This document shows, piece by piece, positions 1-64,000 of a DNA stretch of 64,000 nt; positions within the stretch are counted from its first letter, which is position 1; every line of letters starts with the position of its first letter. Made by a program: the position numbers and the translations under genes. The stretch is from an uncultured Eubacterium sp. (GTDB taxonomy: Bacteria > Bacillota > Clostridia > Lachnospirales > Lachnospiraceae), in NCBI GenBank assembly GCA_945946665.1, contig CAMEWO010000002.1, positions 1 to 64,000 of the forward strand. The letters run 5' to 3'. The notes under the pieces were generated by a model. The model was not told the origin of the DNA. It made no database searches and was given only the letters and a program-made list of their open reading frames with translations.

Positions 1-48
1 GGTATGTTCGGGACTTACACCCGTTAGAGCGCGCCCATGGCGCGCAAA
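1..48 (-). mobile_element. Possible 5' end of a group II intron, truncated by the window edge
   Basis: Minus strand after the rpsI terminator reads GTTTGCGCGCCATGGGCGCGCTCTAACGGGTGTAAGTCCCGAACATACC: a GC hairpin (GCGCGCC/GGCGCGC) followed by CGGGTGTAAGTCCCG, resembling the GGGTGNAAGTCCC region near group II intron 5' ends. Only 48 nt visible. Confidence 0.35.
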
Positions 49-56
49 CTAGAAAA

Positions 57-83
57 CCCCAGAAGTCGTATGACTTCTGGGAT
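57..83 (-). terminator. Intrinsic terminator downstream of rpsI
   Basis: Minus strand ATCCCAGAAGTCATACGACTTCTGGGGTTTTCT: perfect stem plus T-run. Confidence 0.8.
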
Positions 84-115
84 AAATATACTGAAATAAT
101 CTCGAATAGAAATAA

Positions 116-520
116 TTATCTCTTGCTGAACTGTGGTGCTCTTCTCGCAGCCTTTAAGCCGTACTTCTTTCTTTCCTTCATTCTTGGATCTCTTGTTAAG
201 AAGCCTGCCTTCTTAAGTGCTGGACGATACTCATCTGAATCTACCTCAAGGAGTGCTCTTGAGATACCGTGTCTGATGGCACCAGCCTGACCTGTGTATC
301 CGCCACCGTGTACATTAACGATAACATCATACTTGTCAGTTGTCTCTGTAAGTACTAATGGCTGCTTAACAACAACCTTTAATGTCTCAAGACCAAAATA
401 CTCATCCAGAGGTCTCTTATTTATTGTAATTGTACCATTACCAGGTACTAAATATACTCTAGCGATACTGCTTTTTCTTCTACCAGTTCCGTAGAACTTT
501 GCGTTTGCCTTCTTAGCCAC
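116..520 (-). CDS. rpsI: 30S ribosomal protein S9
   Basis: [12 protein letters not shown]..., C-terminal [17 protein letters not shown] typical of S9; next to rplM. Confidence 0.98.
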
Positions 521-547
521 TGTTGTTTCCTCCTTTATATCCTTTAA

Positions 548-976
548 TTAAAACTTTAATACTTCTGGCTTCTGTGCTGCCTGATCATGATCTGGACCAG
601 CATATACGTGAAGCTTCTTGTACATTTCTCTTCCTAAAGGTCCCTTTGGAAGCATTCCCTTAACAGCGAGCTCAACAACCTTCTCTGGGTTCTTCTGCAT
701 TAACTCTCTAAGAGTTGTCTCTTTCATTCCACCAACATAATCAGAGTGCTTGTAATAAATCTTCTGATCTAACTTCTTACCTGTGAACTGAACCTTCTCA
801 GCATTAATAACAATTACATTGTCACCACAGTCGATGAATGGTGTATAAGTAGGCTTGTTCTTTCCTCTTAATACAGCAGCAACCTGTGATGCTAAACGAC
901 CTAATGTATAATCTGCAGCATCAACAACATACCATTTTCTTTCAATGCTTGATGCAGTAGCCATATAAGTTTTCAT
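548..976 (-). CDS. rplM: 50S ribosomal protein L13
   Basis: [18 protein letters not shown]..., MLPKGPLGR motif. Confidence 0.98.
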
Positions 977-1106
977 TGGTTTTCCTCCTGAAATATTCTA
1001 AATACAAAATGTTATTATATATGTTATAAATGCTCTTCCGGGGCATTGGATAAGCACTTAATACCTTAAATAACCAAAATGTGAGCGCACTAATCCACGT
1101 CACAGT
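977..1106 (-). ncRNA. Candidate ribosomal protein L13 leader (5' UTR of rplM)
   Basis: About 130 nt between a strong promoter and rplM, containing AGTGCTTATCCAATGCCCCGGAAGAGCATT; position and length fit the L13 leader class. Confidence 0.5.
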
Positions 1107-1111
1107 TTAAA

Positions 1112-1140
1112 ATTATATAACACACGCCCTGGTGTGTCAA
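1112..1140 (-). promoter_or_regulatory. Sigma-A-type promoter for rplM-rpsI
   Basis: Minus strand TTGACA-N17-TATAAT (TTGACACACCAGGGCGTGTGTTATATAAT). Confidence 0.85.
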
Positions 1141-1180
1141 TCATTTATTTCAAAAAATCCATCTTAATTTTTTCAAAAAA

Positions 1181-1963
1181 TCACATTTCCCTTTCCTCAA
1201 AAGAAATATCCACCAGCGTAAGTCCCTGTGGAGGTGCAGTCTGACCTGCGGCAGTCCTGTCCTTTGCGTCAAGCATTTCCTTAACATCCTGGGGCTGCAG
1301 CTGTCCTTTACCAACCTGCATAAGAGTCCCTGCAATAATTCTCACCATATTATACAAGAATCCATTACCTGTAACTCTTATAACATATACAAATGAATCT
1401 GCCAGATGTGATGCCCTTGTGTTAAATGGTGTCTTATCTATCTCAACTGAAAAAATTGTTCGTATTGTAGTTTCAGCAGAGGTACGGACGCAGGCAAAGC
1501 TCTTAAAATCATGTTCTCCTACAAGATACTCAGAAGCCTTTCGCATTTTATCAACATCAAGGCTGTATGGCACATTCCACGCACTGTTTCTTAACTGTGG
1601 AACTGGAAATTTTGAACTTACAATCTTATATTCATACGTCTTAACCGTGTTACAGTGCCTTGGATGAAAATCCTGTGAAACCTCACAGGAATCAACAACA
1701 GACACATCTTCAGGCAGATGCTGGTTTATTGCATATGCAAATCTGTCTCCGGGAATCATGCTTTCTGTATCAAATACTGCCACATTTCCAAGAGCAGACA
1801 CTCCAGCATCGGTCCTGCTTGCACCTATAACGTGTACATCCTCACCCGTTACGCACTTAATCCCCTTATCAAGCACAGATTCTATAGTATTTCCATTAGG
1901 CTGTATCTGCCAGCCACAGTAATTAGTTCCGTCATAAGCCACAGTAAGCTTAATTCTTTTCAT
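1181..1963 (-). CDS. truA: tRNA pseudouridine(38-40) synthase TruA
   Basis: VAYDGTNYCGWQ, ASRTDAGVSALGNVAVF, NGFLYNMVRIIAGTL motifs; start set at the internal Met (MKRIKLTV). Confidence 0.96.
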   Translation of the reverse strand: MKRIKLTVAYDGTNYCGWQIQPNGNTIESVLDKGIKCVTGEDVHVIGASRTDAGVSALGNVAVFDTESMIPGDRFAYAINQHLPEDVSVVDSCEVSQDFHPRHCNTVKTYEYKIVSSKFPVPQLRNSAWNVPYSLDVDKMRKASEYLVGEHDFKSFACVRTSAETTIRTIFSVEIDKTPFNTRASHLADSFVYVIRVTGNGFLYNMVRIIAGTLMQVGKGQLQPQDVKEMLDAKDRTAAGQTAPPQGLTLVDISFEEREM

Positions 1964-2056
1964 TAACAATCCTCACTTCAACGAAAATTTCACGATTATT
2001 TCCTGAAAATATAGTGAAACTCCTCCATTATATAGTGAAACCAATCACAATTATAT

Positions 2057-2872
2057 CTAAACTAGTCTTCCACCCACAAATACATTAAGTGCTATTATTC
2101 CTATAAGATAAACTGCCAGTACTCCATATGCAATCCTGTCATTCCTGGTGTACTTTAATGGCTTCATCTTGGTTCTTCCCTCCGAACCATGATAGCATCT
2201 TGCTTCCATTGCATTTGCAAGGTCATTGGCTCTTCTGAAGGCTGATACGAACAGAGGAACAAGAATTGGTATCATGGCTTTTGCCTTCTGAATCAGATTA
2301 CCATTCTCAAAATCAGCGCCTCTTGCCATCTGGGCTTTCATAATCTTATCTGTTTCTTCTATAAGAATCGGTATGAATCTTAAAGCAATAGACATCATCA
2401 TTGCAATTTCATGAACCGGCACCTTAATAACCTTTAGAAATCCAAGACCCTTCTCAAGGCCGTCTGTCAGGTTATTAGGGGTTGTTGTAAGAGTCATAAG
2501 AGAAGAACCCATAATCAGATAAAGAAGCCTTATAACCATAAATACAGCTGTTATAATGCCCTCCTTTGTTATGGTAAGCTTCCACAGTCTTAAGACAACT
2601 GTTCCGTCAGTGAGGAACAGGTTAAATGCCGCACTTAATATAACCAGTATAAGCACAGCCTTAAGACCCTTAATTATGAATTTTAATGGAACCTTAGACA
2701 GCTTTATTACTCCAAATAAGAATAATGTTACCGCCAGGTACATCCATACACTTCTGCCAATAAACAATGAAATAATGAATACCATTGTACCCATCAGCTT
2801 TACCCTTGGATCTAATGAATGTATCACTGATTCAGTCTGATAATATTGTCCTATAGTAATGTCTCGTAACAT
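2057..2872 (-). CDS. ecfT: ECF transporter transmembrane protein EcfT
   Basis: SxxHxLDPRxKL N-terminus and ARG motifs (AQMARGADF, AMEARCY); downstream of ecfA1A2. Confidence 0.95.
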   Translation of the reverse strand: MLRDITIGQYYQTESVIHSLDPRVKLMGTMVFIISLFIGRSVWMYLAVTLFLFGVIKLSKVPLKFIIKGLKAVLILVILSAAFNLFLTDGTVVLRLWKLTITKEGIITAVFMVIRLLYLIMGSSLMTLTTTPNNLTDGLEKGLGFLKVIKVPVHEIAMMMSIALRFIPILIEETDKIMKAQMARGADFENGNLIQKAKAMIPILVPLFVSAFRRANDLANAMEARCYHGSEGRTKMKPLKYTRNDRIAYGVLAVYLIGIIALNVFVGGRLV

Positions 2873-2878
2873 CTTTTT

Positions 2879-3742
2879 CTAAGCCTTTCCTAAAGCCTTT
2901 AATATTTCTTCCTTTGCTTCATCAACCGTAATCACCGAAGTATCAACATCCAGTCCTGCATTCTTTAAATCCTGCATAATGTATGTTACCTGTGGCGCTG
3001 CAAGACCTATTTCCTCCAGCTCCTTATAATGTGAAAATATTACCTTAGGAGCATCATCAAATGTGAGAACTCCATCATTCATAACCATAATTCTATCCAC
3101 ATAATTGGCAACATCCTCCATGCTGTGGGATACCAGAATTACTGTAATTCCCATTTCATCATGAAGCTTTTTGATACAGTTCAGTATATCGTCTCTTCCC
3201 TGAGGGTCCAGTCCGGCTGTAGGCTCGTCCAGAATTAGTACCTCCGGTTCCATGGCAAGCACACCTGCAATAGCAACTCTCCTCTTCTGGCCACCTGACA
3301 GGTCAAATGGTGACTGGTAATACATATCATCAGGAAGCCCCACCATATGCAGTGCCTTTAATGCCCTTGTCTCCGCCTGGACAGCTCCCAGACCCAGATT
3401 CTTAGGTCCGAAGCACACATCCTTGAATATTGTAGTCTCAAAAAGCTGGTGTTCCGGATACTGAAAGACCAATCCCACCTTGCTTCTTAAATCCTTCATG
3501 TTGTAGTCTTCATCATATATATTCTTACTGTTATAGAAGATTGCACCACTGGACGCTTTAACCAGACCATTAAGATGCTGTATAAATGTTGACTTTCCGG
3601 AACCTGTATGGCCAATAAGACCTATAAATTCTCCATCATTAATTACACAGCTGATATTCTTCAACGCCTGTCTTTCAAATCCAGTTCCCACATCATACGA
3701 ATAACAGATATTATCCACAATTATTGACATGTTTATCTCCAT
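2879..3742 (-). CDS. ecfA2: ECF transporter ATPase EcfA2
   Basis: Walker A GHTGSGKST, LSGGQKRRVAIAG, Walker B VLILDEPTAGLDP. Confidence 0.95.
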   Translation of the reverse strand: MEINMSIIVDNICYSYDVGTGFERQALKNISCVINDGEFIGLIGHTGSGKSTFIQHLNGLVKASSGAIFYNSKNIYDEDYNMKDLRSKVGLVFQYPEHQLFETTIFKDVCFGPKNLGLGAVQAETRALKALHMVGLPDDMYYQSPFDLSGGQKRRVAIAGVLAMEPEVLILDEPTAGLDPQGRDDILNCIKKLHDEMGITVILVSHSMEDVANYVDRIMVMNDGVLTFDDAPKVIFSHYKELEEIGLAAPQVTYIMQDLKNAGLDVDTSVITVDEAKEEILKALGKA

Positions 3743-3749
3743 TTTCTAA

Positions 3750-4610
3750 TCAGTCTGATTTGCCTGCTTTAACTAACTCCTGCACCAGTTCTTCTCTGGT
3801 AAGAATTCCGTCTCTAAGTGGAATTCCGCTTTTTTTAAGTTCGAAAGCCAGCTCCGTAACCTGTGGAACGTCCAGACGAAGCTTTTTTAGTTCCTCCACC
3901 CTTGAAAATACCGCTTTAGGAGTTCCTGACATGACTACCTTGCCGGCGTCCATTACATACACTCTGTCAGCATCAATTACCTCTTCCATGTAATGTGTAA
4001 TAAGGATAATTGTAACCCCTTCTTTTTTATTCAACTCATGAAGTACGTGTATTACTTCTTTTCTTCCCATAGGGTCAAGCATGGCTGTAGGCTCATCAAG
4101 AACAATGCATTTTGGTTTCATTGCAACAATTCCTGCAATTGCAACTCTCTGCTTCTGTCCTCCTGACAGCTTATTAGGAGAGGCATGCCTGAAATGGTAC
4201 ATTCCTACTGCTTTAAGGCTTTTCTCCACTCTCTCCCAGATTTCATCTGTTGGAACCCCGATATTTTCCGGTCCAAATCCTACTTCCTCATCAACCAGAG
4301 TACAGATTATCTGGTTATCAGGATTCTGAAATACCATTCCGGCAGTCTGTCGGATTTTAAGGGTCTTATCTTCCTCCCTGGTATCCATTCCATCAATCCA
4401 CACAGTTCCCTCTGTAGGGCTTACAAGAGCATTAAAATGCTTTGCCAGCGTAGATTTACCGGAGCCGTTATGTCCTAATATGGCAATGAACTCCCCCTGC
4501 TTTAATTCCATATTGACATCATCAACAGCAGTGGTAATTCCATCCACATTACCTTCTTCATCTCGTCTTATATATTCAAAAGTCAGATTTTCTGTCTTTA
4601 CTATTCCCAT
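3750..4610 (-). CDS. ecfA1: ECF transporter ATPase EcfA1
   Basis: Walker A GHNGSGKST, KLSGGQKQRVAIAG, VLDEPTAMLDP. Confidence 0.95.
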   Translation of the reverse strand: MGIVKTENLTFEYIRRDEEGNVDGITTAVDDVNMELKQGEFIAILGHNGSGKSTLAKHFNALVSPTEGTVWIDGMDTREEDKTLKIRQTAGMVFQNPDNQIICTLVDEEVGFGPENIGVPTDEIWERVEKSLKAVGMYHFRHASPNKLSGGQKQRVAIAGIVAMKPKCIVLDEPTAMLDPMGRKEVIHVLHELNKKEGVTIILITHYMEEVIDADRVYVMDAGKVVMSGTPKAVFSRVEELKKLRLDVPQVTELAFELKKSGIPLRDGILTREELVQELVKAGKSD

Positions 4611-4700
4611 TCTTTTACCTGTTTAATTGACATTAGCTGTTCCTGCGCCCAATATAAAGAATTGTGCGGGCACATTCTTTACTTGTAGGGCTTTTGCTAC

Positions 4701-4738
4701 AAAAAAGCGTGGATATTGAGAAAATACAATACCCACGC
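4701..4738 (-). terminator. Terminator downstream of rplQ
   Basis: Minus strand GCGTGGGTATTGTATTTTCTCAATATCCACGCTTTTTT. Confidence 0.85.
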
Positions 4739-4750
4739 GACAATCACTTA

Positions 4751-5287
4751 TTATACTAACTCAAGAAGTACCTGCATTGCTGCATCGCCTTTTCTTAAAC
4801 CAATCTTAACGATTCTTGTGTAACCACCGTTACGACCAGCATACTTTGGAGCGATTTCATCAAACATCTTGTTTGTAAGGTCAACAACCTTTGTATTCTT
4901 CTTTCTTCCTGCTGCTTCAGCTGGAACCTCAGTAACCTTATAAAGTACCTTATCCATCTGCTTTCTTGCATGAAGTCTTGAAGGCATATCCTTCTTGATT
5001 TCCTTCTCTACTGTATCATATACAGTAACCTTCTTACCATCAACAACTTCCTTAACTCTCTTACCATTGGCATCCTTCTTAGGAACCTTAGCAGTAACCT
5101 TAACTGTCTCGTAGTTGTCTTTCTCCTTAATTGCCAGGGTGATGAGCTTTTCAGCCATCTTCTTTACTTCCTTGGCTCTTGCCTCTGTTGTAACAATTTT
5201 ACCATTCTCAATTAAAGCTGTAACCTGATTTCTAAGTAAAGCTTTTCTCTGGCTCTGTGTTCTGCCGAGCTTTCTATACTTTGCCAT
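4751..5287 (-). CDS. rplQ: 50S ribosomal protein L17
   Basis: [26 protein letters not shown]...; [17 protein letters not shown]. Confidence 0.97.
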
Positions 5288-5362
5288 TATATTATCCTCC
5301 ATTTGTAACCGGCATACAAGCGCTTCTGGACTTACTGCATGCCAGCCTTATTATACAAATTA

Positions 5363-6331
5363 TTAATCTTCATTAGGACTTAAGCTTAAGCCTAACTCCT
5401 TAAGTTTAAGAAGCACTTCATCAAGTGACTTCTTTCCAAGGTTACGTACCTTCATCATATCATCTGGTGTCTTATTAGTAAGCTGCTCAACTGTGTTGAT
5501 TCCTGCTCTCTTAAGACAGTTAAATGATCTTACTGATAACTCAAGGTCCTCAATGCTCATAGAAAGTGCATTGAATGGCTCCTCTTCTTCAGCGGCGCCC
5601 ATAACCTCTGCATTAGCTGCATTCTCAGAAAGGTTGATAAATACCTTAAGATGCTCGCTAAGTACTTTTGCTGCAAGGCTTAAAGCCTCTTCTGGAATAA
5701 TTGTTCCATTAGTGAATATATCAAGTGTGAGCTTATCAAAATCTGTATCCTGGCCTACACGTGTATTCTCAACTGACATATTAACACGCTCAACTGGTGT
5801 GTAAATAGAATCAATTGAAATAACTCCTGCAGCCATATCGTCTTTCTTGTTCTTTTCAGAACTTACATAACCTCTACCATTAGTAATTGTAAGCTCCATC
5901 ACAAGCTTGCTGTCACTGTTGTTAAGGTGAGCAATAACAAGATCAGGATTTACAATTTCAATGTCAGGATCGACCTTGATATCTGATGCTTTAACAACGC
6001 CCTCGCCTGAATAATCAATATGTGCAATAACAGGTTCAACAGAGTTGCCATTATTCTTAATTGATAACTGCTTGATATTCATAACGATTTCAGTTACATC
6101 TTCCTTTACTCCAGGAATTGAACTGAACTCATGAAGAACTCCATCAATCTTGATGCTGCTTACCGCAGTACCAACCAATGATGAAAGCATTATTCTTCTA
6201 AGAGAATTACCAAGAGTTAAACCATAACCTCTCTCAAGTGGTTCTACTACAAATCTACTGTATTTTCCATCTTCAGACTCTTCAGTCATCTGAATCTTTG
6301 GCATCTTGAAATTAAAATCTGCATCAACCAT
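5363..6331 (-). CDS. rpoA: DNA-directed RNA polymerase subunit alpha
   Basis: [24 protein letters not shown]; alpha-[17 protein letters not shown]. Confidence 0.98.
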
Positions 6332-6372
6332 TTACTGGCCCCTCCTTTTGGGTTTTCTTGTAGTTATTCTAA

Positions 6373-6966
6373 TTACTTAGAATATAACTCGACGATAAGC
6401 ATCTCATTAACTGGAACATCGATAATCTCTCTTGTAGGAACAGACTTAACTGTACCCTTAAGAGCATCTTTGTCAGCTTCAAGCCACTCTGGAACAAGTC
6501 TTCCGTTAGTAGCCTCGAGAATCTCCTTATATCTTGCAGATGACTTTGATTTCTCTCTGATTTCAATCTTGTCCCCAGCCTTTACAAGGTATGATGGGAT
6601 GTTTATGCACTTGCCGTTAACTAATACGTGCTTATGATCAACAATCTGTCTAGCCTCTCTTCTTGTTCTGGCAAGACCTAATCTGAAAATAACATTATCA
6701 AGTCTGAGCTCAAGCATAACCATAAGGTTCTCACCTGTCATACCCTTCTGCTGCTCAGCCTTCTCATAATAATTTCTGAAAGGCTTCTCTAATACACCAT
6801 AGATGAACTTAGCCTTCTGCTTCTCACGTAACTGTAAGCCATACTCGCTAATCTTTCTTCCGGCATTCTTTGCCTTTCTTCTTGACTTCTTATCTATTCC
6901 TAAATAAACAGGATCCAAATCAAGAGATCTGCATCTCTTGAGCACTGGTGTTCTATTAACTGCCAT
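6373..6966 (-). CDS. rpsD: 30S ribosomal protein S4
   Basis: S4 domain [32 protein letters not shown]. Confidence 0.98.
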
Positions 6967-6984
6967 TGAAATTTACCTCCTAAA

Positions 6985-7380
6985 TTAAACTCTTCTACGC
7001 TTTGGTGGACGACATCCGTTGTGTGGAACTGGTGTAACATCTTTGATACTTGTAACCTCAAGTCCACAGGCAGAAAGTGCACGAATTGCAGCTTCTCTTC
7101 CTGAACCAGGTCCCTTTACCATAACGTCTACAGACTTTAATCCGTGAACTAAAGCAGCCTTAGTAGCTGTCTCAGCTGCCATCTGTGCTGCATAAGGAGT
7201 TGATTTCTTTGATCCTCTGAAACCAAGACCGCCGGCACTTGCCCATGATATAGCATTGCCTTCTGCATCAGTTAATGTAACGATTGTATTGTTAAAAGAA
7301 GACTGGATATGTGCCTGTCCTCTCTCTACGTTTTTTCTAACACGCTTCTTTGTCACTTTTTTTGTAACTTTTTGAGCCAT
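6985..7380 (-). CDS. rpsK: 30S ribosomal protein S11
   Basis: [28 protein letters not shown]...; [17 protein letters not shown]. Confidence 0.98.
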
Positions 7381-7414
7381 TTCTAAACTAACCTCCTACT
7401 TAACGTCTACCTAA

Positions 7415-7789
7415 TTACTTCTTCTTATTTGCAACTGTCTTCTTTGGACCCTTGCAAGTTCTGGCATTAGTCTTAGTCTTCTGTCCTCTGCATGGAAGTC
7501 CTTTTCTATGGCGGATTCCTCTATAGCAGCCAATTTCCTTTAATCTCTTGATGTTCATGGCAACTTCTCTTCTTAAGTCACCCTCTACTAAATTCTCAGT
7601 ATCAGCGTCGATAACCTTAGCGATTCTGGCAACTTCTTCATCAGTAAGATCCTTAACACGTGTGTCTGGATTAACCTCTGCCTCAGCAAGAATCTTTGAC
7701 GCTCTAACTCTACCTATGCCGTAAACATAAGTAAGACCGATTTCAATTCTCTTTTCTCTTGGTAAGTCTACACCTGAAATACGAGCCAT
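7415..7789 (-). CDS. rpsM: 30S ribosomal protein S13
   Basis: [26 protein letters not shown]...; [15 protein letters not shown]. Confidence 0.98.
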
Positions 7790-7799
7790 GTGTTCTTTA

Positions 7800-8041
7800 A
7801 CCTCCGTTAATCAAATAAATATAATAATATGAAAATGTACCATGAATACATACGCAGCTCGTCATGTCTGACGCCTGAAATGTGTGCGTTGCCACTCATG
7901 AATACTATATAAAAGTGATCCATCCCACTGACAACACTGCCTGGTGGTTCATCACTGCAGCCGCAAAACTAGTTACCTTCATGCGCTAGTGATACGCAAT
8001 CCGGAGTTTACGCACAAACATGAGAAGTACTTCTACTTCTC
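7800..8041 (-). ncRNA. Structured rpmJ-rpsM intergenic RNA, candidate r-protein leader
   Basis: About 265 nt gap inside an operon with several perfect hairpins: CGTCA-TGTC-TGACG (7860-7873), AGTGAT...ATCACT, GAGAAGTA-CTTC-TACTTCTC (8022-8041). Confidence 0.45.
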
Positions 8042-8054
8042 ACTCTAAAAGGAA

Positions 8055-8168
8055 TTAACCCTGTCTCTGCTTGTGCTTTGGGTTCTCACAGATAATTCTG
8101 ATACTACCCTTTCTTTTAATGACTTTGCATTTTTCACAAATTGGTTTAACTGATGATCTAACCTTCAC
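8055..8168 (-). CDS. rpmJ: 50S ribosomal protein L36 (37 aa, GTG start; absent from the ORF track)
   Basis: Manual translation: (V/M)[36 protein letters not shown], with the zinc-ribbon C/C/C/H of L36; AGGAGG 8 nt upstream of GTG. Confidence 0.97.
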
Positions 8169-8202
8169 TGCAAAAGCCTCCTTTCAGACAAGTTCGTTTA
8201 AT

Positions 8203-8232
8203 ATTATAGCATGAAACATTTTTGTATTGCAA
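8203..8232 (-). promoter_or_regulatory. Promoter upstream of rpmJ
   Basis: Minus strand TTGCAA-N18-TATAAT. Confidence 0.55.
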
Positions 8233-8324
8233 CAAAAATTTTGCTATATTTCAAATTATTTTTTATATAAATATATATAGTGTAATTCTATGACTACATA
8301 CCATATATATAGTTACCTTTTTAA

Positions 8325-8543
8325 TTATTTATCTCTCCAGATAATTCTTCCCTTAGTAAGGTCGTATGGTGAAAGCTCAATTGTAACCTTATCGCCTGGT
8401 AAGATTCTGATATAATTCATTCTTAACTTACCACTTATATGAGCAAGCACCTGATGTCCATTCTCAAGTTCAACCTGGAACATAGCATTAGGAAGTTTCT
8501 CAACAACAGTTCCTTCAATTTCAATTACATCTGACTTTGACAT
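8325..8543 (-). CDS. infA: Translation initiation factor IF-1
   Basis: [53 protein letters not shown]. Confidence 0.98.
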
Positions 8544-8824
8544 GTATTATTCTCCTTCATATTAGATATATATTTTTTTATTGCCCTTTTGATATCCTCA
8601 TCAGCAATAGGCTCATGTTGATTCAGCTTCTGTTCTATGATTTCATCTTTCCTATTAACCAGCTGAATATGCTTTCTGTTTTTCTTCTTGGGTTTGGCTA
8701 CCGGCTTTAACCTTCCATCGGACAGCCACACATTATTACTATCTTCATTAATTATAATGTAGATATCACATTTATCATGACCTGCTTTTGATCTTGCAAA
8801 ACATCCCTGTATGTTATCTGTCAT
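8525..8824 (-). CDS. KOW-domain RNA-binding protein (L14e-like) between map and infA
   Basis: Internal Met start gives [54 protein letters not shown]...; position is conserved in Clostridia. The longer listed ORF overlaps map. Confidence 0.75.
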
Positions 8825-8867
8825 TATTCTCCCAATCCCTGCGGATACTCCGCATATTATATAGTAA

Positions 8868-9626
8868 TTATTCTTCCACCAAGGAGAGAATCTGTGGTCC
8901 TTCCTTTGTAACCAGGACCGTGTTTTCATAGTGAGCAGAAAGCGATTTGTCAATGGTAACTGTTGTCCAGTCATCATCCAGAGTCTCAACCCTGTAATCA
9001 CCCATTGCTACCATTGGTTCAATGGCAAGTGTCATTCCCTCGTATAACTTCATCCCTCTCCTGCTTTGTCTGAAGTTTGGAATCTCTGGGGCTTCATGAA
9101 GTTCTGTTCCTATTCCATGTCCAACTAAATCTCTCACTACTCCATATCCGAACTTTTCATTATAGTCTGCTATTGCATTGGATATTTCATACAGGTGGCA
9201 CCCTTCCTTTGCGAATTTAATTCCCTCAAAGAAGCTCTGCCTTGTAACCTCTATCAATTTAGCTGCCTCGGGACTTATTTCCCCTGCTCCATATGTTCTG
9301 GCTGCATCAGAATGATATCCTTTATAGATAACACCTGCATCAAGGCTTACTATATCTCCGTCTTTAAGGATTTCCTTCTTTGATGGAATTCCATGGACTA
9401 CCTTTTCATTTACAGATACACATATAGAAGCTGGAAAACCGCCATATCCCAAAAATGAAGGAATACAGCCGTAGCTTCGAATCATCTCCTCACCAATCTG
9501 GTTAATCTTCCATGTGCTTACTCCTGGTTTAACTTCTTTCTCCAGTTCATTAAGCACGGTGCCGAGAATCCTGCCTGCTTCCCGCATCAATTCAATTTCC
9601 CGTTGCGATTTAACTGAAACTGCCAT
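8868..9626 (-). CDS. map: Type I methionine aminopeptidase
   Basis: SVNEKVVHGIP, DAGVIYKGYHSDAART, GHGIGTELHEAPEIPN, LAIEPM; start set at MAVSVKSQ after GGAG. Confidence 0.97.
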   Translation of the reverse strand: MAVSVKSQREIELMREAGRILGTVLNELEKEVKPGVSTWKINQIGEEMIRSYGCIPSFLGYGGFPASICVSVNEKVVHGIPSKKEILKDGDIVSLDAGVIYKGYHSDAARTYGAGEISPEAAKLIEVTRQSFFEGIKFAKEGCHLYEISNAIADYNEKFGYGVVRDLVGHGIGTELHEAPEIPNFRQSRRGMKLYEGMTLAIEPMVAMGDYRVETLDDDWTTVTIDKSLSAHYENTVLVTKEGPQILSLVEE

Positions 9627-9660
9627 ATTAAAACTAATCTCCATTACGCATAGCGTATTA

Positions 9661-10305
9661 TTACTTTCCTAAGATATTGACAATATCTTTAAATACGTCT
9701 TCCATATCTTTAGTTCCGTCTACCTCAGCAAGTACTCCTGCCTTATTGTAATAATCAATAAGTGGCTGTGTCTGCTCATGGTATACTGAAAGTCTGTTCT
9801 TAACTGTCTCTGGCTTATCGTCATCTCTTAAGATAAGCTTCTCGCCACATGCATCACATACTCCCTCAACCTTTGTAGGGTTGTATTTGATATGATATGT
9901 AGCACCACATCCAACACATGCTCTTCTTCCTGACATTCTGTTAATGATATTCTCATCTGGAACTTCAACATTAATTGCAAAATCAACCTTCTCGCCGTTT
10001 GCCTTTAATGCATTATCAAGAGCCTCTGCCTGTGGAATTGTTCTTGGAAAACCATCGAGAACATATCCGTTGGCGCAGTCTGCTTCCTTAAATCTATCCA
10101 TAATAAGGTCAACAACTAATGAATCTGGAACAAGTTCTCCCTTATCCATGTATGTTTTTGCCTTCTGGCCAAGCTCTGTATTATTTTTAATATTTGCTCT
10201 GAATATATCTCCTGTTGAGATATGTGGAATTGAATACTGTGCTGCTATTTTTTTAGCCTGTGTACCTTTACCAGCGCCAGGAGCGCCTAACATAATGATT
10301 TTCAT
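9661..10305 (-). CDS. adk: Adenylate kinase, zinc-binding lid type
   Basis: [15 protein letters not shown]; lid [28 protein letters not shown]. Confidence 0.98.
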
Positions 10306-10355
10306 TCTCCGCCTCCAAAATTTGTTCTTTCGTTTTCCTATTAAAACGCAAATAA

Positions 10356-10379
10356 CTCGCCCAGAAAAATCTGGGCAAG
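10356..10379 (-). other. Intra-operon hairpin between secY and adk
   Basis: CTCGCCCAGA-AAAA-TCTGGGCAAG; no clear T-tract. Confidence 0.6.
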
Positions 10380-10400
10380 TCTATTTGGTATAAGTATTAA

Positions 10401-11720
10401 TTACTCGCTTAAGAATCCCTTATAATTACGGTTAACCTGCATTGCTTCAATCTGCTTTAATGTTTCAAGAACAACACCAACAATGATGATGACTGATGTT
10501 CCACCAAATGAAACGCTTGCACCAAAGAAGCCTGTGCACATAACTGGGATTAATGCAACGATTAAAAGGCCAACACTTCCTACGAATACTATCTTATTAA
10601 GAATATTGTTAAGATATTCTGTTGTTGACCGGCCAGGTGTAATACCCGGTATAACACCGCCTGCTCTCTTAAGATTATCTGCAATCTGTAAAGGATTAAA
10701 TGTAATCGATGTATAGAAATATGCAAATAATACAACAAGAACGATGTATATAAGTAAGCCAATTGAGTACTTAGGCATTGCTATCTTGCACCAGTATGAC
10801 TGGCTTAAATACTTTGTCCACTCATATGACTTGCCAAACAGCTGTGCAATGATTACAGGGAACTGCATAAGTGATGATGCGAAGATAATTGGCATAACAC
10901 CACCAGTATTAACCTTAAGAGGAATATTAGTTGAGCCTCCTCCAACAAGTCTCTTTCCTGCAACCTTCTGCGAATACTGTACTGGAATTCTTCTCTCAGC
11001 ATCCTGGAGAATAACAACCAGAACAACAAGAGCTATAACAATAGCAATAATGATTGCTGCTACGGTAATGCCTTTTGCAAGAGTCTGTGAAGCCACAAAC
11101 TGTGTATACAGTGTTGCAAAATCAGAAGGCATACCTGATATGATATTGATTAAGAGTACTATAGAAATACCATTACCAACACCATTCTCGGTGATTCTCT
11201 CACCTATCCACATCAATACAGCAGAACCTGCTGTAAGTGCGATTACAACTAACACGATACAAGTAGCAAAATGAATTGTACTCATATCCTGATAATCTTT
11301 GATAAGTCCATTTCTACCAAATCCGATTGCCATGGCAATAGAATCAATAAGAGCAAGACCGATAGTAACATAACGAGTGATTGAAGCGATTTTCTTTCTT
11401 CCATCCTCGCCTTCCTTCTGCATTTCCTCTAACTTAGGAATTGCAATTGTAAGTAACTGCATAATAATAGATGATGTAATGTAAGGTGTAATACTTAATG
11501 CAAAGAGTGACATTTTCTCAAATGAACCACCTGTGAATGCATTGAGGAAATTAGTATCACCTGTCTGCAGACCACTTAATAATGTCTTCATGTACTCTGT
11601 ATCTACACCAGGAATAGGAAGCAAGCTTCCTACCCTGACAACAATCAGCATTCCAAGTGTAAATAAGAGTTTTTTTCTTACGTCTCTATTCTTAAATGCA
11701 TTAACCAGTGAATTTAGCAT
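10401..11720 (-). CDS. secY: Preprotein translocase subunit SecY
   Basis: LLPIPGVDT, FTGGSFEKMSLFALSITPYITSSIIMQLL, RRIPVQYSQKV. Confidence 0.98.
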   Translation of the reverse strand: MLNSLVNAFKNRDVRKKLLFTLGMLIVVRVGSLLPIPGVDTEYMKTLLSGLQTGDTNFLNAFTGGSFEKMSLFALSITPYITSSIIMQLLTIAIPKLEEMQKEGEDGRKKIASITRYVTIGLALIDSIAMAIGFGRNGLIKDYQDMSTIHFATCIVLVVIALTAGSAVLMWIGERITENGVGNGISIVLLINIISGMPSDFATLYTQFVASQTLAKGITVAAIIIAIVIALVVLVVILQDAERRIPVQYSQKVAGKRLVGGGSTNIPLKVNTGGVMPIIFASSLMQFPVIIAQLFGKSYEWTKYLSQSYWCKIAMPKYSIGLLIYIVLVVLFAYFYTSITFNPLQIADNLKRAGGVIPGITPGRSTTEYLNNILNKIVFVGSVGLLIVALIPVMCTGFFGASVSFGGTSVIIIVGVVLETLKQIEAMQVNRNYKGFLSE

Positions 11721-12160
11721 TAGATCACCTCACAAGTTCCACCAACGGCTTCAATCTTTTCCTTAGCTGCTGCGCTGAAAGCATTAGCCTTAACTGTAAG
11801 CTTCTTTGTGAGTTCTCCATTTCCAAGAATCTTAACGCCATCTCTTGGGTTTTTAACAATACCTGACTCGATTAATGTATCTACAGTAACCTCAGCACCA
11901 TTGTCAAATCTCTCAAGTGCACTAATATTAATTCCAATGATTTCAAGTCTGTTTCTGTTAGTGAAACCTCTCTTTGGAATTCTTCTATATAATGGCATCT
12001 GACCACCTTCAAAACCTGGTCTTGGAGCACCTGAACGAGCCTTCTGACCCTTGTGACCCTTACCAGCTGTCTTGCCATTACCTGAACCATGTCCACGGCC
12101 TCTTCTGAAATTATCACTCTTTACTGAACCTTCAGCAGGTCTTAAATTAGATAAATCCAT
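11720..12160 (-). CDS. rplO: 50S ribosomal protein L15
   Basis: [26 protein letters not shown]; stop overlaps the secY start (TAATG). Confidence 0.98.
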
Positions 12161-12187
12161 TCTTGCACCTCCTTATATAATATCAGA

Positions 12188-12373
12188 TTAGATCTCTTCT
12201 ACCTTTAACATATAGCCAATCTGCTGTATCTGTCCTCTTGTTGCAGCATTATCTGGAAGCTCAACTGTTTTATGAAGTTTGTTAAGTCCCATAGCCTCAA
12301 CTGTTCTTCTATGCTTAGGAACAGCGCTGATTGGAGATTTTACTAAAGTTATTCTTAACTTCTTATCTGCCAT
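12188..12373 (-). CDS. rpmD: 50S ribosomal protein L30
   Basis: LRITLVKSPISAVPKHRRTVEAMGLNKLHKTVELPD. Confidence 0.97.
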   Translation of the reverse strand: MADKKLRITLVKSPISAVPKHRRTVEAMGLNKLHKTVELPDNAATRGQIQQIGYMLKVEEI

Positions 12374-12405
12374 TTTTAATCCTCCATTCGCTATTAAGCT
12401 TTCAA

Positions 12406-12915
12406 TTAGCCAACGATTTCGCTAACTGACTTACCGCGAAGTCTTGCTACTTCTTCAGGTGTCTTCATAGCCTGAAGACCAGCGATTGTTGCAAGAACTA
12501 CGTTCTGCTTGTTGTTTGATCCAAGTGACTTAGTACGGATATTCTTGATACCTGCAAGTTCAAGTACTGAACGAGCAGGACCACCAGCGATGATACCAGT
12601 ACCTTCTGGAGCTCTCTTAAGAAGAACTCTTGCTCCACCGAACTCACCAATGTAGTCATGTGGAACTGACTTATTCTCATCTAATGGAATCTCTACTAAG
12701 TGCTTCATAGCATCTTCTTTTCCCTTGCGGATTGCTTCAGGAACCTCAGCTGCCTTACCAACACCTGCACCAACGTGCCCGTTGCCGTCACCAACAACTA
12801 CTAAAGCTGCGAATCTCATATTACGTCCGCCCTTTACTACCTTAGTAACACGCTTGATTGCTACTACATTATCATTTAACTCTAACTGACTAGCGTCAAT
12901 GATTGTATGCTTCAT
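12406..12915 (-). CDS. rpsE: 30S ribosomal protein S5
   Basis: [39 protein letters not shown]; start MKHTIIDAS. Confidence 0.97.
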
Positions 12916-12934
12916 AACTGTTTCTCCCTTCCGC

Positions 12935-13303
12935 TTAGAATTCAAGGCCAGCTTCTCTAGCTGCCTCTGCCAATGCTTTTATTTTTCCTTCATATATGAA
13001 ACCGCCTCTGTCATAGACAACAGTGGTAATACCTTTTTCTAATGCCTTCTTGGCAACTACCTTACCAACTACTGCAGCAGCCTCAACGTTATTAGTTTTT
13101 TCACATTCTGCCTTAACATCCTTGTCTAATGTTGATGCAGATACAAGTGTCTTACCAACTGTGTCGTCAATAATCTGAGCGTACATATGATTATTGCTTC
13201 TGAACACAGCTAAACGTGGTCTTTCTGCTGTACCACTGAAACGATTACGTAATCTTCTATGCTTCTGTTCACGAACTACTGTTCTTGACTTCTTACTAAC
13301 CAT
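12935..13303 (-). CDS. rplR: 50S ribosomal protein L18
   Basis: [48 protein letters not shown]. Confidence 0.97.
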
Positions 13304-13320
13304 AACATTCACTCCTTTAA

Positions 13321-13863
13321 TTATTTCTTACCAGTCTTACCGACCTTACGTCTAATAACCTCATCAGCATACTTGATACCCTTGCCCTTGTATGGCTCTG
13401 GTGATCTCTTAGCTCTGATTTCAGCTGCGTACTGGCCAACTTTTTCTTTATCAATACCCTTTACAACGATGATGTTAGTTCCATCTACTACAGTCTCAAG
13501 ACCTTCTGGATCCTCCATCTCAACTGGGTGAGAATATCCTAATGATAATACAAGCTTCTTGCCCTGCTTCTGAGCTCTATAACCTACACCGTTAATCTCA
13601 AGCTTCTTCTCGTAGCCTTCGCTAACGCCGATTACCATGTTATTAATAAGAGTTCTTGTTAATCCGTGTAAAGACTTCATCTTCTTTAAGTCGTTAGGTC
13701 TTGAAACAACAACCTCACTACCCTCAAGCTTGATTTCCATCTCTGCAGGTAAAACTCTTTCAAGGGTTCCCTTAGGACCCTTTACAGTCACTTTATTATT
13801 TTCTGCGATATCAACAGTAACTCCTGCTGGTACAGCGATAGGCATTCTTCCTATACGTGACAT
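13321..13863 (-). CDS. rplF: 50S ribosomal protein L6
   Basis: [43 protein letters not shown]. Confidence 0.98.
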
Positions 13864-13897
13864 GCCGTGCACCTCCTGAATATATTAATTACTTTAA

Positions 13898-14293
13898 CTA
13901 CCAAACGAATGCAAGTACTTCTCCGCCAACGCCGAGCTTTCTTGCTTCCTTATCTGTAACAACGCCCTGGTTTGTAGAGATAATAGCCACACCAAGACCA
14001 CCAAGAACCTTAGGAAGTTCTTCCTTGCTAGCATATACTCTAAGACCTGGCTTAGAGATTCTCTGAAGACCAGAAATGATCTTCTCGTTCTTATCCTTAC
14101 CATACTTTAATGTGATATGGATATCCTTGAAATTACCGTTGTCTACGAGATCGTAAGACTTAATATATCCCTCATCTAAAAGGATCTTTGCAATAGCAAG
14201 CTTCATCTTTGATGATGGAACATCAACAGTGTCATGCTTTGCTGTATTTGCATTACGAATTCTTGTAAGCATATCTGCAATTGGATCTGTCAT
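13898..14293 (-). CDS. rpsH: 30S ribosomal protein S8
   Basis: [41 protein letters not shown]. Confidence 0.98.
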
Positions 14294-14372
14294 TATTAAT
14301 TTTCCTCCTTAATTAATTAACGTAGTTTCCCATACGGGACTTGTGTTATAAAAAAATAGATTAAGCTCTATC

Positions 14373-14558
14373 TTACCAAGAAGCTTTCTTAACTCCTGGG
14401 ATCTGACCCTTATAAGCTAATTCACGGAAGCAAATTCTGCAGATTCCGTATTTTCTTAAAACAGAATGTGGACGACCACAAATTGTACAACGAGTATACG
14501 CTCTTGTAGAGAACTTAGGTGTTCTCTGCTGCTTAATCTTCATTGAAGTTTTAGCCAT
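14373..14558 (-). CDS. rpsN: 30S ribosomal protein S14 type Z (zinc-binding)
   Basis: [41 protein letters not shown]; CxxC...CxxC. Confidence 0.97.
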
Positions 14559-14574
14559 TGAAATTTACCTCCTA

Positions 14575-15114
14575 TTAGTTTTTGAATGGCATGTTGAAGC
14601 ATCTTAACAACTCACGAGCTTCTTCATCAGTTTTAGCTGTAGTTGTAATAATTACATCCATACCTCTAACCTTATCAATCTTGTCATATTCGATTTCTGG
14701 GAAGATAATCTGCTCTTTAATACCTAAAGCATAGTTACCTCTTCCATCAAATGAATCAGCGCTTACGCCTCTGAAGTCACGTACACGAGGTAATGCAAGA
14801 TTAACGAGTCTGTCAAGGAACTCATACATCTTCTCACCACGAAGTGTAACCTTACAGCCGATTGCCTGACCTTCTCTTAACTTGAAGTTAGCAATTGAAT
14901 TCTTTGCTCTTGTAAGAACGGCCTTCTGACCAGAAATAATCTCAAGCTCTTTAACTGCTTCGTCAAGAAGCTTTGAGTTTTCCTTTGCTTCGCCAACGCC
15001 CATGTTAATTACTATCTTATCGATTTTTGGAACCATCATTGGGTTCTTGTAACCGAATTTCTCTGTCATCTTTTTAGTGATTTCGTCATTATATAAATCT
15101 CTAAGTCTACTCAA
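14575..15114 (-). CDS. rplE: 50S ribosomal protein L5
   Basis: [37 protein letters not shown]. Confidence 0.98.
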
Positions 15115-15137
15115 TTTTAATTGCCTCCTTCCTTGTA

Positions 15138-15449
15138 TTAATCGATAACCTTGCCTGTTGCCTTTGCAACACGAACCTTTTTACCGTCCTTGAAGTCATA
15201 ACCAATCTTAGTTGTCTTACCGTCAACTACTAACATGATGTTAGAGATATCGATTGGTGACTCCTGGTGGAGAATTCCACCCTGTGGATTAGCTGCACTT
15301 GGCTTAGCATGCTTTGTAACCATGTTAACGCCCTCAACTAATGCTGTATGGTTCTTTGCATTGACAGAAAGTACTTTACCTTCCTTGTCTTTGTCTCTAC
15401 CTGCGATAACCTTAACTGTATCGCCCTTTTTAATTCTTACAGCTGACAT
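15138..15449 (-). CDS. rplX: 50S ribosomal protein L24
   Basis: [39 protein letters not shown]. Confidence 0.97.
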
Positions 15450-15460
15450 TGTGGCACCTC

Positions 15461-15829
15461 CTATAATACTTCTGGAGCTAAAGATACGATCTTCATGAAC
15501 TTCTTATCTCTTAACTCTCTTGCTACTGGTCCAAATATACGAGTTCCCTTAGGAGTTAAATCGTCCTTAATAATTACAGCAGCATTCTCATCGAATTTAA
15601 TATATGATCCGTCTTTACGACGTGTACCCTTAACAGTACGAACAACTACGGCCTTAACAACATCGCCCTTCTTAACAACGCCGCCTGGTGTTGCCTCTTT
15701 AACAGAAGCTACGATAACGTCACCGATATTTGCATATCTTCTTGTAGATCCACCCATAACTCTGATGCAGAGGATTTCCTTAGCACCTGTGTTATCGGCA
15801 ACCTTAAGTCTGGTTTCCTGTTGTACCAT
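15461..15829 (-). CDS. rplN: 50S ribosomal protein L14
   Basis: [28 protein letters not shown]. Confidence 0.98.
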
Positions 15830-15886
15830 AATACTACCCCTTTCAGTAATATTAATGCTTTATGCATTATGTCAAAATGATATTTA

Positions 15887-16144
15887 TTATTTTGCTCTGC
15901 TGATAATCTCAACTAATCTCCATCTCTTATCCTTTGAGAGTGGTCTGGTTTCCATTACCTTAACTGTATCACCGATTAAACATTCATTGTTCTCATCGTG
16001 TGCTTTTAACCTATATGTTCTCTTGACAATCTTGTTGTACAATGGATGCTTTACGTTATCCTCAACAGCAACAACAATTGTCTTATCCATCTTATTGCTT
16101 ACGACTCTGCCTGTACGAGTTTTTCTCAAATTTCTCTCTTCCAC
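15887..16144 (-). CDS. rpsQ: 30S ribosomal protein S17
   Basis: [38 protein letters not shown]. Confidence 0.97.
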
Positions 16145-16181
16145 AGTTCGTTCTCCTTTCTAGGAAATAGTTTTACTCTAA

Positions 16182-16391
16182 TTAAGCATTCTTCTGTGCA
16201 ATTACAGTCTGGATTCTAGCAATATTCTTTCTTACTTCTTTAATTCTGCTAGTATTATCCAACTGATTTGTTGCGTTCTGGAATCTTAAATTGAAAAGTT
16301 CCTTCTTAGCAGCTACTAATTCTTCATTTAAGTCTGCAGCTGATTTTGCCTTTAAATCTTCTACATATTTATTAATTTTCACTGTTATCAC
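16182..16391 (-). CDS. rpmC: 50S ribosomal protein L29
   Basis: [50 protein letters not shown]. Confidence 0.97.
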
Positions 16392-16809
16392 CGCCTTCTA
16401 AGTCTGCACGTGAAACAACCTTACACTTGCAAGGAAGCTTGTGTGTTGCAAGACGCAACGCCTCTCTGGCTGTCTCTTCAGGGACACCAGAAATCTCAAA
16501 CATTACACGTCCAGGTTTAACTACTGCTACCCAGCACTCCAAGTTACCTTTACCTTTACCCATACGTACGCCGATAGGCTTACCTGTTACAGGCTTATCT
16601 GGGAAAATCTTTATAAATACTTTACCGCCACGCTTGATGTAACGTGTCATCGCAATACGGGCAGCCTCAATCTGATTTGATTTGATCCAACATGGCTCTG
16701 TTGCAACGATACCATACTCACCGTTAGTAATCTTGTTGCCTCTTGTAGCCTTACCAGCCATAGAACCACGGAACTGTCTACGATATTTTACTCTCTTAGG
16801 TAGTAACAT
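16372..16809 (-). CDS. rplP: 50S ribosomal protein L16
   Basis: [25 protein letters not shown]; 3' end overlaps rpmC by 20 nt. Confidence 0.98.
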
Positions 16810-17477
16810 TATTGCTCGCTCCCTTCCTTATTAGCTTTTGCCTTCTTAGTTGGAAGTACTTCTCCTTCATATATCCAAACCTTAACACCAACCTTGCCGT
16901 ATGTTGTGTTTGCTTCTGCAAAACCATAGTCAATGTCAGCACGAAGTGTCTGAAGAGGAATTGTACCCTCGCTATAGAACTCTGTACGAGCCATATCTGC
17001 TCCGCCTAAACGTCCTGAACAAGCTGTCTTGATACCCTTAACACCCTGCTTCATTGTTCTGCTCATGCATGACTTCATAGCTCTTCTGAATGAGATACGA
17101 TTCTCTAACTGCTGTGCAATATTCTCTGCAACAAGCTGAGCATCTCTGTCTGGTCTCTTTATTTCCTTGATATCAATGCTTAACTTCTTAGCAGATGTAA
17201 GCTTCTCAACCTGCTTCTTTAAGTTCTCTATCTCAGCACCACCCTTACCAATAACAACACCTGGCTTAGCAGTATGGATAATTACTTTAAGTCTGTCTGA
17301 AGCTCTCTCTGTTTCAATCTTAGAAATTCCTGCAGCATAAAGCTTTTCCTTAAGGAATTTTCTGATGTTATAATCTTCTACAAGGTTATCAGCAAAAGTC
17401 TCTTCTGCGTACCATTTTGAATCCCAATCTTTGATAACGCCGACTCTTAAACCATGAGGATTAACTTTCTGTCCCAT
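16809..17477 (-). CDS. rpsC: 30S ribosomal protein S3
   Basis: [27 protein letters not shown] domain [13 protein letters not shown]. Confidence 0.98.
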
Positions 17478-17523
17478 TTAAATCTCCTTTCTAATCTTTA
17501 GGAAAAATATTTCCAAAAGCCAT

Positions 17524-17555
17524 CCGGAGATGCGCTTAATTAAAAGCACATCCGG
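17524..17555 (-). other. Intra-operon hairpin between rplV and rpsC
   Basis: CCGGAGATGCGCTTAATTAAAAGCACATCCGG imperfect stem, no T-tract. Confidence 0.6.
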
Positions 17556-17557
17556 AA

Positions 17558-17944
17558 TTATCTTTCATTGAGTATTACAGTGATATGGCTCATTCTCTTC
17601 TCGATTCTATAAGCTCTACCCTGTGCTCTAGGCTTGATTCTCTTCATTGTAGGTCCCTTGTTAGCATAACACTCTTCGATGTATAACTTGCTTGGGTCCA
17701 TACCATTGTTATTCTCAGCATTAGCTGCTGCTGACTTAATAAGCTTCTCTATAAGTGATGAAGCATATCTTGGATTGTACATTACGATAGCGAGAGCCTC
17801 TTCTACGCTCTTACCTCTGATAGCATCCAAAACGAAACATGCTTTCTGCACTGATACTCTAGCGTATGATAACTTTGCGCTTGGTCTTGTATCCTTAACG
17901 GCATTTCTTTCTCTTTTAATCTGGGATCTATGTCCGTTTGCCAT
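17558..17944 (-). CDS. rplV: 50S ribosomal protein L22
   Basis: AKLSYARVSVQKACFVLDAIRGKSVEEA; PRAQGRAYRIEKRMSHITVIL. Confidence 0.98.
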   Translation of the reverse strand: MANGHRSQIKRERNAVKDTRPSAKLSYARVSVQKACFVLDAIRGKSVEEALAIVMYNPRYASSLIEKLIKSAAANAENNNGMDPSKLYIEECYANKGPTMKRIKPRAQGRAYRIEKRMSHITVILNER

Positions 17945-17977
17945 GGATTACAGCCTCCTTTCAATTAATGGTTTATA

Positions 17978-18253
17978 TTATCTACTCTTCTTTTCGTCCT
18001 TACCATGTCCTCTGTAAGTTCTTGTTGCAACGAACTCACCGAGCTTGTGGCCAACCATATCCTCTGTAATATATACAGGAACATGCTTTCTTCCATCGTG
18101 GACAGCTATTGTATGTCCCACAAACTGTGGAAAAATAGTTGAACGACGTGACCATGTCTTAATAACCTGCTTGTCATTGGCAGCGTTCATAGCGTCTACC
18201 TTCTTGAGCAGGCTCTCATCTGCGAATGGTCCTTTTTTAAGTGATCGAGCCAT
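17978..18253 (-). CDS. rpsS: 30S ribosomal protein S19
   Basis: [52 protein letters not shown]. Confidence 0.98.
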
Positions 18254-18294
18254 AGGTTCAAACCTCCTTATAATCTTGAAATCTTAATTAATAA

Positions 18295-19137
18295 TTACTT
18301 AATAGCCTTACCGTCTCTTCTTCTGACAATCAACTTGTTAGACTGCTTTTTCTTCTTACGAGTCTTAAGACCCATAGCAGGCTTGCCCCAAGGTGTCATT
18401 GGTGATGGACGACCAATAGGTGCTCTACCTTCACCACCACCGTGTGGATGGTCGTTAGGGTTCATAACTGAACCACGAACTGTAGGTCTGATACCCATAT
18501 GTCTCTTACGTCCGGCCTTACCAAGATTAATCAGGCTGTGGTCTCCGTTACCTACAACACCAATTGTTGCACGGCAAACGATAGGAACCATTCTCATCTC
18601 ACCTGAAGGTAAACGAAGTGTTGCATACTTACCTTCCTTAGCCATTAACTGAGCTGAGTTACCAGCTGAACGAACAAGCTGTCCGCCCTTGCCTGGATAT
18701 AATTCAATGTTGTGAATCTGTGTACCAACAGGGATCTCAGAAAGTGGTAAGCAGTTACCTACTCTTACTTCTGCACCAGAACCGTTCTGAACTGTCATTC
18801 CGTCTGTTAATCCCTGAGGTGCTAAAATATATGCTTTCTCGCCATCTGCATAACAGATTAATGCGATGTTAGCTGTTCTGTTAGGATCGTACTCGATACC
18901 AATAACTTTTGCTGGAATACCTTCCTTATTTCTCTTGAAGTCGATAATTCTGTACTTCTGTCTGTTTCCACCACCATGGTGTCTAACAGTGATCTTACCC
19001 TGGTTATTACGACCAGCTGTCTTCTTCTTAGAAGCGATTAATGACTTTTCAGGAGTTGTCTTTGTGATTTCTGAGAAATCAGATCCAGTCATATTTCTTC
19101 TGGAAGGTGTATATGGGTTATATGTTTTGATTCCCAT
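18295..19137 (-). CDS. rplB: 50S ribosomal protein L2
   Basis: [61 protein letters not shown]. Confidence 0.98.
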
Positions 19138-19189
19138 TATTTTTTCTCCTTTCGAGTTGTGTAATATTGTTGTCTACACCAGTGGATAA

Positions 19190-19489
19190 TTAAAGACCCT
19201 GGAAGATCTCAATATCCTTGCTATCCTCTGTCAACTGAACGATAGCTTTCTTAGTCTTGGCAGTTGTTCCTTCTGTTCTGCCTCTTCTCTTTTTCTTACC
19301 AATGCTGTTTAATGTGTTAACGTTCTGAACCTTAACTCCATCAAACATTCTCTCTACAGCTTCCTTGATCATTGTCTTGTTAGCTTCTGGGTGTACTAAA
19401 AATGTATATTTCTTGAAAGCCATATCTGCCATAGACTTCTCTGTGATAACAGGCTTCATGATTACGTCATAATACTGTACGTTTGCCAT
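19190..19489 (-). CDS. rplW: 50S ribosomal protein L23
   Basis: [17 protein letters not shown]...[20 protein letters not shown]. Confidence 0.97.
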
Positions 19490-20109
19490 TATGCATACAC
19501 CTCCTCAAGTTTCTCAACAGCAGCCTTAGTAACTACTAATGTGTCATACTTTAATACATCGTATGTGTTGATTTCGTTAGTTGCTGAAACCTTAACTGTT
19601 GGAATATTTCTTCCTGAAAGAACTACGTTCTTGTTCTCGCCTTCGATTACGAAAAGTGCATTAGAAACCTTAATGTTGTTCATAACCTCTGCGAACTTCT
19701 TTGTCTTGATTTCATCAAGATTGAAGCTGTCAAGAACTACGATCTTACTGTCATTAACCTTTGATGATAAAGCTGAAAGAAGAGCAATCTTCTTCTCTTT
19801 CTTATTCATCTTGAATGAATAATCTCTTGGCTTTGGTGCAAATACAACTCCGCCGCCAGTCCACTGTGGAGCTCTTGTAGAACCCTGTCTTGCATGACCA
19901 GTTCCCTTCTGTCTCCATGGTTTTCTTCCGCCACCAGAAACCTCTGAACGTGTCTTAGCGCTCTGTGTTCCCTGACGTTTATTAGCAAGCTGGTTAACTA
20001 CTGCAAGGTGAACAAGGTGTTCATTAACCTCTACGCCAAATACAGCATCATTTAACTCTATAGAACCAACTTCTTTGCCATCAATATTGTAAACAGATAC
20101 TTTTGCCAT
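19489..20109 (-). CDS. rplD: 50S ribosomal protein L4
   Basis: [46 protein letters not shown]. Confidence 0.98.
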
Positions 20110-20137
20110 CTGTGTGGTCCTCCTTCCTTAGCAAAAA

Positions 20138-20773
20138 CTACTTAGCAGCCTTTACTGTTTCTTTCAGTGTTACTAATGATTTCTTAGGTCCAGGTACTGC
20201 ACCCTTAACTAAGATAACGTTGTTTTCAACATCAACTCTTACTACTTCAAGATTCTGGATTGTGATTCTCTTTGAACCCATATGTCCAGGCATTCCTTTT
20301 CCCTTGAATACTCTACCAGGTGTTGTTGCTGATCCATTTGAACCCTGATGTCTGTGGAATTTAGAACCGTGAGCCATAGGTCCTCTTGACTGGCCCAATC
20401 TCTTGATTGCGCCCTGGAAACCTTTACCCTTTGAAATAGCAGTTGCGTCAACCTTGTCTCCTGCTGCAAAGATATCAGCCTTGATTTCATCCTTAACTGA
20501 ATACTCAGAAGCATTCTCAAACTTGAACTCTCTTACAAATCTCTTGTAAGGAACTTCTGCCTTGTCAAACTGTCCTTTTACAGGCTTGCTGACTAACTTC
20601 TCTTTAATATCAGCGAAACCTACCTGAACTGCATCATAACCGTCATTCTCAACTGTCTTTACTTGTGTAACAACACAAGGGCCAGCCTGAAGAACAGTTA
20701 CAGGTGTTAAAACACCGTCTTCGTTGAAGATTTGAGTCATTCCGACTTTTGTAGCTAAAATTGCCTTCTTCAT
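20138..20773 (-). CDS. rplC: 50S ribosomal protein L3
   Basis: [54 protein letters not shown]. Confidence 0.98.
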
Positions 20774-20789
20774 TGATTTTCCTCCTGTT

Positions 20790-20945
20790 TAATCTACAGC
20801 GGACAAGATGATGTGTCCTGCAAACTAATGCCGGGCGCCAGTGGCATACACAGCGCATCCTGTCATCCTAGAACAGCTAATATAAGTGGAACCTGCACCA
20901 CTGCCTGTTACTTCTATATTAAACCCTTAGGATTAATGCTCTTAA
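20790..20945 (-). ncRNA. Structured rpsJ-rplC intergenic RNA, candidate r-protein leader or attenuator
   Basis: About 197 nt gap between S10 and L3 genes with stems GGACA...TGTCC, ATGCC...GGCAT, AGTGG...CCACT. Confidence 0.45.
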
Positions 20946-20970
20946 AATAATGAAAAATGTAAGGAAATGA

Positions 20971-21288
20971 TTAGTTCATAACCTTAAGATTGATGAATAC
21001 ACCAGCTGGCATCTCTAATTTAGATAATGCATCAACAGTCTTCTGTGAAGGTGTTAAAACATCGATGAGTCTCTTGTGAGTTCTCTGCTCAAACTGCTCT
21101 CTTGAATACTTGTACTTGTGAACAGCTCTTATGATTGTAACAACTTCCTTCTTAGTTGGAAGAGGTACTGGACCACTCACACTAGCTCCTGTCTTCTTAA
21201 CAGTTTCGATGATTTTCTTCGCTGACTGATCTACTAACTGATGATCATAAGCCTTCAGAGTTATTCTGATTACCTGATTTGCTGCCAT
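20971..21288 (-). CDS. rpsJ: 30S ribosomal protein S10
   Basis: [49 protein letters not shown]; the upstream part of the listed ORF is leader. Confidence 0.97.
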
Positions 21289-21309
21289 AAAAAAAGTCGC
21301 CTCCTTTTC

Positions 21310-21560
21310 GCACTTTGTTTTGTAAGTACGACAAGCGGTGACTGTACACACTCCCACGTGTATCGAGGATTCACATCCCAGAAACTAACGTGTCATTTCT
21401 GCAAATGCAGATGATTATTGGTACAGTGACTTGTCGCCAGTTTGTTAGCCGGATAACCGGCCTTGACATTCGCTCCACGGAAAAACCTGCAAACGCAGCA
21501 ACCTCACGCTTCATAGCTATCAATGTCACAGCAAGTGATAGTATACATTAACTCATCTGC
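21310..21560 (-). ncRNA. Candidate S10-operon leader RNA
   Basis: Roughly 230 nt transcribed 5' UTR after a likely promoter (TTGCAT-N17-TATACT), with hairpin GCCGGTTATCCGGC and other stems. Confidence 0.4.
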
Positions 21561-21574
21561 AAATGCAATAAAAA

Positions 21575-23431
21575 TTATTGTTCTTTTTTTAGTACAATCT
21601 GTTCTGCCAGATCATTCAAGAAAACCCATCTATCCATTTTCTCTTCCAGCTCTTTTTCTTTTGCAGCTTTCTCCTCCATCAGCTCATTAAGTCTGCTGTA
21701 AGAAGTAGCATTAGCTGCAATCTCTTCATCAAGCCTTGCAACATCCGCCTCCAGCTTTGCAATATCGTCATCAATAGTCTCATATTCCTTCTGCTGGGCA
21801 TAAGTAAACTTCAACTGGTTGCTTCTGTCTTTGACATACTTAGGTTTTCCGCTCCCTGTTGTTGTATCACCATCCTGTTTCTTTCCAGTATCATGTCCCT
21901 GGGATTTGTATTCTTTCATTGACGGATTATCTTCATTATATAATATAGAAGAAACTGCTTTCTCATAATAATCAGAAAAGCCTCCCTCATACTGCTTAAG
22001 ATGTCCATCCTCCTCAAATGCAAATATTCTATCCACAACCCTATCCAGAAAATATCTGTCATGGGAAACAACTATGACAATTCCGGAAAAACCGTCAAGA
22101 TATTCCTCCAGAATCTCCAATGTCTCTATGTCCAGGTCGTTGGTAGGCTCATCAAGAATAAGTACATTAGGCGAACTCATAAGTACGCTTAGAAGATACA
22201 GCCTTCTCTTCTCCCCTCCTGACAGCTTGGATATAGGTGTCCATTGTGCTTTAGGTCCAAACAGGAATTTTTCGCACATCTGTGATGCAGTAGCTTTACC
22301 ATTTACAGTGTTTACATATTCACCAATACTCCTTACGAACTCAAGAACTGTCTTAGAATTGTCAAGAGGCTCATTCTCCTGCATAAAGTAACCAATTCTT
22401 ACTGTATCACCTATCTCTACAGTTCCAGAATCAGGCATCAATTGTCCAGTAATAATTTTCATAAGAGTTGATTTGCCGCATCCATTTCTTCCTATTATAC
22501 CTATACGGTCATCCCTTAAGAATATATATGAAAAATCATCTATTACCTTTTTCCCGTTAAATCCTTTAGTAATGTTATTCAGTTCAACAGTCTTCTTACC
22601 CAGTCTTGTAGATATGGATGTCATCTCCAGGGGCTTGTTATCAAAGCTTGCCCTTGCCTGTCTGGAAGCCTCTTTCATATCCTCATACCTGTCAATTCTA
22701 GCCTGCTGCTTGGTAGACCTTGCCTGACATCCCCTTTTAATCCACTCCAGCTCACGCCTCAGAATATTGGCTCTCTTTGCCTCTGTAGACCTTAAATCTT
22801 CCTCCCTCTGGGTCTTTAATTCAAGGAAACCGGAATAATTTGTATCATAGCTGTACAATTTCCCCTTATCCAGCTCCACGATTCTGTTAGTCACATTATC
22901 AAGAAAATATCTGTCATGGGTAACTACCAGCAGTTCCCCTTTAAATCCCTTAATGAACTGTTCCAGCCACATAACCATATCACTGTCCAGATGGTTAGTA
23001 GGCTCATCCAGTATCAGAACCTCTGCGGGGCTTACAAGAGTCTTTGCCAGGGCAATCCTTTTCTTCTGGCCTCCTGAAAGAGTATTGATATCCGCATCAA
23101 AATCATTAATCCCCAGTTTTGTAAGAATCTTCTTAGCCTCCGCCTCTGTTGCATCAGGTTTGCCACGAAGCACATACTCAAGGATAGAATCGTTCTCAGC
23201 AAAATCCGGTGCCTGGGCAAGATACGTGACAGTCACATCTCTTCCCATAACAACCTGCCCTTCATCAGGTGAACTGACTCCTGCCACAATCTTTAAAAAT
23301 GTTGACTTCCCGGTTCCGTTAACACCGATTACGCCTATTTTATCACCCTTATTAACACCCAGCGTCACCCGAGAAAACAGCACCTTCTCGCCATAGCTTT
23401 TACTAACCTTCTCTGCATTTAATATGTTCAT
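21575..23431 (-). CDS. ABC-F family ATP-binding protein with C-terminal coiled coil
   Basis: Two nucleotide-binding domains (GVNGTGKST, GRNGCGKST), LSGGQKKR / LSGGEKRR, EPTNHLD / EPTNDLD, Uup-like charged C-terminus. Confidence 0.93.
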   Translation of the reverse strand: MNILNAEKVSKSYGEKVLFSRVTLGVNKGDKIGVIGVNGTGKSTFLKIVAGVSSPDEGQVVMGRDVTVTYLAQAPDFAENDSILEYVLRGKPDATEAEAKKILTKLGINDFDADINTLSGGQKKRIALAKTLVSPAEVLILDEPTNHLDSDMVMWLEQFIKGFKGELLVVTHDRYFLDNVTNRIVELDKGKLYSYDTNYSGFLELKTQREEDLRSTEAKRANILRRELEWIKRGCQARSTKQQARIDRYEDMKEASRQARASFDNKPLEMTSISTRLGKKTVELNNITKGFNGKKVIDDFSYIFLRDDRIGIIGRNGCGKSTLMKIITGQLMPDSGTVEIGDTVRIGYFMQENEPLDNSKTVLEFVRSIGEYVNTVNGKATASQMCEKFLFGPKAQWTPISKLSGGEKRRLYLLSVLMSSPNVLILDEPTNDLDIETLEILEEYLDGFSGIVIVVSHDRYFLDRVVDRIFAFEEDGHLKQYEGGFSDYYEKAVSSILYNEDNPSMKEYKSQGHDTGKKQDGDTTTGSGKPKYVKDRSNQLKFTYAQQKEYETIDDDIAKLEADVARLDEEIAANATSYSRLNELMEEKAAKEKELEEKMDRWVFLNDLAEQIVLKKEQ

Positions 23432-23434
23432 CCC

Positions 23435-25675
23435 TTATTCCTCATCATCATATCCATACATCTTCATAAGCTTTCTCGCAAGCTCCGGGTCTGTCTGTTC
23501 AAGATTCTTAAAATGCTTCTTTCTCAATTCCACCACATGCTCATACGCTTTAGAGTTTTCTTCCTTAAAATGCTCGTACAGCTTTCTTCTGTGGGAATAC
23601 AGTGTCTTTAACGCATCAGGATTAATCTGTTCCAGCTTGTGCTCTACGATTTCGCGGCGCTTCTCAATAACCTCTTCAAGCTTCTCCTGGGTAACCTTGC
23701 CACGCTTCACAATTTCAGACAGATGCATCTCAATTCTGTCTAACAGCTCATTCTCATCAAACAGACCAATTCTGCCCCAGAAAGACAATCCTTCAGCATC
23801 CTTTATGGCCTCTGGAACCTTATCAAATGTTCCATCATTAATCTTCTCAGCAATCTTTCCTGCCACTTCCACTGCCATCTGTTCCATCTTCTCTTCTGCC
23901 TCATCGCCAAATGCCCACTCAAACTCAGCCAGATGGTCATTTCTCTCAAGTACCGTGTCAAATGGAGTTGTACCCTCTCTGTCCTCCAGAGGATATGGTC
24001 TTACTATGCCTGCATCACGGAGAGCAAGGGAAATTGTTCGTCTCACAACACCATTTTCCACAAGACTGCCTGCTCCCAGCTTCCTTAACTGGTCATTAAC
24101 CTCTCCTCCGTGTTCTGTTATGTAGAACCTCACATTTTTCTTCTTAAGCTTATCCGCAAGAATTACAAGCCTGTCTGCAGCGGTAATATCTACATTTCCC
24201 ACAGCACCGGCATCCACTATGATTGTATTCACCCCTTCCTCATCTGCTGCCTTCTCAATATCCTCCTGGAATATTCCGATGTTAGCAAAGAAAAGAGAAC
24301 TGCTGAAACTGTAGATGACTGTATTCTTGATTGGATGCGCCCTTCTGTTTCTTTTAAGGTCATAGAATCCGATCTCTCCCGGAATCACACCCATCCTTCC
24401 TCTTGGTGGAGCTGCCGCCTTAATTACCACAGATACAAATGAAAGAATAACGCCTATGAGCACGCCATATATTGTTCCAAATATAAGAACTCCTGCAAAC
24501 GCCGCCATAAATATAGAGAATTCTGCCTTATCCGTTTTCCACAACTTCTTTGCCATGCCTATTTCCAGCACCCCAATTAATGCAGCAAGTACAATACCTG
24601 TAAGAACGGGAACAGGAAGATAAGCAATAAAGCTTGTTCCAAACAGAAGGATAAGAACCATTGATACTGCTGCCACAACTGACATAACCTGGCTCTTAAC
24701 GCCAAACTGTTCGGCAATTGCAGTCCTTGAAGCACTTCCGTTAAGAGGACAGCAGCCGTTAAATGCAGCACACAGGTTTGCAGCACTGTAAGCAAGAATC
24801 TCCCTGTTATTATTTATCTTATAATCATTCTTAATTGCATAATTATTGGCTGTAAGAAGAGTAGATGCCACAATAACTATAGCTATTGTAAGGCTGCTCA
24901 TAAGAATATCTTCCGGATTTTGTGCAACTACAGACAAATCAAACATTTTAAATCCAGGAAGTCCCGGTTCCACCTGAGGAAGAAGCTTTACTCCCCATCT
25001 GTCCACGTGAAAAACAGCAGTAGACAAAGCTCCAGCCACGAGCATTACAACAGACATAGGGAACTTAGGGGCAACTTTCTTGAACACAAGAATAATTACT
25101 ATTGTACCAACACCCATTACAAATGACAGCAGATTAAACTGCGGCAGCTGGGTGACAATATGAGCCACCAGTTCCACAATCTCACCTGTTCCAGACGCAC
25201 CACCAAAGAGCTTTGAAACCTGCATCAGTATAATAGTACCTGCAATTCCAGATATAAATCCGCCAAGAACAGGCTTTGATATATAATTAACCAGCTTTCC
25301 GGCTTTAATAAGGCTTAATATAAGAAGCCACACTGCCACCATAAATGTAATAACAGGCACTACGCGCAAAGCCTCATCGCTTCCCGAAGCCACTCCGAGA
25401 GCTGCAAGAGTTCCTCCTGCCAAGGCTGCCGGTGCAGCATCCACTCCAAACACAAACTGTGGAGAAGTAGACAAAAGACCAAAAATAAGCACAGGAAAAA
25501 GTGAACCGTACAATCCATATACTACCGGAAGTCCTGCAACCTGGGCATAACCCATTGATATAGGAATGGATATTAAAGCCACAACAATTCCTGAGATTAT
25601 ATCATTAATTAAATATTCCTTTTTGTAATTCTTCAATCTATTCTTCAAATCATCCTCATTTCCCGGACAGGTCAT
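23435..25675 (-). CDS. SulP-family anion transporter with STAS domain and C-terminal extension
   Basis: ISIPISMGYAQVAGLPVVYGLYGSLFPVLIF; STAS domain FANIGIFQEDIEKA...VDAGAVGNVDITAADRL; about 170 aa charged helical tail. Confidence 0.9.
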   Translation of the reverse strand: MTCPGNEDDLKNRLKNYKKEYLINDIISGIVVALISIPISMGYAQVAGLPVVYGLYGSLFPVLIFGLLSTSPQFVFGVDAAPAALAGGTLAALGVASGSDEALRVVPVITFMVAVWLLILSLIKAGKLVNYISKPVLGGFISGIAGTIILMQVSKLFGGASGTGEIVELVAHIVTQLPQFNLLSFVMGVGTIVIILVFKKVAPKFPMSVVMLVAGALSTAVFHVDRWGVKLLPQVEPGLPGFKMFDLSVVAQNPEDILMSSLTIAIVIVASTLLTANNYAIKNDYKINNNREILAYSAANLCAAFNGCCPLNGSASRTAIAEQFGVKSQVMSVVAAVSMVLILLFGTSFIAYLPVPVLTGIVLAALIGVLEIGMAKKLWKTDKAEFSIFMAAFAGVLIFGTIYGVLIGVILSFVSVVIKAAAPPRGRMGVIPGEIGFYDLKRNRRAHPIKNTVIYSFSSSLFFANIGIFQEDIEKAADEEGVNTIIVDAGAVGNVDITAADRLVILADKLKKKNVRFYITEHGGEVNDQLRKLGAGSLVENGVVRRTISLALRDAGIVRPYPLEDREGTTPFDTVLERNDHLAEFEWAFGDEAEEKMEQMAVEVAGKIAEKINDGTFDKVPEAIKDAEGLSFWGRIGLFDENELLDRIEMHLSEIVKRGKVTQEKLEEVIEKRREIVEHKLEQINPDALKTLYSHRRKLYEHFKEENSKAYEHVVELRKKHFKNLEQTDPELARKLMKMYGYDDEE

Positions 25676-25786
25676 AAATCTGCATTAACGATTAATCATT
25701 TATAAACAATGCTTTTTCGCCCGTAATCTGTCCATTATGGTTTACAATATGCGTATTCTTGTTGTCATATTATCACAAATACAGTA

Positions 25787-25815
25787 TTGGCACAATCCCA
25801 GCCATGAGGTATAAT
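25787..25815 (+). promoter_or_regulatory. Promoter for the methyltransferase gene
   Basis: TTGGCA-N17-TATAAT. Confidence 0.75.
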
Positions 25816-25867
25816 AAGGAAAATCGTGTAAGAAACGGAATTTAGTCGACGCAAAAGCGTCTGCGGA

Positions 25868-26782
25868 ATGGAGAATATTATGTTCATAGCGGGCAATTGG
25901 AAAGAATATCAGGTTATAGATACATCTAATGGAGAAAAGCTGGAAAAATGGGGTGATTATACCCTTGTCCGTCCAGACCCACAGGTTATATGGGACACAC
26001 CTAAAAAAGAACCTGGCTGGAAAAGGATGAACGCCCATTACCACAGAAGTTCTAAGGGCGGAGGAGAATGGGAATTCTTTGACCTTCCACAGCAGTGGCA
26101 GATTCACTATAACAGCCCATCCTTTGAGCAGCAGCTCACATTCAATTTAAAGCCTTTCAGCTTCAAGCATACAGGCGTATTTCCTGAGCAGGCAGCTAAC
26201 TGGGACTGGTTTGGCAGATTAATATCTGACCGCGTAAAGGCAAATCCAGAAAAGCCAGTTAAAGTTCTGAACCTCTTTGCATACACTGGGGGAGCAACTC
26301 TTGCCTGTGCTGCTGCCGGTGCTAATGTTACCCATGTAGATGCCTCTAAAGGTATTGTTGCATGGGCAAAGGAGAATGCCGCTTCATCTAATCTTTCTGA
26401 CAAGCCAATCCGCTGGATTGTTGATGACTGTGTAAAATTCGTAGAAAGAGAAATCCGCAGGGGAAACCACTACGACGGAATTATTATGGACCCTCCATCT
26501 TATGGCCGCGGTCCTAAAGGTGAAATATGGAAAATTGAGGAGTGTGTTTATCCTCTTGTCAAGAAATGTGCTTCTCTTCTGTCTGATGAGCCTCTTTTCT
26601 TCCTTATTAATTCATACACAACTGGTCTTCAGCCAGCAGTGTTAAGCTATATGCTGAATACAGAATTAAAGGGTTTCAATGGAATTGTGGATTCCCAGGA
26701 GGTAGGTCTTCCTGTTACTTCTAACGGACTGGTTCTGCCATGCGGAGCATCTGGAAGATTCCAGGGAAATCATACAAAGTAA
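25868..26782 (+). CDS. Class I SAM-dependent methyltransferase, RlmI/RlmK-like
   Basis: KVLNLFAYTGGATLACAAAGANVTHVDASKGIVAWAKENA; IIMDPPSYGRGPKGEIWKIE. Confidence 0.85.
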   Translation: MENIMFIAGNWKEYQVIDTSNGEKLEKWGDYTLVRPDPQVIWDTPKKEPGWKRMNAHYHRSSKGGGEWEFFDLPQQWQIHYNSPSFEQQLTFNLKPFSFKHTGVFPEQAANWDWFGRLISDRVKANPEKPVKVLNLFAYTGGATLACAAAGANVTHVDASKGIVAWAKENAASSNLSDKPIRWIVDDCVKFVEREIRRGNHYDGIIMDPPSYGRGPKGEIWKIEECVYPLVKKCASLLSDEPLFFLINSYTTGLQPAVLSYMLNTELKGFNGIVDSQEVGLPVTSNGLVLPCGASGRFQGNHTK

Positions 26783-26785
26783 ACA

Positions 26786-27688
26786 TCATATCTCTTTAAT
26801 TTTAACTGCCTCTCCCATCCCTTTTGACGTTATGAGCGAAAGCTGGTCAAAGAGGGCTGTTTTAAAGCTACCCTGACCTATCCGGACATCAGTTCCATCA
26901 TATGTTTTCGTAATACTATCTGTTATAGATTCTGCAGTATTGCCCGCCATAAACATATATTCTTTCTCTGCCAGCTGTGCTGATATGTTAAGGACTGATG
27001 TAGCAAGCATAGCTGCATATAGAGGTTTTACCTGACTTAAATAACAGGCTGTAAGACATGTGAGTATACAGCCTGTTCCTGTAATGGAGGCAAGCCTTTC
27101 AGTTCCGTTACACAATCCGTATACTTCACGCCCATCACTTACAAGGTCAACTCCCCCTGTCGCCAGAACAACACATCCATACCTTAGGGCAAGCTGTTTT
27201 ACTGTTTCTCCCATATCCTTAAGTCTTGTATCATCATCCGCTGTAATCCTGTCCTTTTCTGCCACGTCTACTCCCACAGCTTCTACCTTGCCATCTCCAA
27301 AAAGTGCACGGATTTCAGAAGCGTTACCTTTGATTATATCAGGATGGTAACTGTTGATATAGGATAAAGCCAGTTCCTTTCTGAACTGGCTGCATGTAAT
27401 TCCAACAAGGTCTATAACACTTTTTACCCCGGATTGTCTGGCAGCTTCAAGAGCAATCCCCATAGATTCAGCCCGCACATCTGTGATGTTGGCAAGGCTT
27501 ACCGACAATCCTTTTGCCCTTCTTACTATCTCTGCCACTTCCTTTGGATGCTCTGCCATAATGGGACTGGCTCCCACTGCCAGCACTGCATTGGCACAGT
27601 CATTAATAGCAATAGGACTTGTAATACAGTGAATAAGTGGTCTTTCTTTTTTCAGGCTGTCAAAGCCTTTGATAAAATTAAGGTCCAT
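26786..27688 (-). CDS. thiM: Hydroxyethylthiazole kinase
   Basis: PLIHCITSPIAINDCANAVLAVGASPIMAEHPKEVAEI; ITGTGCILT. Confidence 0.93.
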   Translation of the reverse strand: MDLNFIKGFDSLKKERPLIHCITSPIAINDCANAVLAVGASPIMAEHPKEVAEIVRRAKGLSVSLANITDVRAESMGIALEAARQSGVKSVIDLVGITCSQFRKELALSYINSYHPDIIKGNASEIRALFGDGKVEAVGVDVAEKDRITADDDTRLKDMGETVKQLALRYGCVVLATGGVDLVSDGREVYGLCNGTERLASITGTGCILTCLTACYLSQVKPLYAAMLATSVLNISAQLAEKEYMFMAGNTAESITDSITKTYDGTDVRIGQGSFKTALFDQLSLITSKGMGEAVKIKEI

Positions 27689-27757
27689 ACATGCCTCATT
27701 TCTATACATTCAGATTGCTGTAATATTAATCAATATAATCCTGCCACAGACAGATAT

Positions 27758-28489
27758 TTATCCTTTTTTCGCTTCTGCCTTTGTAGCTTTATTTTTAATA
27801 AACCAGTATACAACTGCCACTGCCACGAAGGAAAGCAGCACTATATATTTTATATAAGGAACAATGCCCCCTGCACCGGGCAGGAAATTCTTCACTAATA
27901 TAACTGTTACAAGATAGCCGATAAATCCCATAAACGCGATTGCCAGGGCATCATTGGCCACCACATTGCCACCCTCATATACAAGGCTTCCCAGGCTTTC
28001 CTGAAATCTGGCAAGAACCTTTGCTTTCTGGAGCTGCTTAAGAAATATAAATGCAATGCTTCCCCCTATTAATGTTCCTGCAATGAAGGAAGGCACATAG
28101 AAAAACCATGTAAGCCCCGTTCTTCCCCATATAAATGTCATTACCGGGTAAGACACAATTGCCCCGATTATTCCTGTTCCTAAAACCTCTCCCGCAAAGG
28201 CACACACCAGTTTTCCTTTTGAAAGGCGGTAAAACAGCCCTGAGAAAAATGCTCCGAATATGGCTCCTGTAAGTGCAAGAGGTGGAATTCCCATGAATAT
28301 CATTCTAAGTATTCCGATGCAGCCGGCGCACAGGAAAGCGTACCATGGTCCCAGCATTACTGCACAGGTCACATTAATAAAATGTGCCATAGGACACATT
28401 CCTTCTACTCTTAAAATAGGTGAAATCACAACACCAATGGCAATCATCATAGCCATAAATATCATTTTTACAATCTTTGTACTTTTCAT
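27758..28489 (-). CDS. thiW: Energy-coupling factor thiamine-precursor transporter component ThiW
   Basis: Polytopic; GVVISPILRVEGMCPMAHFINVTCAVMLGPWYAFLCAGCIGILRM; adjacent to thiM. Confidence 0.85.
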   Translation of the reverse strand: MKSTKIVKMIFMAMMIAIGVVISPILRVEGMCPMAHFINVTCAVMLGPWYAFLCAGCIGILRMIFMGIPPLALTGAIFGAFFSGLFYRLSKGKLVCAFAGEVLGTGIIGAIVSYPVMTFIWGRTGLTWFFYVPSFIAGTLIGGSIAFIFLKQLQKAKVLARFQESLGSLVYEGGNVVANDALAIAFMGFIGYLVTVILVKNFLPGAGGIVPYIKYIVLLSFVAVAVVYWFIKNKATKAEAKKG

Positions 28490-28626
28490 TCTCTCTCACT
28501 TTCTCATTACATTTTAGCATGACTCGCATCTTATGATATGAGGGTCATAAGGTATTTTGTCCCTCATTATGATACACAAGAGGAGTATATCACATTTTTA
28601 CAGGAACTACACCACTCAAAAATCAA

Positions 28627-28674
28627 AATTCGCCAAATGGATTTCCATGCAGGCATGAATCCATTTGGCGAATT
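28627..28674 (-). terminator. 17-bp perfect inverted repeat, likely cysK terminator
   Basis: AATTCGCCAAATGGATT...AATCCATTTGGCGAATT, followed on the minus strand by TTGATTTTT. Confidence 0.65.
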
Positions 28675-28714
28675 ATTAACACAAGAATTTCCAAAACTTA
28701 ATCAGGACACTTAT

Positions 28715-29650
28715 TTACTCTGAAAACAGTGGAGTTGAAAGATATCTGTCTCCTGAATCAGGAAGGATTACAACAATATTCTTTCCTGCATTCTCTGGTC
28801 TTTCAGCTAAGATAGCTGCAGCTTTTAATGCTGCACCAGAAGAAATACCTACAAGAACACCCTCACTTACTGCAAAAAGCTTTCCTTCCTTGAAAGCATC
28901 ATCGTTCTCGATTGCGATTACCTCATCATACACCTTAGTATTAAGTACATCTGGAACAAATCCGGCACCAATACCCTGAATCTTGTGGGCTCCAGGTGTA
29001 CCCTTTGATAATACAGGGCTTGTAGCTGGCTCAACAGCAACAACCTTAACATCTGGATTCTGTGACTTAAGATATTCGCCTGCACCTGTTACAGTTCCAC
29101 CTGTACCAACACCGGCTACAAATATATCAACCTTTCCATCTGTCTGCTCCCATATCTCAGGACCAGTTGTTGCCTTATGTACTGCTGGGTTTGCAGGGTT
29201 AACGAACTGTCCAAGAATAATAGAACCAGGAATTGAATCCCTTAACTCTTCTGCTTTAGCAATGGCACCCTTCATACCTTTAGCGCCCTCAGTAAGAACA
29301 ATCTCAGCACCATAAGCCTTTAAAAGATTACGTCTCTCCACACTCATAGTCTCTGGAAGAGTAAGAATTGCCTTATATCCCTTAGTTGCAGCTACTGCGG
29401 CAAGACCAATACCAGTATTACCGGAAGTTGGCTCGATAATTGTTGCGCCAGGCTTAAGCTTTCCTGACTTCTCTGCATCCTCAATCATAGAAAGTGCAAC
29501 TCTGTCCTTTACAGAACCTGCTGGATTAAGATACTCAAGCTTTACAAGAATATTAGCTTTAGCCGCTCCTGTTGCCTTAGCGTATCTGTCCGCTTTGAGT
29601 AGTGGTGTATTTCCAATTAATTCCAATGTGCTCTCAACAATCTTTCCCAT
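28715..29650 (-). CDS. cysK: Cysteine synthase A
   Basis: [52 protein letters not shown]. Confidence 0.96.
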
Positions 29651-29727
29651 AAATATATCCTCCATTCCATATTAAAGCGGCTTAATCACTATTATTCTTT
29701 CCCCTGAAGTGTCCCGCTTTGTTATCT

Positions 29728-29744
29728 CCTACTTATCTAGTAGG
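29728..29744. promoter_or_regulatory. Palindromic operator-like site at the cysK transcription start
   Basis: CCTACT-TATCT-AGTAGG, 14 nt downstream of the -10 box; resembles Rrf2-family (CymR/IscR-like) operators. Confidence 0.5.
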
Positions 29745-29758
29745 TTTTATATGAATTG

Positions 29759-29786
29759 ATTATATCATGAAAAAAAATAATGTCAA
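29759..29786 (-). promoter_or_regulatory. cysK promoter
   Basis: Minus strand TTGACA-N16-TATAAT. Confidence 0.85.
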
Positions 29787-29804
29787 CACATATTTTAAAT
29801 TCTT

Positions 29805-30716
29805 TTAATCCAATACGCTGTCCTTATATCTTCCTATCTCCTCAAGATATTTCTGTCCCAGAGGACTTATAACAACGTCCTTTCTCTTAATATATCCGAT
29901 TGTCATCTTCTCATCACTGTCAAGCTTTACAGCGCAGTACTCATCCCCATTAAGTCCCTCACATATGATTCCTGAACACAGAGTGTATCCGTTAAGTCCA
30001 ACCATGAGATTTAAAAGGGTCGCCCGATCATTAGCCTTAATCAGTCTCTTATATTCGTATGTACTCAGAACCTCTTCTGCATAATAGAAAGAATTATTTG
30101 TACCCTGTTCAAATGACAGGCATGGATACTCCTCCAGCTCCTCTATCCTTATTATGTCCTTCCCTGCCAGAGGGTGTCCTTTCCACATATATACGTATAT
30201 TCCACATTCCATCAACGGAGTAAATTCCAGTCCATATTCTGCAAACAGCTTATCAAGGACACGCCGGTTAAAATCATTTACATAGAGTATTCCAATCTCA
30301 CTTCTGAAATCCCTGACATCCTCAATAACCTCGTGGGTTTTCTCCTCATGGACCGCAAACTCATATTCATCCATTCCGAACTGCTTGACCATCTCCATAA
30401 ATGCATTAACAGCAAATGTATAATGCTGCATGGACACAGAGAATTTCTTCTTAACTTCGGACTTGTCGATATATTTTGCTTCCATCAGCTCATACTGCTC
30501 CACAACCTGTCTTGCGTAGCCTAAGAATTCCTCTCCCTGTGGAGTCAGGGAAATTCCCCTGTTAGTTCTCCTGAAAATCTGAATTCCTGTCTCTGTCTCC
30601 AGATCCTTTATAGATGAGGACAGACTGGGCTGTGATATAAAAAGCTCCTTGGCAGCCTCATTCATAGAGTCACATTCAGCCACTGTTATGGCGTATTTTA
30701 ATTGTGTAAGAGTCAT
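29805..30716 (-). CDS. LysR-family transcriptional regulator
   Basis: MTLTQLKYAITVAECDSMNEAAKELFISQPSLSSSIKDLE HTH; start after AAGGAGG. Confidence 0.93.
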   Translation of the reverse strand: MTLTQLKYAITVAECDSMNEAAKELFISQPSLSSSIKDLETETGIQIFRRTNRGISLTPQGEEFLGYARQVVEQYELMEAKYIDKSEVKKKFSVSMQHYTFAVNAFMEMVKQFGMDEYEFAVHEEKTHEVIEDVRDFRSEIGILYVNDFNRRVLDKLFAEYGLEFTPLMECGIYVYMWKGHPLAGKDIIRIEELEEYPCLSFEQGTNNSFYYAEEVLSTYEYKRLIKANDRATLLNLMVGLNGYTLCSGIICEGLNGDEYCAVKLDSDEKMTIGYIKRKDVVISPLGQKYLEEIGRYKDSVLD

Positions 30717-30794
30717 ATTCTTACATCCTCCTTGAAATATTAATAGCTGCATCCATGAAATCATGCATGCAGCCACATAAAGCACCTTAATATA

Positions 30795-32039
30795 TTAAGA
30801 CCTGTAATCTCCGTTAATCTTCACATAATCGTATGTCAGGTCACAGCCCCAGGCCTTTGCCTCTGCGCTGCCCTGCTTTAAGTCAATATTAATCATAATC
30901 TCATCCTCTGCCAGTATCTTAGCAGCCTCTTCCTCTGAGAACTCAACACCAGAGCCATTCTCACATACCTTGATTGAACCGGCAGATGAAGCCATCCACA
31001 CATCTACCTTGTCAATATCGAAATCTGCCTCTGCATATCCTATTGCACACAGAATTCTTCCCCAGTTAGCATCCTCGCCGAATATGGCACATTTCAGAAG
31101 AGGTGAACGGATAACTGATTTTGCCACAATAATGGCAGTGTCCTGGTCAGGACTTCCCTTACAGCTGCACTCAATAAGCTTGGTTGCGCCCTCGCCGTCT
31201 GCTGCCAGCATCCTTGTCATGTTCATCATTACAATATACAGAGCCTGTCTGAATGTATCATAGTCAGTTCCCTCACCGGTAATCTCTTTATTTCCAGCCA
31301 GACCATTAGCCATAACTGTTGCTGTATCATTAGTAGAAGTATCACCATCAATGCTTAAGCAGTTATATGTAACCTTAACAACATCGCTTAATGCCTTCTG
31401 AATCATGGCAGAAGAGATAGCTACGTCCGATGTGATAAAATTAAGGGTAGTAGCCATGTTAGGATGAATCATGCCGCTTCCCTTTGCCATGCCTCCCAGA
31501 CGGCACACCTTTCCATCTATCTGGAATTCAACTGCAACCTGCTTGTAAGTAGTATCAGTAGTCATAATTGCATAGGTAGCCCTGTCATTGCCATCGCTGG
31601 AAAGCCCCTCTACAAGAGGTTTCATATATTTCTTAAATGGCTCAATAGACAGTCTCTGTCCAATAACACCTGTGGAACCTACAATAACTTCACATGGTCT
31701 GATTCCCAGTTCCTTGGCAGCAAGCTTTGATGCCTCCTCAGCAATATCCTCTCCGTCAAAGTTGCATGTATTGGCATTCTTGGAATTAACAAGCACTGCT
31801 CTTGCCACTCCGCCACTTTCCTTTAGATGTCTCTTCGTAACAATTACAGGAGCGCCCTTCACCTTATTCTGTGTATACACTCCTGCTGCGTTACATGGAG
31901 TCTCTGAATATACCATTCCCAAATCGTTCTTGTTCTTATCAGGATTAATTCCGCAATTAAGTCCGTTGGCAACAAATCCTTTAGCAGCGCACACACCGCC
32001 GTCCACATACTTAAAGCCATCAAATTCTGTCATATTCAT
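30795..32039 (-). CDS. argJ: Bifunctional glutamate N-acetyltransferase / amino-acid N-acetyltransferase
   Basis: KGSGMIHPNMATTLNFITSD autoprocessing site; INIDLKQGSAEAKAWGCDLTYDYVKINGDYRS. Confidence 0.96.
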   Translation of the reverse strand: MNMTEFDGFKYVDGGVCAAKGFVANGLNCGINPDKNKNDLGMVYSETPCNAAGVYTQNKVKGAPVIVTKRHLKESGGVARAVLVNSKNANTCNFDGEDIAEEASKLAAKELGIRPCEVIVGSTGVIGQRLSIEPFKKYMKPLVEGLSSDGNDRATYAIMTTDTTYKQVAVEFQIDGKVCRLGGMAKGSGMIHPNMATTLNFITSDVAISSAMIQKALSDVVKVTYNCLSIDGDTSTNDTATVMANGLAGNKEITGEGTDYDTFRQALYIVMMNMTRMLAADGEGATKLIECSCKGSPDQDTAIIVAKSVIRSPLLKCAIFGEDANWGRILCAIGYAEADFDIDKVDVWMASSAGSIKVCENGSGVEFSEEEAAKILAEDEIMINIDLKQGSAEAKAWGCDLTYDYVKINGDYRS

Positions 32040-32155
32040 GGCAAATTCCTCCTAAAATGTATAATATCCATTGAAATTGGGTCTATTATAGCAAATTTAA
32101 ATCCGCTATGCTATAATTAATCAATATATTTGAATAAATATTTAGGAGGTTCAAT

Positions 32156-33043
32156 GTGAAAGAAAAGATATTAAACGTCCTACGCACTTTAAAACCTGCC
32201 AATTTCTTATTTCTGACACTGGCAGGCATAATCAACGCATTTGGTGTAATTGTTTTCCTGGCTCCGGTAAAGCTTTATGATAGCGGCATATCAGGAACTT
32301 CAATGCTTATTTCCCAGGTAACACCTGAATGGTGCAGTCTTTCCCTTATCCTTATCCTTCTTAACATCCCCATCTTCATTCTGGGACTTAAGAAACAGGG
32401 CACTGCATTCACAATATACTCCATATATGTAGTATGTATATATTCACTGGCAGCATGGATAATTACTGATGTTCTGCCTGTTGATGTAAGTATCGTTTCT
32501 CCACTGGCAGGAAGTGACCTTTTCCTGTGCGCCATATTTGGCGGAATAATATCCGGATGTGGAAGCGGTATGGCTGTCCGCTTTGGAGGAGCCATTGACG
32601 GAATAGACATCATAGGAGTGATGTTTGCAAAGAAACTGGGCTTAAGCCTTGGAACATTTGTAATGATATACAATGTAATTCTCTATATAGTATGCGGATT
32701 CGTGATTAACAGCTGGATTCTTCCACTGTACTCCATCGTTACCTACGCAGCCGCATTAAAGACAGTAGACTTCTTCGTAGAGGGCTTCGACCGTTCCAAA
32801 GCAGCATTTATTATTACTTCAAAACCTACCGAGGTCTGCCGTGCCTTATCTGGGACCTTTGAAAATGGAATAACCACAATTAAAGCCCATGGTTACTATT
32901 CAAACTCTGATAAAACCATGATTTACTTCGTGGTTAACCGTTTCCAGATTGGAAAAATGAAGAATACCGTCCACGACATTGACCCTAAAGCCTACATATC
33001 AATCAGTGAAGTGGCTGACATATTCTCAGCAAATAACTCATAG
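32156..33043 (+). CDS. YitT-family membrane protein (DUF2179)
   Basis: GTG start after TAGGAGG; five-helix YitT region and C-terminal KAAFIITSKPTEVCRAL...VNRFQIGKMKNTVHDIDPKAYISISEVADI. Confidence 0.9.
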   Translation: MKEKILNVLRTLKPANFLFLTLAGIINAFGVIVFLAPVKLYDSGISGTSMLISQVTPEWCSLSLILILLNIPIFILGLKKQGTAFTIYSIYVVCIYSLAAWIITDVLPVDVSIVSPLAGSDLFLCAIFGGIISGCGSGMAVRFGGAIDGIDIIGVMFAKKLGLSLGTFVMIYNVILYIVCGFVINSWILPLYSIVTYAAALKTVDFFVEGFDRSKAAFIITSKPTEVCRALSGTFENGITTIKAHGYYSNSDKTMIYFVVNRFQIGKMKNTVHDIDPKAYISISEVADIFSANNS

Positions 33044-33078
33044 ACATACCATTTCAAATACTGATTCTTAAACATTAC

Positions 33079-33990
33079 TTATAACTGGGCAAGAATTACT
33101 GCCACAAATATTACAACACATCCAATACCCTCTCTTATGCTTAGTGTCTGATGAAGAACCAGCCATCCTCCCAGTACGGAGAATACTGATTCCAGACTTA
33201 ATATGAGAGAGGCAATGGTGATGTTGTAATTTTTTTGTCCAATAATCTGTAATGTATATGCCACACCGCATGAAAGGACTCCTGCATACAGAATAGGAAT
33301 TCCGGCAGCCATTACACTTGCAATGTTGAAATCTTCAAATATCAGCATGAACACGCCACATACAAGTCCACATACAAAGAATTGTATGCAGGACATCTTC
33401 ACACCGTCTGTTTTAGGTGAAAAATAATCAATAACAATAATATGTACAGAAAAAAGCAGGGCTGATAAAAGGAGGCAGATATCCCCCTTTTCAATAGAAA
33501 ATCCGTCTTTTATACACAAAAGATAGAATCCAGCAAGAGCCATTGCCACACTTATCCACAATCGCCAGCTGCACCGTTTACCAATAAGCAAGCCAAGCAC
33601 TGGAACCAGAACTATGTACAGTGCCGTAAGAAACCCAGCTTTACCCACAGATGTAGTCATGATTCCAATCTGCTGCAGGGAGCTTGCCGCCATGAGAACA
33701 ACACCACAGCAGACTCCGCCTTTAATAAGGGTAGCCCTGTCTTTGTCAGTTTTTTGACCACTGCCTTCAATTCCTTTTTTCTGTCCAATCCTGTCCATTA
33801 CAAGAATCACTGGTATAAGTACCATACCACCAAGTATGCTCCTTACGCAGTTAAAGGTAAATGGCCCAACATAATCCATTCCAACGCTCTGCGCCACAAA
33901 TGCAAATCCCCATATAAGCGCTGTAAGCACCAGTATAGCAGGACTTTTAATATTTCTCTTTTTCATCTTACTATTGTCCATATTCTCCAC
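33079..33990 (-). CDS. EamA/DMT-family transporter
   Basis: Ten predicted TM segments; ALIWGFAFVAQSVGMDYVGPFTFNCVRSILG; LESVFSVLGGWLVLHQTLSIREGIGCVVIF. Confidence 0.9.
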   Translation of the reverse strand: MENMDNSKMKKRNIKSPAILVLTALIWGFAFVAQSVGMDYVGPFTFNCVRSILGGMVLIPVILVMDRIGQKKGIEGSGQKTDKDRATLIKGGVCCGVVLMAASSLQQIGIMTTSVGKAGFLTALYIVLVPVLGLLIGKRCSWRLWISVAMALAGFYLLCIKDGFSIEKGDICLLLSALLFSVHIIVIDYFSPKTDGVKMSCIQFFVCGLVCGVFMLIFEDFNIASVMAAGIPILYAGVLSCGVAYTLQIIGQKNYNITIASLILSLESVFSVLGGWLVLHQTLSIREGIGCVVIFVAVILAQL

Positions 33991-34080
33991 TCTTCTATAA
34001 TCGTTTTCTATTAATGTCTGATTTTTACAATGCTACAATTTTCTGTAATAATTGTCCTTCACAATCATAGTTTTCTATAA

Positions 34081-34422
34081 TCAGTGTCTGTCCTTTACCA
34101 GATCGTAGCTTTCTGCAATCATTCGCTTAACATCCTCATCTGGAACGGAACCGTCTATAATTACCGTATTCCAGTGTTCCTTGTTCTGGTGATACCCCGG
34201 AATAACCGCATCAAAAGCTTCCCTCCAGAAATCCCTCCACTCCGGATTCACTTTTACATTAATATTCAGCTGTCTATTTCTCTCATATGTCCATAAGAAT
34301 GCCCTTTTGTTCTTCTTAACCCTGACAAGCTGCCAGTTCGGGTCATGAAAGGGAGCATCCTGATATGTCCCGGGAAATGACAATCCATATTCTAATAATT
34401 CTTTCCTGTTCATCATACGCAA
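34081..34422 (-). CDS. MmcQ/YjbR-family protein
   Basis: MNRKELLEYGLSFPGTYQDAPFHDPNWQLVRVKKNKRAFLWTYE...LNINVKVNPEWRDFWREAF. Confidence 0.85.
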   Translation of the reverse strand: MRMMNRKELLEYGLSFPGTYQDAPFHDPNWQLVRVKKNKRAFLWTYERNRQLNINVKVNPEWRDFWREAFDAVIPGYHQNKEHWNTVIIDGSVPDEDVKRMIAESYDLVKDRH

Positions 34423-34555
34423 TCTCTATCCCCACATGAAGTATAATATATTACATTTACATCCTGTTCACAATAATAATCTTATTATAAATAGATAACA
34501 ATAGATTTATAAAAAGTTTTTATAATCCCAGGCTGCATAGTTCTATAAGCTGACA

Positions 34556-34584
34556 TTGACATATCCCCCTATATATGATAGACT
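34556..34584 (+). promoter_or_regulatory. putP promoter
   Basis: TTGACA-N17-TAGACT. Confidence 0.65.
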
Positions 34585-34597
34585 TTAACAGGCTAAA

Positions 34598-34623
34598 TCG
34601 CCATGCATAATTATGCATGGCGA
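34598..34623. other. 26-nt perfect palindrome in the putP 5' UTR, possible attenuator
   Basis: TCGCCATGCATAATTATGCATGGCGA followed by ATTTTC. Confidence 0.7.
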
Positions 34624-34657
34624 ATTTTCATATATGCTATATTTAAGGAGGAAGAAC

Positions 34658-36178
34658 ATGACTATTTCACAGATTGGAATTATCATCGCAATCGTATTAT
34701 ATCTGTCAGTAACCGTTATTATCGGAATACGTTTTTCTAAGGACAATTCCAACACTAACGATTTCTATCTTGGAGGACGAAAGATGGGTCCTATCGTTAC
34801 TGCCATGAGTGCTGAGGCAAGCGATATGTCCAGCTGGCTCTTAATGGGTCTGCCTGGTGTTGCATACCTTTCCGGTATATGCGATGCAGCCTGGACAGCC
34901 ATCGGTCTTGGTATCGGTACATGGCTTAACTGGTTTTTCGTTTCAAAGAGACTTCGCCGCTATTCAAGCAATTTAGGAGCAATCACAGTTCCTGATTTCC
35001 TGTCAAAGCGTTACCATGATAAGAGAAATATAATAACTGGTCTTGCAGCCCTTATTATCATTATTTTCTTCGTGCCATACACAGCTTCAGGTTTCGCAGC
35101 ATGCGGCAAGCTTTTCAATTCACTTTTCGGCATCCCTTATATGACTGCCATGGTGGTATCTGCTCTTGTTATTATAACATATACAATTCTCGGTGGTTTC
35201 CGGGCTGTATGTACAACAGACCTTTTACAGAGTATTGTAATGTCAATTGCTCTTATTACAATCGTTGTATATGGTGTAAGTTCAGCAGGCGGTTTTGACG
35301 CAGTTGCAGCTAATGCTTCTGCTCTTCCAGGTTATTTATCATTAAATGCAACATATGATGCAGCAAACAACACAAGCTCGCCATATGGTTTCCTTTCAAT
35401 TATATCAACCATGGCATGGGGACTTGGTTATTTCGGAATGCCTCATATTCTTGTTCGTTTCATGTCAATTGAGGACGAGAAGAAGCTTACACTTTCAAGA
35501 AGAATCGCTTCCATATGGGTTGTATTTGCAATGGCAGTAGCAATCTTCATCGGTGTAATCGGACTTGCAATGTCAAAATCTGGTGCAATGGTAAGCCTTG
35601 CAGACAGCGAGACAGTGATTATCGCCATCGCCAATATATTAAGCCAGCATGGTTTACTTACAGCTCTTTTAGCAGGTGTTATCCTTGCCGGTATTCTTGC
35701 AGCTACAATGTCAACTGCAGACAGCCAGCTGTTAGCAGCCTCTTCAGGATTCTCTGAAAACCTTTTAAAGGATTTCTTCGGAGTAAAGATTTCAGAGAAG
35801 CAGAGCATTCTCGTTGCAAGAATTACTGTAGTTGTAATCTCAATAATAAGTGTCTTCCTTGCAAGAGACCCTAACTCAAGTGTATTCCAGATTGTATCCT
35901 TCGCATGGGCTGGATTTGGCGGTGCTTTTGGTGCTGTTATCCTCTGCTCATTATTCTGGAAGAGAACAACACTTGCCGGAGCACTTGCCGGCATCATATC
36001 AGGTGGTGCATTCGTATTTATCTGGAAATTCCTTGTAAGACCTCTTGGCGGTGCATTCAACATCTATGAGCTCTTACCAGCATTCATCGTATCACTGGTA
36101 TTCATCGTTGTTGTCAGCCTCCTTACTAAGAAGCCTGATGAATCAATTGTTAAAGAATTCGAAGAAGCAAGGTCATAA
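34658..36178 (+). CDS. putP: Sodium/proline symporter (SSS family)
   Basis: DFYLGGRKMGPIVTAMSAEASDMSSWLLMGLPG; GVILAGILAATMSTADSQLLAASSGFSENL; start at MTISQIG after AAGGAGG. Confidence 0.92.
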   Translation: MTISQIGIIIAIVLYLSVTVIIGIRFSKDNSNTNDFYLGGRKMGPIVTAMSAEASDMSSWLLMGLPGVAYLSGICDAAWTAIGLGIGTWLNWFFVSKRLRRYSSNLGAITVPDFLSKRYHDKRNIITGLAALIIIIFFVPYTASGFAACGKLFNSLFGIPYMTAMVVSALVIITYTILGGFRAVCTTDLLQSIVMSIALITIVVYGVSSAGGFDAVAANASALPGYLSLNATYDAANNTSSPYGFLSIISTMAWGLGYFGMPHILVRFMSIEDEKKLTLSRRIASIWVVFAMAVAIFIGVIGLAMSKSGAMVSLADSETVIIAIANILSQHGLLTALLAGVILAGILAATMSTADSQLLAASSGFSENLLKDFFGVKISEKQSILVARITVVVISIISVFLARDPNSSVFQIVSFAWAGFGGAFGAVILCSLFWKRTTLAGALAGIISGGAFVFIWKFLVRPLGGAFNIYELLPAFIVSLVFIVVVSLLTKKPDESIVKEFEEARS

Positions 36179-36204
36179 CCACCAACACCTAACTTCATAT
36201 GAAA

Positions 36205-36260
36205 GACAAAGGCAAAGTCGCCAAAGCATCCACTGATGCCATTGGCTCCTTTGCCTTTGT
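36205..36260. terminator. Bidirectional terminator between putP and the HAD gene
   Basis: ACAAAGGCAAAG ... CTTTGCCTTTGT, with nested GCATC-CACT-GATGC. Confidence 0.8.
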
Positions 36261-36269
36261 TATCTTTAA

Positions 36270-36929
36270 TTATTGAACATTTTGTTCAAGAAGAACATAA
36301 GGAATCTCTCTTGGAACATCCACAATAACCTTAGCGCCATAACTTTCTAAGGCTGTCCTGCCCTTGAATCCCCAGCTTACAAGAATGGAATCCATAGAAG
36401 CATTGGCGGCTGTTGCTATATCCACATCAGAATCTCCAACATACACAGCCTCATCCCTTCCTATGGAGAGACTGGAAAGCACCTGGTTAACGCTGTCTGG
36501 CTCAGGCTTTCTTCTTACATTTTCCCTTTCTCCTACCACTTCATCGAAGGTATCCGGGAAGAAATGATTAACGAGTCTTACTACCTCATGGTCAATCTTA
36601 TTAGATACTACAGCCAGCCTTAGTCCGTTATCTTTAAGTATTTTCAGTGCTTCCGGAATTCCCACATAAGGAGCAGTCTTATCCATACAGTGACTGCTGT
36701 AGTACACCTTGAAGGTTTCAAGCACTTCCTGTATCACAGCCTCATCTGTATAATAGGGCACAGCACGCTTAATCAGCATTCCAATCCCATTTCCTACAAA
36801 GCTTCTGACTTCCTCCACTGTTCTTACCGGCATGCCGTAGTATGTAAGGGCATAATTCACGCTGTCAGCCAAGTCATTTAATGTATTAAGTAATGTTCCG
36901 TCTAAATCAAATATAACTAATTTCTTCAT
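36270..36929 (-). CDS. HAD-family hydrolase, phosphoglycolate phosphatase-like
   Basis: MKKLVIFDLDGTLLNTLNDLADSVNYAL; VVSNKIDHEVV; VYVGDSDVDIATAANA. Confidence 0.9.
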   Translation of the reverse strand: MKKLVIFDLDGTLLNTLNDLADSVNYALTYYGMPVRTVEEVRSFVGNGIGMLIKRAVPYYTDEAVIQEVLETFKVYYSSHCMDKTAPYVGIPEALKILKDNGLRLAVVSNKIDHEVVRLVNHFFPDTFDEVVGERENVRRKPEPDSVNQVLSSLSIGRDEAVYVGDSDVDIATAANASMDSILVSWGFKGRTALESYGAKVIVDVPREIPYVLLEQNVQ

Positions 36930-37031
36930 CCTTATCTTTATCCTGTTTCTTAATATTATTTGAATAAAGTGAAATTGAATCATTGGAATACTATCCAACT
37001 AATTAATCGCATCTGTCAACATATTGTTCAA

Positions 37032-37733
37032 CTAATTAATTGTAATCTTTCCCATTGGCATATTATCCCACTGCTTCTGGTCATATTTCACCTGATATCT
37101 GCTCTTAATCTGGTTGAGATAGAACTCTCCATTATAATTAAGCTGTGCAGACACATCCCCCTCGAAACCATTGTTTTTTATCTCTTCTGCAGCCTGGGTC
37201 ACATATTTTTCCACAAGCCTTCTTCTTAAGAAATATGCCACAACCAGTTCATTTGTAATGCCAAGAGCAGCTTTGCCTTTTTCGGTTAATTTAGCATATT
37301 CCTCTTCACCAGACTTTACCGCTGCTGACTTTTCAGCATCAGTAAGTGCTACTCCCCTGGTGCCAGCCTCTTTTTCCATGATATAGTCATATATGTATAA
37401 TTCCCTTACCATTGATTTCGCATAATCATCAGTAAATGTACTGTTCACTCCGGCACTGAAATGTGTTTTCCAGAAATCAGCAGGATTATCAGGATTATAA
37501 CTTCTCGCCATCTGGTCAAAGGTCTTCTCCACATATGCTATATAATATCCCAGTTCCCTGAAGGTTACACTCTCATCGTTAACAGACAGAACCGTAACAT
37601 CCAGGTTATCATTGAAATTATATGCAGGCTTTGAAATCCTTGAATAAGCATATATACCAAGCAGAACCACCACTACAATAAGAATTATAACAGGCAGAAC
37701 CACATGGGTAAACCGTTTATTTTTTCCATCCAT
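37032..37733 (-). CDS. SurA N-terminal-like foldase/chaperone, membrane-anchored
   Basis: N-terminal TM helix, SVNDESVTFRELGYYIAYVEKTFDQMAR; C-terminal NQIKSRYQVKYDQKQWDNMPMGKITIN. Confidence 0.55.
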   Translation of the reverse strand: MDGKNKRFTHVVLPVIILIVVVVLLGIYAYSRISKPAYNFNDNLDVTVLSVNDESVTFRELGYYIAYVEKTFDQMARSYNPDNPADFWKTHFSAGVNSTFTDDYAKSMVRELYIYDYIMEKEAGTRGVALTDAEKSAAVKSGEEEYAKLTEKGKAALGITNELVVAYFLRRRLVEKYVTQAAEEIKNNGFEGDVSAQLNYNGEFYLNQIKSRYQVKYDQKQWDNMPMGKITIN

Positions 37734-37891
37734 ATAACCATCACCTCTATATATAGTATCGGCTTGTTTTCTCCGAATGTCAACACATCTTCATACATAC
37801 TCTTTCAGTTTCCATTTTATGGACATCCCTCATTAAACGTGGTAAAATTATATAATTACCAAGTTTTTACAACTTATGGGAGATGTTACCG

Positions 37892-40846
37892 ATGGAAAAA
37901 TACAAAAAAAGGTTTATTATAAATGTTTCATGGCTGATACTGCTCACAATAGCCATTATCAGTATTCTGTGTTATTTCATGTTCAGAAGCCAGAAAAGCC
38001 ACCTTAACCTTATTGACCAGTATATTGAGCAGATTTCCACACTGACATCAGAGAATGTCAGCAACATATTTTCTACAGGTTTTTCTACCATTACGGAACT
38101 TGCATATCTCTACGGAACCTCTCTTGACCGCCCTGAGGTTGACCTGGAACTGCTTAAGAATCTTGAGGATAATACAAGCTTTGACTATATCCGCTTTATG
38201 GCTCCAGATGGCAGTGATTTTACCAGCAGTGGGCAGATTGCCAACTGCTCTGACAGAGAGTACTTTCAGCGGGGAATGAGAGGTGAAACCGGTATTGCAG
38301 AAGTCCTTTCCTCTAAGATTCTTATTGGAGAAACACTCATAGGTTTCTATTCCCCAGTTTATTTTGATAACAAAATATGTGGTATCCTTGTAGGTTTCCT
38401 TGAAGAAGAAACAATCAGCGATATTCTTGAAAACCATGTATATGGATATCCTCTTCTTTCCTATATGGTAAGAAAAGACGGAACAATCCTTGGATATTAT
38501 AATGGTAATTCTACAGATGTTTCCCTGAATGCCACTAACTTCTTTGATTTCCTTATTGAAAAAGACATTCCTGACAGGGCTGATATCAGAGACGCCGTTG
38601 TACAGCAACGTCATCATAACTTCTACTATAACGGAGGTTCAGGTATATCTGTAGGAAATGTTGTACCAATAGCTGGGACAGAATGGTCTCTGGTTCAGTT
38701 TCATCCATCAGATGCTTCACATATCATTTTATCCGAATCTAATAAGAGGGATATTATGCTTTTCTCTTCAGTATTTGGACTGTTTATAATCAATCTTGTT
38801 GTTTTCCTGTATACACAGAAGCAGCAGGTACATGAAAACGCCCTTTCCACAGCTAAGATGAAAGTGGACTCAGTATTATGGAGCGTTACAGATGACTTTA
38901 TCTGTCTGATAGATGTAAACCTTAATACAGAGCAGGAAGAACAATTCCACCTTAACAGCAGCTCGGAAAACAAGATTGAGGACTGGGCAGGTGGTAATTA
39001 TGACTACACCCACAGTGTTAATGAATTTGCAAGAAAGAACATAATAGACTCTGACAAGCGAAGATTCCTGGCTGCCACAGAGCTTAATGAACTTAAGAAA
39101 GTTCTGGCAAACCAGAGAGAATACCACATTGAATATGATGTGTATGTTAATGGTTATATCCGTCATTTTCACAACAGATATACAATCAACAACACCAATG
39201 CCGAAGAACCGCATATGCTTATCAGTATCCGAGATATTACAGATATTACCAACGAACGTGTCAAGAGACAGACTGAACTGCAGCTTATTGTTGCTGCTGC
39301 CACAACAGTGTATCCTTTAATACTTGAGTCTAATCTTACAAAGAATACAGTTCACGTAGCATTTAACAATGGCGAGCTTATTGAACAGGAGTTCTCTCCG
39401 GCAACTATTGATGACCTTGTAAATATTACCGTTTCTACCATTTCTGACAACCTGCAGCGTGCTGACTACAGGACAAAATTTACCCGCCAGGCTTTAATCA
39501 AGGCATTTGAGGCAGGAAAAAAGGAAGTCAGCATGAGATTCAGGCATGTAAGATATGACAACACTCTCCACTGGATTGAGAAGAAAGTCATATTTATGGA
39601 GAGCAAAACTGGTGATTTATTCTGCATCTCCCTGTCCCACTGCATAGATGAAGAAGTTGAGCAGACTATGGCAATGTCTGCAGCCAAGGAACAGGCTGAA
39701 ATTGCAAGTAAAGCCAAATCCCAGTTCCTTTTCAACATGTCCCACGATATCAGGACACCTATGAATGCCATTGTTGGATTTACAGAACTGGCAAAGAGAA
39801 ATATCAACAATCCTGACCAGCTAAATGAATATCTTTCCAACATTGATGTGGCAAGTGAACAGCTTCTGGGACTTATTAATAACGTATTAGAGATGGCAAG
39901 CATTGAGAATGGAAAAACTAATATAACAGAAGTCCCTGTTGATATCTCTTCTATAGTCGAAAAGACTATGATTATGGTGGAGAGTGAGGCAAAGAAGAAA
40001 AACCTCACCATTGAAGGAAGTGCTAACATTCTATCTCCTTACATATATGAAGACGAAAACCACATTAACGAAATCGTCCTTAACATTATTAGTAATTCAA
40101 TTAAATACACCCCTTCCGGCGGCAATATCAGATTCAGTTTCACACAGCTGCCTGGTAAATCTGATGATGACTGTATTATGGAATTCGTATGTGAAGATAA
40201 CGGAATTGGTATGTCTAAAGAATTCCTTAATCATGTTTTCGAAAGCTTCTCAAGAGAACGTTCTTCTACAGTAAGCAAGATTCATGGAACTGGTCTGGGA
40301 CTTGGAATTGTTAAGAAGCTTGTAGACCTTATGAATGGTACTATTGATATTGTAAGTGAACCTAATAAGGGAACCAGAATCACCATATGCACGCCTCACA
40401 GATACGCTGAGATGGAATCTGCTGACAAAGAGAACGAGCCAGCTTCATATGATGTTAACATGTTTAAAGGCAGGCGCCTCCTCCTTGTTGAGGATAATGA
40501 GCTTAACAGGGAAATTGCCGCAACTATTCTTAAGGAAGTTGGTTTTATCATTGATACAGCTGTTGACGGACAGGACGCTGTTAATATCATCAAGGAGTCA
40601 CCTGCATCCCTATATGAATTAATTCTTATGGATGTGCAGATGCCTGTCATGAATGGATACGAGGCAACCAGGGCTATCAGAAGCCTTGACGACCCAGTTA
40701 AGGCAAACATTCCGATTATTGCCATGACTGCCAACGTATTCAAAAAAGATTTGAATGATGCCAGAGAAGCAGGTATGAACGGACATATTGCCAAGCCTCT
40801 TGACATCGAGAAAATGTTTGCCACCCTGGCAGAATTCCTGAAATAA
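37892..40846 (+). CDS. Hybrid sensor histidine kinase with extracellular sensor (Cache-like) and C-terminal receiver
   Basis: Two TM segments flanking about 260 aa; H-box FNMSHDIRTPMNAIVGF; HATPase HGTGLGLGIVKKLVDLMNG; REC LLLVEDNELNREIAATIL...ILMDVQMPVMNGYEATR. Confidence 0.92.
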   Translation: MEKYKKRFIINVSWLILLTIAIISILCYFMFRSQKSHLNLIDQYIEQISTLTSENVSNIFSTGFSTITELAYLYGTSLDRPEVDLELLKNLEDNTSFDYIRFMAPDGSDFTSSGQIANCSDREYFQRGMRGETGIAEVLSSKILIGETLIGFYSPVYFDNKICGILVGFLEEETISDILENHVYGYPLLSYMVRKDGTILGYYNGNSTDVSLNATNFFDFLIEKDIPDRADIRDAVVQQRHHNFYYNGGSGISVGNVVPIAGTEWSLVQFHPSDASHIILSESNKRDIMLFSSVFGLFIINLVVFLYTQKQQVHENALSTAKMKVDSVLWSVTDDFICLIDVNLNTEQEEQFHLNSSSENKIEDWAGGNYDYTHSVNEFARKNIIDSDKRRFLAATELNELKKVLANQREYHIEYDVYVNGYIRHFHNRYTINNTNAEEPHMLISIRDITDITNERVKRQTELQLIVAAATTVYPLILESNLTKNTVHVAFNNGELIEQEFSPATIDDLVNITVSTISDNLQRADYRTKFTRQALIKAFEAGKKEVSMRFRHVRYDNTLHWIEKKVIFMESKTGDLFCISLSHCIDEEVEQTMAMSAAKEQAEIASKAKSQFLFNMSHDIRTPMNAIVGFTELAKRNINNPDQLNEYLSNIDVASEQLLGLINNVLEMASIENGKTNITEVPVDISSIVEKTMIMVESEAKKKNLTIEGSANILSPYIYEDENHINEIVLNIISNSIKYTPSGGNIRFSFTQLPGKSDDDCIMEFVCEDNGIGMSKEFLNHVFESFSRERSSTVSKIHGTGLGLGIVKKLVDLMNGTIDIVSEPNKGTRITICTPHRYAEMESADKENEPASYDVNMFKGRRLLLVEDNELNREIAATILKEVGFIIDTAVDGQDAVNIIKESPASLYELILMDVQMPVMNGYEATRAIRSLDDPVKANIPIIAMTANVFKKDLNDAREAGMNGHIAKPLDIEKMFATLAEFLK

Positions 40847-40871
40847 ATCCATCATCTATACATATGTATGT

Positions 40872-40905
40872 AAGAAAAAAGCAGCTTCCAGGCTGCTTTT
40901 TTCTT
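40872..40905. terminator. Bidirectional intrinsic terminator
   Basis: AAGAAAAAAGCAGC-TTCCAG-GCTGCTTTTTTCTT. Confidence 0.9.
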
Positions 40906-40960
40906 ATAGTTTCACCGCTATTATCACATAGATTTACTACTTATACTTTTTCCAATAATT

Positions 40961-42391
40961 TTATAATTTTCTATAAACCGTGAAATACATAGTCAGATAG
41001 CTTGCAAGGCCGCCTATGCAGTTTGATATGGGTTCAGCAAGAAATACTCCCATAGCCCCAAGATTAGCCACATTGGGCAGAATCAGGGTGAGAGGGACCA
41101 CAATAATTATCTTACGGAACAGGGAGAAAAATATTGCCTGTTTTGACCTGCCCAGTGCAACGAAGGTAGACTGCCCACAGAACTGCAGTGTCATGGTTAT
41201 GAAGCCCATAAAATAAACAACAACAGGCATTCTTCCCACTTCCATAATGCTTTCATCCGAACTGAATATTTTTATAAATGAGGTTGGAAAACAAAGGACA
41301 AGTACCCAGAACAGAAATGTATAGCAAAGGGCTACAATACTGGCAAACTTTATTCCCTTTTTAACTCTTTCCTTCTTTCCTGCTCCGTAGTTATAGCTTA
41401 ACACCGGCTGGCTTCCGCTTGTCACTCCGTTAATTGGAAGACCTATCATTTCCCTTATGGAATTAATGATTGTCATTACAGCCACATATATGTCTCCACC
41501 ATGGATTGACAGTGTGGCGTTACATACAGCTTGCACTACACAGTTTGTTGCCGCCATAATGAATCCGGACAACCCCAGTGTAACCATGTCTTTAAGAAGC
41601 CTGAAATCAAACTTAAATAAATCCTTTACAGAAATCTTTATTATTGTCTTTCTACCGAAAAGAAATCTTAATACGAAACAGCAGGAAGCAAACTGTGATA
41701 TAACTGTGGCAACTGCCGCTCCTGTGACTCCCATATCCAGCACAAATATAAACAACGGGTCAAGAAGTATATTGATTCCTGCACCAATAATCGTAGTCAG
41801 CATTCCCATTCTCGGAAATCCCTGAAGATTAATAAAGCCATTCATTCCGGTACCTATCATCATAAATACCGTTCCCAGCAGATATATTGACAGATACTTT
41901 TCTGCATATACATAGGTTATGTCACTTGCACCCAGCACATAAAGTACCGGTTTTCTCACGATATAGAGAACCACCATGAGAGCCAGTCCCATAACTATCT
42001 GCATTGTCAGTGTCAGAGCCTCAATTCTCTTTGCCCTGTTCTCATCGCCTTTCCCTCTGGCAATTGAACAGAGAGGAGTGCCACCTGTGGAGAACAGGTT
42101 AGTAAAGGCTGCAATAAGGGTTATTACCGGAAATGTTACTCCCACTCCTGTCAATGCCGCTCCTGCCTCATCCCCGGACAGATGCCCGATATACATTCTG
42201 TCAACCACATTGTATATTACCTGAACCAGCTGGGCTAATGTAAGAGGTATGGCCTGGGATAAAATCAGAGAACTGATTTTACCCTCGCCAAAATTTCCTT
42301 TATTAACGCTTTCCACCGTCTGCACCTTCATTCTATTTATTTTACTTGTTGCAATTTGATTAGACATCACAATTTCAGGTAAGTATAACAT
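40961..42391 (-). CDS. MATE-family efflux transporter
   Basis: IPLTLAQLVQVIYNVVDRMYIGHLSGDEAGAALTGVGVTFPVITLIAAFTNLFSTGGTPL; GVTSGSQPVLSYNYGAGKKERVKKG. Confidence 0.93.
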   Translation of the reverse strand: MLYLPEIVMSNQIATSKINRMKVQTVESVNKGNFGEGKISSLILSQAIPLTLAQLVQVIYNVVDRMYIGHLSGDEAGAALTGVGVTFPVITLIAAFTNLFSTGGTPLCSIARGKGDENRAKRIEALTLTMQIVMGLALMVVLYIVRKPVLYVLGASDITYVYAEKYLSIYLLGTVFMMIGTGMNGFINLQGFPRMGMLTTIIGAGINILLDPLFIFVLDMGVTGAAVATVISQFASCCFVLRFLFGRKTIIKISVKDLFKFDFRLLKDMVTLGLSGFIMAATNCVVQAVCNATLSIHGGDIYVAVMTIINSIREMIGLPINGVTSGSQPVLSYNYGAGKKERVKKGIKFASIVALCYTFLFWVLVLCFPTSFIKIFSSDESIMEVGRMPVVVYFMGFITMTLQFCGQSTFVALGRSKQAIFFSLFRKIIIVVPLTLILPNVANLGAMGVFLAEPISNCIGGLASYLTMYFTVYRKL

Positions 42392-42414
42392 ATCGCATTA
42401 TAATTATCCAGATT

Positions 42415-43311
42415 TTACTGGTCATACTTAATTCGGAAGTAATCAAGGCAGGATTTATATTTGTCCTGTGCTGCCAGACAAGTATCTGTCAAATACCCAT
42501 TTTCATGATCCCATTCCTTTAAGCCACGATAATAATACAATTTCAAATTGTCCTCAATGATGAATGGTACAATATTGCATTTCAGACATTCTTTAAACAT
42601 AATTAATCTTCCCACGCGACCATTGCCATCCTGAAAAGGATGTATCTTTTCAAACTTTACATGAAACTCTAAAATATCATTCAGAGTCTTAACTTCTTTA
42701 GAATTATATTCTTCCAACAGTTCTTTCATTTTTCCAGGCACATCTTCCGGAAGAGTAGTTTCCATTCCGCCCACTTCATTGGGCAACTTCTTGTAATTAC
42801 CAACAGCAAACCAATCTTTTCTGGAATCTGCTGTACCATTCTTTAAAGTCAAATGCAGCTCCTTGATAAACTTCTCAGTCAATGCTGCTTTAGCATTATC
42901 GATAATCATATCAATGCACCGGAAATGATTTGCTGTTTCAATAACATCATCCACATTAATTATCTCATTTTCAATTCCAATTGTATTGGTTTCAAAAATA
43001 TATCTGGTTTGGTCGTGTGTCAGACGGCTTCCTTCCATGTGATTGGAATTATAGGTTAAATCAATTTGTGTTTTGTGATAAATTCCGCCCGGATATTTAC
43101 TTGCCTTCTGTTCCTTTAAGATATCTAAAAGTGTATAGGGCTGTTCTTTCTTCTTATTGGAACGTTCCGGCTTCTTGGCATCTTCCGGAATATTCCATGT
43201 CTTTCCGGTAAGGAATGCTCCATTTACGCGTCCCTTGGTACAGTAGTTTCTCACGCTACGTTCAGACATGTCCCATTTTTCTGCAATTTGAGCAACCGAT
43301 AGATATCCCAT
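42415..43311 (-). CDS. Fic-family protein with N-terminal helix-turn-helix and class II inhibitory motif
   Basis: Fic motif HPFQDGNGRVGR; N-terminal MGYLSVAQIAEKWDMSERSVRNYCTKGRVNGAFLTGKTWNIP; SNHMEG fits (S/T)xxxE(G/N). Confidence 0.9.
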   Translation of the reverse strand: MGYLSVAQIAEKWDMSERSVRNYCTKGRVNGAFLTGKTWNIPEDAKKPERSNKKKEQPYTLLDILKEQKASKYPGGIYHKTQIDLTYNSNHMEGSRLTHDQTRYIFETNTIGIENEIINVDDVIETANHFRCIDMIIDNAKAALTEKFIKELHLTLKNGTADSRKDWFAVGNYKKLPNEVGGMETTLPEDVPGKMKELLEEYNSKEVKTLNDILEFHVKFEKIHPFQDGNGRVGRLIMFKECLKCNIVPFIIEDNLKLYYYRGLKEWDHENGYLTDTCLAAQDKYKSCLDYFRIKYDQ

Positions 43312-43487
43312 AGACTTACCTCCATTACTTCTGTTTTGGATTTCTTGTAATTGAATATAGTATAACATATTATCGGCAATAAATCTATTTTTTATGATAG
43401 AATTCAGTTATTTTTGCCGATAATAAAAACACTAGTAATGAATAATAATATAAGAATTCTCTTCCAGGAGCTTATCTCATTGCTTTC

Positions 43488-43611
43488 GTACAGTGCGAGC
43501 CTGACTTCGTCAGTCTCTACGCGCTATCGCGCTCTATGAGAATAAATACAAAAGACCCCAGTTACGAGCAAGCTCGCACTGAGGTCTTTTATATTTATTC
43601 TCGCACTGTAC
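43488..43611 (-). repeat. Composite 3'-UTR element after tuf: outer inverted repeat, mini-hairpins and long terminator
   Basis: GTACAGTGCGAG (43488-43499) / CTCGCACTGTAC (43600-43611); CTGAC-TTC-GTCAG; GCGC-TATC-GCGC (43521-43532); terminator hairpin 43538-43602. Confidence 0.8.
43538..43602 (-). terminator. tuf terminator
   Basis: GAGAATAAATACAAAAGACC...GGTCTTTTATATTTATTCTC, near-perfect stem of about 31 bp. Confidence 0.85.
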
Positions 43612-43624
43612 TCTTAGTACGCGT

Positions 43625-44818
43625 TTACTCGATGATTGTAGCAACGGCACCTGAACCTACTGTACGTCCACCCTCACGGATAGCGAAACGGAGACCCTGC
43701 TCCATAGCTACTCTGTGGATAAGTTCAACTGTCATCTCTACGTTATCACCAGGCATGCACATCTCTGTACCAGCTGGAAGCTCACAAACACCAGTAACGT
43801 CAGTTGTTCTGAAGTAGAACTGTGGTCTGTAGTTGTTGAAGAATGGTGTATGACGACCACCCTCGTCCTTTGTTAATACGTAAACCTGAGCTGTAAACTT
43901 CTTGTGTGGTGTAACTGAACCTGGCTTGCAAAGAACCTGACCTCTTTCGATCTCGTCTCTCTGAACACCTCTAAGAAGTGCACCAATGTTATCACCTGGC
44001 ATAGCCTCATCAAGGAGCTTTCTGAACATCTCGATACCAGTAACAACAACCTTACGTGTCTCTTCTGTGATACCAACGATTTCAACTTCCTCGTTAACCT
44101 TAAGAACACCTCTCTCTACTCTACCAGTAGCAACTGTACCACGTCCTGTGATAGAGAATACGTCCTCTACAGGCATAAGGAATGGCTTATCTGTATCTCT
44201 CTGTGGATCTGGAACATACTCATCAATTGTGTGCATAAGTTCAAGAATCTTATCGCCCCACTCGCTTGATGGATCCTCAAGTGCCTTAAGAGCTGAACCC
44301 TGGATGATTGGTGTATCATCGCCTGGGAAGTCATATTCGTTAAGAAGCTCTCTGATCTCCATATCTACTAATTCAAGAAGTTCTGGATCATCAACCATAT
44401 CACACTTGTTCATAAATACAACAACATATGGAACGCCTACCTGACGAGCAAGAAGGATATGCTCTCTTGTCTGAGCCATAACACCATCAGTAGCTGCAAC
44501 AACAAGGATAGCTGCATCCATCTGAGCAGCACCAGTAATCATGTTCTTTACATAATCAGCGTGGCCTGGGCAGTCAACGTGAGCGTAATGTCTCTTCTCT
44601 GTCTCATACTCAACATGAGCTGTAGAGATTGTGATACCTCTTTCTCTTTCCTCTGGAGCCTTATCGATATTCTCGAATGCAACAGCCTCACCTGTGCCAA
44701 GTCTCTCATGAAGAGTCTTTGTGATAGCAGCTGTTAATGTTGTCTTACCATGGTCAACGTGTCCAATTGTACCAATATTACAATGTGGTTTTGTTCTTTC
44801 AAATTTAGCCTTTGCCAT
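43625..44818 (-). CDS. tuf: Elongation factor Tu
   Basis: [44 protein letters not shown]. Confidence 0.99.
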
Positions 44819-44873
44819 TGTTTAAAATCCTCCTTAAAAATATACATTTAGGTTTTTTTCATAGCTGATAACA

Positions 44874-44902
44874 ATTATATTGTATTTCGCAATATTTTTC
44901 AA
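44874..44902 (-). promoter_or_regulatory. tuf promoter
   Basis: Minus strand TTGAAA-N17-TATAAT. Confidence 0.8.
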
Positions 44903-44920
44903 CTAGATTTTTATATTTTC

Positions 44921-44957
44921 CGGGTATACCCTGCCATTATCTGGCAGGATATTCCCG
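44921..44957 (-). terminator. Hairpin between fusA and tuf, probable terminator
   Basis: CGGGTATACCCTGCC...GGCAGGATATTCCCG imperfect 15-bp stem. Confidence 0.6.
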
Positions 44958-44988
44958 ATTTATTAAATATTATTTACTGCTTTGCTAA

Positions 44989-47106
44989 TTATTTAGCCTT
45001 TGAAGCAATAACCTTATCCTGAACTGACTTAGGAGCCTGCTCATACTTATCAAAGAACATTGAGTAGTTACCACGGCCCTGTGTTCTAGAACGAAGGTCT
45101 GTAGCATATCCGAACATCTCTGCAAGTGGAACGTAAGCCTTAACCATCTTACCACCGCTGATGTCTTCCATACCCTCAATACGTCCTCTACGTGAATTGA
45201 TATCACCGATTACATCACCCATGTATTCCTCAGGCATTGTAACCTCAACCTTCATGATTGGCTCTAATAAAGCTGGATTAGCCTTAGCCATAGCATCCTT
45301 GAATGCCATAGAACCAGCGATATGGAATGCCATTTCTGAAGAATCGACTTCGTGATATGAACCATCGTAAACTACAGCCTTGATACCAAGAACTGGGAAT
45401 CCGGCAAGGATACCAGCCTGTGATGCCTCTTCGATACCTTCGCCAACAGCTGGGATGTATTCCTTAGGAATAGCACCACCAACAACCTCTGACTCGAAGA
45501 TAAACTGCTGCTCACCGTTAGGATCCATTGGCTCGAATCTAACTTTACAGTGACCATACTGACCACGACCACCTGACTGCTTAGCATACTTGCTATCAAC
45601 ATCAACGGCCTTAGTAAAGCACTCTCTGTAAGCAACCTGAGGTGCACCAACGTTAGCCTCAACCTTAAACTCACGAAGAAGTCTGTCTACGATAATATCA
45701 AGATGAAGCTCACCCATACCTGCGATAATTGTCTGACCAGTCTCCTGATCTGTATGAGCACGGAATGTAGGATCCTCTTCAGCAAGCTTTGCTAAAGCCT
45801 CACCCATCTTACCCTGGTCATTCTTAGTCTTTGGCTCAATAGCAAGCTCGATAACTGGCTCTGGGAATTCCATAGACTCAAGGATTACAGGATGCTGCTC
45901 GTCACAGATAGTATCACCAGTAACTGTAAACTTAAGACCTACAGCTGCTGCGATATCTCCTGAGTAAACCTTATCAATTTCTTTTCTGTTGTTAGCATGC
46001 ATCTGAAGGATACGACCAACTCTCTCCTTCTTGTTCTTTGTAGAGTTAAGTACATAAGAACCTGAGTTCAATGTACCTGAGTAAACTCTGAAGAATGCTA
46101 ACTTACCAACGAATGGGTCTGTCATAATCTTGAATGCTAATGCTGAGAATGGCTCGTCATCAGATGACTTAACCTTAACCTCATTACCATCTTCATCAGT
46201 ACCACTGATATCAGGGATATCTGTTGGAGCTGGCATATATTCAACAACAGCATCAAGGAGCTTCTGAACACCCTTATTCTTATATGCAGTACCGCAAAGA
46301 CAAGGAATTGCATCACCTGCAATAGTACCCTTTCTTAAAGCAGCCTTAAGTTCAGGAACAGAAATATCCTCTCCCTCAAGGTACTTCTCCATTAAGTCCT
46401 CATCTAACTCAACGCACTGCTCAACAAGCTTGCTGTGATACTCTTCAGCCTGATCCTTTAAATCTGCAGGAATCTCGCCTACCTGAATATCATCACCCTT
46501 GTCGCCGTTAAATACATATGCTTTCATCTCGAACAAATCTACGATTCCAGCAAATGTATCTTCCTTACCAATAGGAATCTGTACAAGTACAGGATTCTTA
46601 CCAAGCTTAGTAATAAGCTGCTTACATGAACCAAAGAAGTCAGCACCAAGCTTATCCATCTTGTTCATGAATGCCATACGTGGAACATTGTACTTATCAG
46701 CCTGACGCCAAACATTCTCTGACTGAGGTTCAACACCATTCTGGGCATCAAATACACCTACGGCACCATCAAGTACTCTAAGTGAACGCTCAACCTCAAC
46801 TGTGAAATCAACGTGACCAGGAGTATCGATAATGTTGATACGGTATTCTGGCTGTGTCTTATCTGGCTTACCTTCTATTTCAGGTGTCCAATGACATGTT
46901 GTAGCAGCTGAAGTAATTGTGATACCTCTCTCCTGCTCCTGGGCCATCCAGTCCATGGTAGCAGTACCTTCATGAGTATCACCGATCTTGTGATTAACAC
47001 CAGTATAATAAAGAATACGCTCTGTTAATGTTGTCTTACCAGCATCAATGTGAGCCATAATACCAATATTTCTGGTTCTCTCCAATGGATATTCTCTTCC
47101 AGCCAT
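44989..47106 (-). CDS. fusA: Elongation factor G
   Basis: [47 protein letters not shown]. Confidence 0.99.
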
Positions 47107-47127
47107 CGGTAATTCCTCCTATAATTA

Positions 47128-47598
47128 TTAGAATCTGTAATGTGCGAAAGCCTTATTAGCTTCTGCCATCTTATGCATATCTTCTTTCTTCTTTACTGAT
47201 GCGCCTGTGTTGTTAGCTGCATCCATAATTTCATTAGCGAGTCTTTCTTCCATAGTCTTCTCGCCTCTTGCACGAGAGTATGCAGTAATCCAACGAAGAG
47301 CTAAAGCCTGTCTTCTGTCTGGCTTAACCTCGATAGGTACCTGATATGTGGCACCACCGATACGTCTAGCCTTAACCTCAAGAACTGGCATGATATTGTT
47401 CATAGCTTCCTCAAAAACCTCAAGCGCTGGCTTATCAGTCTTCTCAGCAACTCTGTCAAATGCTCCGTATACAATCTTCTGTGCTACTCCTCTCTTACCA
47501 TCAAGCATAATGTTGTTGATAAGCTTAGTAACCACCTTGTTATTGTAAATAGGATCTGCTAATACATCTCTTTTCTGAGTATGTCCTTTACGTGGCAC
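47128..47598 (-). CDS. rpsG: 30S ribosomal protein S7
   Basis: [47 protein letters not shown]. Confidence 0.98.
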
Positions 47599-47807
47599 GG
47601 TTCTTCCCTCCTTAATAATTTCATTAAATCATCGGTACTCACAAATATCTTACCTTTTTCCACTGCGGGATAATCGGCTGTGTTCGTGCTTAAAGTTTAT
47701 ATTAAACCTGCAACCTTGGTATTAATCCAACTCCGCACTATTATTTTATAAATGTGAATAAAAAATCTATATACTGATTAAAAATGTCAGATCCCAAGTA
47801 AATTTAA

Positions 47808-48227
47808 TTACTTAGCATCCTTTGGTCTCTTAGCACCGTACTTAGAACGGGCCTGTCTTCTCTTAGCAACACCTGCTGTATCAAGTGTACCTCTAATGAT
47901 ATGATATCTTGTACCTGGTAAGTCCTTTACTCTACCACCTCTTATAAGAACAACACTGTGCTCCTGAAGATTGTGGCCCTCACCTGGAATGTAAGATGTA
48001 ACCTCAATACCATTTGAAAGACGAACTCTGGCAATCTTTCTAAGAGCTGAGTTAGGCTTCTTAGGAGTTGCTGTCTTAACAGCTGTACATACACCTCTCT
48101 TCTGTGGAGCAGAGATATCTGTAGCCTTCTTCTGAAGAGAATTGTAACCCTTCTGAAGAGCTGGTGCTGTAGACTTCTTTACAGTTGACTTTCTACCCTG
48201 TCTTACTAACTGGTTAAATGTAGGCAT
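47808..48227 (-). CDS. rpsL: 30S ribosomal protein S12
   Basis: [68 protein letters not shown]. Confidence 0.98.
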
Positions 48228-48338
48228 TCTTTTTTCACCTCCCGGAATTAGATTATATATGGGTTGCACGTTCAGTAATTCTGAACCTTTGCGTTAAATA
48301 AGCGGACATACTATGCCCGCCTATTAACACGCTTATTC

Positions 48339-48367
48339 ATTATATCTACTGCAAAATCACATGTCAA
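48339..48367 (-). promoter_or_regulatory. str operon promoter
   Basis: Minus strand TTGACA-N17-TATAAT. Confidence 0.85.
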
Positions 48368-48450
48368 GCAGATAATTTAATTTTTTAATTATTCAGTTCA
48401 AAAAATTTGAAAATTTTTTCTATCTGCTTTTGATATAGATTCATATCTCG

Positions 48451-49320
48451 TCATTCTCCAATAATATTCATTACGTATGACTTAACAGTTAGAATATTTA
48501 AAGGAGAATTCATTGTTTCATATGTAATTATCACATCCTTGCCTGGGAATAAACCATTCTCAATATATAAGTTAATTTTATTCATATGATTATTGACATA
48601 ACCAGGATCATCCATTCTTCCAGCATGTTCCCAAAAGGTAACTTTGCCTGTATTAACATTTAAAATTGTAAAGTCAGGGTGTATTACTTGAATTCGCCCA
48701 TCCCTCCCAAGTTCTAATGGGCGCTCATATTTATACTTTATACAATTATCATATTTATCTAACAGATTTGCAATGATTAATTCAGACTTAGAACGAACAT
48801 ATTCTCCCCTATTTGTTTCGAATATCATGTTTTCCTTATGATTTTGATATGTTTCGTATTCCTCATTTTCCCATTGTCTTATTATTTCTTTTATACTTGT
48901 TCTTACAGGACATATCATCTGTTTCCTGGCATCTATCATAGAATCATACACATCATCAACTATATTTTCATTATATGTGTTATAGAATATCTCTAATGAA
49001 TGCAGTTCTTTTTCTAACAATGGTTTAACCTTTTCATAATATGCTTTTTGTGCAAGTGCATTTGCAATATTTTCGTTATCTCTTTTTATGTATTCTTTTA
49101 TATATTTTCCATCTTTTTTTATTTGATGATAGTAATATGTCTTTTCCTGTCGCTTCTGAATTTTTAAACTTCCTTCTGGAGCATGTATTAGTTCATTTTC
49201 TATTGTCCCTAATACCTTTTTTAATTCTATTATTCTTTCTTGAACCCTCTTCTTTATGGCTACCCCTCCTATTCTCCCCAAAATCATATTTATATATGCT
49301 TTGGTCCCACATATTTTCAC
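48451..49320 (-). CDS. Orphan PD-(D/E)XK nuclease-like protein with N-terminal coiled coil; start uncertain
   Basis: RSKSELIIANLLDKY...YERPLELGRDGRIQVIHPDFTILNVNTGKVTFWEHAGRMDDPGYVNNHMNKINLYIENGLFPGKDVIITYE matches the E...PDF...(W)EHxG arrangement seen in PD-(D/E)XK proteins. Confidence 0.6.
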   Translation of the reverse strand: MKICGTKAYINMILGRIGGVAIKKRVQERIIELKKVLGTIENELIHAPEGSLKIQKRQEKTYYYHQIKKDGKYIKEYIKRDNENIANALAQKAYYEKVKPLLEKELHSLEIFYNTYNENIVDDVYDSMIDARKQMICPVRTSIKEIIRQWENEEYETYQNHKENMIFETNRGEYVRSKSELIIANLLDKYDNCIKYKYERPLELGRDGRIQVIHPDFTILNVNTGKVTFWEHAGRMDDPGYVNNHMNKINLYIENGLFPGKDVIITYETMNSPLNILTVKSYVMNIIGE

Positions 49321-49605
49321 TTTAATTTTTCTATTTCAGTCCAAAACCAATTATTTTATCTTATTGGGCATATACTTTTATTCTTACTATCTGCCCAAAT
49401 TTAAAGCACACTGTGTAATGGTCAGATAAAAACTTTTTTCTTCTCTGCCCATTAATATGATTATTTTGTTTTTGGGCACATTATTTTGATTAATTTCATT
49501 TGTATCTCTGTCCAAAATGATAGATTTTCCATATATGGGCATATTCAAACTGATTTAACATGGATATTTATCTGCCCAATGCATAAAAAATGCTTCTTAA
49601 GGCAG
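49271..49605. repeat. Array of alternating inverted TGGGCA/TGCCCA hexamers, largely 27-nt spaced
   Basis: Hexamer starts at 49365(+), 49392(-), 49419(+, TGGTCA), 49446(-), 49473(+), 49509(-, TGTCCA), 49536(+), 49573(-); degenerate copies at 49275, 49302, 49338, 49599. Confidence 0.65.
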
Positions 49606-49685
49606 AAATTAGATAATAGATACTTTTTAGATATATCAACCCCGCCAAAACAGCGGGGCTGATTTAAGAAAATTAACAGATATGA

Positions 49686-52316
49686 TTATTTGTTGTTAAT
49701 AGCTGCCTGTGCTGCTGCCAGTCTTGCAATAGGAACTCTGAATGGAGAGCAGCTTACATAATTAAGGCCATTCTTGTGGCAGAATTCAATTGAACTTGGG
49801 TCTCCACCATGCTCACCACAGATACCACACTTAAGTTCAGGTCTTGTTCCTCTTCCCTTTTCAACAGCCATCTGAACAAGCTGGCCAACACCAGTCTGGT
49901 CAAGTCTTGCAAATGGGTCAGACTCATAAATCTTAGCCTTATAGTATGAGTCAAGGAACTTACCAGCATCATCTCTTGAGAAGCCAAATGTCATCTGGGT
50001 AAGGTCATTAGTACCAAATGAGAAGAACTCAGCTTCCTTTGCAATCTGGTCTGCTGTAAGGGCAGCTCTTGGAATCTCAATCATAGTACCAATCTTGTAC
50101 TGAATATCAGAGCCCTTCTCCGCCTTAACCTTCTCTGCAGTCTCAACAACCACATCCTTAACATACTTTAATTCCTTAACCTCTCCAACAAGAGGAATCA
50201 TAATCTCTGGAACAATTGTATAGCCCTTTTCTGCGCTTACTTCAATTGCAGCTTCCATAACTGCTCTGGTCTGCATTCTTGCAATCTCTGGATAAGTTAC
50301 GCACAGACGGCATCCTCTGTGACCCATCATAGGGTTAAATTCATGAAGAGCATCACATTTTGCCTTGACTTCCTCAACTGTAAGTCCCATATCTTCAGCA
50401 AGAGCCTTAATATCCTCCTCATCAGTAGGAACGAATTCATGAAGAGGTGGATCAAGATATCTTACAGTCATTGGTCTGCCTTCAAGAGCCTCGTACATAG
50501 CCTTGAAATCAGCCTTCTGGAACTCACCGATAGCCTTCAGTGCCTCTTCTCTTTGTTCAACAGTATCAGAAAGAATCATTCTTCTGAACTTAGGAATTCT
50601 GTCCTCACCGAAGAACATATGCTCAGTTCTGCAAAGTCCTATTCCCTCAGCTCCAAGTTCAACAGCCTTTCTTGTATCCGCTGGTGTATCGGCATTAGTT
50701 CTTACACCAAGCTTTCTGTACTTATCAGCAAGAGCCATGATTCTACCAAAGTCTCCGCCAATCTCAGGCTCTCTTGTTGCCACATCGCCCTTATAAATCT
50801 TACCTGTAGTACCATCAAGAGAAATGTAATCTCCCTCGTGGAATGTATATCCACCAAGTTCAAACCACTTAGCTTCCTCATCAATCTTAATCTCACCGCA
50901 TCCTGATACGCAGCATGTTCCCATACCTCTTGCAACAACCGCTGCATGAGATGTCATACCACCTCTTACAGTAAGGATACCCTGGGCAGCTTTCATACCT
51001 TCAATATCCTCTGGTGATGTCTCAAGTCTTACAAGAATAACTCTCTCATTCTTGCCGCCCTTTCCTAATGCCTTTGCATCCTCAGCAGTGAAGCATACCT
51101 TTCCTGCTGCTGCACCAGGAGAAGCAGGAAGAGCCTTTCCGATAACCTCTCCATCTGCTAATGCCTTAGGGTCAAATATTGGGTGGAGAACCTGGTCAAG
51201 AGATTTTGCTTCAATTCTAAGAACAGCCTCTTCCTCAGAAATCTGTCCCTCATCCATCAGGTCACATGCAATCTTCAATGCTGCATGAGCTGTTCTCTTA
51301 CCATTTCTTGTCTGAAGGAAATAGAGCTTTCCTTCCTCAATCGTAAACTCCATATCCTGCATATCATGGAAATGATTTTCCAGCTTCATAGCCAGTTCCA
51401 TAAATTCCTTATAGCACTCTGGCAGATCCTTCTCAAGCTGTGATATAGGCTGTGGAGTTCTTACACCTGCAACAACATCCTCGCCCTGGGCATTAATAAG
51501 ATATTCACCATATATACCCTTCTCACCTGTTGATGGATTTCTTGTAAATGCAACACCTGTACCAGATGTGTTACCTTTGTTACCAAATACCATTGTCTGT
51601 ACATTTACAGCTGTTCCCCAGTCACCAGGAATATCATTATCTCTTCTATATACAATAGCTCTTGGATTATCCCATGATCTGAATACAGCCTTAACAGCAC
51701 CCATCAGCTGTTCTCTTGGGTCCTGTGGGAACTCCTCACCATTCATAGCTTCTTTATATACCTGCTTAAATTTATTTGCTAATTCCTTAAGGTCATCAGC
51801 ATCCAGCTCTGTGTCGTATTTAACCCCTTTCTTCTCCTTCATCTCATCGATTATCTTCTCGAAGAAAGACTTAGGAACTTCCATAACTACGTCAGAATAC
51901 ATCTGGATAAACCTTCTGTATGAATCATATGCAAATCTTGGATTACCAGTCTTCTTTGCAAAGCCTTCAACAGCAATATCATTAAGACCAAGATTCAGAA
52001 TAGTATCCATCATACCAGGCATTGATGCTCTGGCTCCCGATCTTACAGATACTAACAGAGGATCTTCATTATCTCCAAACTTCTTGTTATTAACTTCCTC
52101 AAGCCACTTTAATGCTTCAAAAATCTGGTCCTTAATCTCGTCAGAAATCTGCTTCCCCTTGGCATAATAGTCTGTACATGCTTCTGTTGTAACTGTAAAT
52201 CCCTGTGGAATAGGCATTCCCAAGCCAGTCATCTCAGCCAGATTACATCCCTTACCGCCTAACAGATTTCTCATTGAGGCATTGCCTTCTTTAAATAAAT
52301 AAACCCATTTTGCCAT
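49686..52316 (-). CDS. ppdK: Pyruvate, phosphate dikinase
   Basis: LLGGKGCNLAEMTGLGMPIPQGFTVTTEAC; GGMTSHAAVVARGMGTCCVSGC; GTNDLTQMTFGFSRDD; CGICGEHGGDP. Confidence 0.98.
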   Translation of the reverse strand: MAKWVYLFKEGNASMRNLLGGKGCNLAEMTGLGMPIPQGFTVTTEACTDYYAKGKQISDEIKDQIFEALKWLEEVNNKKFGDNEDPLLVSVRSGARASMPGMMDTILNLGLNDIAVEGFAKKTGNPRFAYDSYRRFIQMYSDVVMEVPKSFFEKIIDEMKEKKGVKYDTELDADDLKELANKFKQVYKEAMNGEEFPQDPREQLMGAVKAVFRSWDNPRAIVYRRDNDIPGDWGTAVNVQTMVFGNKGNTSGTGVAFTRNPSTGEKGIYGEYLINAQGEDVVAGVRTPQPISQLEKDLPECYKEFMELAMKLENHFHDMQDMEFTIEEGKLYFLQTRNGKRTAHAALKIACDLMDEGQISEEEAVLRIEAKSLDQVLHPIFDPKALADGEVIGKALPASPGAAAGKVCFTAEDAKALGKGGKNERVILVRLETSPEDIEGMKAAQGILTVRGGMTSHAAVVARGMGTCCVSGCGEIKIDEEAKWFELGGYTFHEGDYISLDGTTGKIYKGDVATREPEIGGDFGRIMALADKYRKLGVRTNADTPADTRKAVELGAEGIGLCRTEHMFFGEDRIPKFRRMILSDTVEQREEALKAIGEFQKADFKAMYEALEGRPMTVRYLDPPLHEFVPTDEEDIKALAEDMGLTVEEVKAKCDALHEFNPMMGHRGCRLCVTYPEIARMQTRAVMEAAIEVSAEKGYTIVPEIMIPLVGEVKELKYVKDVVVETAEKVKAEKGSDIQYKIGTMIEIPRAALTADQIAKEAEFFSFGTNDLTQMTFGFSRDDAGKFLDSYYKAKIYESDPFARLDQTGVGQLVQMAVEKGRGTRPELKCGICGEHGGDPSSIEFCHKNGLNYVSCSPFRVPIARLAAAQAAINNK

Positions 52317-52493
52317 ACTTCTTCTCCTTCTTAAATATAATTTATTATTCTCTCCGATATTGTTAATATTATAACAGTTTTTTCCACATGTCCATACAAA
52401 TATTTAAAAAAATATGTAAATTATTATACTTCTTTTTTGTGCATTTTATTCTTAATCGAGTAGAATGACCCCTATTCCCTTGCCATGCTTCTG

Positions 52494-52562
52494 CTACAAA
52501 AAGGACTGCCCCAATAAGCAGTGCAGATAATCTGCGCATAATTGCTTATTGAGACAGCCCTT
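52494..52562 (-). terminator. rpoC terminator
   Basis: Minus strand GGGCTGTCTCAATAAGCA...TGCTTATTGGGGCAGTCCTTTTT. Confidence 0.75.
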
Positions 52563-52601
52563 TCACACTGTCATTCTATATTTTTCACAGAAAGAGATGC
52601 A

Positions 52602-55600
52602 TTACTCTGTAATGCTGATAACATCATCATCCTGGATTGTCTCAGCTTCTGCTGCTGATTCAGCATCTGCTTCAGCTTCACCATTCTGATCCTGTACTTC
52701 TGCTTCTTCTGGCTCTTCAACATACTCAATGCCTGTATCAAGCTCAACATCAGCATATCTCTTCATACCAGTACCTGCAGGAATCAGCTTACCAATAATA
52801 ACGTTCTCTTTAAGACCGATAAGTGGATCAATCTTTCCGTTAATAGCTGCATCTGTAAGAACCTTTGTAGTCTCCTGGAATGATGCTGCTGACATAAATG
52901 AGTTAGTTGCCAAAGACGCCTTGGTAATACCAAGAATAATAGGAGTTCCTGTTGCAGGGGTCTTACCTTCCTCAACAAGCTTCTCATTAGCCTCAGTAAA
53001 GTCAATTGTATCAACCTGTGAACCAGGAAGGAAGCTTGAATCTCCTGGCTCATCAACAATAATCTTCTTAAGCATCTGACGAACAATCAGCTCAATATGC
53101 TTATCATTGATTTCAACACCCTGGATTCTATAAACCTTCTGAACCTCTCTGATCATGTAATCCTGAACTGCACGAACACCTAAGATTCTGACAATATCGT
53201 GTGGATTTTCTGAACCCTCTGTGATTTCCTCACCCTTCTCAACGATCTGTCCTTCCTGAACCTTAACTCTTGTATCTCTTGATACAGGATATGCCTTAGA
53301 ATTACCTTCAGAATCAGTAATTACAATATCAGTCTTCTTCTCTGTCTTTGCAAAGCTTACCTCTCCGCCAAATTCAGCTAAAACAGCAAGTGTCTTAGGT
53401 TTTCTTGCCTCGAAAAGCTCCTCAACTCTAGGAAGACCCTGAGTAATATTATCACCGGCAACACCACCAGTATGGAAAGTTCTCATAGTAAGCTGTGTAC
53501 CAGGCTCACCAATTGACTGGGCAGCGATAATACCAACAGCTTCACCAACCTGAACTGTCTGACCAGTTGCAAGGTTAGAACCATAACATTTTGCGCAGAC
53601 ACCAATGTGTGAACGGCATGTAAGAATTGTTCTAATCTTAATCTCTTCCTTACCTGTAGCTACAATAGCTTCAGCTCTCTTAGGAGTAACAAGTGTGTTA
53701 GCCTTTGCAACCACATTACCGTCATTGTCCACAACATCTTCAGCAAGATATCTTCCTGTAATACGTTCCTTTAATGACTCCAGCACATCAGCCTTAGCAT
53801 CGCTGTCAGCTGTTGCCTTCTCATTAACAAACTCATATACATACATACCTGGAATTGACTTTCCAACGCTACAGTCATTCTCTCTGATAACAAGATCCTG
53901 AGAAACATCAACAAGTCGTCTTGTAAGATAACCTGAATCGGCTGTTCTAAGGGCTGTATCTGAAAGACCCTTACGGGCACCATGAGCTGAAATGAAGTAT
54001 TCCAGAACATCAAGACCCTCACGGAAGTTAGACTTAATTGGAAGCTCAATAGTATGTCCTGATGTATCTGCCATCAGACCACGCATACCAGCCAGCTGCT
54101 TAATCTGCTGGTTAGAACCACGGGCACCTGAGTCAGCCATCATGAAGATATTGTTATATTTATCAAGACCTGCAAGAAGGGCATCCTTTAACTTCTCATC
54201 TGTCTCCTGCCATACCTTGATAACATTCTTATATCTTTCTTCATCAGTTGAACGACCTCTGTTGTAGTTCTGTGCAATCTGTTCAACCTTCTTTTCTGCG
54301 TTGGCAATAAGTTCCTTCTTGATTGGTGGCACAGTCATCTCTGAAATAGAAACTGTCATGGCAGCTCTTGTAGAGTACTTGTAACCTGTAGCCTTAATAT
54401 CATCAAGAACCTCAGCTGTCTTAGTTGTACCATGTGTATTAATAACATGCTGTAAGATATCCTTAAGCTGCTTCTTACCAACATGGAAATCAACTTCAGG
54501 AATCAGCTCATTTCCTGGAATACTTCTGTCAACATATCCTAAATCCTGTGGAAGGATTTCATTAAATATAAATCTTCCTAATGTAGACTCTACATTACCG
54601 CTTATCTCCTGTCCATTTATTGTTTTAGTTACATGGACAAGAATCTTTGCATGAAGTGTAATAATGCCATTCTCATATGCAAGAATTGCCTCATTAAGAT
54701 CCTTGAAGAACTTACCCTCGCCCTTAGCGCCTGGTCTCTCCTGTGTAAGATAGTAGATACCAAGTACCATATCCTGTGAAGGAACTGCTACAGGGCCACC
54801 ATCTGAAGGCTTTAACAGGTTATTAGGTGAAAGTAGCATGAATCTGCACTCAGCCTGGGCTTCAACTGAAAGTGGAAGATGGACAGCCATCTGGTCACCA
54901 TCGAAATCGGCGTTGAACGCTGTACATACAAGTGGATGAAGCTTAATAGCCTTACCTTCAACAAGGATTGGCTCAAATGCCTGAATACCAAGTCTGTGAA
55001 GTGTAGGAGCACGGTTCAGCATAACAGGATGCTCTTTAATAACATCCTCAAGTACATCCCATACATCATTCTCAAGAGCCTCAACGCTCTTCTTAGCCTT
55101 CTTAATATTCTCAGCCTTGCCACGTCTTACCAGTTCTCTCATAACAAATGGCTTGAAAAGCTCTATAGCCATCTCTTTTGGAAGACCACACTGGTAAATC
55201 TTAAGCTCAGGTCCTACTACGATAACTGAACGTCCTGAATAGTCAACACGCTTACCAAGAAGGTTCTGACGGAAACGTCCCTGCTTACCTTTAAGTAAAT
55301 CAGAAAGTGACTTTAACGCTCTGTTACCTGGACCTGTAACAGGACGACCATTTCTACGGCCATTATCAATCAGGGCATCAACAGCCTCCTGAAGCATTCT
55401 CTTCTCATTACGTACAATGATTTCAGGTGCTCCAAGCTCCATCAGTCTTGCAAGACGGTTATTTCTATTGATAATTCTTCTATATAAATCATTAAGGTCA
55501 GATGTAGCAAATCTTCCGCCATCCAGCTGTACCATAGGTCTTAAATCTGGTGGTATAACAGGAACTTCAGTAAGAATCATCCATTCTGGCTTGGTTCCTG

Positions 55601-56276
55601 CATTGATGAATGCCTCCATAACCTCAATTCTCTTGATTAATCTGGCTGCCTTCTGGGAAGTTGTATTGGCAAGCTCTTCTTTAAGCTTTACAACCTCCTC
55701 CTCAAGATTAACATTCTGAAGAAGCTCTAATATAGCCTCTGCACCCATTCCTACGCGGAATGTATCGCCATACTGGTCATAAGCCTCTCTATATTCCTGC
55801 TCAGTCATGACCTTCTTAAATGGAATGTCAGTCTCACCTGGGTCAAGAACAATATAAGCTGCAAAATACAGTACCTTTTCAAGATTCTTAGGTCCAATAT
55901 CAAGGATTAAATCCATTCTGCTTGGAATTCCCTTGAAATACCAGATGTGTGATACAGGAGCTGCAAGGTGAATGTGTCCCATACGGTCTCTACGAACACT
56001 GGCCTTAGTAACCTCAACACCACATTTATCGCAGATAATGCCTTTATCCTTGATTTTCTTGTACTTACCACAGTGGCACTCCCAGTCTTTACTTGGTCCA
56101 AATATTCTTTCGCAGAACAGACCATCTCTTTCTGGCTTCAATGTTCTGTAGTTAATAGTCTCTGGCTTGGTAACCTCACCATGTGACCATTCTAATATAT
56201 TCTCTGGAGAAGCAAGTTTAATCTGAATCTTATCGAACTTCATTGAATTATTTGACTTCTTTGATTCCTCTGCCAT
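52602..56276 (-). CDS. rpoC: DNA-directed RNA polymerase subunit beta'
   Basis: [16 protein letters not shown]; zinc finger [43 protein letters not shown]. Confidence 0.99.
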
Positions 56277-56293
56277 CTTTCTGCTCCCTTCTT

Positions 56294-59200
56294 TTAATAC
56301 TGATCTGAATTGCCATCATCATAGCTGTCATCTACATCGTAACCTTCATCTGAATCATCAGCAAGATCCTCATACTTAGTCTCACCGAATTCATCAACAG
56401 TCTGCTCCATAAAGCCAGCCTGCTTAAGCTCACTCTCATCGCTCTTGCTGTATCTGCGGTTATTACCATCTTCAAGAACCTTCTTGAAATCAGTAACCTC
56501 GTAATCAGCGCTCTCAAGAAGCTTAACCTCATTGTCGTCCTGATCTAATACACGTACATCAAGCGCAAGTGACTGTAACTCCTTAAGAAGAACCTTGAAT
56601 GACTCTGGAATTCCAGGTTCAGGTATATTCTCACCCTTAATAATAGCCTCATAAGTCTTAACACGTCCTACAACATCATCAGACTTTACTGTAAGAATCT
56701 CCTGTAATGTATGGGCAGCACCATAAGCCTCAAGAGCCCAAACCTCCATCTCACCGAAACGCTGTCCACCGAACTGAGCTTTACCACCCAGTGGCTGCTG
56801 TGTAACAAGTGAGTATGGACCAGTTGAACGTGCATGAATCTTATCATCAACCAGGTGATGCAGCTTAAGATAATGCATGAAACCTATAGTAACAGGACTG
56901 TCAAAATACTCTCCTGTCCTACCATCACGAAGACGTACCTTACCGTCTCTTCCAATGTGAACGCCCTTCCATTCAGCTCTGTGATCCTTATGTTCATCAA
57001 GATACTGGAATACATCAGCATTAAGTTTGTCCTTATATTTAGCTTCAAACTCATCCCACTCAAGATTTGCATAATCATTAGCAAGATCAAGAGTATCCAT
57101 AATATCATTCTCATCAGCACCATCAAATACAGGTGTGGAAATGTTAAATCCTAATACCTTGGCAGCCAGGCTTAAATGAATCTCAAGAACCTGACCGATA
57201 TTCATACGTGAAGGCACACCCAATGGGTTAAGCACGATATCAAGTGGACGTCCATTAGGAAGGAATGGCATATCTTCTACTGGAAGAACTCTTGAAACGA
57301 CACCCTTGTTACCATGACGGCCGGCCATCTTATCACCAACAGAAATCTTTCTCTTCTGGGCAATATATATACGAACAGACTTGTTGACACCTGGTGCCAG
57401 CTCGTCTCCATTCTCTCTTGTAAATACTTTAACAGCAACTACAATACCATATTCACCGTGAGGAACCTTAAGAGATGTATCTCTTACTTCTCTTGCTTTC
57501 TCACCAAAGATAGCTCTAAGAAGTCTCTCCTCAGCTGTAAGTTCTGTCTCTCCCTTAGGAGTAACCTTACCTACAAGAACATCTCCGGCACGAACTTCAG
57601 CACCAATACGGATAATACCATTCTCATCAAGATCCTTGATAGAGTTAGATGCAATAGAAGGAATATCTCTTGTAATCTCTTCTGGTCCTAACTTGGTATC
57701 TCTTGCCTCTGTCTCATATTCCTCAATATGGATAGATGTATATACATCATCTCTTACAAGTCTTTCACTAAGTAATACAGCATCCTCGTAGTTATAACCT
57801 TCCCATGTCATGAAACCGATAAGAGGATTCTTACCTAAAGCGATTTCACCACCTGAAGTTGATGGACCATCTGCAATAACCTCGCCTGCCTTAACCTCAT
57901 CGCCCTTGAAAACAATAGGTCTCTGATTGTAGCAGTTACTCTGGTTACTTCTTGCAAACTTAGTAAGCTTATACTCACGGATATTGCCGTCTGTTTCCTT
58001 AACAGTAATCTTATTAGATTCAGATGATAAAACAACACCATCTGCCTCAGCAACAACGCACACACCTGAATCGATAGCAGCCTTGCTCTCGATACCAGTT
58101 CCAATAACAGGAGCCTCTGTAGTAAGAAGAGGCACTGCCTGACGCTGCATGTTAGAACCCATCAAGGCACGGTTAGCATCATCGTTCTGAAGGAAAGGAA
58201 TCATAGATGTGGCAACTGAGAATACCATCTTAGGAGATACATCCATAAGGTCAATAAGACTCTTATCAAACTCAGATGTCTCATCTCTGTATCTTCCTGA
58301 AACAGTGTTCTTCACAAAATATCCGTTCTCATCAAGAGCAGCATTAGCCTGTGCTACATGATAATCATCTTCCTCATCAGCTGTGAAGTAACGTACTTCA
58401 TCAGTAACTCTTGGATTCTTAGGATCAGACTTATCTACCATACGGTAAGGAGACTCTATAAATCCATACTCATTAATCCTTGCATAAGAAGCAAGAGAGT
58501 TAATAAGACCGATGTTAGGTCCTTCAGGAGTTTCAATAGGACACATTCTTCCGTAATGTGTGTAATGTACGTCTCGAACCTCGAATCCGGCTCTGTCTCG
58601 TGACAAACCGCCTGGTCCCAATGCAGAAAGTCTTCTCTTGTGAGTAAGCTCACCAAGAGGGTTGTTCTGATCCATGAACTGTGACAGCTGTGAGCTTCCG
58701 AAGAACTCCTTAATGGCAGCTGTTACAGGCTTAATGTTAATAAGTGACTGTGGTGACACGCCGCTTAAATCCTGAGTTGACATTCTCTCACGAACAACAC
58801 GCTCCATTCTTGAGATACCAATTCTGAACTGGTTCTGAAGAAGTTCGCCAACTGCTCTGATACGTCTGTTACCGAGGTGATCGATATCATCCTTAGTACC
58901 TACGCCATACTCAAGATGCATATTATAGTTAATAGAAGCAAGGATATCTTCTACTGTTATATGTTTAGGGATAAGGTCTCCAATATTCTTAGAGATTGCC
59001 TCCTTAATATCATCAATGTTGTCATTATCAGCTAATATCTGGGCAAGAACAGGGTAGAATACAGCCTCTGTAACTCCAAGTTCCTTAGCCTCTTCCTTAG
59101 TGATATCAACCCATTTTGTAATATCAACAGCCATGTTAGAAAGTACTTTAACCTTCTTTGTCTTGAAAGTACCATCGCTGTCTCTGACCTCAACGTTAAG

Positions 59201-60193
59201 GAATACAGATGGAACGGCAGCATTCTGGATAGTCTCGCCTATCTCTCTTGTAAGCTTATCACCTGCTTTAGCAAGTACATTGCCATCATTGTCAACTACA
59301 TCCTCGGCAAGAACCTGTCCAGCAAGTCTGTACTTGAATGAGAGCTTCTTATTAAACTTATATCTTCCCACCTTAGCAAGATCATATCTTCTTGGGTCGA
59401 AGAACATACCACTAATAAGAGATTCTGCACTGTCAACAGATAATGGCTCGCCTGGTCTTAACTTCTTATAAAGTTCCAGGATACCTTCCTGGTAATTAGT
59501 AGAAGTATCCTTCTCCATGGTAGCAAGAAGCTTAGGCTCTTCGCCAAATATATCAATAATTTCAGCATTAGTTCCATAACCTAATGCCCTGATAAGAACA
59601 GTAACAGGTACCTTTTTATTTCTATCTACCTTAACATAGAATACATCATTGGCATCTGTCTCATACTCCAGCCATGCACCACGGTTAGGAATAACCTGGC
59701 AGCTGTAAAGGAATATCTTACCATACTTATCCTTCTGTATATCATAATAAATTCCAGGTGAACGTACTAACTGGCTTACAATAACTCTTTCCGCACCGTT
59801 AATAACGAATGTACCTGTCTTAGTCATAAGTGGAAGGTCGCCCATGAAAATCTCATGTTCGCTTATGTCTTCGCTCTCCTTATTATGGAGTCTGACTCTG
59901 ACCTTTAAAGGTGCTGCAAATGTAGCATCTCTTTCTTTACATTCCTCAATAGAATACTTGACTTCATCTTCACACAACTTGAAATCTACAAATTCCAGAC
60001 TTAATCTGCCGTTAAAGTCTGTAATTGGAGAGATGTCATCAAAAACTTCTTTTAAACCTTCATCCAGGAACCACTGGTACGAATCTTTCTGAACCTCAAT
60101 GAGGTTAGGCATTTCAAGGACTTCCTTTTGTCTTGAATAGCTCATTCTGACGCTTTTACCGGACTTCACTGGACGTAATCTGTTTTTCTCCAT
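56294..60193 (-). CDS. rpoB: DNA-directed RNA polymerase subunit beta
   Basis: [65 protein letters not shown]; start [21 protein letters not shown]. Confidence 0.99.
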
Positions 60194-60287
60194 TGACGTT
60201 TCACCCCTTGTTTTCTTTGCTTTATTTATTACATTATTAATATGTATGTTCAGACTAAGCACAACATACCACAATAGTGCATTGTCC

Positions 60288-60317
60288 ATGATAACACAGG
60301 GTTGGAAATAAAGTCAA
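60288..60317 (-). promoter_or_regulatory. Candidate rpoB promoter
   Basis: Minus strand TTGACT-N18-TATCAT. Confidence 0.55.
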
Positions 60318-60488
60318 GGGATTTATAGGGGTTTTGTGAGGTTTTTTTGAGGAGGGGAAGATGTTGTGGTAGAGGGTGGTGGGAGGGGCTAGATGTAGGG
60401 GGAATTAATGACCACTAAAGGCTTGAAACGTCTGGAACGCTCAGGTTCCAGACACACCACACCAATGACAATCGAAAATATACATCTA

Positions 60489-61829
60489 TCAATGCAAACT
60501 GTGCAACAAAAACGGCATTAAATAGAATGGTTTCAACAATAATATTTCTTCTTTTCCAACATCCTTCTGTGATAACAGATAAATTTTATTTACATTCTTT
60601 GAATATTTTTTATAAAATTCCAATATAGACTCATGTTTTCCCGTCCCTGAAGACTTAATCTCAAACGCATTTACCTTACTCCCCTCTGAAATCAAAAAAT
60701 CAACCTCATAATAGTGTGCACTGCCCTCTTTTTCCCATGTATGATAATAGAGTTCTCTTCCTGATGCTGCTATCATCTGTGCAATCAGATTTTCATATAG
60801 ATAACCCAGATTAGCGGGCAATTTGTCAGAAAGCAATTTTGCATACACATGATTTTCTATTTCCGGCCTATCAATAAACATGAGTGTAACAAATAACCCT
60901 GTATCAGAAAGATATAATTTATATTTATCAAAATCCTTTGTATCAGCCAAACTTACTCTTGGGTCGGTTGAATTATAACATGGCAGTACCGTTTTTGAAT
61001 CAATTAATTCATACAATAATTCTTCCGTTTTTGTATTATTTCTTTTCCCAATTGCTGTTGTAATTCTATACTTTCTCGAACCTTTTGCTAACTGAGCCGG
61101 AATAGAATGATATAATGAAGATATTCTTCCGGATGGATCAATTTTCTTAAAATCCTCTTCATAAAGAGATATAATCTGTCTTTTTATCTGGTCGATTTCA
61201 GAAAAATTCCTCCCTTCAAGGTAAGCTTCTACAGCCTGTGGCATACCACCTACAGCCATGTATATTCTCAAATCCCTCATCAATTTACGATTCGTTGATT
61301 GTCCAATTCCAGTCCCCATATTATATACTTGCTGCAGAAGTTCATAGCTGTTCCCTGTTGCTTCACAGAATTCTTCGTAATCCATTGGATATACCTGTAT
61401 TTTCATTTCCTCCGACGGAATTAGAATATCTTTCACATTCTTCCTTATAGAAATCAATGAACCCGTTTCCAAATAGTGATATCTTCCATCAAACACTAAA
61501 TGCTTAATAGCCTGTCTCGCCTTAGGGAACAATTGTACTTCGTCGAAAATAATCAGCGATTCATGTTCATATAATGTTACTCCTGTTTCTGCCTGTAGCC
61601 TCAAAAAAAACATATTAAGGTTTCCAATATCGTCAAAGCATTCAAGGATATTGTCAGGTGTTTTTGAAAAATCCAATATTATATATGACTTGTATTCGTT
61701 TCGGGCAAAGTTCTCTGCAATCGTTGATTTTCCCACTCGTCTAGCCCCTTCAAGCAATACAGCATATTTATCCGAATATTTCTTTTTCCATTCCAGTAAC
61801 TTGTTATATGCTTTTCTTTTAAAATACAT
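60489..61829 (-). CDS. AAA+ ATPase with DUF4143-type C-terminal domain
   Basis: Walker A LLEGARRVGKSTIAENFA; Walker B LIIFDEVQLFPKARQAIKHL; C-terminal YLYENLIAQMI...YYEVDFLISEGSKVNAFEIKSS. Confidence 0.9.
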   Translation of the reverse strand: MYFKRKAYNKLLEWKKKYSDKYAVLLEGARRVGKSTIAENFARNEYKSYIILDFSKTPDNILECFDDIGNLNMFFLRLQAETGVTLYEHESLIIFDEVQLFPKARQAIKHLVFDGRYHYLETGSLISIRKNVKDILIPSEEMKIQVYPMDYEEFCEATGNSYELLQQVYNMGTGIGQSTNRKLMRDLRIYMAVGGMPQAVEAYLEGRNFSEIDQIKRQIISLYEEDFKKIDPSGRISSLYHSIPAQLAKGSRKYRITTAIGKRNNTKTEELLYELIDSKTVLPCYNSTDPRVSLADTKDFDKYKLYLSDTGLFVTLMFIDRPEIENHVYAKLLSDKLPANLGYLYENLIAQMIAASGRELYYHTWEKEGSAHYYEVDFLISEGSKVNAFEIKSSGTGKHESILEFYKKYSKNVNKIYLLSQKDVGKEEILLLKPFYLMPFLLHSLH

Positions 61830-61901
61830 AGCTTCACCTCCCAATATAGTGATGTTATAACATGCAATATTGTTTTTTTCAATATCTTATACATTATTTT
61901 T

Positions 61902-61953
61902 GTGCGTTTCTTCAAAGTTTATTCATTCGAATTTGTGCATTTCTTCAAAGTTT
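61902..61953 (+). repeat. Direct repeat, two copies of GTGC(G/A)TTTCTTCAAAGTTT with 33-nt period
   Basis: 61902-61920 and 61935-61953; 18 of 19 identical. Confidence 0.85.
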
Positions 61954-62102
61954 TTCAAGTAAGACGGACGCCGGTGAGCGGACTTTGTCCGGCTCACTGG
62001 GCTGGGGGTTGGGAGGGGGTTGGATTCCCGGACGCACGGGCATCTGCGCTTCGCTGGATGCCTGGTGCTGGGAATTGGGGATTGGACGAGAATGCGGCTC
62101 CC

Positions 62103-62287
62103 ACTACGTCGAGTGCAGTGCCCTATTGGAATAAGGGGCCCTACTTAGCTTTAAGTGAAAAATAATTTCTTCTCCCCTTATTCCAATAGGTACGCGCTGT
62201 CGCGCTCTATATAAGATAAAAAAAGAAGCTGATTGCAAGTAAACTTGCATCAGCTTCTCTTTTTATCTTATACACTGCACTCGTAGT
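62103..62287 (-). repeat. Composite 3'-UTR element after rplL: outer inverted repeat, 17-bp hairpin, GC mini-hairpin and long terminator
   Basis: ACTA(cgt)CGAGTGCAGTG (62103-62120) / CACTGCACTCGTAGT (62273-62287); CCTATTGGAATAAGGGG/CCCCTTATTCCAATAGG (62122-62138/62174-62190); GCGC-TGTC-GCGC (62194-62205). Confidence 0.8.
62209..62271 (-). terminator. rplL terminator
   Basis: ATAAGATAAAAAAAGAAGCTGATTGCAAGT ... ACTTGCATCAGCTTCTCTTTTTATCTTAT. Confidence 0.85.
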
Positions 62288-62293
62288 TCGCGA

Positions 62294-62662
62294 TTACTTT
62301 AAAGTAACCTTTGCGCCTTCTGCCTCTAACTTCTTCTGGATGTCTTCTGCCTCTTCCTTTGAAGCTGCTTCCTTGATTACCTTTGGAGCGCCATCTACAA
62401 CGTCCTTAGCTTCCTTTAAGCCAAGACCTGTGATCTCACGAACAACCTTGATAACCTTAACCTTGTTTGCGCCAGCTTCTGTAAGCTCTACGTCAAACTC
62501 TGTCTTCTCCTCAGCTGCGCCAGCTGCTGCTCCGCCTGCTGCTGCTACTACAACGCCTGCTGCTGCAGATACGCCAAACTCTTCCTCACATGCCTTAACT
62601 AAATCGTTAAGCTCTAATACTGTTAAACCCTTAATTACATCAATGATTTCCTGTGTAGTCAT
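62294..62662 (-). CDS. rplL: 50S ribosomal protein L7/L12
   Basis: [71 protein letters not shown]. Confidence 0.99.
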
Positions 62663-62754
62663 TATAATAATCTCCTTTTCCTAGATATTCCGGCTTTGCC
62701 GTAACGTAATGTTTTTTCTTAAATTAAATAATTACATACCTGTAAAGCTGGTTA

Positions 62755-63249
62755 TTATGCAACCTCTTCGCCTTTTTCAGCGATCTGCTTAATAACACGA
62801 GCAAAGTTTGTAATAGGTGACTGGATGCTTCCAAGGAGCTTTGAAAGAAGCTCTTCTCTTGAAGGGATGTTTGCAATTGCTGCAATTCCCTTAGCATCGT
62901 AGAATGTGCCTTCTACAACACCGCACTTTAACTCAAGTGCATCAGCTGTCTTAGCGAAATTGCTAAGAATTCTTGCTGGGGCTGTTGCATCATTAGCACT
63001 GATAGCGATTGCATTAGGTCCGTCGAGAAGCTCTGTCATTCCCTCGAACTGTGTACCAGCAATAGCTCTCTTAACTAAAGTATTCTTATAAACCTTGTAA
63101 ACGACACCTGCTTCTCTTAACTGCTTTCTGAGCTGTGTATCCTGCTCAACAGTTAATCCACGATAGTCAACAAGAACAACGCCTGCTGCACCATTAAGGT
63201 AATTAGAAATCTCGTCTACTATAGGCTGCTTAAGTTCTACCTTTGCCAT
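62755..63249 (-). CDS. rplJ: 50S ribosomal protein L10
   Basis: GVVLVDYRGLTVEQDTQLRKQLREAGVVYKVYKNTLVKRAI. Confidence 0.98.
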   Translation of the reverse strand: MAKVELKQPIVDEISNYLNGAAGVVLVDYRGLTVEQDTQLRKQLREAGVVYKVYKNTLVKRAIAGTQFEGMTELLDGPNAIAISANDATAPARILSNFAKTADALELKCGVVEGTFYDAKGIAAIANIPSREELLSKLLGSIQSPITNFARVIKQIAEKGEEVA

Positions 63250-63264
63250 GAATAAGTTCCTCCT

Positions 63265-63445
63265 GTTAGATTTTTTCGTGAGTTCAGGTCACCCCGGCTC
63301 ACACATATTCTGCCAAAGTCATTGAAAAAGCCCTTCCATCAATAAGACAGAAGGACCTGAAAATCACTAATTCGTTTCATTCCTCGGTAGGCGTGTTACC
63401 TTTAACCCTGTTAAGGGACCATACTGTCTTAGGCAAAATGTCATC
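63265..63445 (-). ncRNA. Ribosomal protein L10 leader
   Basis: Minus strand ...CTAAGACAGTATGGTCCCTTAACAGGGTTAAAGGTAACACGCCTACCGAGGAATGAAACG... directly upstream of rplJ, typical of the L10 leader. Confidence 0.85.
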
Positions 63446-63452
63446 GATTGGT

Positions 63453-63481
63453 AATATACCATTAAATATATATGATGTCAA
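63453..63481 (-). promoter_or_regulatory. rplJL promoter
   Basis: Minus strand TTGACA-N17-TATATT. Confidence 0.8.
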
Positions 63482-63525
63482 TCATATTTTTACCAAATCA
63501 TCAACTGTTACTAATACAATAGATA

Positions 63526-64000
63526 TTAGCCAAGATACTTGATTGTGTTAACCTTTGCACTTGGTCCCATTGTAGATGTAAGAGCAATGCTTTTTAAATA
63601 AGCACCCTTAACTGTTGCTGGCTTAGCCTTTACGATTGCATCCATAATAGCCTGGAAGTTGTCTGATAACTGCTCCTCTGTGAAAGAAGCCTTACCAATT
63701 GGCACGTGAATAATGTTAGTCTTATCAAGTCTGTACTCAATCTTACCAGCCTTGATATCGTTAACAGCCTTTGTTACGTCCATAGTTACTGTACCAGCCT
63801 TAGGGTTTGGCATTAATCCCTTAGGACCAAGTACACGACCTAAACGTCCAACGACACCCATCATATCAGGTGTTGCAACAACAACATCAAACTCAAACCA
63901 GTTATCGTTCTGGATCTTTGGAATAAGCTCCTCGCCACCAACGAAATCTGCGCCAGCTGCAAGAGCCTCATCAGCCTTAGCACCCTTAGCGAATACTAAA
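63526..64000 (-). CDS. rplA: 50S ribosomal protein L1, 5' part beyond the window
   Basis: Frame stays open to the edge: [72 protein letters not shown]. Confidence 0.98.

Follow-up and report, generated by a model that had tools for sequence, protein, structure and literature searches.

The window, a 64,000-nt stretch of DNA from an uncultured Eubacterium sp., encodes a nuclease-like protein on the minus strand downstream of ppdK, and ahead of this gene lies a phased array of 12 alternating inverted boxes, recovered by direct reading of the sequence together with a hexamer search (Table 1). An earlier note had reported six exact TGGGCA/TGCCCA hexamers here, all of which were found at the claimed positions and strands; direct reading likewise returned the six degenerate copies and all eleven spacings that it gave. 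The conserved core of the boxes extends to 8 bp (TCTGCCCA / TGGGCAGA), and the spacers between them are unique. A GC-rich hairpin, unflagged by an automatic terminator scan, stands between ppdK and the array, and a promoter scan of the window recognised none upstream of the nuclease gene.

Table 1. Features of the nuclease-like gene and its upstream array (positions in the window).
Feature	Position	Strand	Remark
Nuclease-like gene, probable extent	48454..49257	-	268 codons from ATA 49257-49255; stop codon 48451-48453
Shine-Dalgarno-like AGGAGG	49265..49270	-	7 nt ahead of the ATA codon; arrangement common to L043 and L044
Whole phased array, 12 boxes	49273..49605	.	core TCTGCCCA / TGGGCAGA
Degenerate box TCCCCA	49275..49280	-	sequence reading
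Degenerate box TGGTCC	49302..49307	+	sequence reading
Degenerate box AGTCCA	49338..49343	-	sequence reading
Box TGGGCA	49365..49370	+	exact hexamer
Box TGCCCA	49392..49397	-	exact hexamer; TCTGCCCA from 49390
Box TGGTCA	49419..49424	+	sequence reading; TGGTCAGA
Box TGCCCA	49446..49451	-	exact hexamer; TCTGCCCA from 49444
Box TGGGCA	49473..49478	+	exact hexamer
Box TGTCCA	49509..49514	-	sequence reading; TCTGTCCA from 49507
Box TGGGCA	49536..49541	+	exact hexamer
Box TGCCCA	49573..49578	-	exact hexamer; TCTGCCCA from 49571
Degenerate box AAGGCA	49599..49604	+	sequence reading; AAGGCAGA
GC-rich hairpin, end of upstream gene ppdK (49686-52316, -)	49632..49666	-	terminator-like by eye

The GTG codon listed as the start of this gene, at 49320, is probably wrong, and translation probably begins at the ATA codon at 49257, because a Shine-Dalgarno-like hexamer lies just ahead of that codon and the closest homologues (L043 and L044) have the same layout. 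With the ATA start, the entire array would be upstream of the gene, and the extent of 48451-49320 given in the earlier note is probably too long. A strong Shine-Dalgarno sequence with an apparent ATA start occurs in three related genes, namely the window gene (49255-49270, minus strand), L043, and L044. An ATA start behind so strong a Shine-Dalgarno sequence suggests that the nuclease is weakly translated.

The hexamer TGGGCA is not raised in number across the window (28 found against 29.9 expected), so the array is a local cluster, in which the six exact hexamers are packed into 214 bp and alternate almost perfectly. Chains of alternating inverted 7-mers, with one mismatch allowed, were also sought without bias toward any sequence; the best chain at this site comprised 9 boxes, and its score of 7.2 exceeded all 200 dinucleotide shuffles (maximum 5.2). 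The excess over shuffled sequence, whose absence the earlier note had named as a refutation, is clearly present. Measured in the motif model's 7-mer register, the TCTGCCCA...TGGGCAGA pair is rigid at 29-30 bp, the other inverted gap is 24 or 33-34 bp, and boxes of the same orientation are 54 or 63-64 bp apart, corresponding to 5 or 6 helical turns. The values of 27 and 36 nt given earlier are correct, but they shift with the boundaries chosen for the hexamer; a more apt description than a 27-nt period is one of rigid inverted pairs that follow each other at intervals of 5 or 6 helical turns.

Relatives of the nuclease are encoded in at least 590 stretches of GTDB contigs from hundreds of genomes, mainly of gut and rumen Clostridia but also of Fibrobacter and one spirochaete; homologues were present in 14 of 61 relatives, with up to six per genome. 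Many of these loci come from metagenome assemblies, and the alignments and box models were built automatically. An alternating chain upstream of the gene beat all 20 shuffles at 66 of 104 loci; a control run on a slightly altered set of loci placed 65 of 101 upstream regions above every shuffle. When an excess of more than 1 unit over the shuffles was required, 52 of the 101 upstream regions qualified compared with 6 of 338 control regions (5 of 104 immediately downstream, 0 of 109 inside the gene, and 1 of 125 further away), and the five downstream positives are themselves further arrays just 3' of the gene. About one-third of the homologues lack a significant array. The conservation upstream of homologues that the earlier note looked for is therefore found, as arrays of the same architecture built from other boxes. 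The box differs by clade, being TTACGTACTAC in L003, GGTGGGTA in L007, CTGCCTA in L059, CCTGTTG in L070 and L073, and AACCGTA in L101, L102, L122, L084, and L095. The largest array noted (L074) has 30 boxes. The distance from the end of the last box to the estimated start codon has a median of 57 nt and ranges from overlap to about 400 nt. Most loci, the window included, carry an array upstream of the gene only, and in L068, L098, and L102 arrays with the same box flank the gene on both sides. A tandem paralogue was considered as the source of the downstream arrays and rejected, as tblastn returned no second gene copy. No description of this association of nuclease and array was found in the open-access PMC literature, and priority is uncertain.

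Helical phasing recurs across these arrays. Among 45 of them, the commonest distance between boxes of the same orientation was 53/54 bp (25 arrays), 62-64 bp (7), 72-75 bp (9), or 84/85 bp (4), and the best-fitting period was 10.35-10.4 bp. The p-value over the full set owes most of its weight to the 53-54 cluster. Tested separately, the 20 arrays outside that cluster are still in phase (p ~3e-7); because related arrays do not count as independent, all these phasing p-values are optimistic. Jumps of at least 8 bp in 11 arrays are confined to one of the two inverted spacings and mostly measure about 10 or 20 bp, the other spacing being steady within 3 bp, usually at 29-32 bp; in a twelfth such array both spacings jump. 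Rigid spacing combined with helical-step jumps is the signature of a protein on double-stranded DNA.

The window protein matches no Pfam or NCBIfam family, and no transposase family among them. Its C-terminal half matches the PADLOC defence candidates PDC-S68 (E 2.6e-28) and PDC-S69 (E 2.9e-6), whose nuclease domain is homologous; the PDC-S68 models are about 1200 residues long and are matched only at their C-terminal end, whereas the nuclease here has 268 codons. An AlphaFold model (mean pLDDT 91.9) predicts a long (coiled) helix at 18-46, strands at 51-57, 60-69, and 72-77, and a second long helix at 80-115, followed by a PD-(D/E)XK-like domain. Foldseek gave weak matches of the nuclease domain to MunI, RecU, FAN1, and phage endonucleases, and structure comparison gave no convincing solved relative of the N-terminal domain. 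E180, P215-D216-F217, and E231-H232, numbered from the GTG codon at 49320, are invariant in 58 aligned sequences, and conserved acidic residues sit on the core of the modelled fold as in PD-(D/E)XK enzymes; the usual lysine is apparently replaced in this family. The same nuclease domain also occurs in very long open frames of about 1200 residues in three other genomes (G225, G408, and G109), and plasmid matches to it (H1-H7) carry AAA or RecD-like helicase annotations; both settings recall candidate defence proteins. A plasmid or phage origin of the gene was rejected, the matches amounting to domain-level plasmid hits and two small unannotated phage records. The genes neighbouring the homologues are mostly housekeeping genes, and PADLOC matches among them are mainly UvrD-type helicases.

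Boxes are more alike where the proteins are more nearly identical (Mantel r=0.27, p=0.0005, n=42), a correlation that comes mostly from pairs above 45% identity and vanishes below 45%; the co-divergence of box and protein is thus partly inherited history. The AACCGTA box is kept across proteins only about 60% identical and with unrelated spacers. Residues that track box similarity beyond overall identity are concentrated in columns 47-79 (11 of 28 tested columns compared with 19 of 174 elsewhere; hypergeometric p=0.0005), the region of the predicted three-stranded sheet ahead of the PD-(D/E)XK fold. Array and gene occur downstream of ppdK in seven loci (the window, L007, L043, L044, L045, L048, and L049), whose proteins are 29-56% identical except for L043 and L044 (86% to each other). 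CCCA is common to several of the detectable boxes at this site (TCTGCCCA, TCAGCCCA; reversed, TACCCACC), and by eye the box of L045 is TTGCGCCCA. Comparison of these loci indicates that box and protein drift together at a fixed site. A shared upstream neighbour is also seen within two groups of Butyrivibrio homologues (L056/L065/L075/L080 and L059/L061/L070/L073), which indicates that the gene keeps its place through inheritance even as its protein and box change.

Arrays also occur far from the gene, as seen in checks that covered a few genomes. Two Eisenbergiella genomes contain 86 (the genome of L095) and 41 (that of L104) AACCGTA box pairs, with none for a control pattern, and other genomes of the AACCGTA clade contain 1-11. 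Many of the Eisenbergiella copies are MITE-like elements of about 500 bp with ends like GTTACTTTTCATGGGG that carry nuclease-type boxes, and 8- and 9-bp direct repeats flank two of them (GAACAGTA in L178 and GCGCTTGCG in L176). Copies of the element were seen at L164, L166, L176, L178, L181-L183, and other dispersed loci of G462/G465. An autonomous transposon carrying the gene inside these inverted ends was rejected, since no such ends were detected flanking the gene loci. The gene-free arrays L161 and L163 are free of MITE-like ends, and a further gene-free array, of 14 boxes, is present in Butyrivibrio XPD2002.

The window's own genome holds two to four distant arrays with a matching or near-matching box. 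The two strongest, on contigs C11 (L202, after prfA) and C24 (L203), are 8-box arrays with a period of 74-75 bp whose box, TCTGCC(C/T)A, is near that of the local array but not identical; they are 81% identical over 271 bp, and the similarity is bounded by the array ends. A second array type, with the core TTTGGRC and a period of 54 bp, occurs in L205 (1696-1890, contig C29) and L204 (1-130, contig C22), one copy sitting at a contig end. L203, L205, and the gene-free L161, L163, and L194 exceeded all 200 shuffles, L202 only marginally, and gene-free arrays retain intact boxes and geometry. The sister genome G011 has flanks resembling the C11 site in another context and without the array; no clean target duplication was found at this indel, and the nuclease gene was not found in G011, whose assembly is 77% complete. 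A GC-rich repeat of 37-39 bp (GGGCGCCAGCCCGACAGCGAGAAG...) occurs several times in the window's genome, among them in L203 (17-55 and 150-188) and L211 (contig C39), and once in G011 (L207).

The architecture, phasing, co-divergence, concentration of box-associated residues in the sheet, dispersed arrays, and predicted nuclease fold are computed results. We consider it fairly probable that the array consists of double-stranded DNA binding sites for the adjacent nuclease, autoregulatory or sequestering near the gene and REP-like elsewhere. The array excess over shuffles, its conservation upstream of homologues, the co-divergence, and the helical spacing support the proposal of the earlier note that these are phased binding sites for the neighbouring protein. 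Direct binding would then involve a nuclease dimer, each subunit reading one 7-8 bp box through the N-terminal three-stranded sheet, so that one dimer would span an inverted pair of boxes with a spacing of about 30 bp. Pairs stacked by whole helical turns would bring all dimers onto one face of the DNA. Beside the gene, the coated array would most likely repress it and keep the nuclease safe and concentrated; we infer such regulation or sequestration from the position of the array and its median distance from the estimated start. The box set would be renewed by tandem duplication while changing in concert with the protein, and the distant arrays would behave as REP-like repeats that are non-autonomous and owe their upkeep, and perhaps their spread, to the nuclease. 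Weighing against this reading are the loss of the box-protein correlation below 45% identity, the N-terminal domain's want of a convincing solved relative, the negative promoter scan, the homologues with no significant array, the same-box arrays downstream of some genes, for which a pure promoter operator would have no use, and the close but different box of the two strongest distant arrays in the window's genome.

The inverted pairs could fold, the repeat units are tandem, and the array sits upstream of a nuclease gene, as would be expected if a transcribed string of small hairpins, either a leader or a type III antitoxin-like RNA, acted on the nuclease. Among 4172 paired core positions, however, no excess of compensatory changes was found: 11 double changes were counted against 7.8 expected by chance, 5 complementary and 6 non-complementary, and single changes on the sense strand were as often of G.U type as of A.C type (87:89), without strand asymmetry. 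These counts speak against the multi-stem leader RNA of the earlier note, the spacing steps of 10.4 bp are helical, and an Rfam search of the locus gave no match, leaving such an RNA extremely improbable. Within arrays, 4.3% of core box positions deviate, and the deviations are common to same-orientation neighbours (33:4), which indicates tandem duplication. Sites for an unrelated host DNA-structuring protein, with the nuclease as a mere neighbour, would account for intergenic dispersed arrays resembling those of chromosome-organising proteins. We regard this as very unlikely, because the box varies among homologues and tracks the nuclease sequence, especially in the sheet, and because strong arrays are nearly absent from the other regions tested.

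A plain autorepressor operator array, with many sites giving a steep switch and distant arrays as relics of lost gene copies, would suit the short distance to the start codon, the upstream bias of strong arrays (52 of 101 compared with 5 of 104 downstream), and a phasing and geometry typical of cooperative repressor binding. Up to 30 boxes is far above operator needs, though, the distance to the start varies widely, array elements are duplicated, and gene-free arrays keep their boxes and geometry. We think it rather unlikely. A selfish REP/RAYT-like repeat, propagated by nuclease cutting and copying, with the gene-side copy one member and regulation secondary, is somewhat more plausible, though we still doubt it. 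The dispersed box pairs of Eisenbergiella, the gene-free array of Butyrivibrio, the two similar arrays delimited at their ends, the array-containing indel relative to G011, and the two-sided arrays all agree with it, as does the long retention of chromosomal sites by the genes, which is also reported for RAYTs. Against it, most Eisenbergiella copies lie in the MITE-like element, with direct repeats at two, and an element with its own inverted ends points to a conventional transposase as what moved them; nor does the window-genome indel show a clean target duplication.

The preferred reading, phased sites for the adjacent nuclease, has partial counterparts among known systems. Cooperative phased operator arrays and iterons present repeated sites on one helix face to a protein encoded nearby; the arrays described here differ in strict alternation, up to 30 boxes, a box that varies by homologue, dispersed copies, and a nuclease domain. 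Type III toxin-antitoxin systems (ToxIN) place direct repeats that act as RNA just upstream of a nuclease gene, and the present array shares that position but is alternating and inverted, with DNA-type phasing and no RNA covariation. CRISPR arrays consist of 20-40 bp direct repeats with unique spacers and cas genes, whereas here 7-8 bp boxes alternate and the nuclease gene has no Cas family match, in agreement with the earlier note. The Eisenbergiella copies resemble MITEs in their terminal inverted repeats and, in two cases, direct repeats, but the arrays beside the gene and other gene-free arrays lack such ends. A further parallel is with REP/BIME repeats and RAYT (TnpAREP) proteins, which form "REPtrons" in which a single chromosomal gene is flanked by its own type of repeat, the repeats being of alternating orientation, dispersed between genes, and co-evolving with the protein (PMC2817692, PMC3116915, PMC8266576). 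The nuclease-array system resembles these in its dispersed copies, in chromosomal sites that stay fixed and hold one distinctive copy each, and in the co-divergence of repeat and protein. Dispersal of cognate repeats between genes is seen in two Eisenbergiella genomes and in Butyrivibrio and, with related boxes, in the window genome. Flanking of the gene on both sides is seen in L068, L098, and L102, against upstream arrays only in most loci, the window among them. The RAYT enzyme is an HUH Y1 tyrosine transposase, in contrast to the alpha-beta3-alpha plus PD-(D/E)XK protein predicted here, and REPs are 20-40 bp palindromes that form single-stranded hairpins with a GTAG head, unlike these headless, non-palindromic boxes of 7-8 bp phased by helical turns. 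Since enzyme and repeat are both unrelated, the nuclease-array system is not a member of the REP/RAYT family.

The pairing of a widespread bacterial nuclease gene with matching phased boxes has the appearance of a novel type of protein-plus-repeat system. We tentatively suggest, as a possibility with a little less than an even chance, that it represents a new, REPtron-like but HUH-independent class in which a PD-(D/E)XK nuclease with a sheet-type reading domain amplifies, homogenises, and disperses its co-evolving phased arrays. The nuclease's preferred DNA site is apparently readable from the sequence adjoining its own gene, and the homologues, with the boxes that match them, form a natural series in which to study how a beta-sheet domain changes specificity. 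The arrays may also serve to mark a class of bacterial repeats that has gone unrecognised, and they would make it possible to test directly whether repeats can be maintained and spread by a nuclease that belongs to no transposase family. If they act as a safety platform, they would represent an unusual way to keep a nuclease harmless.
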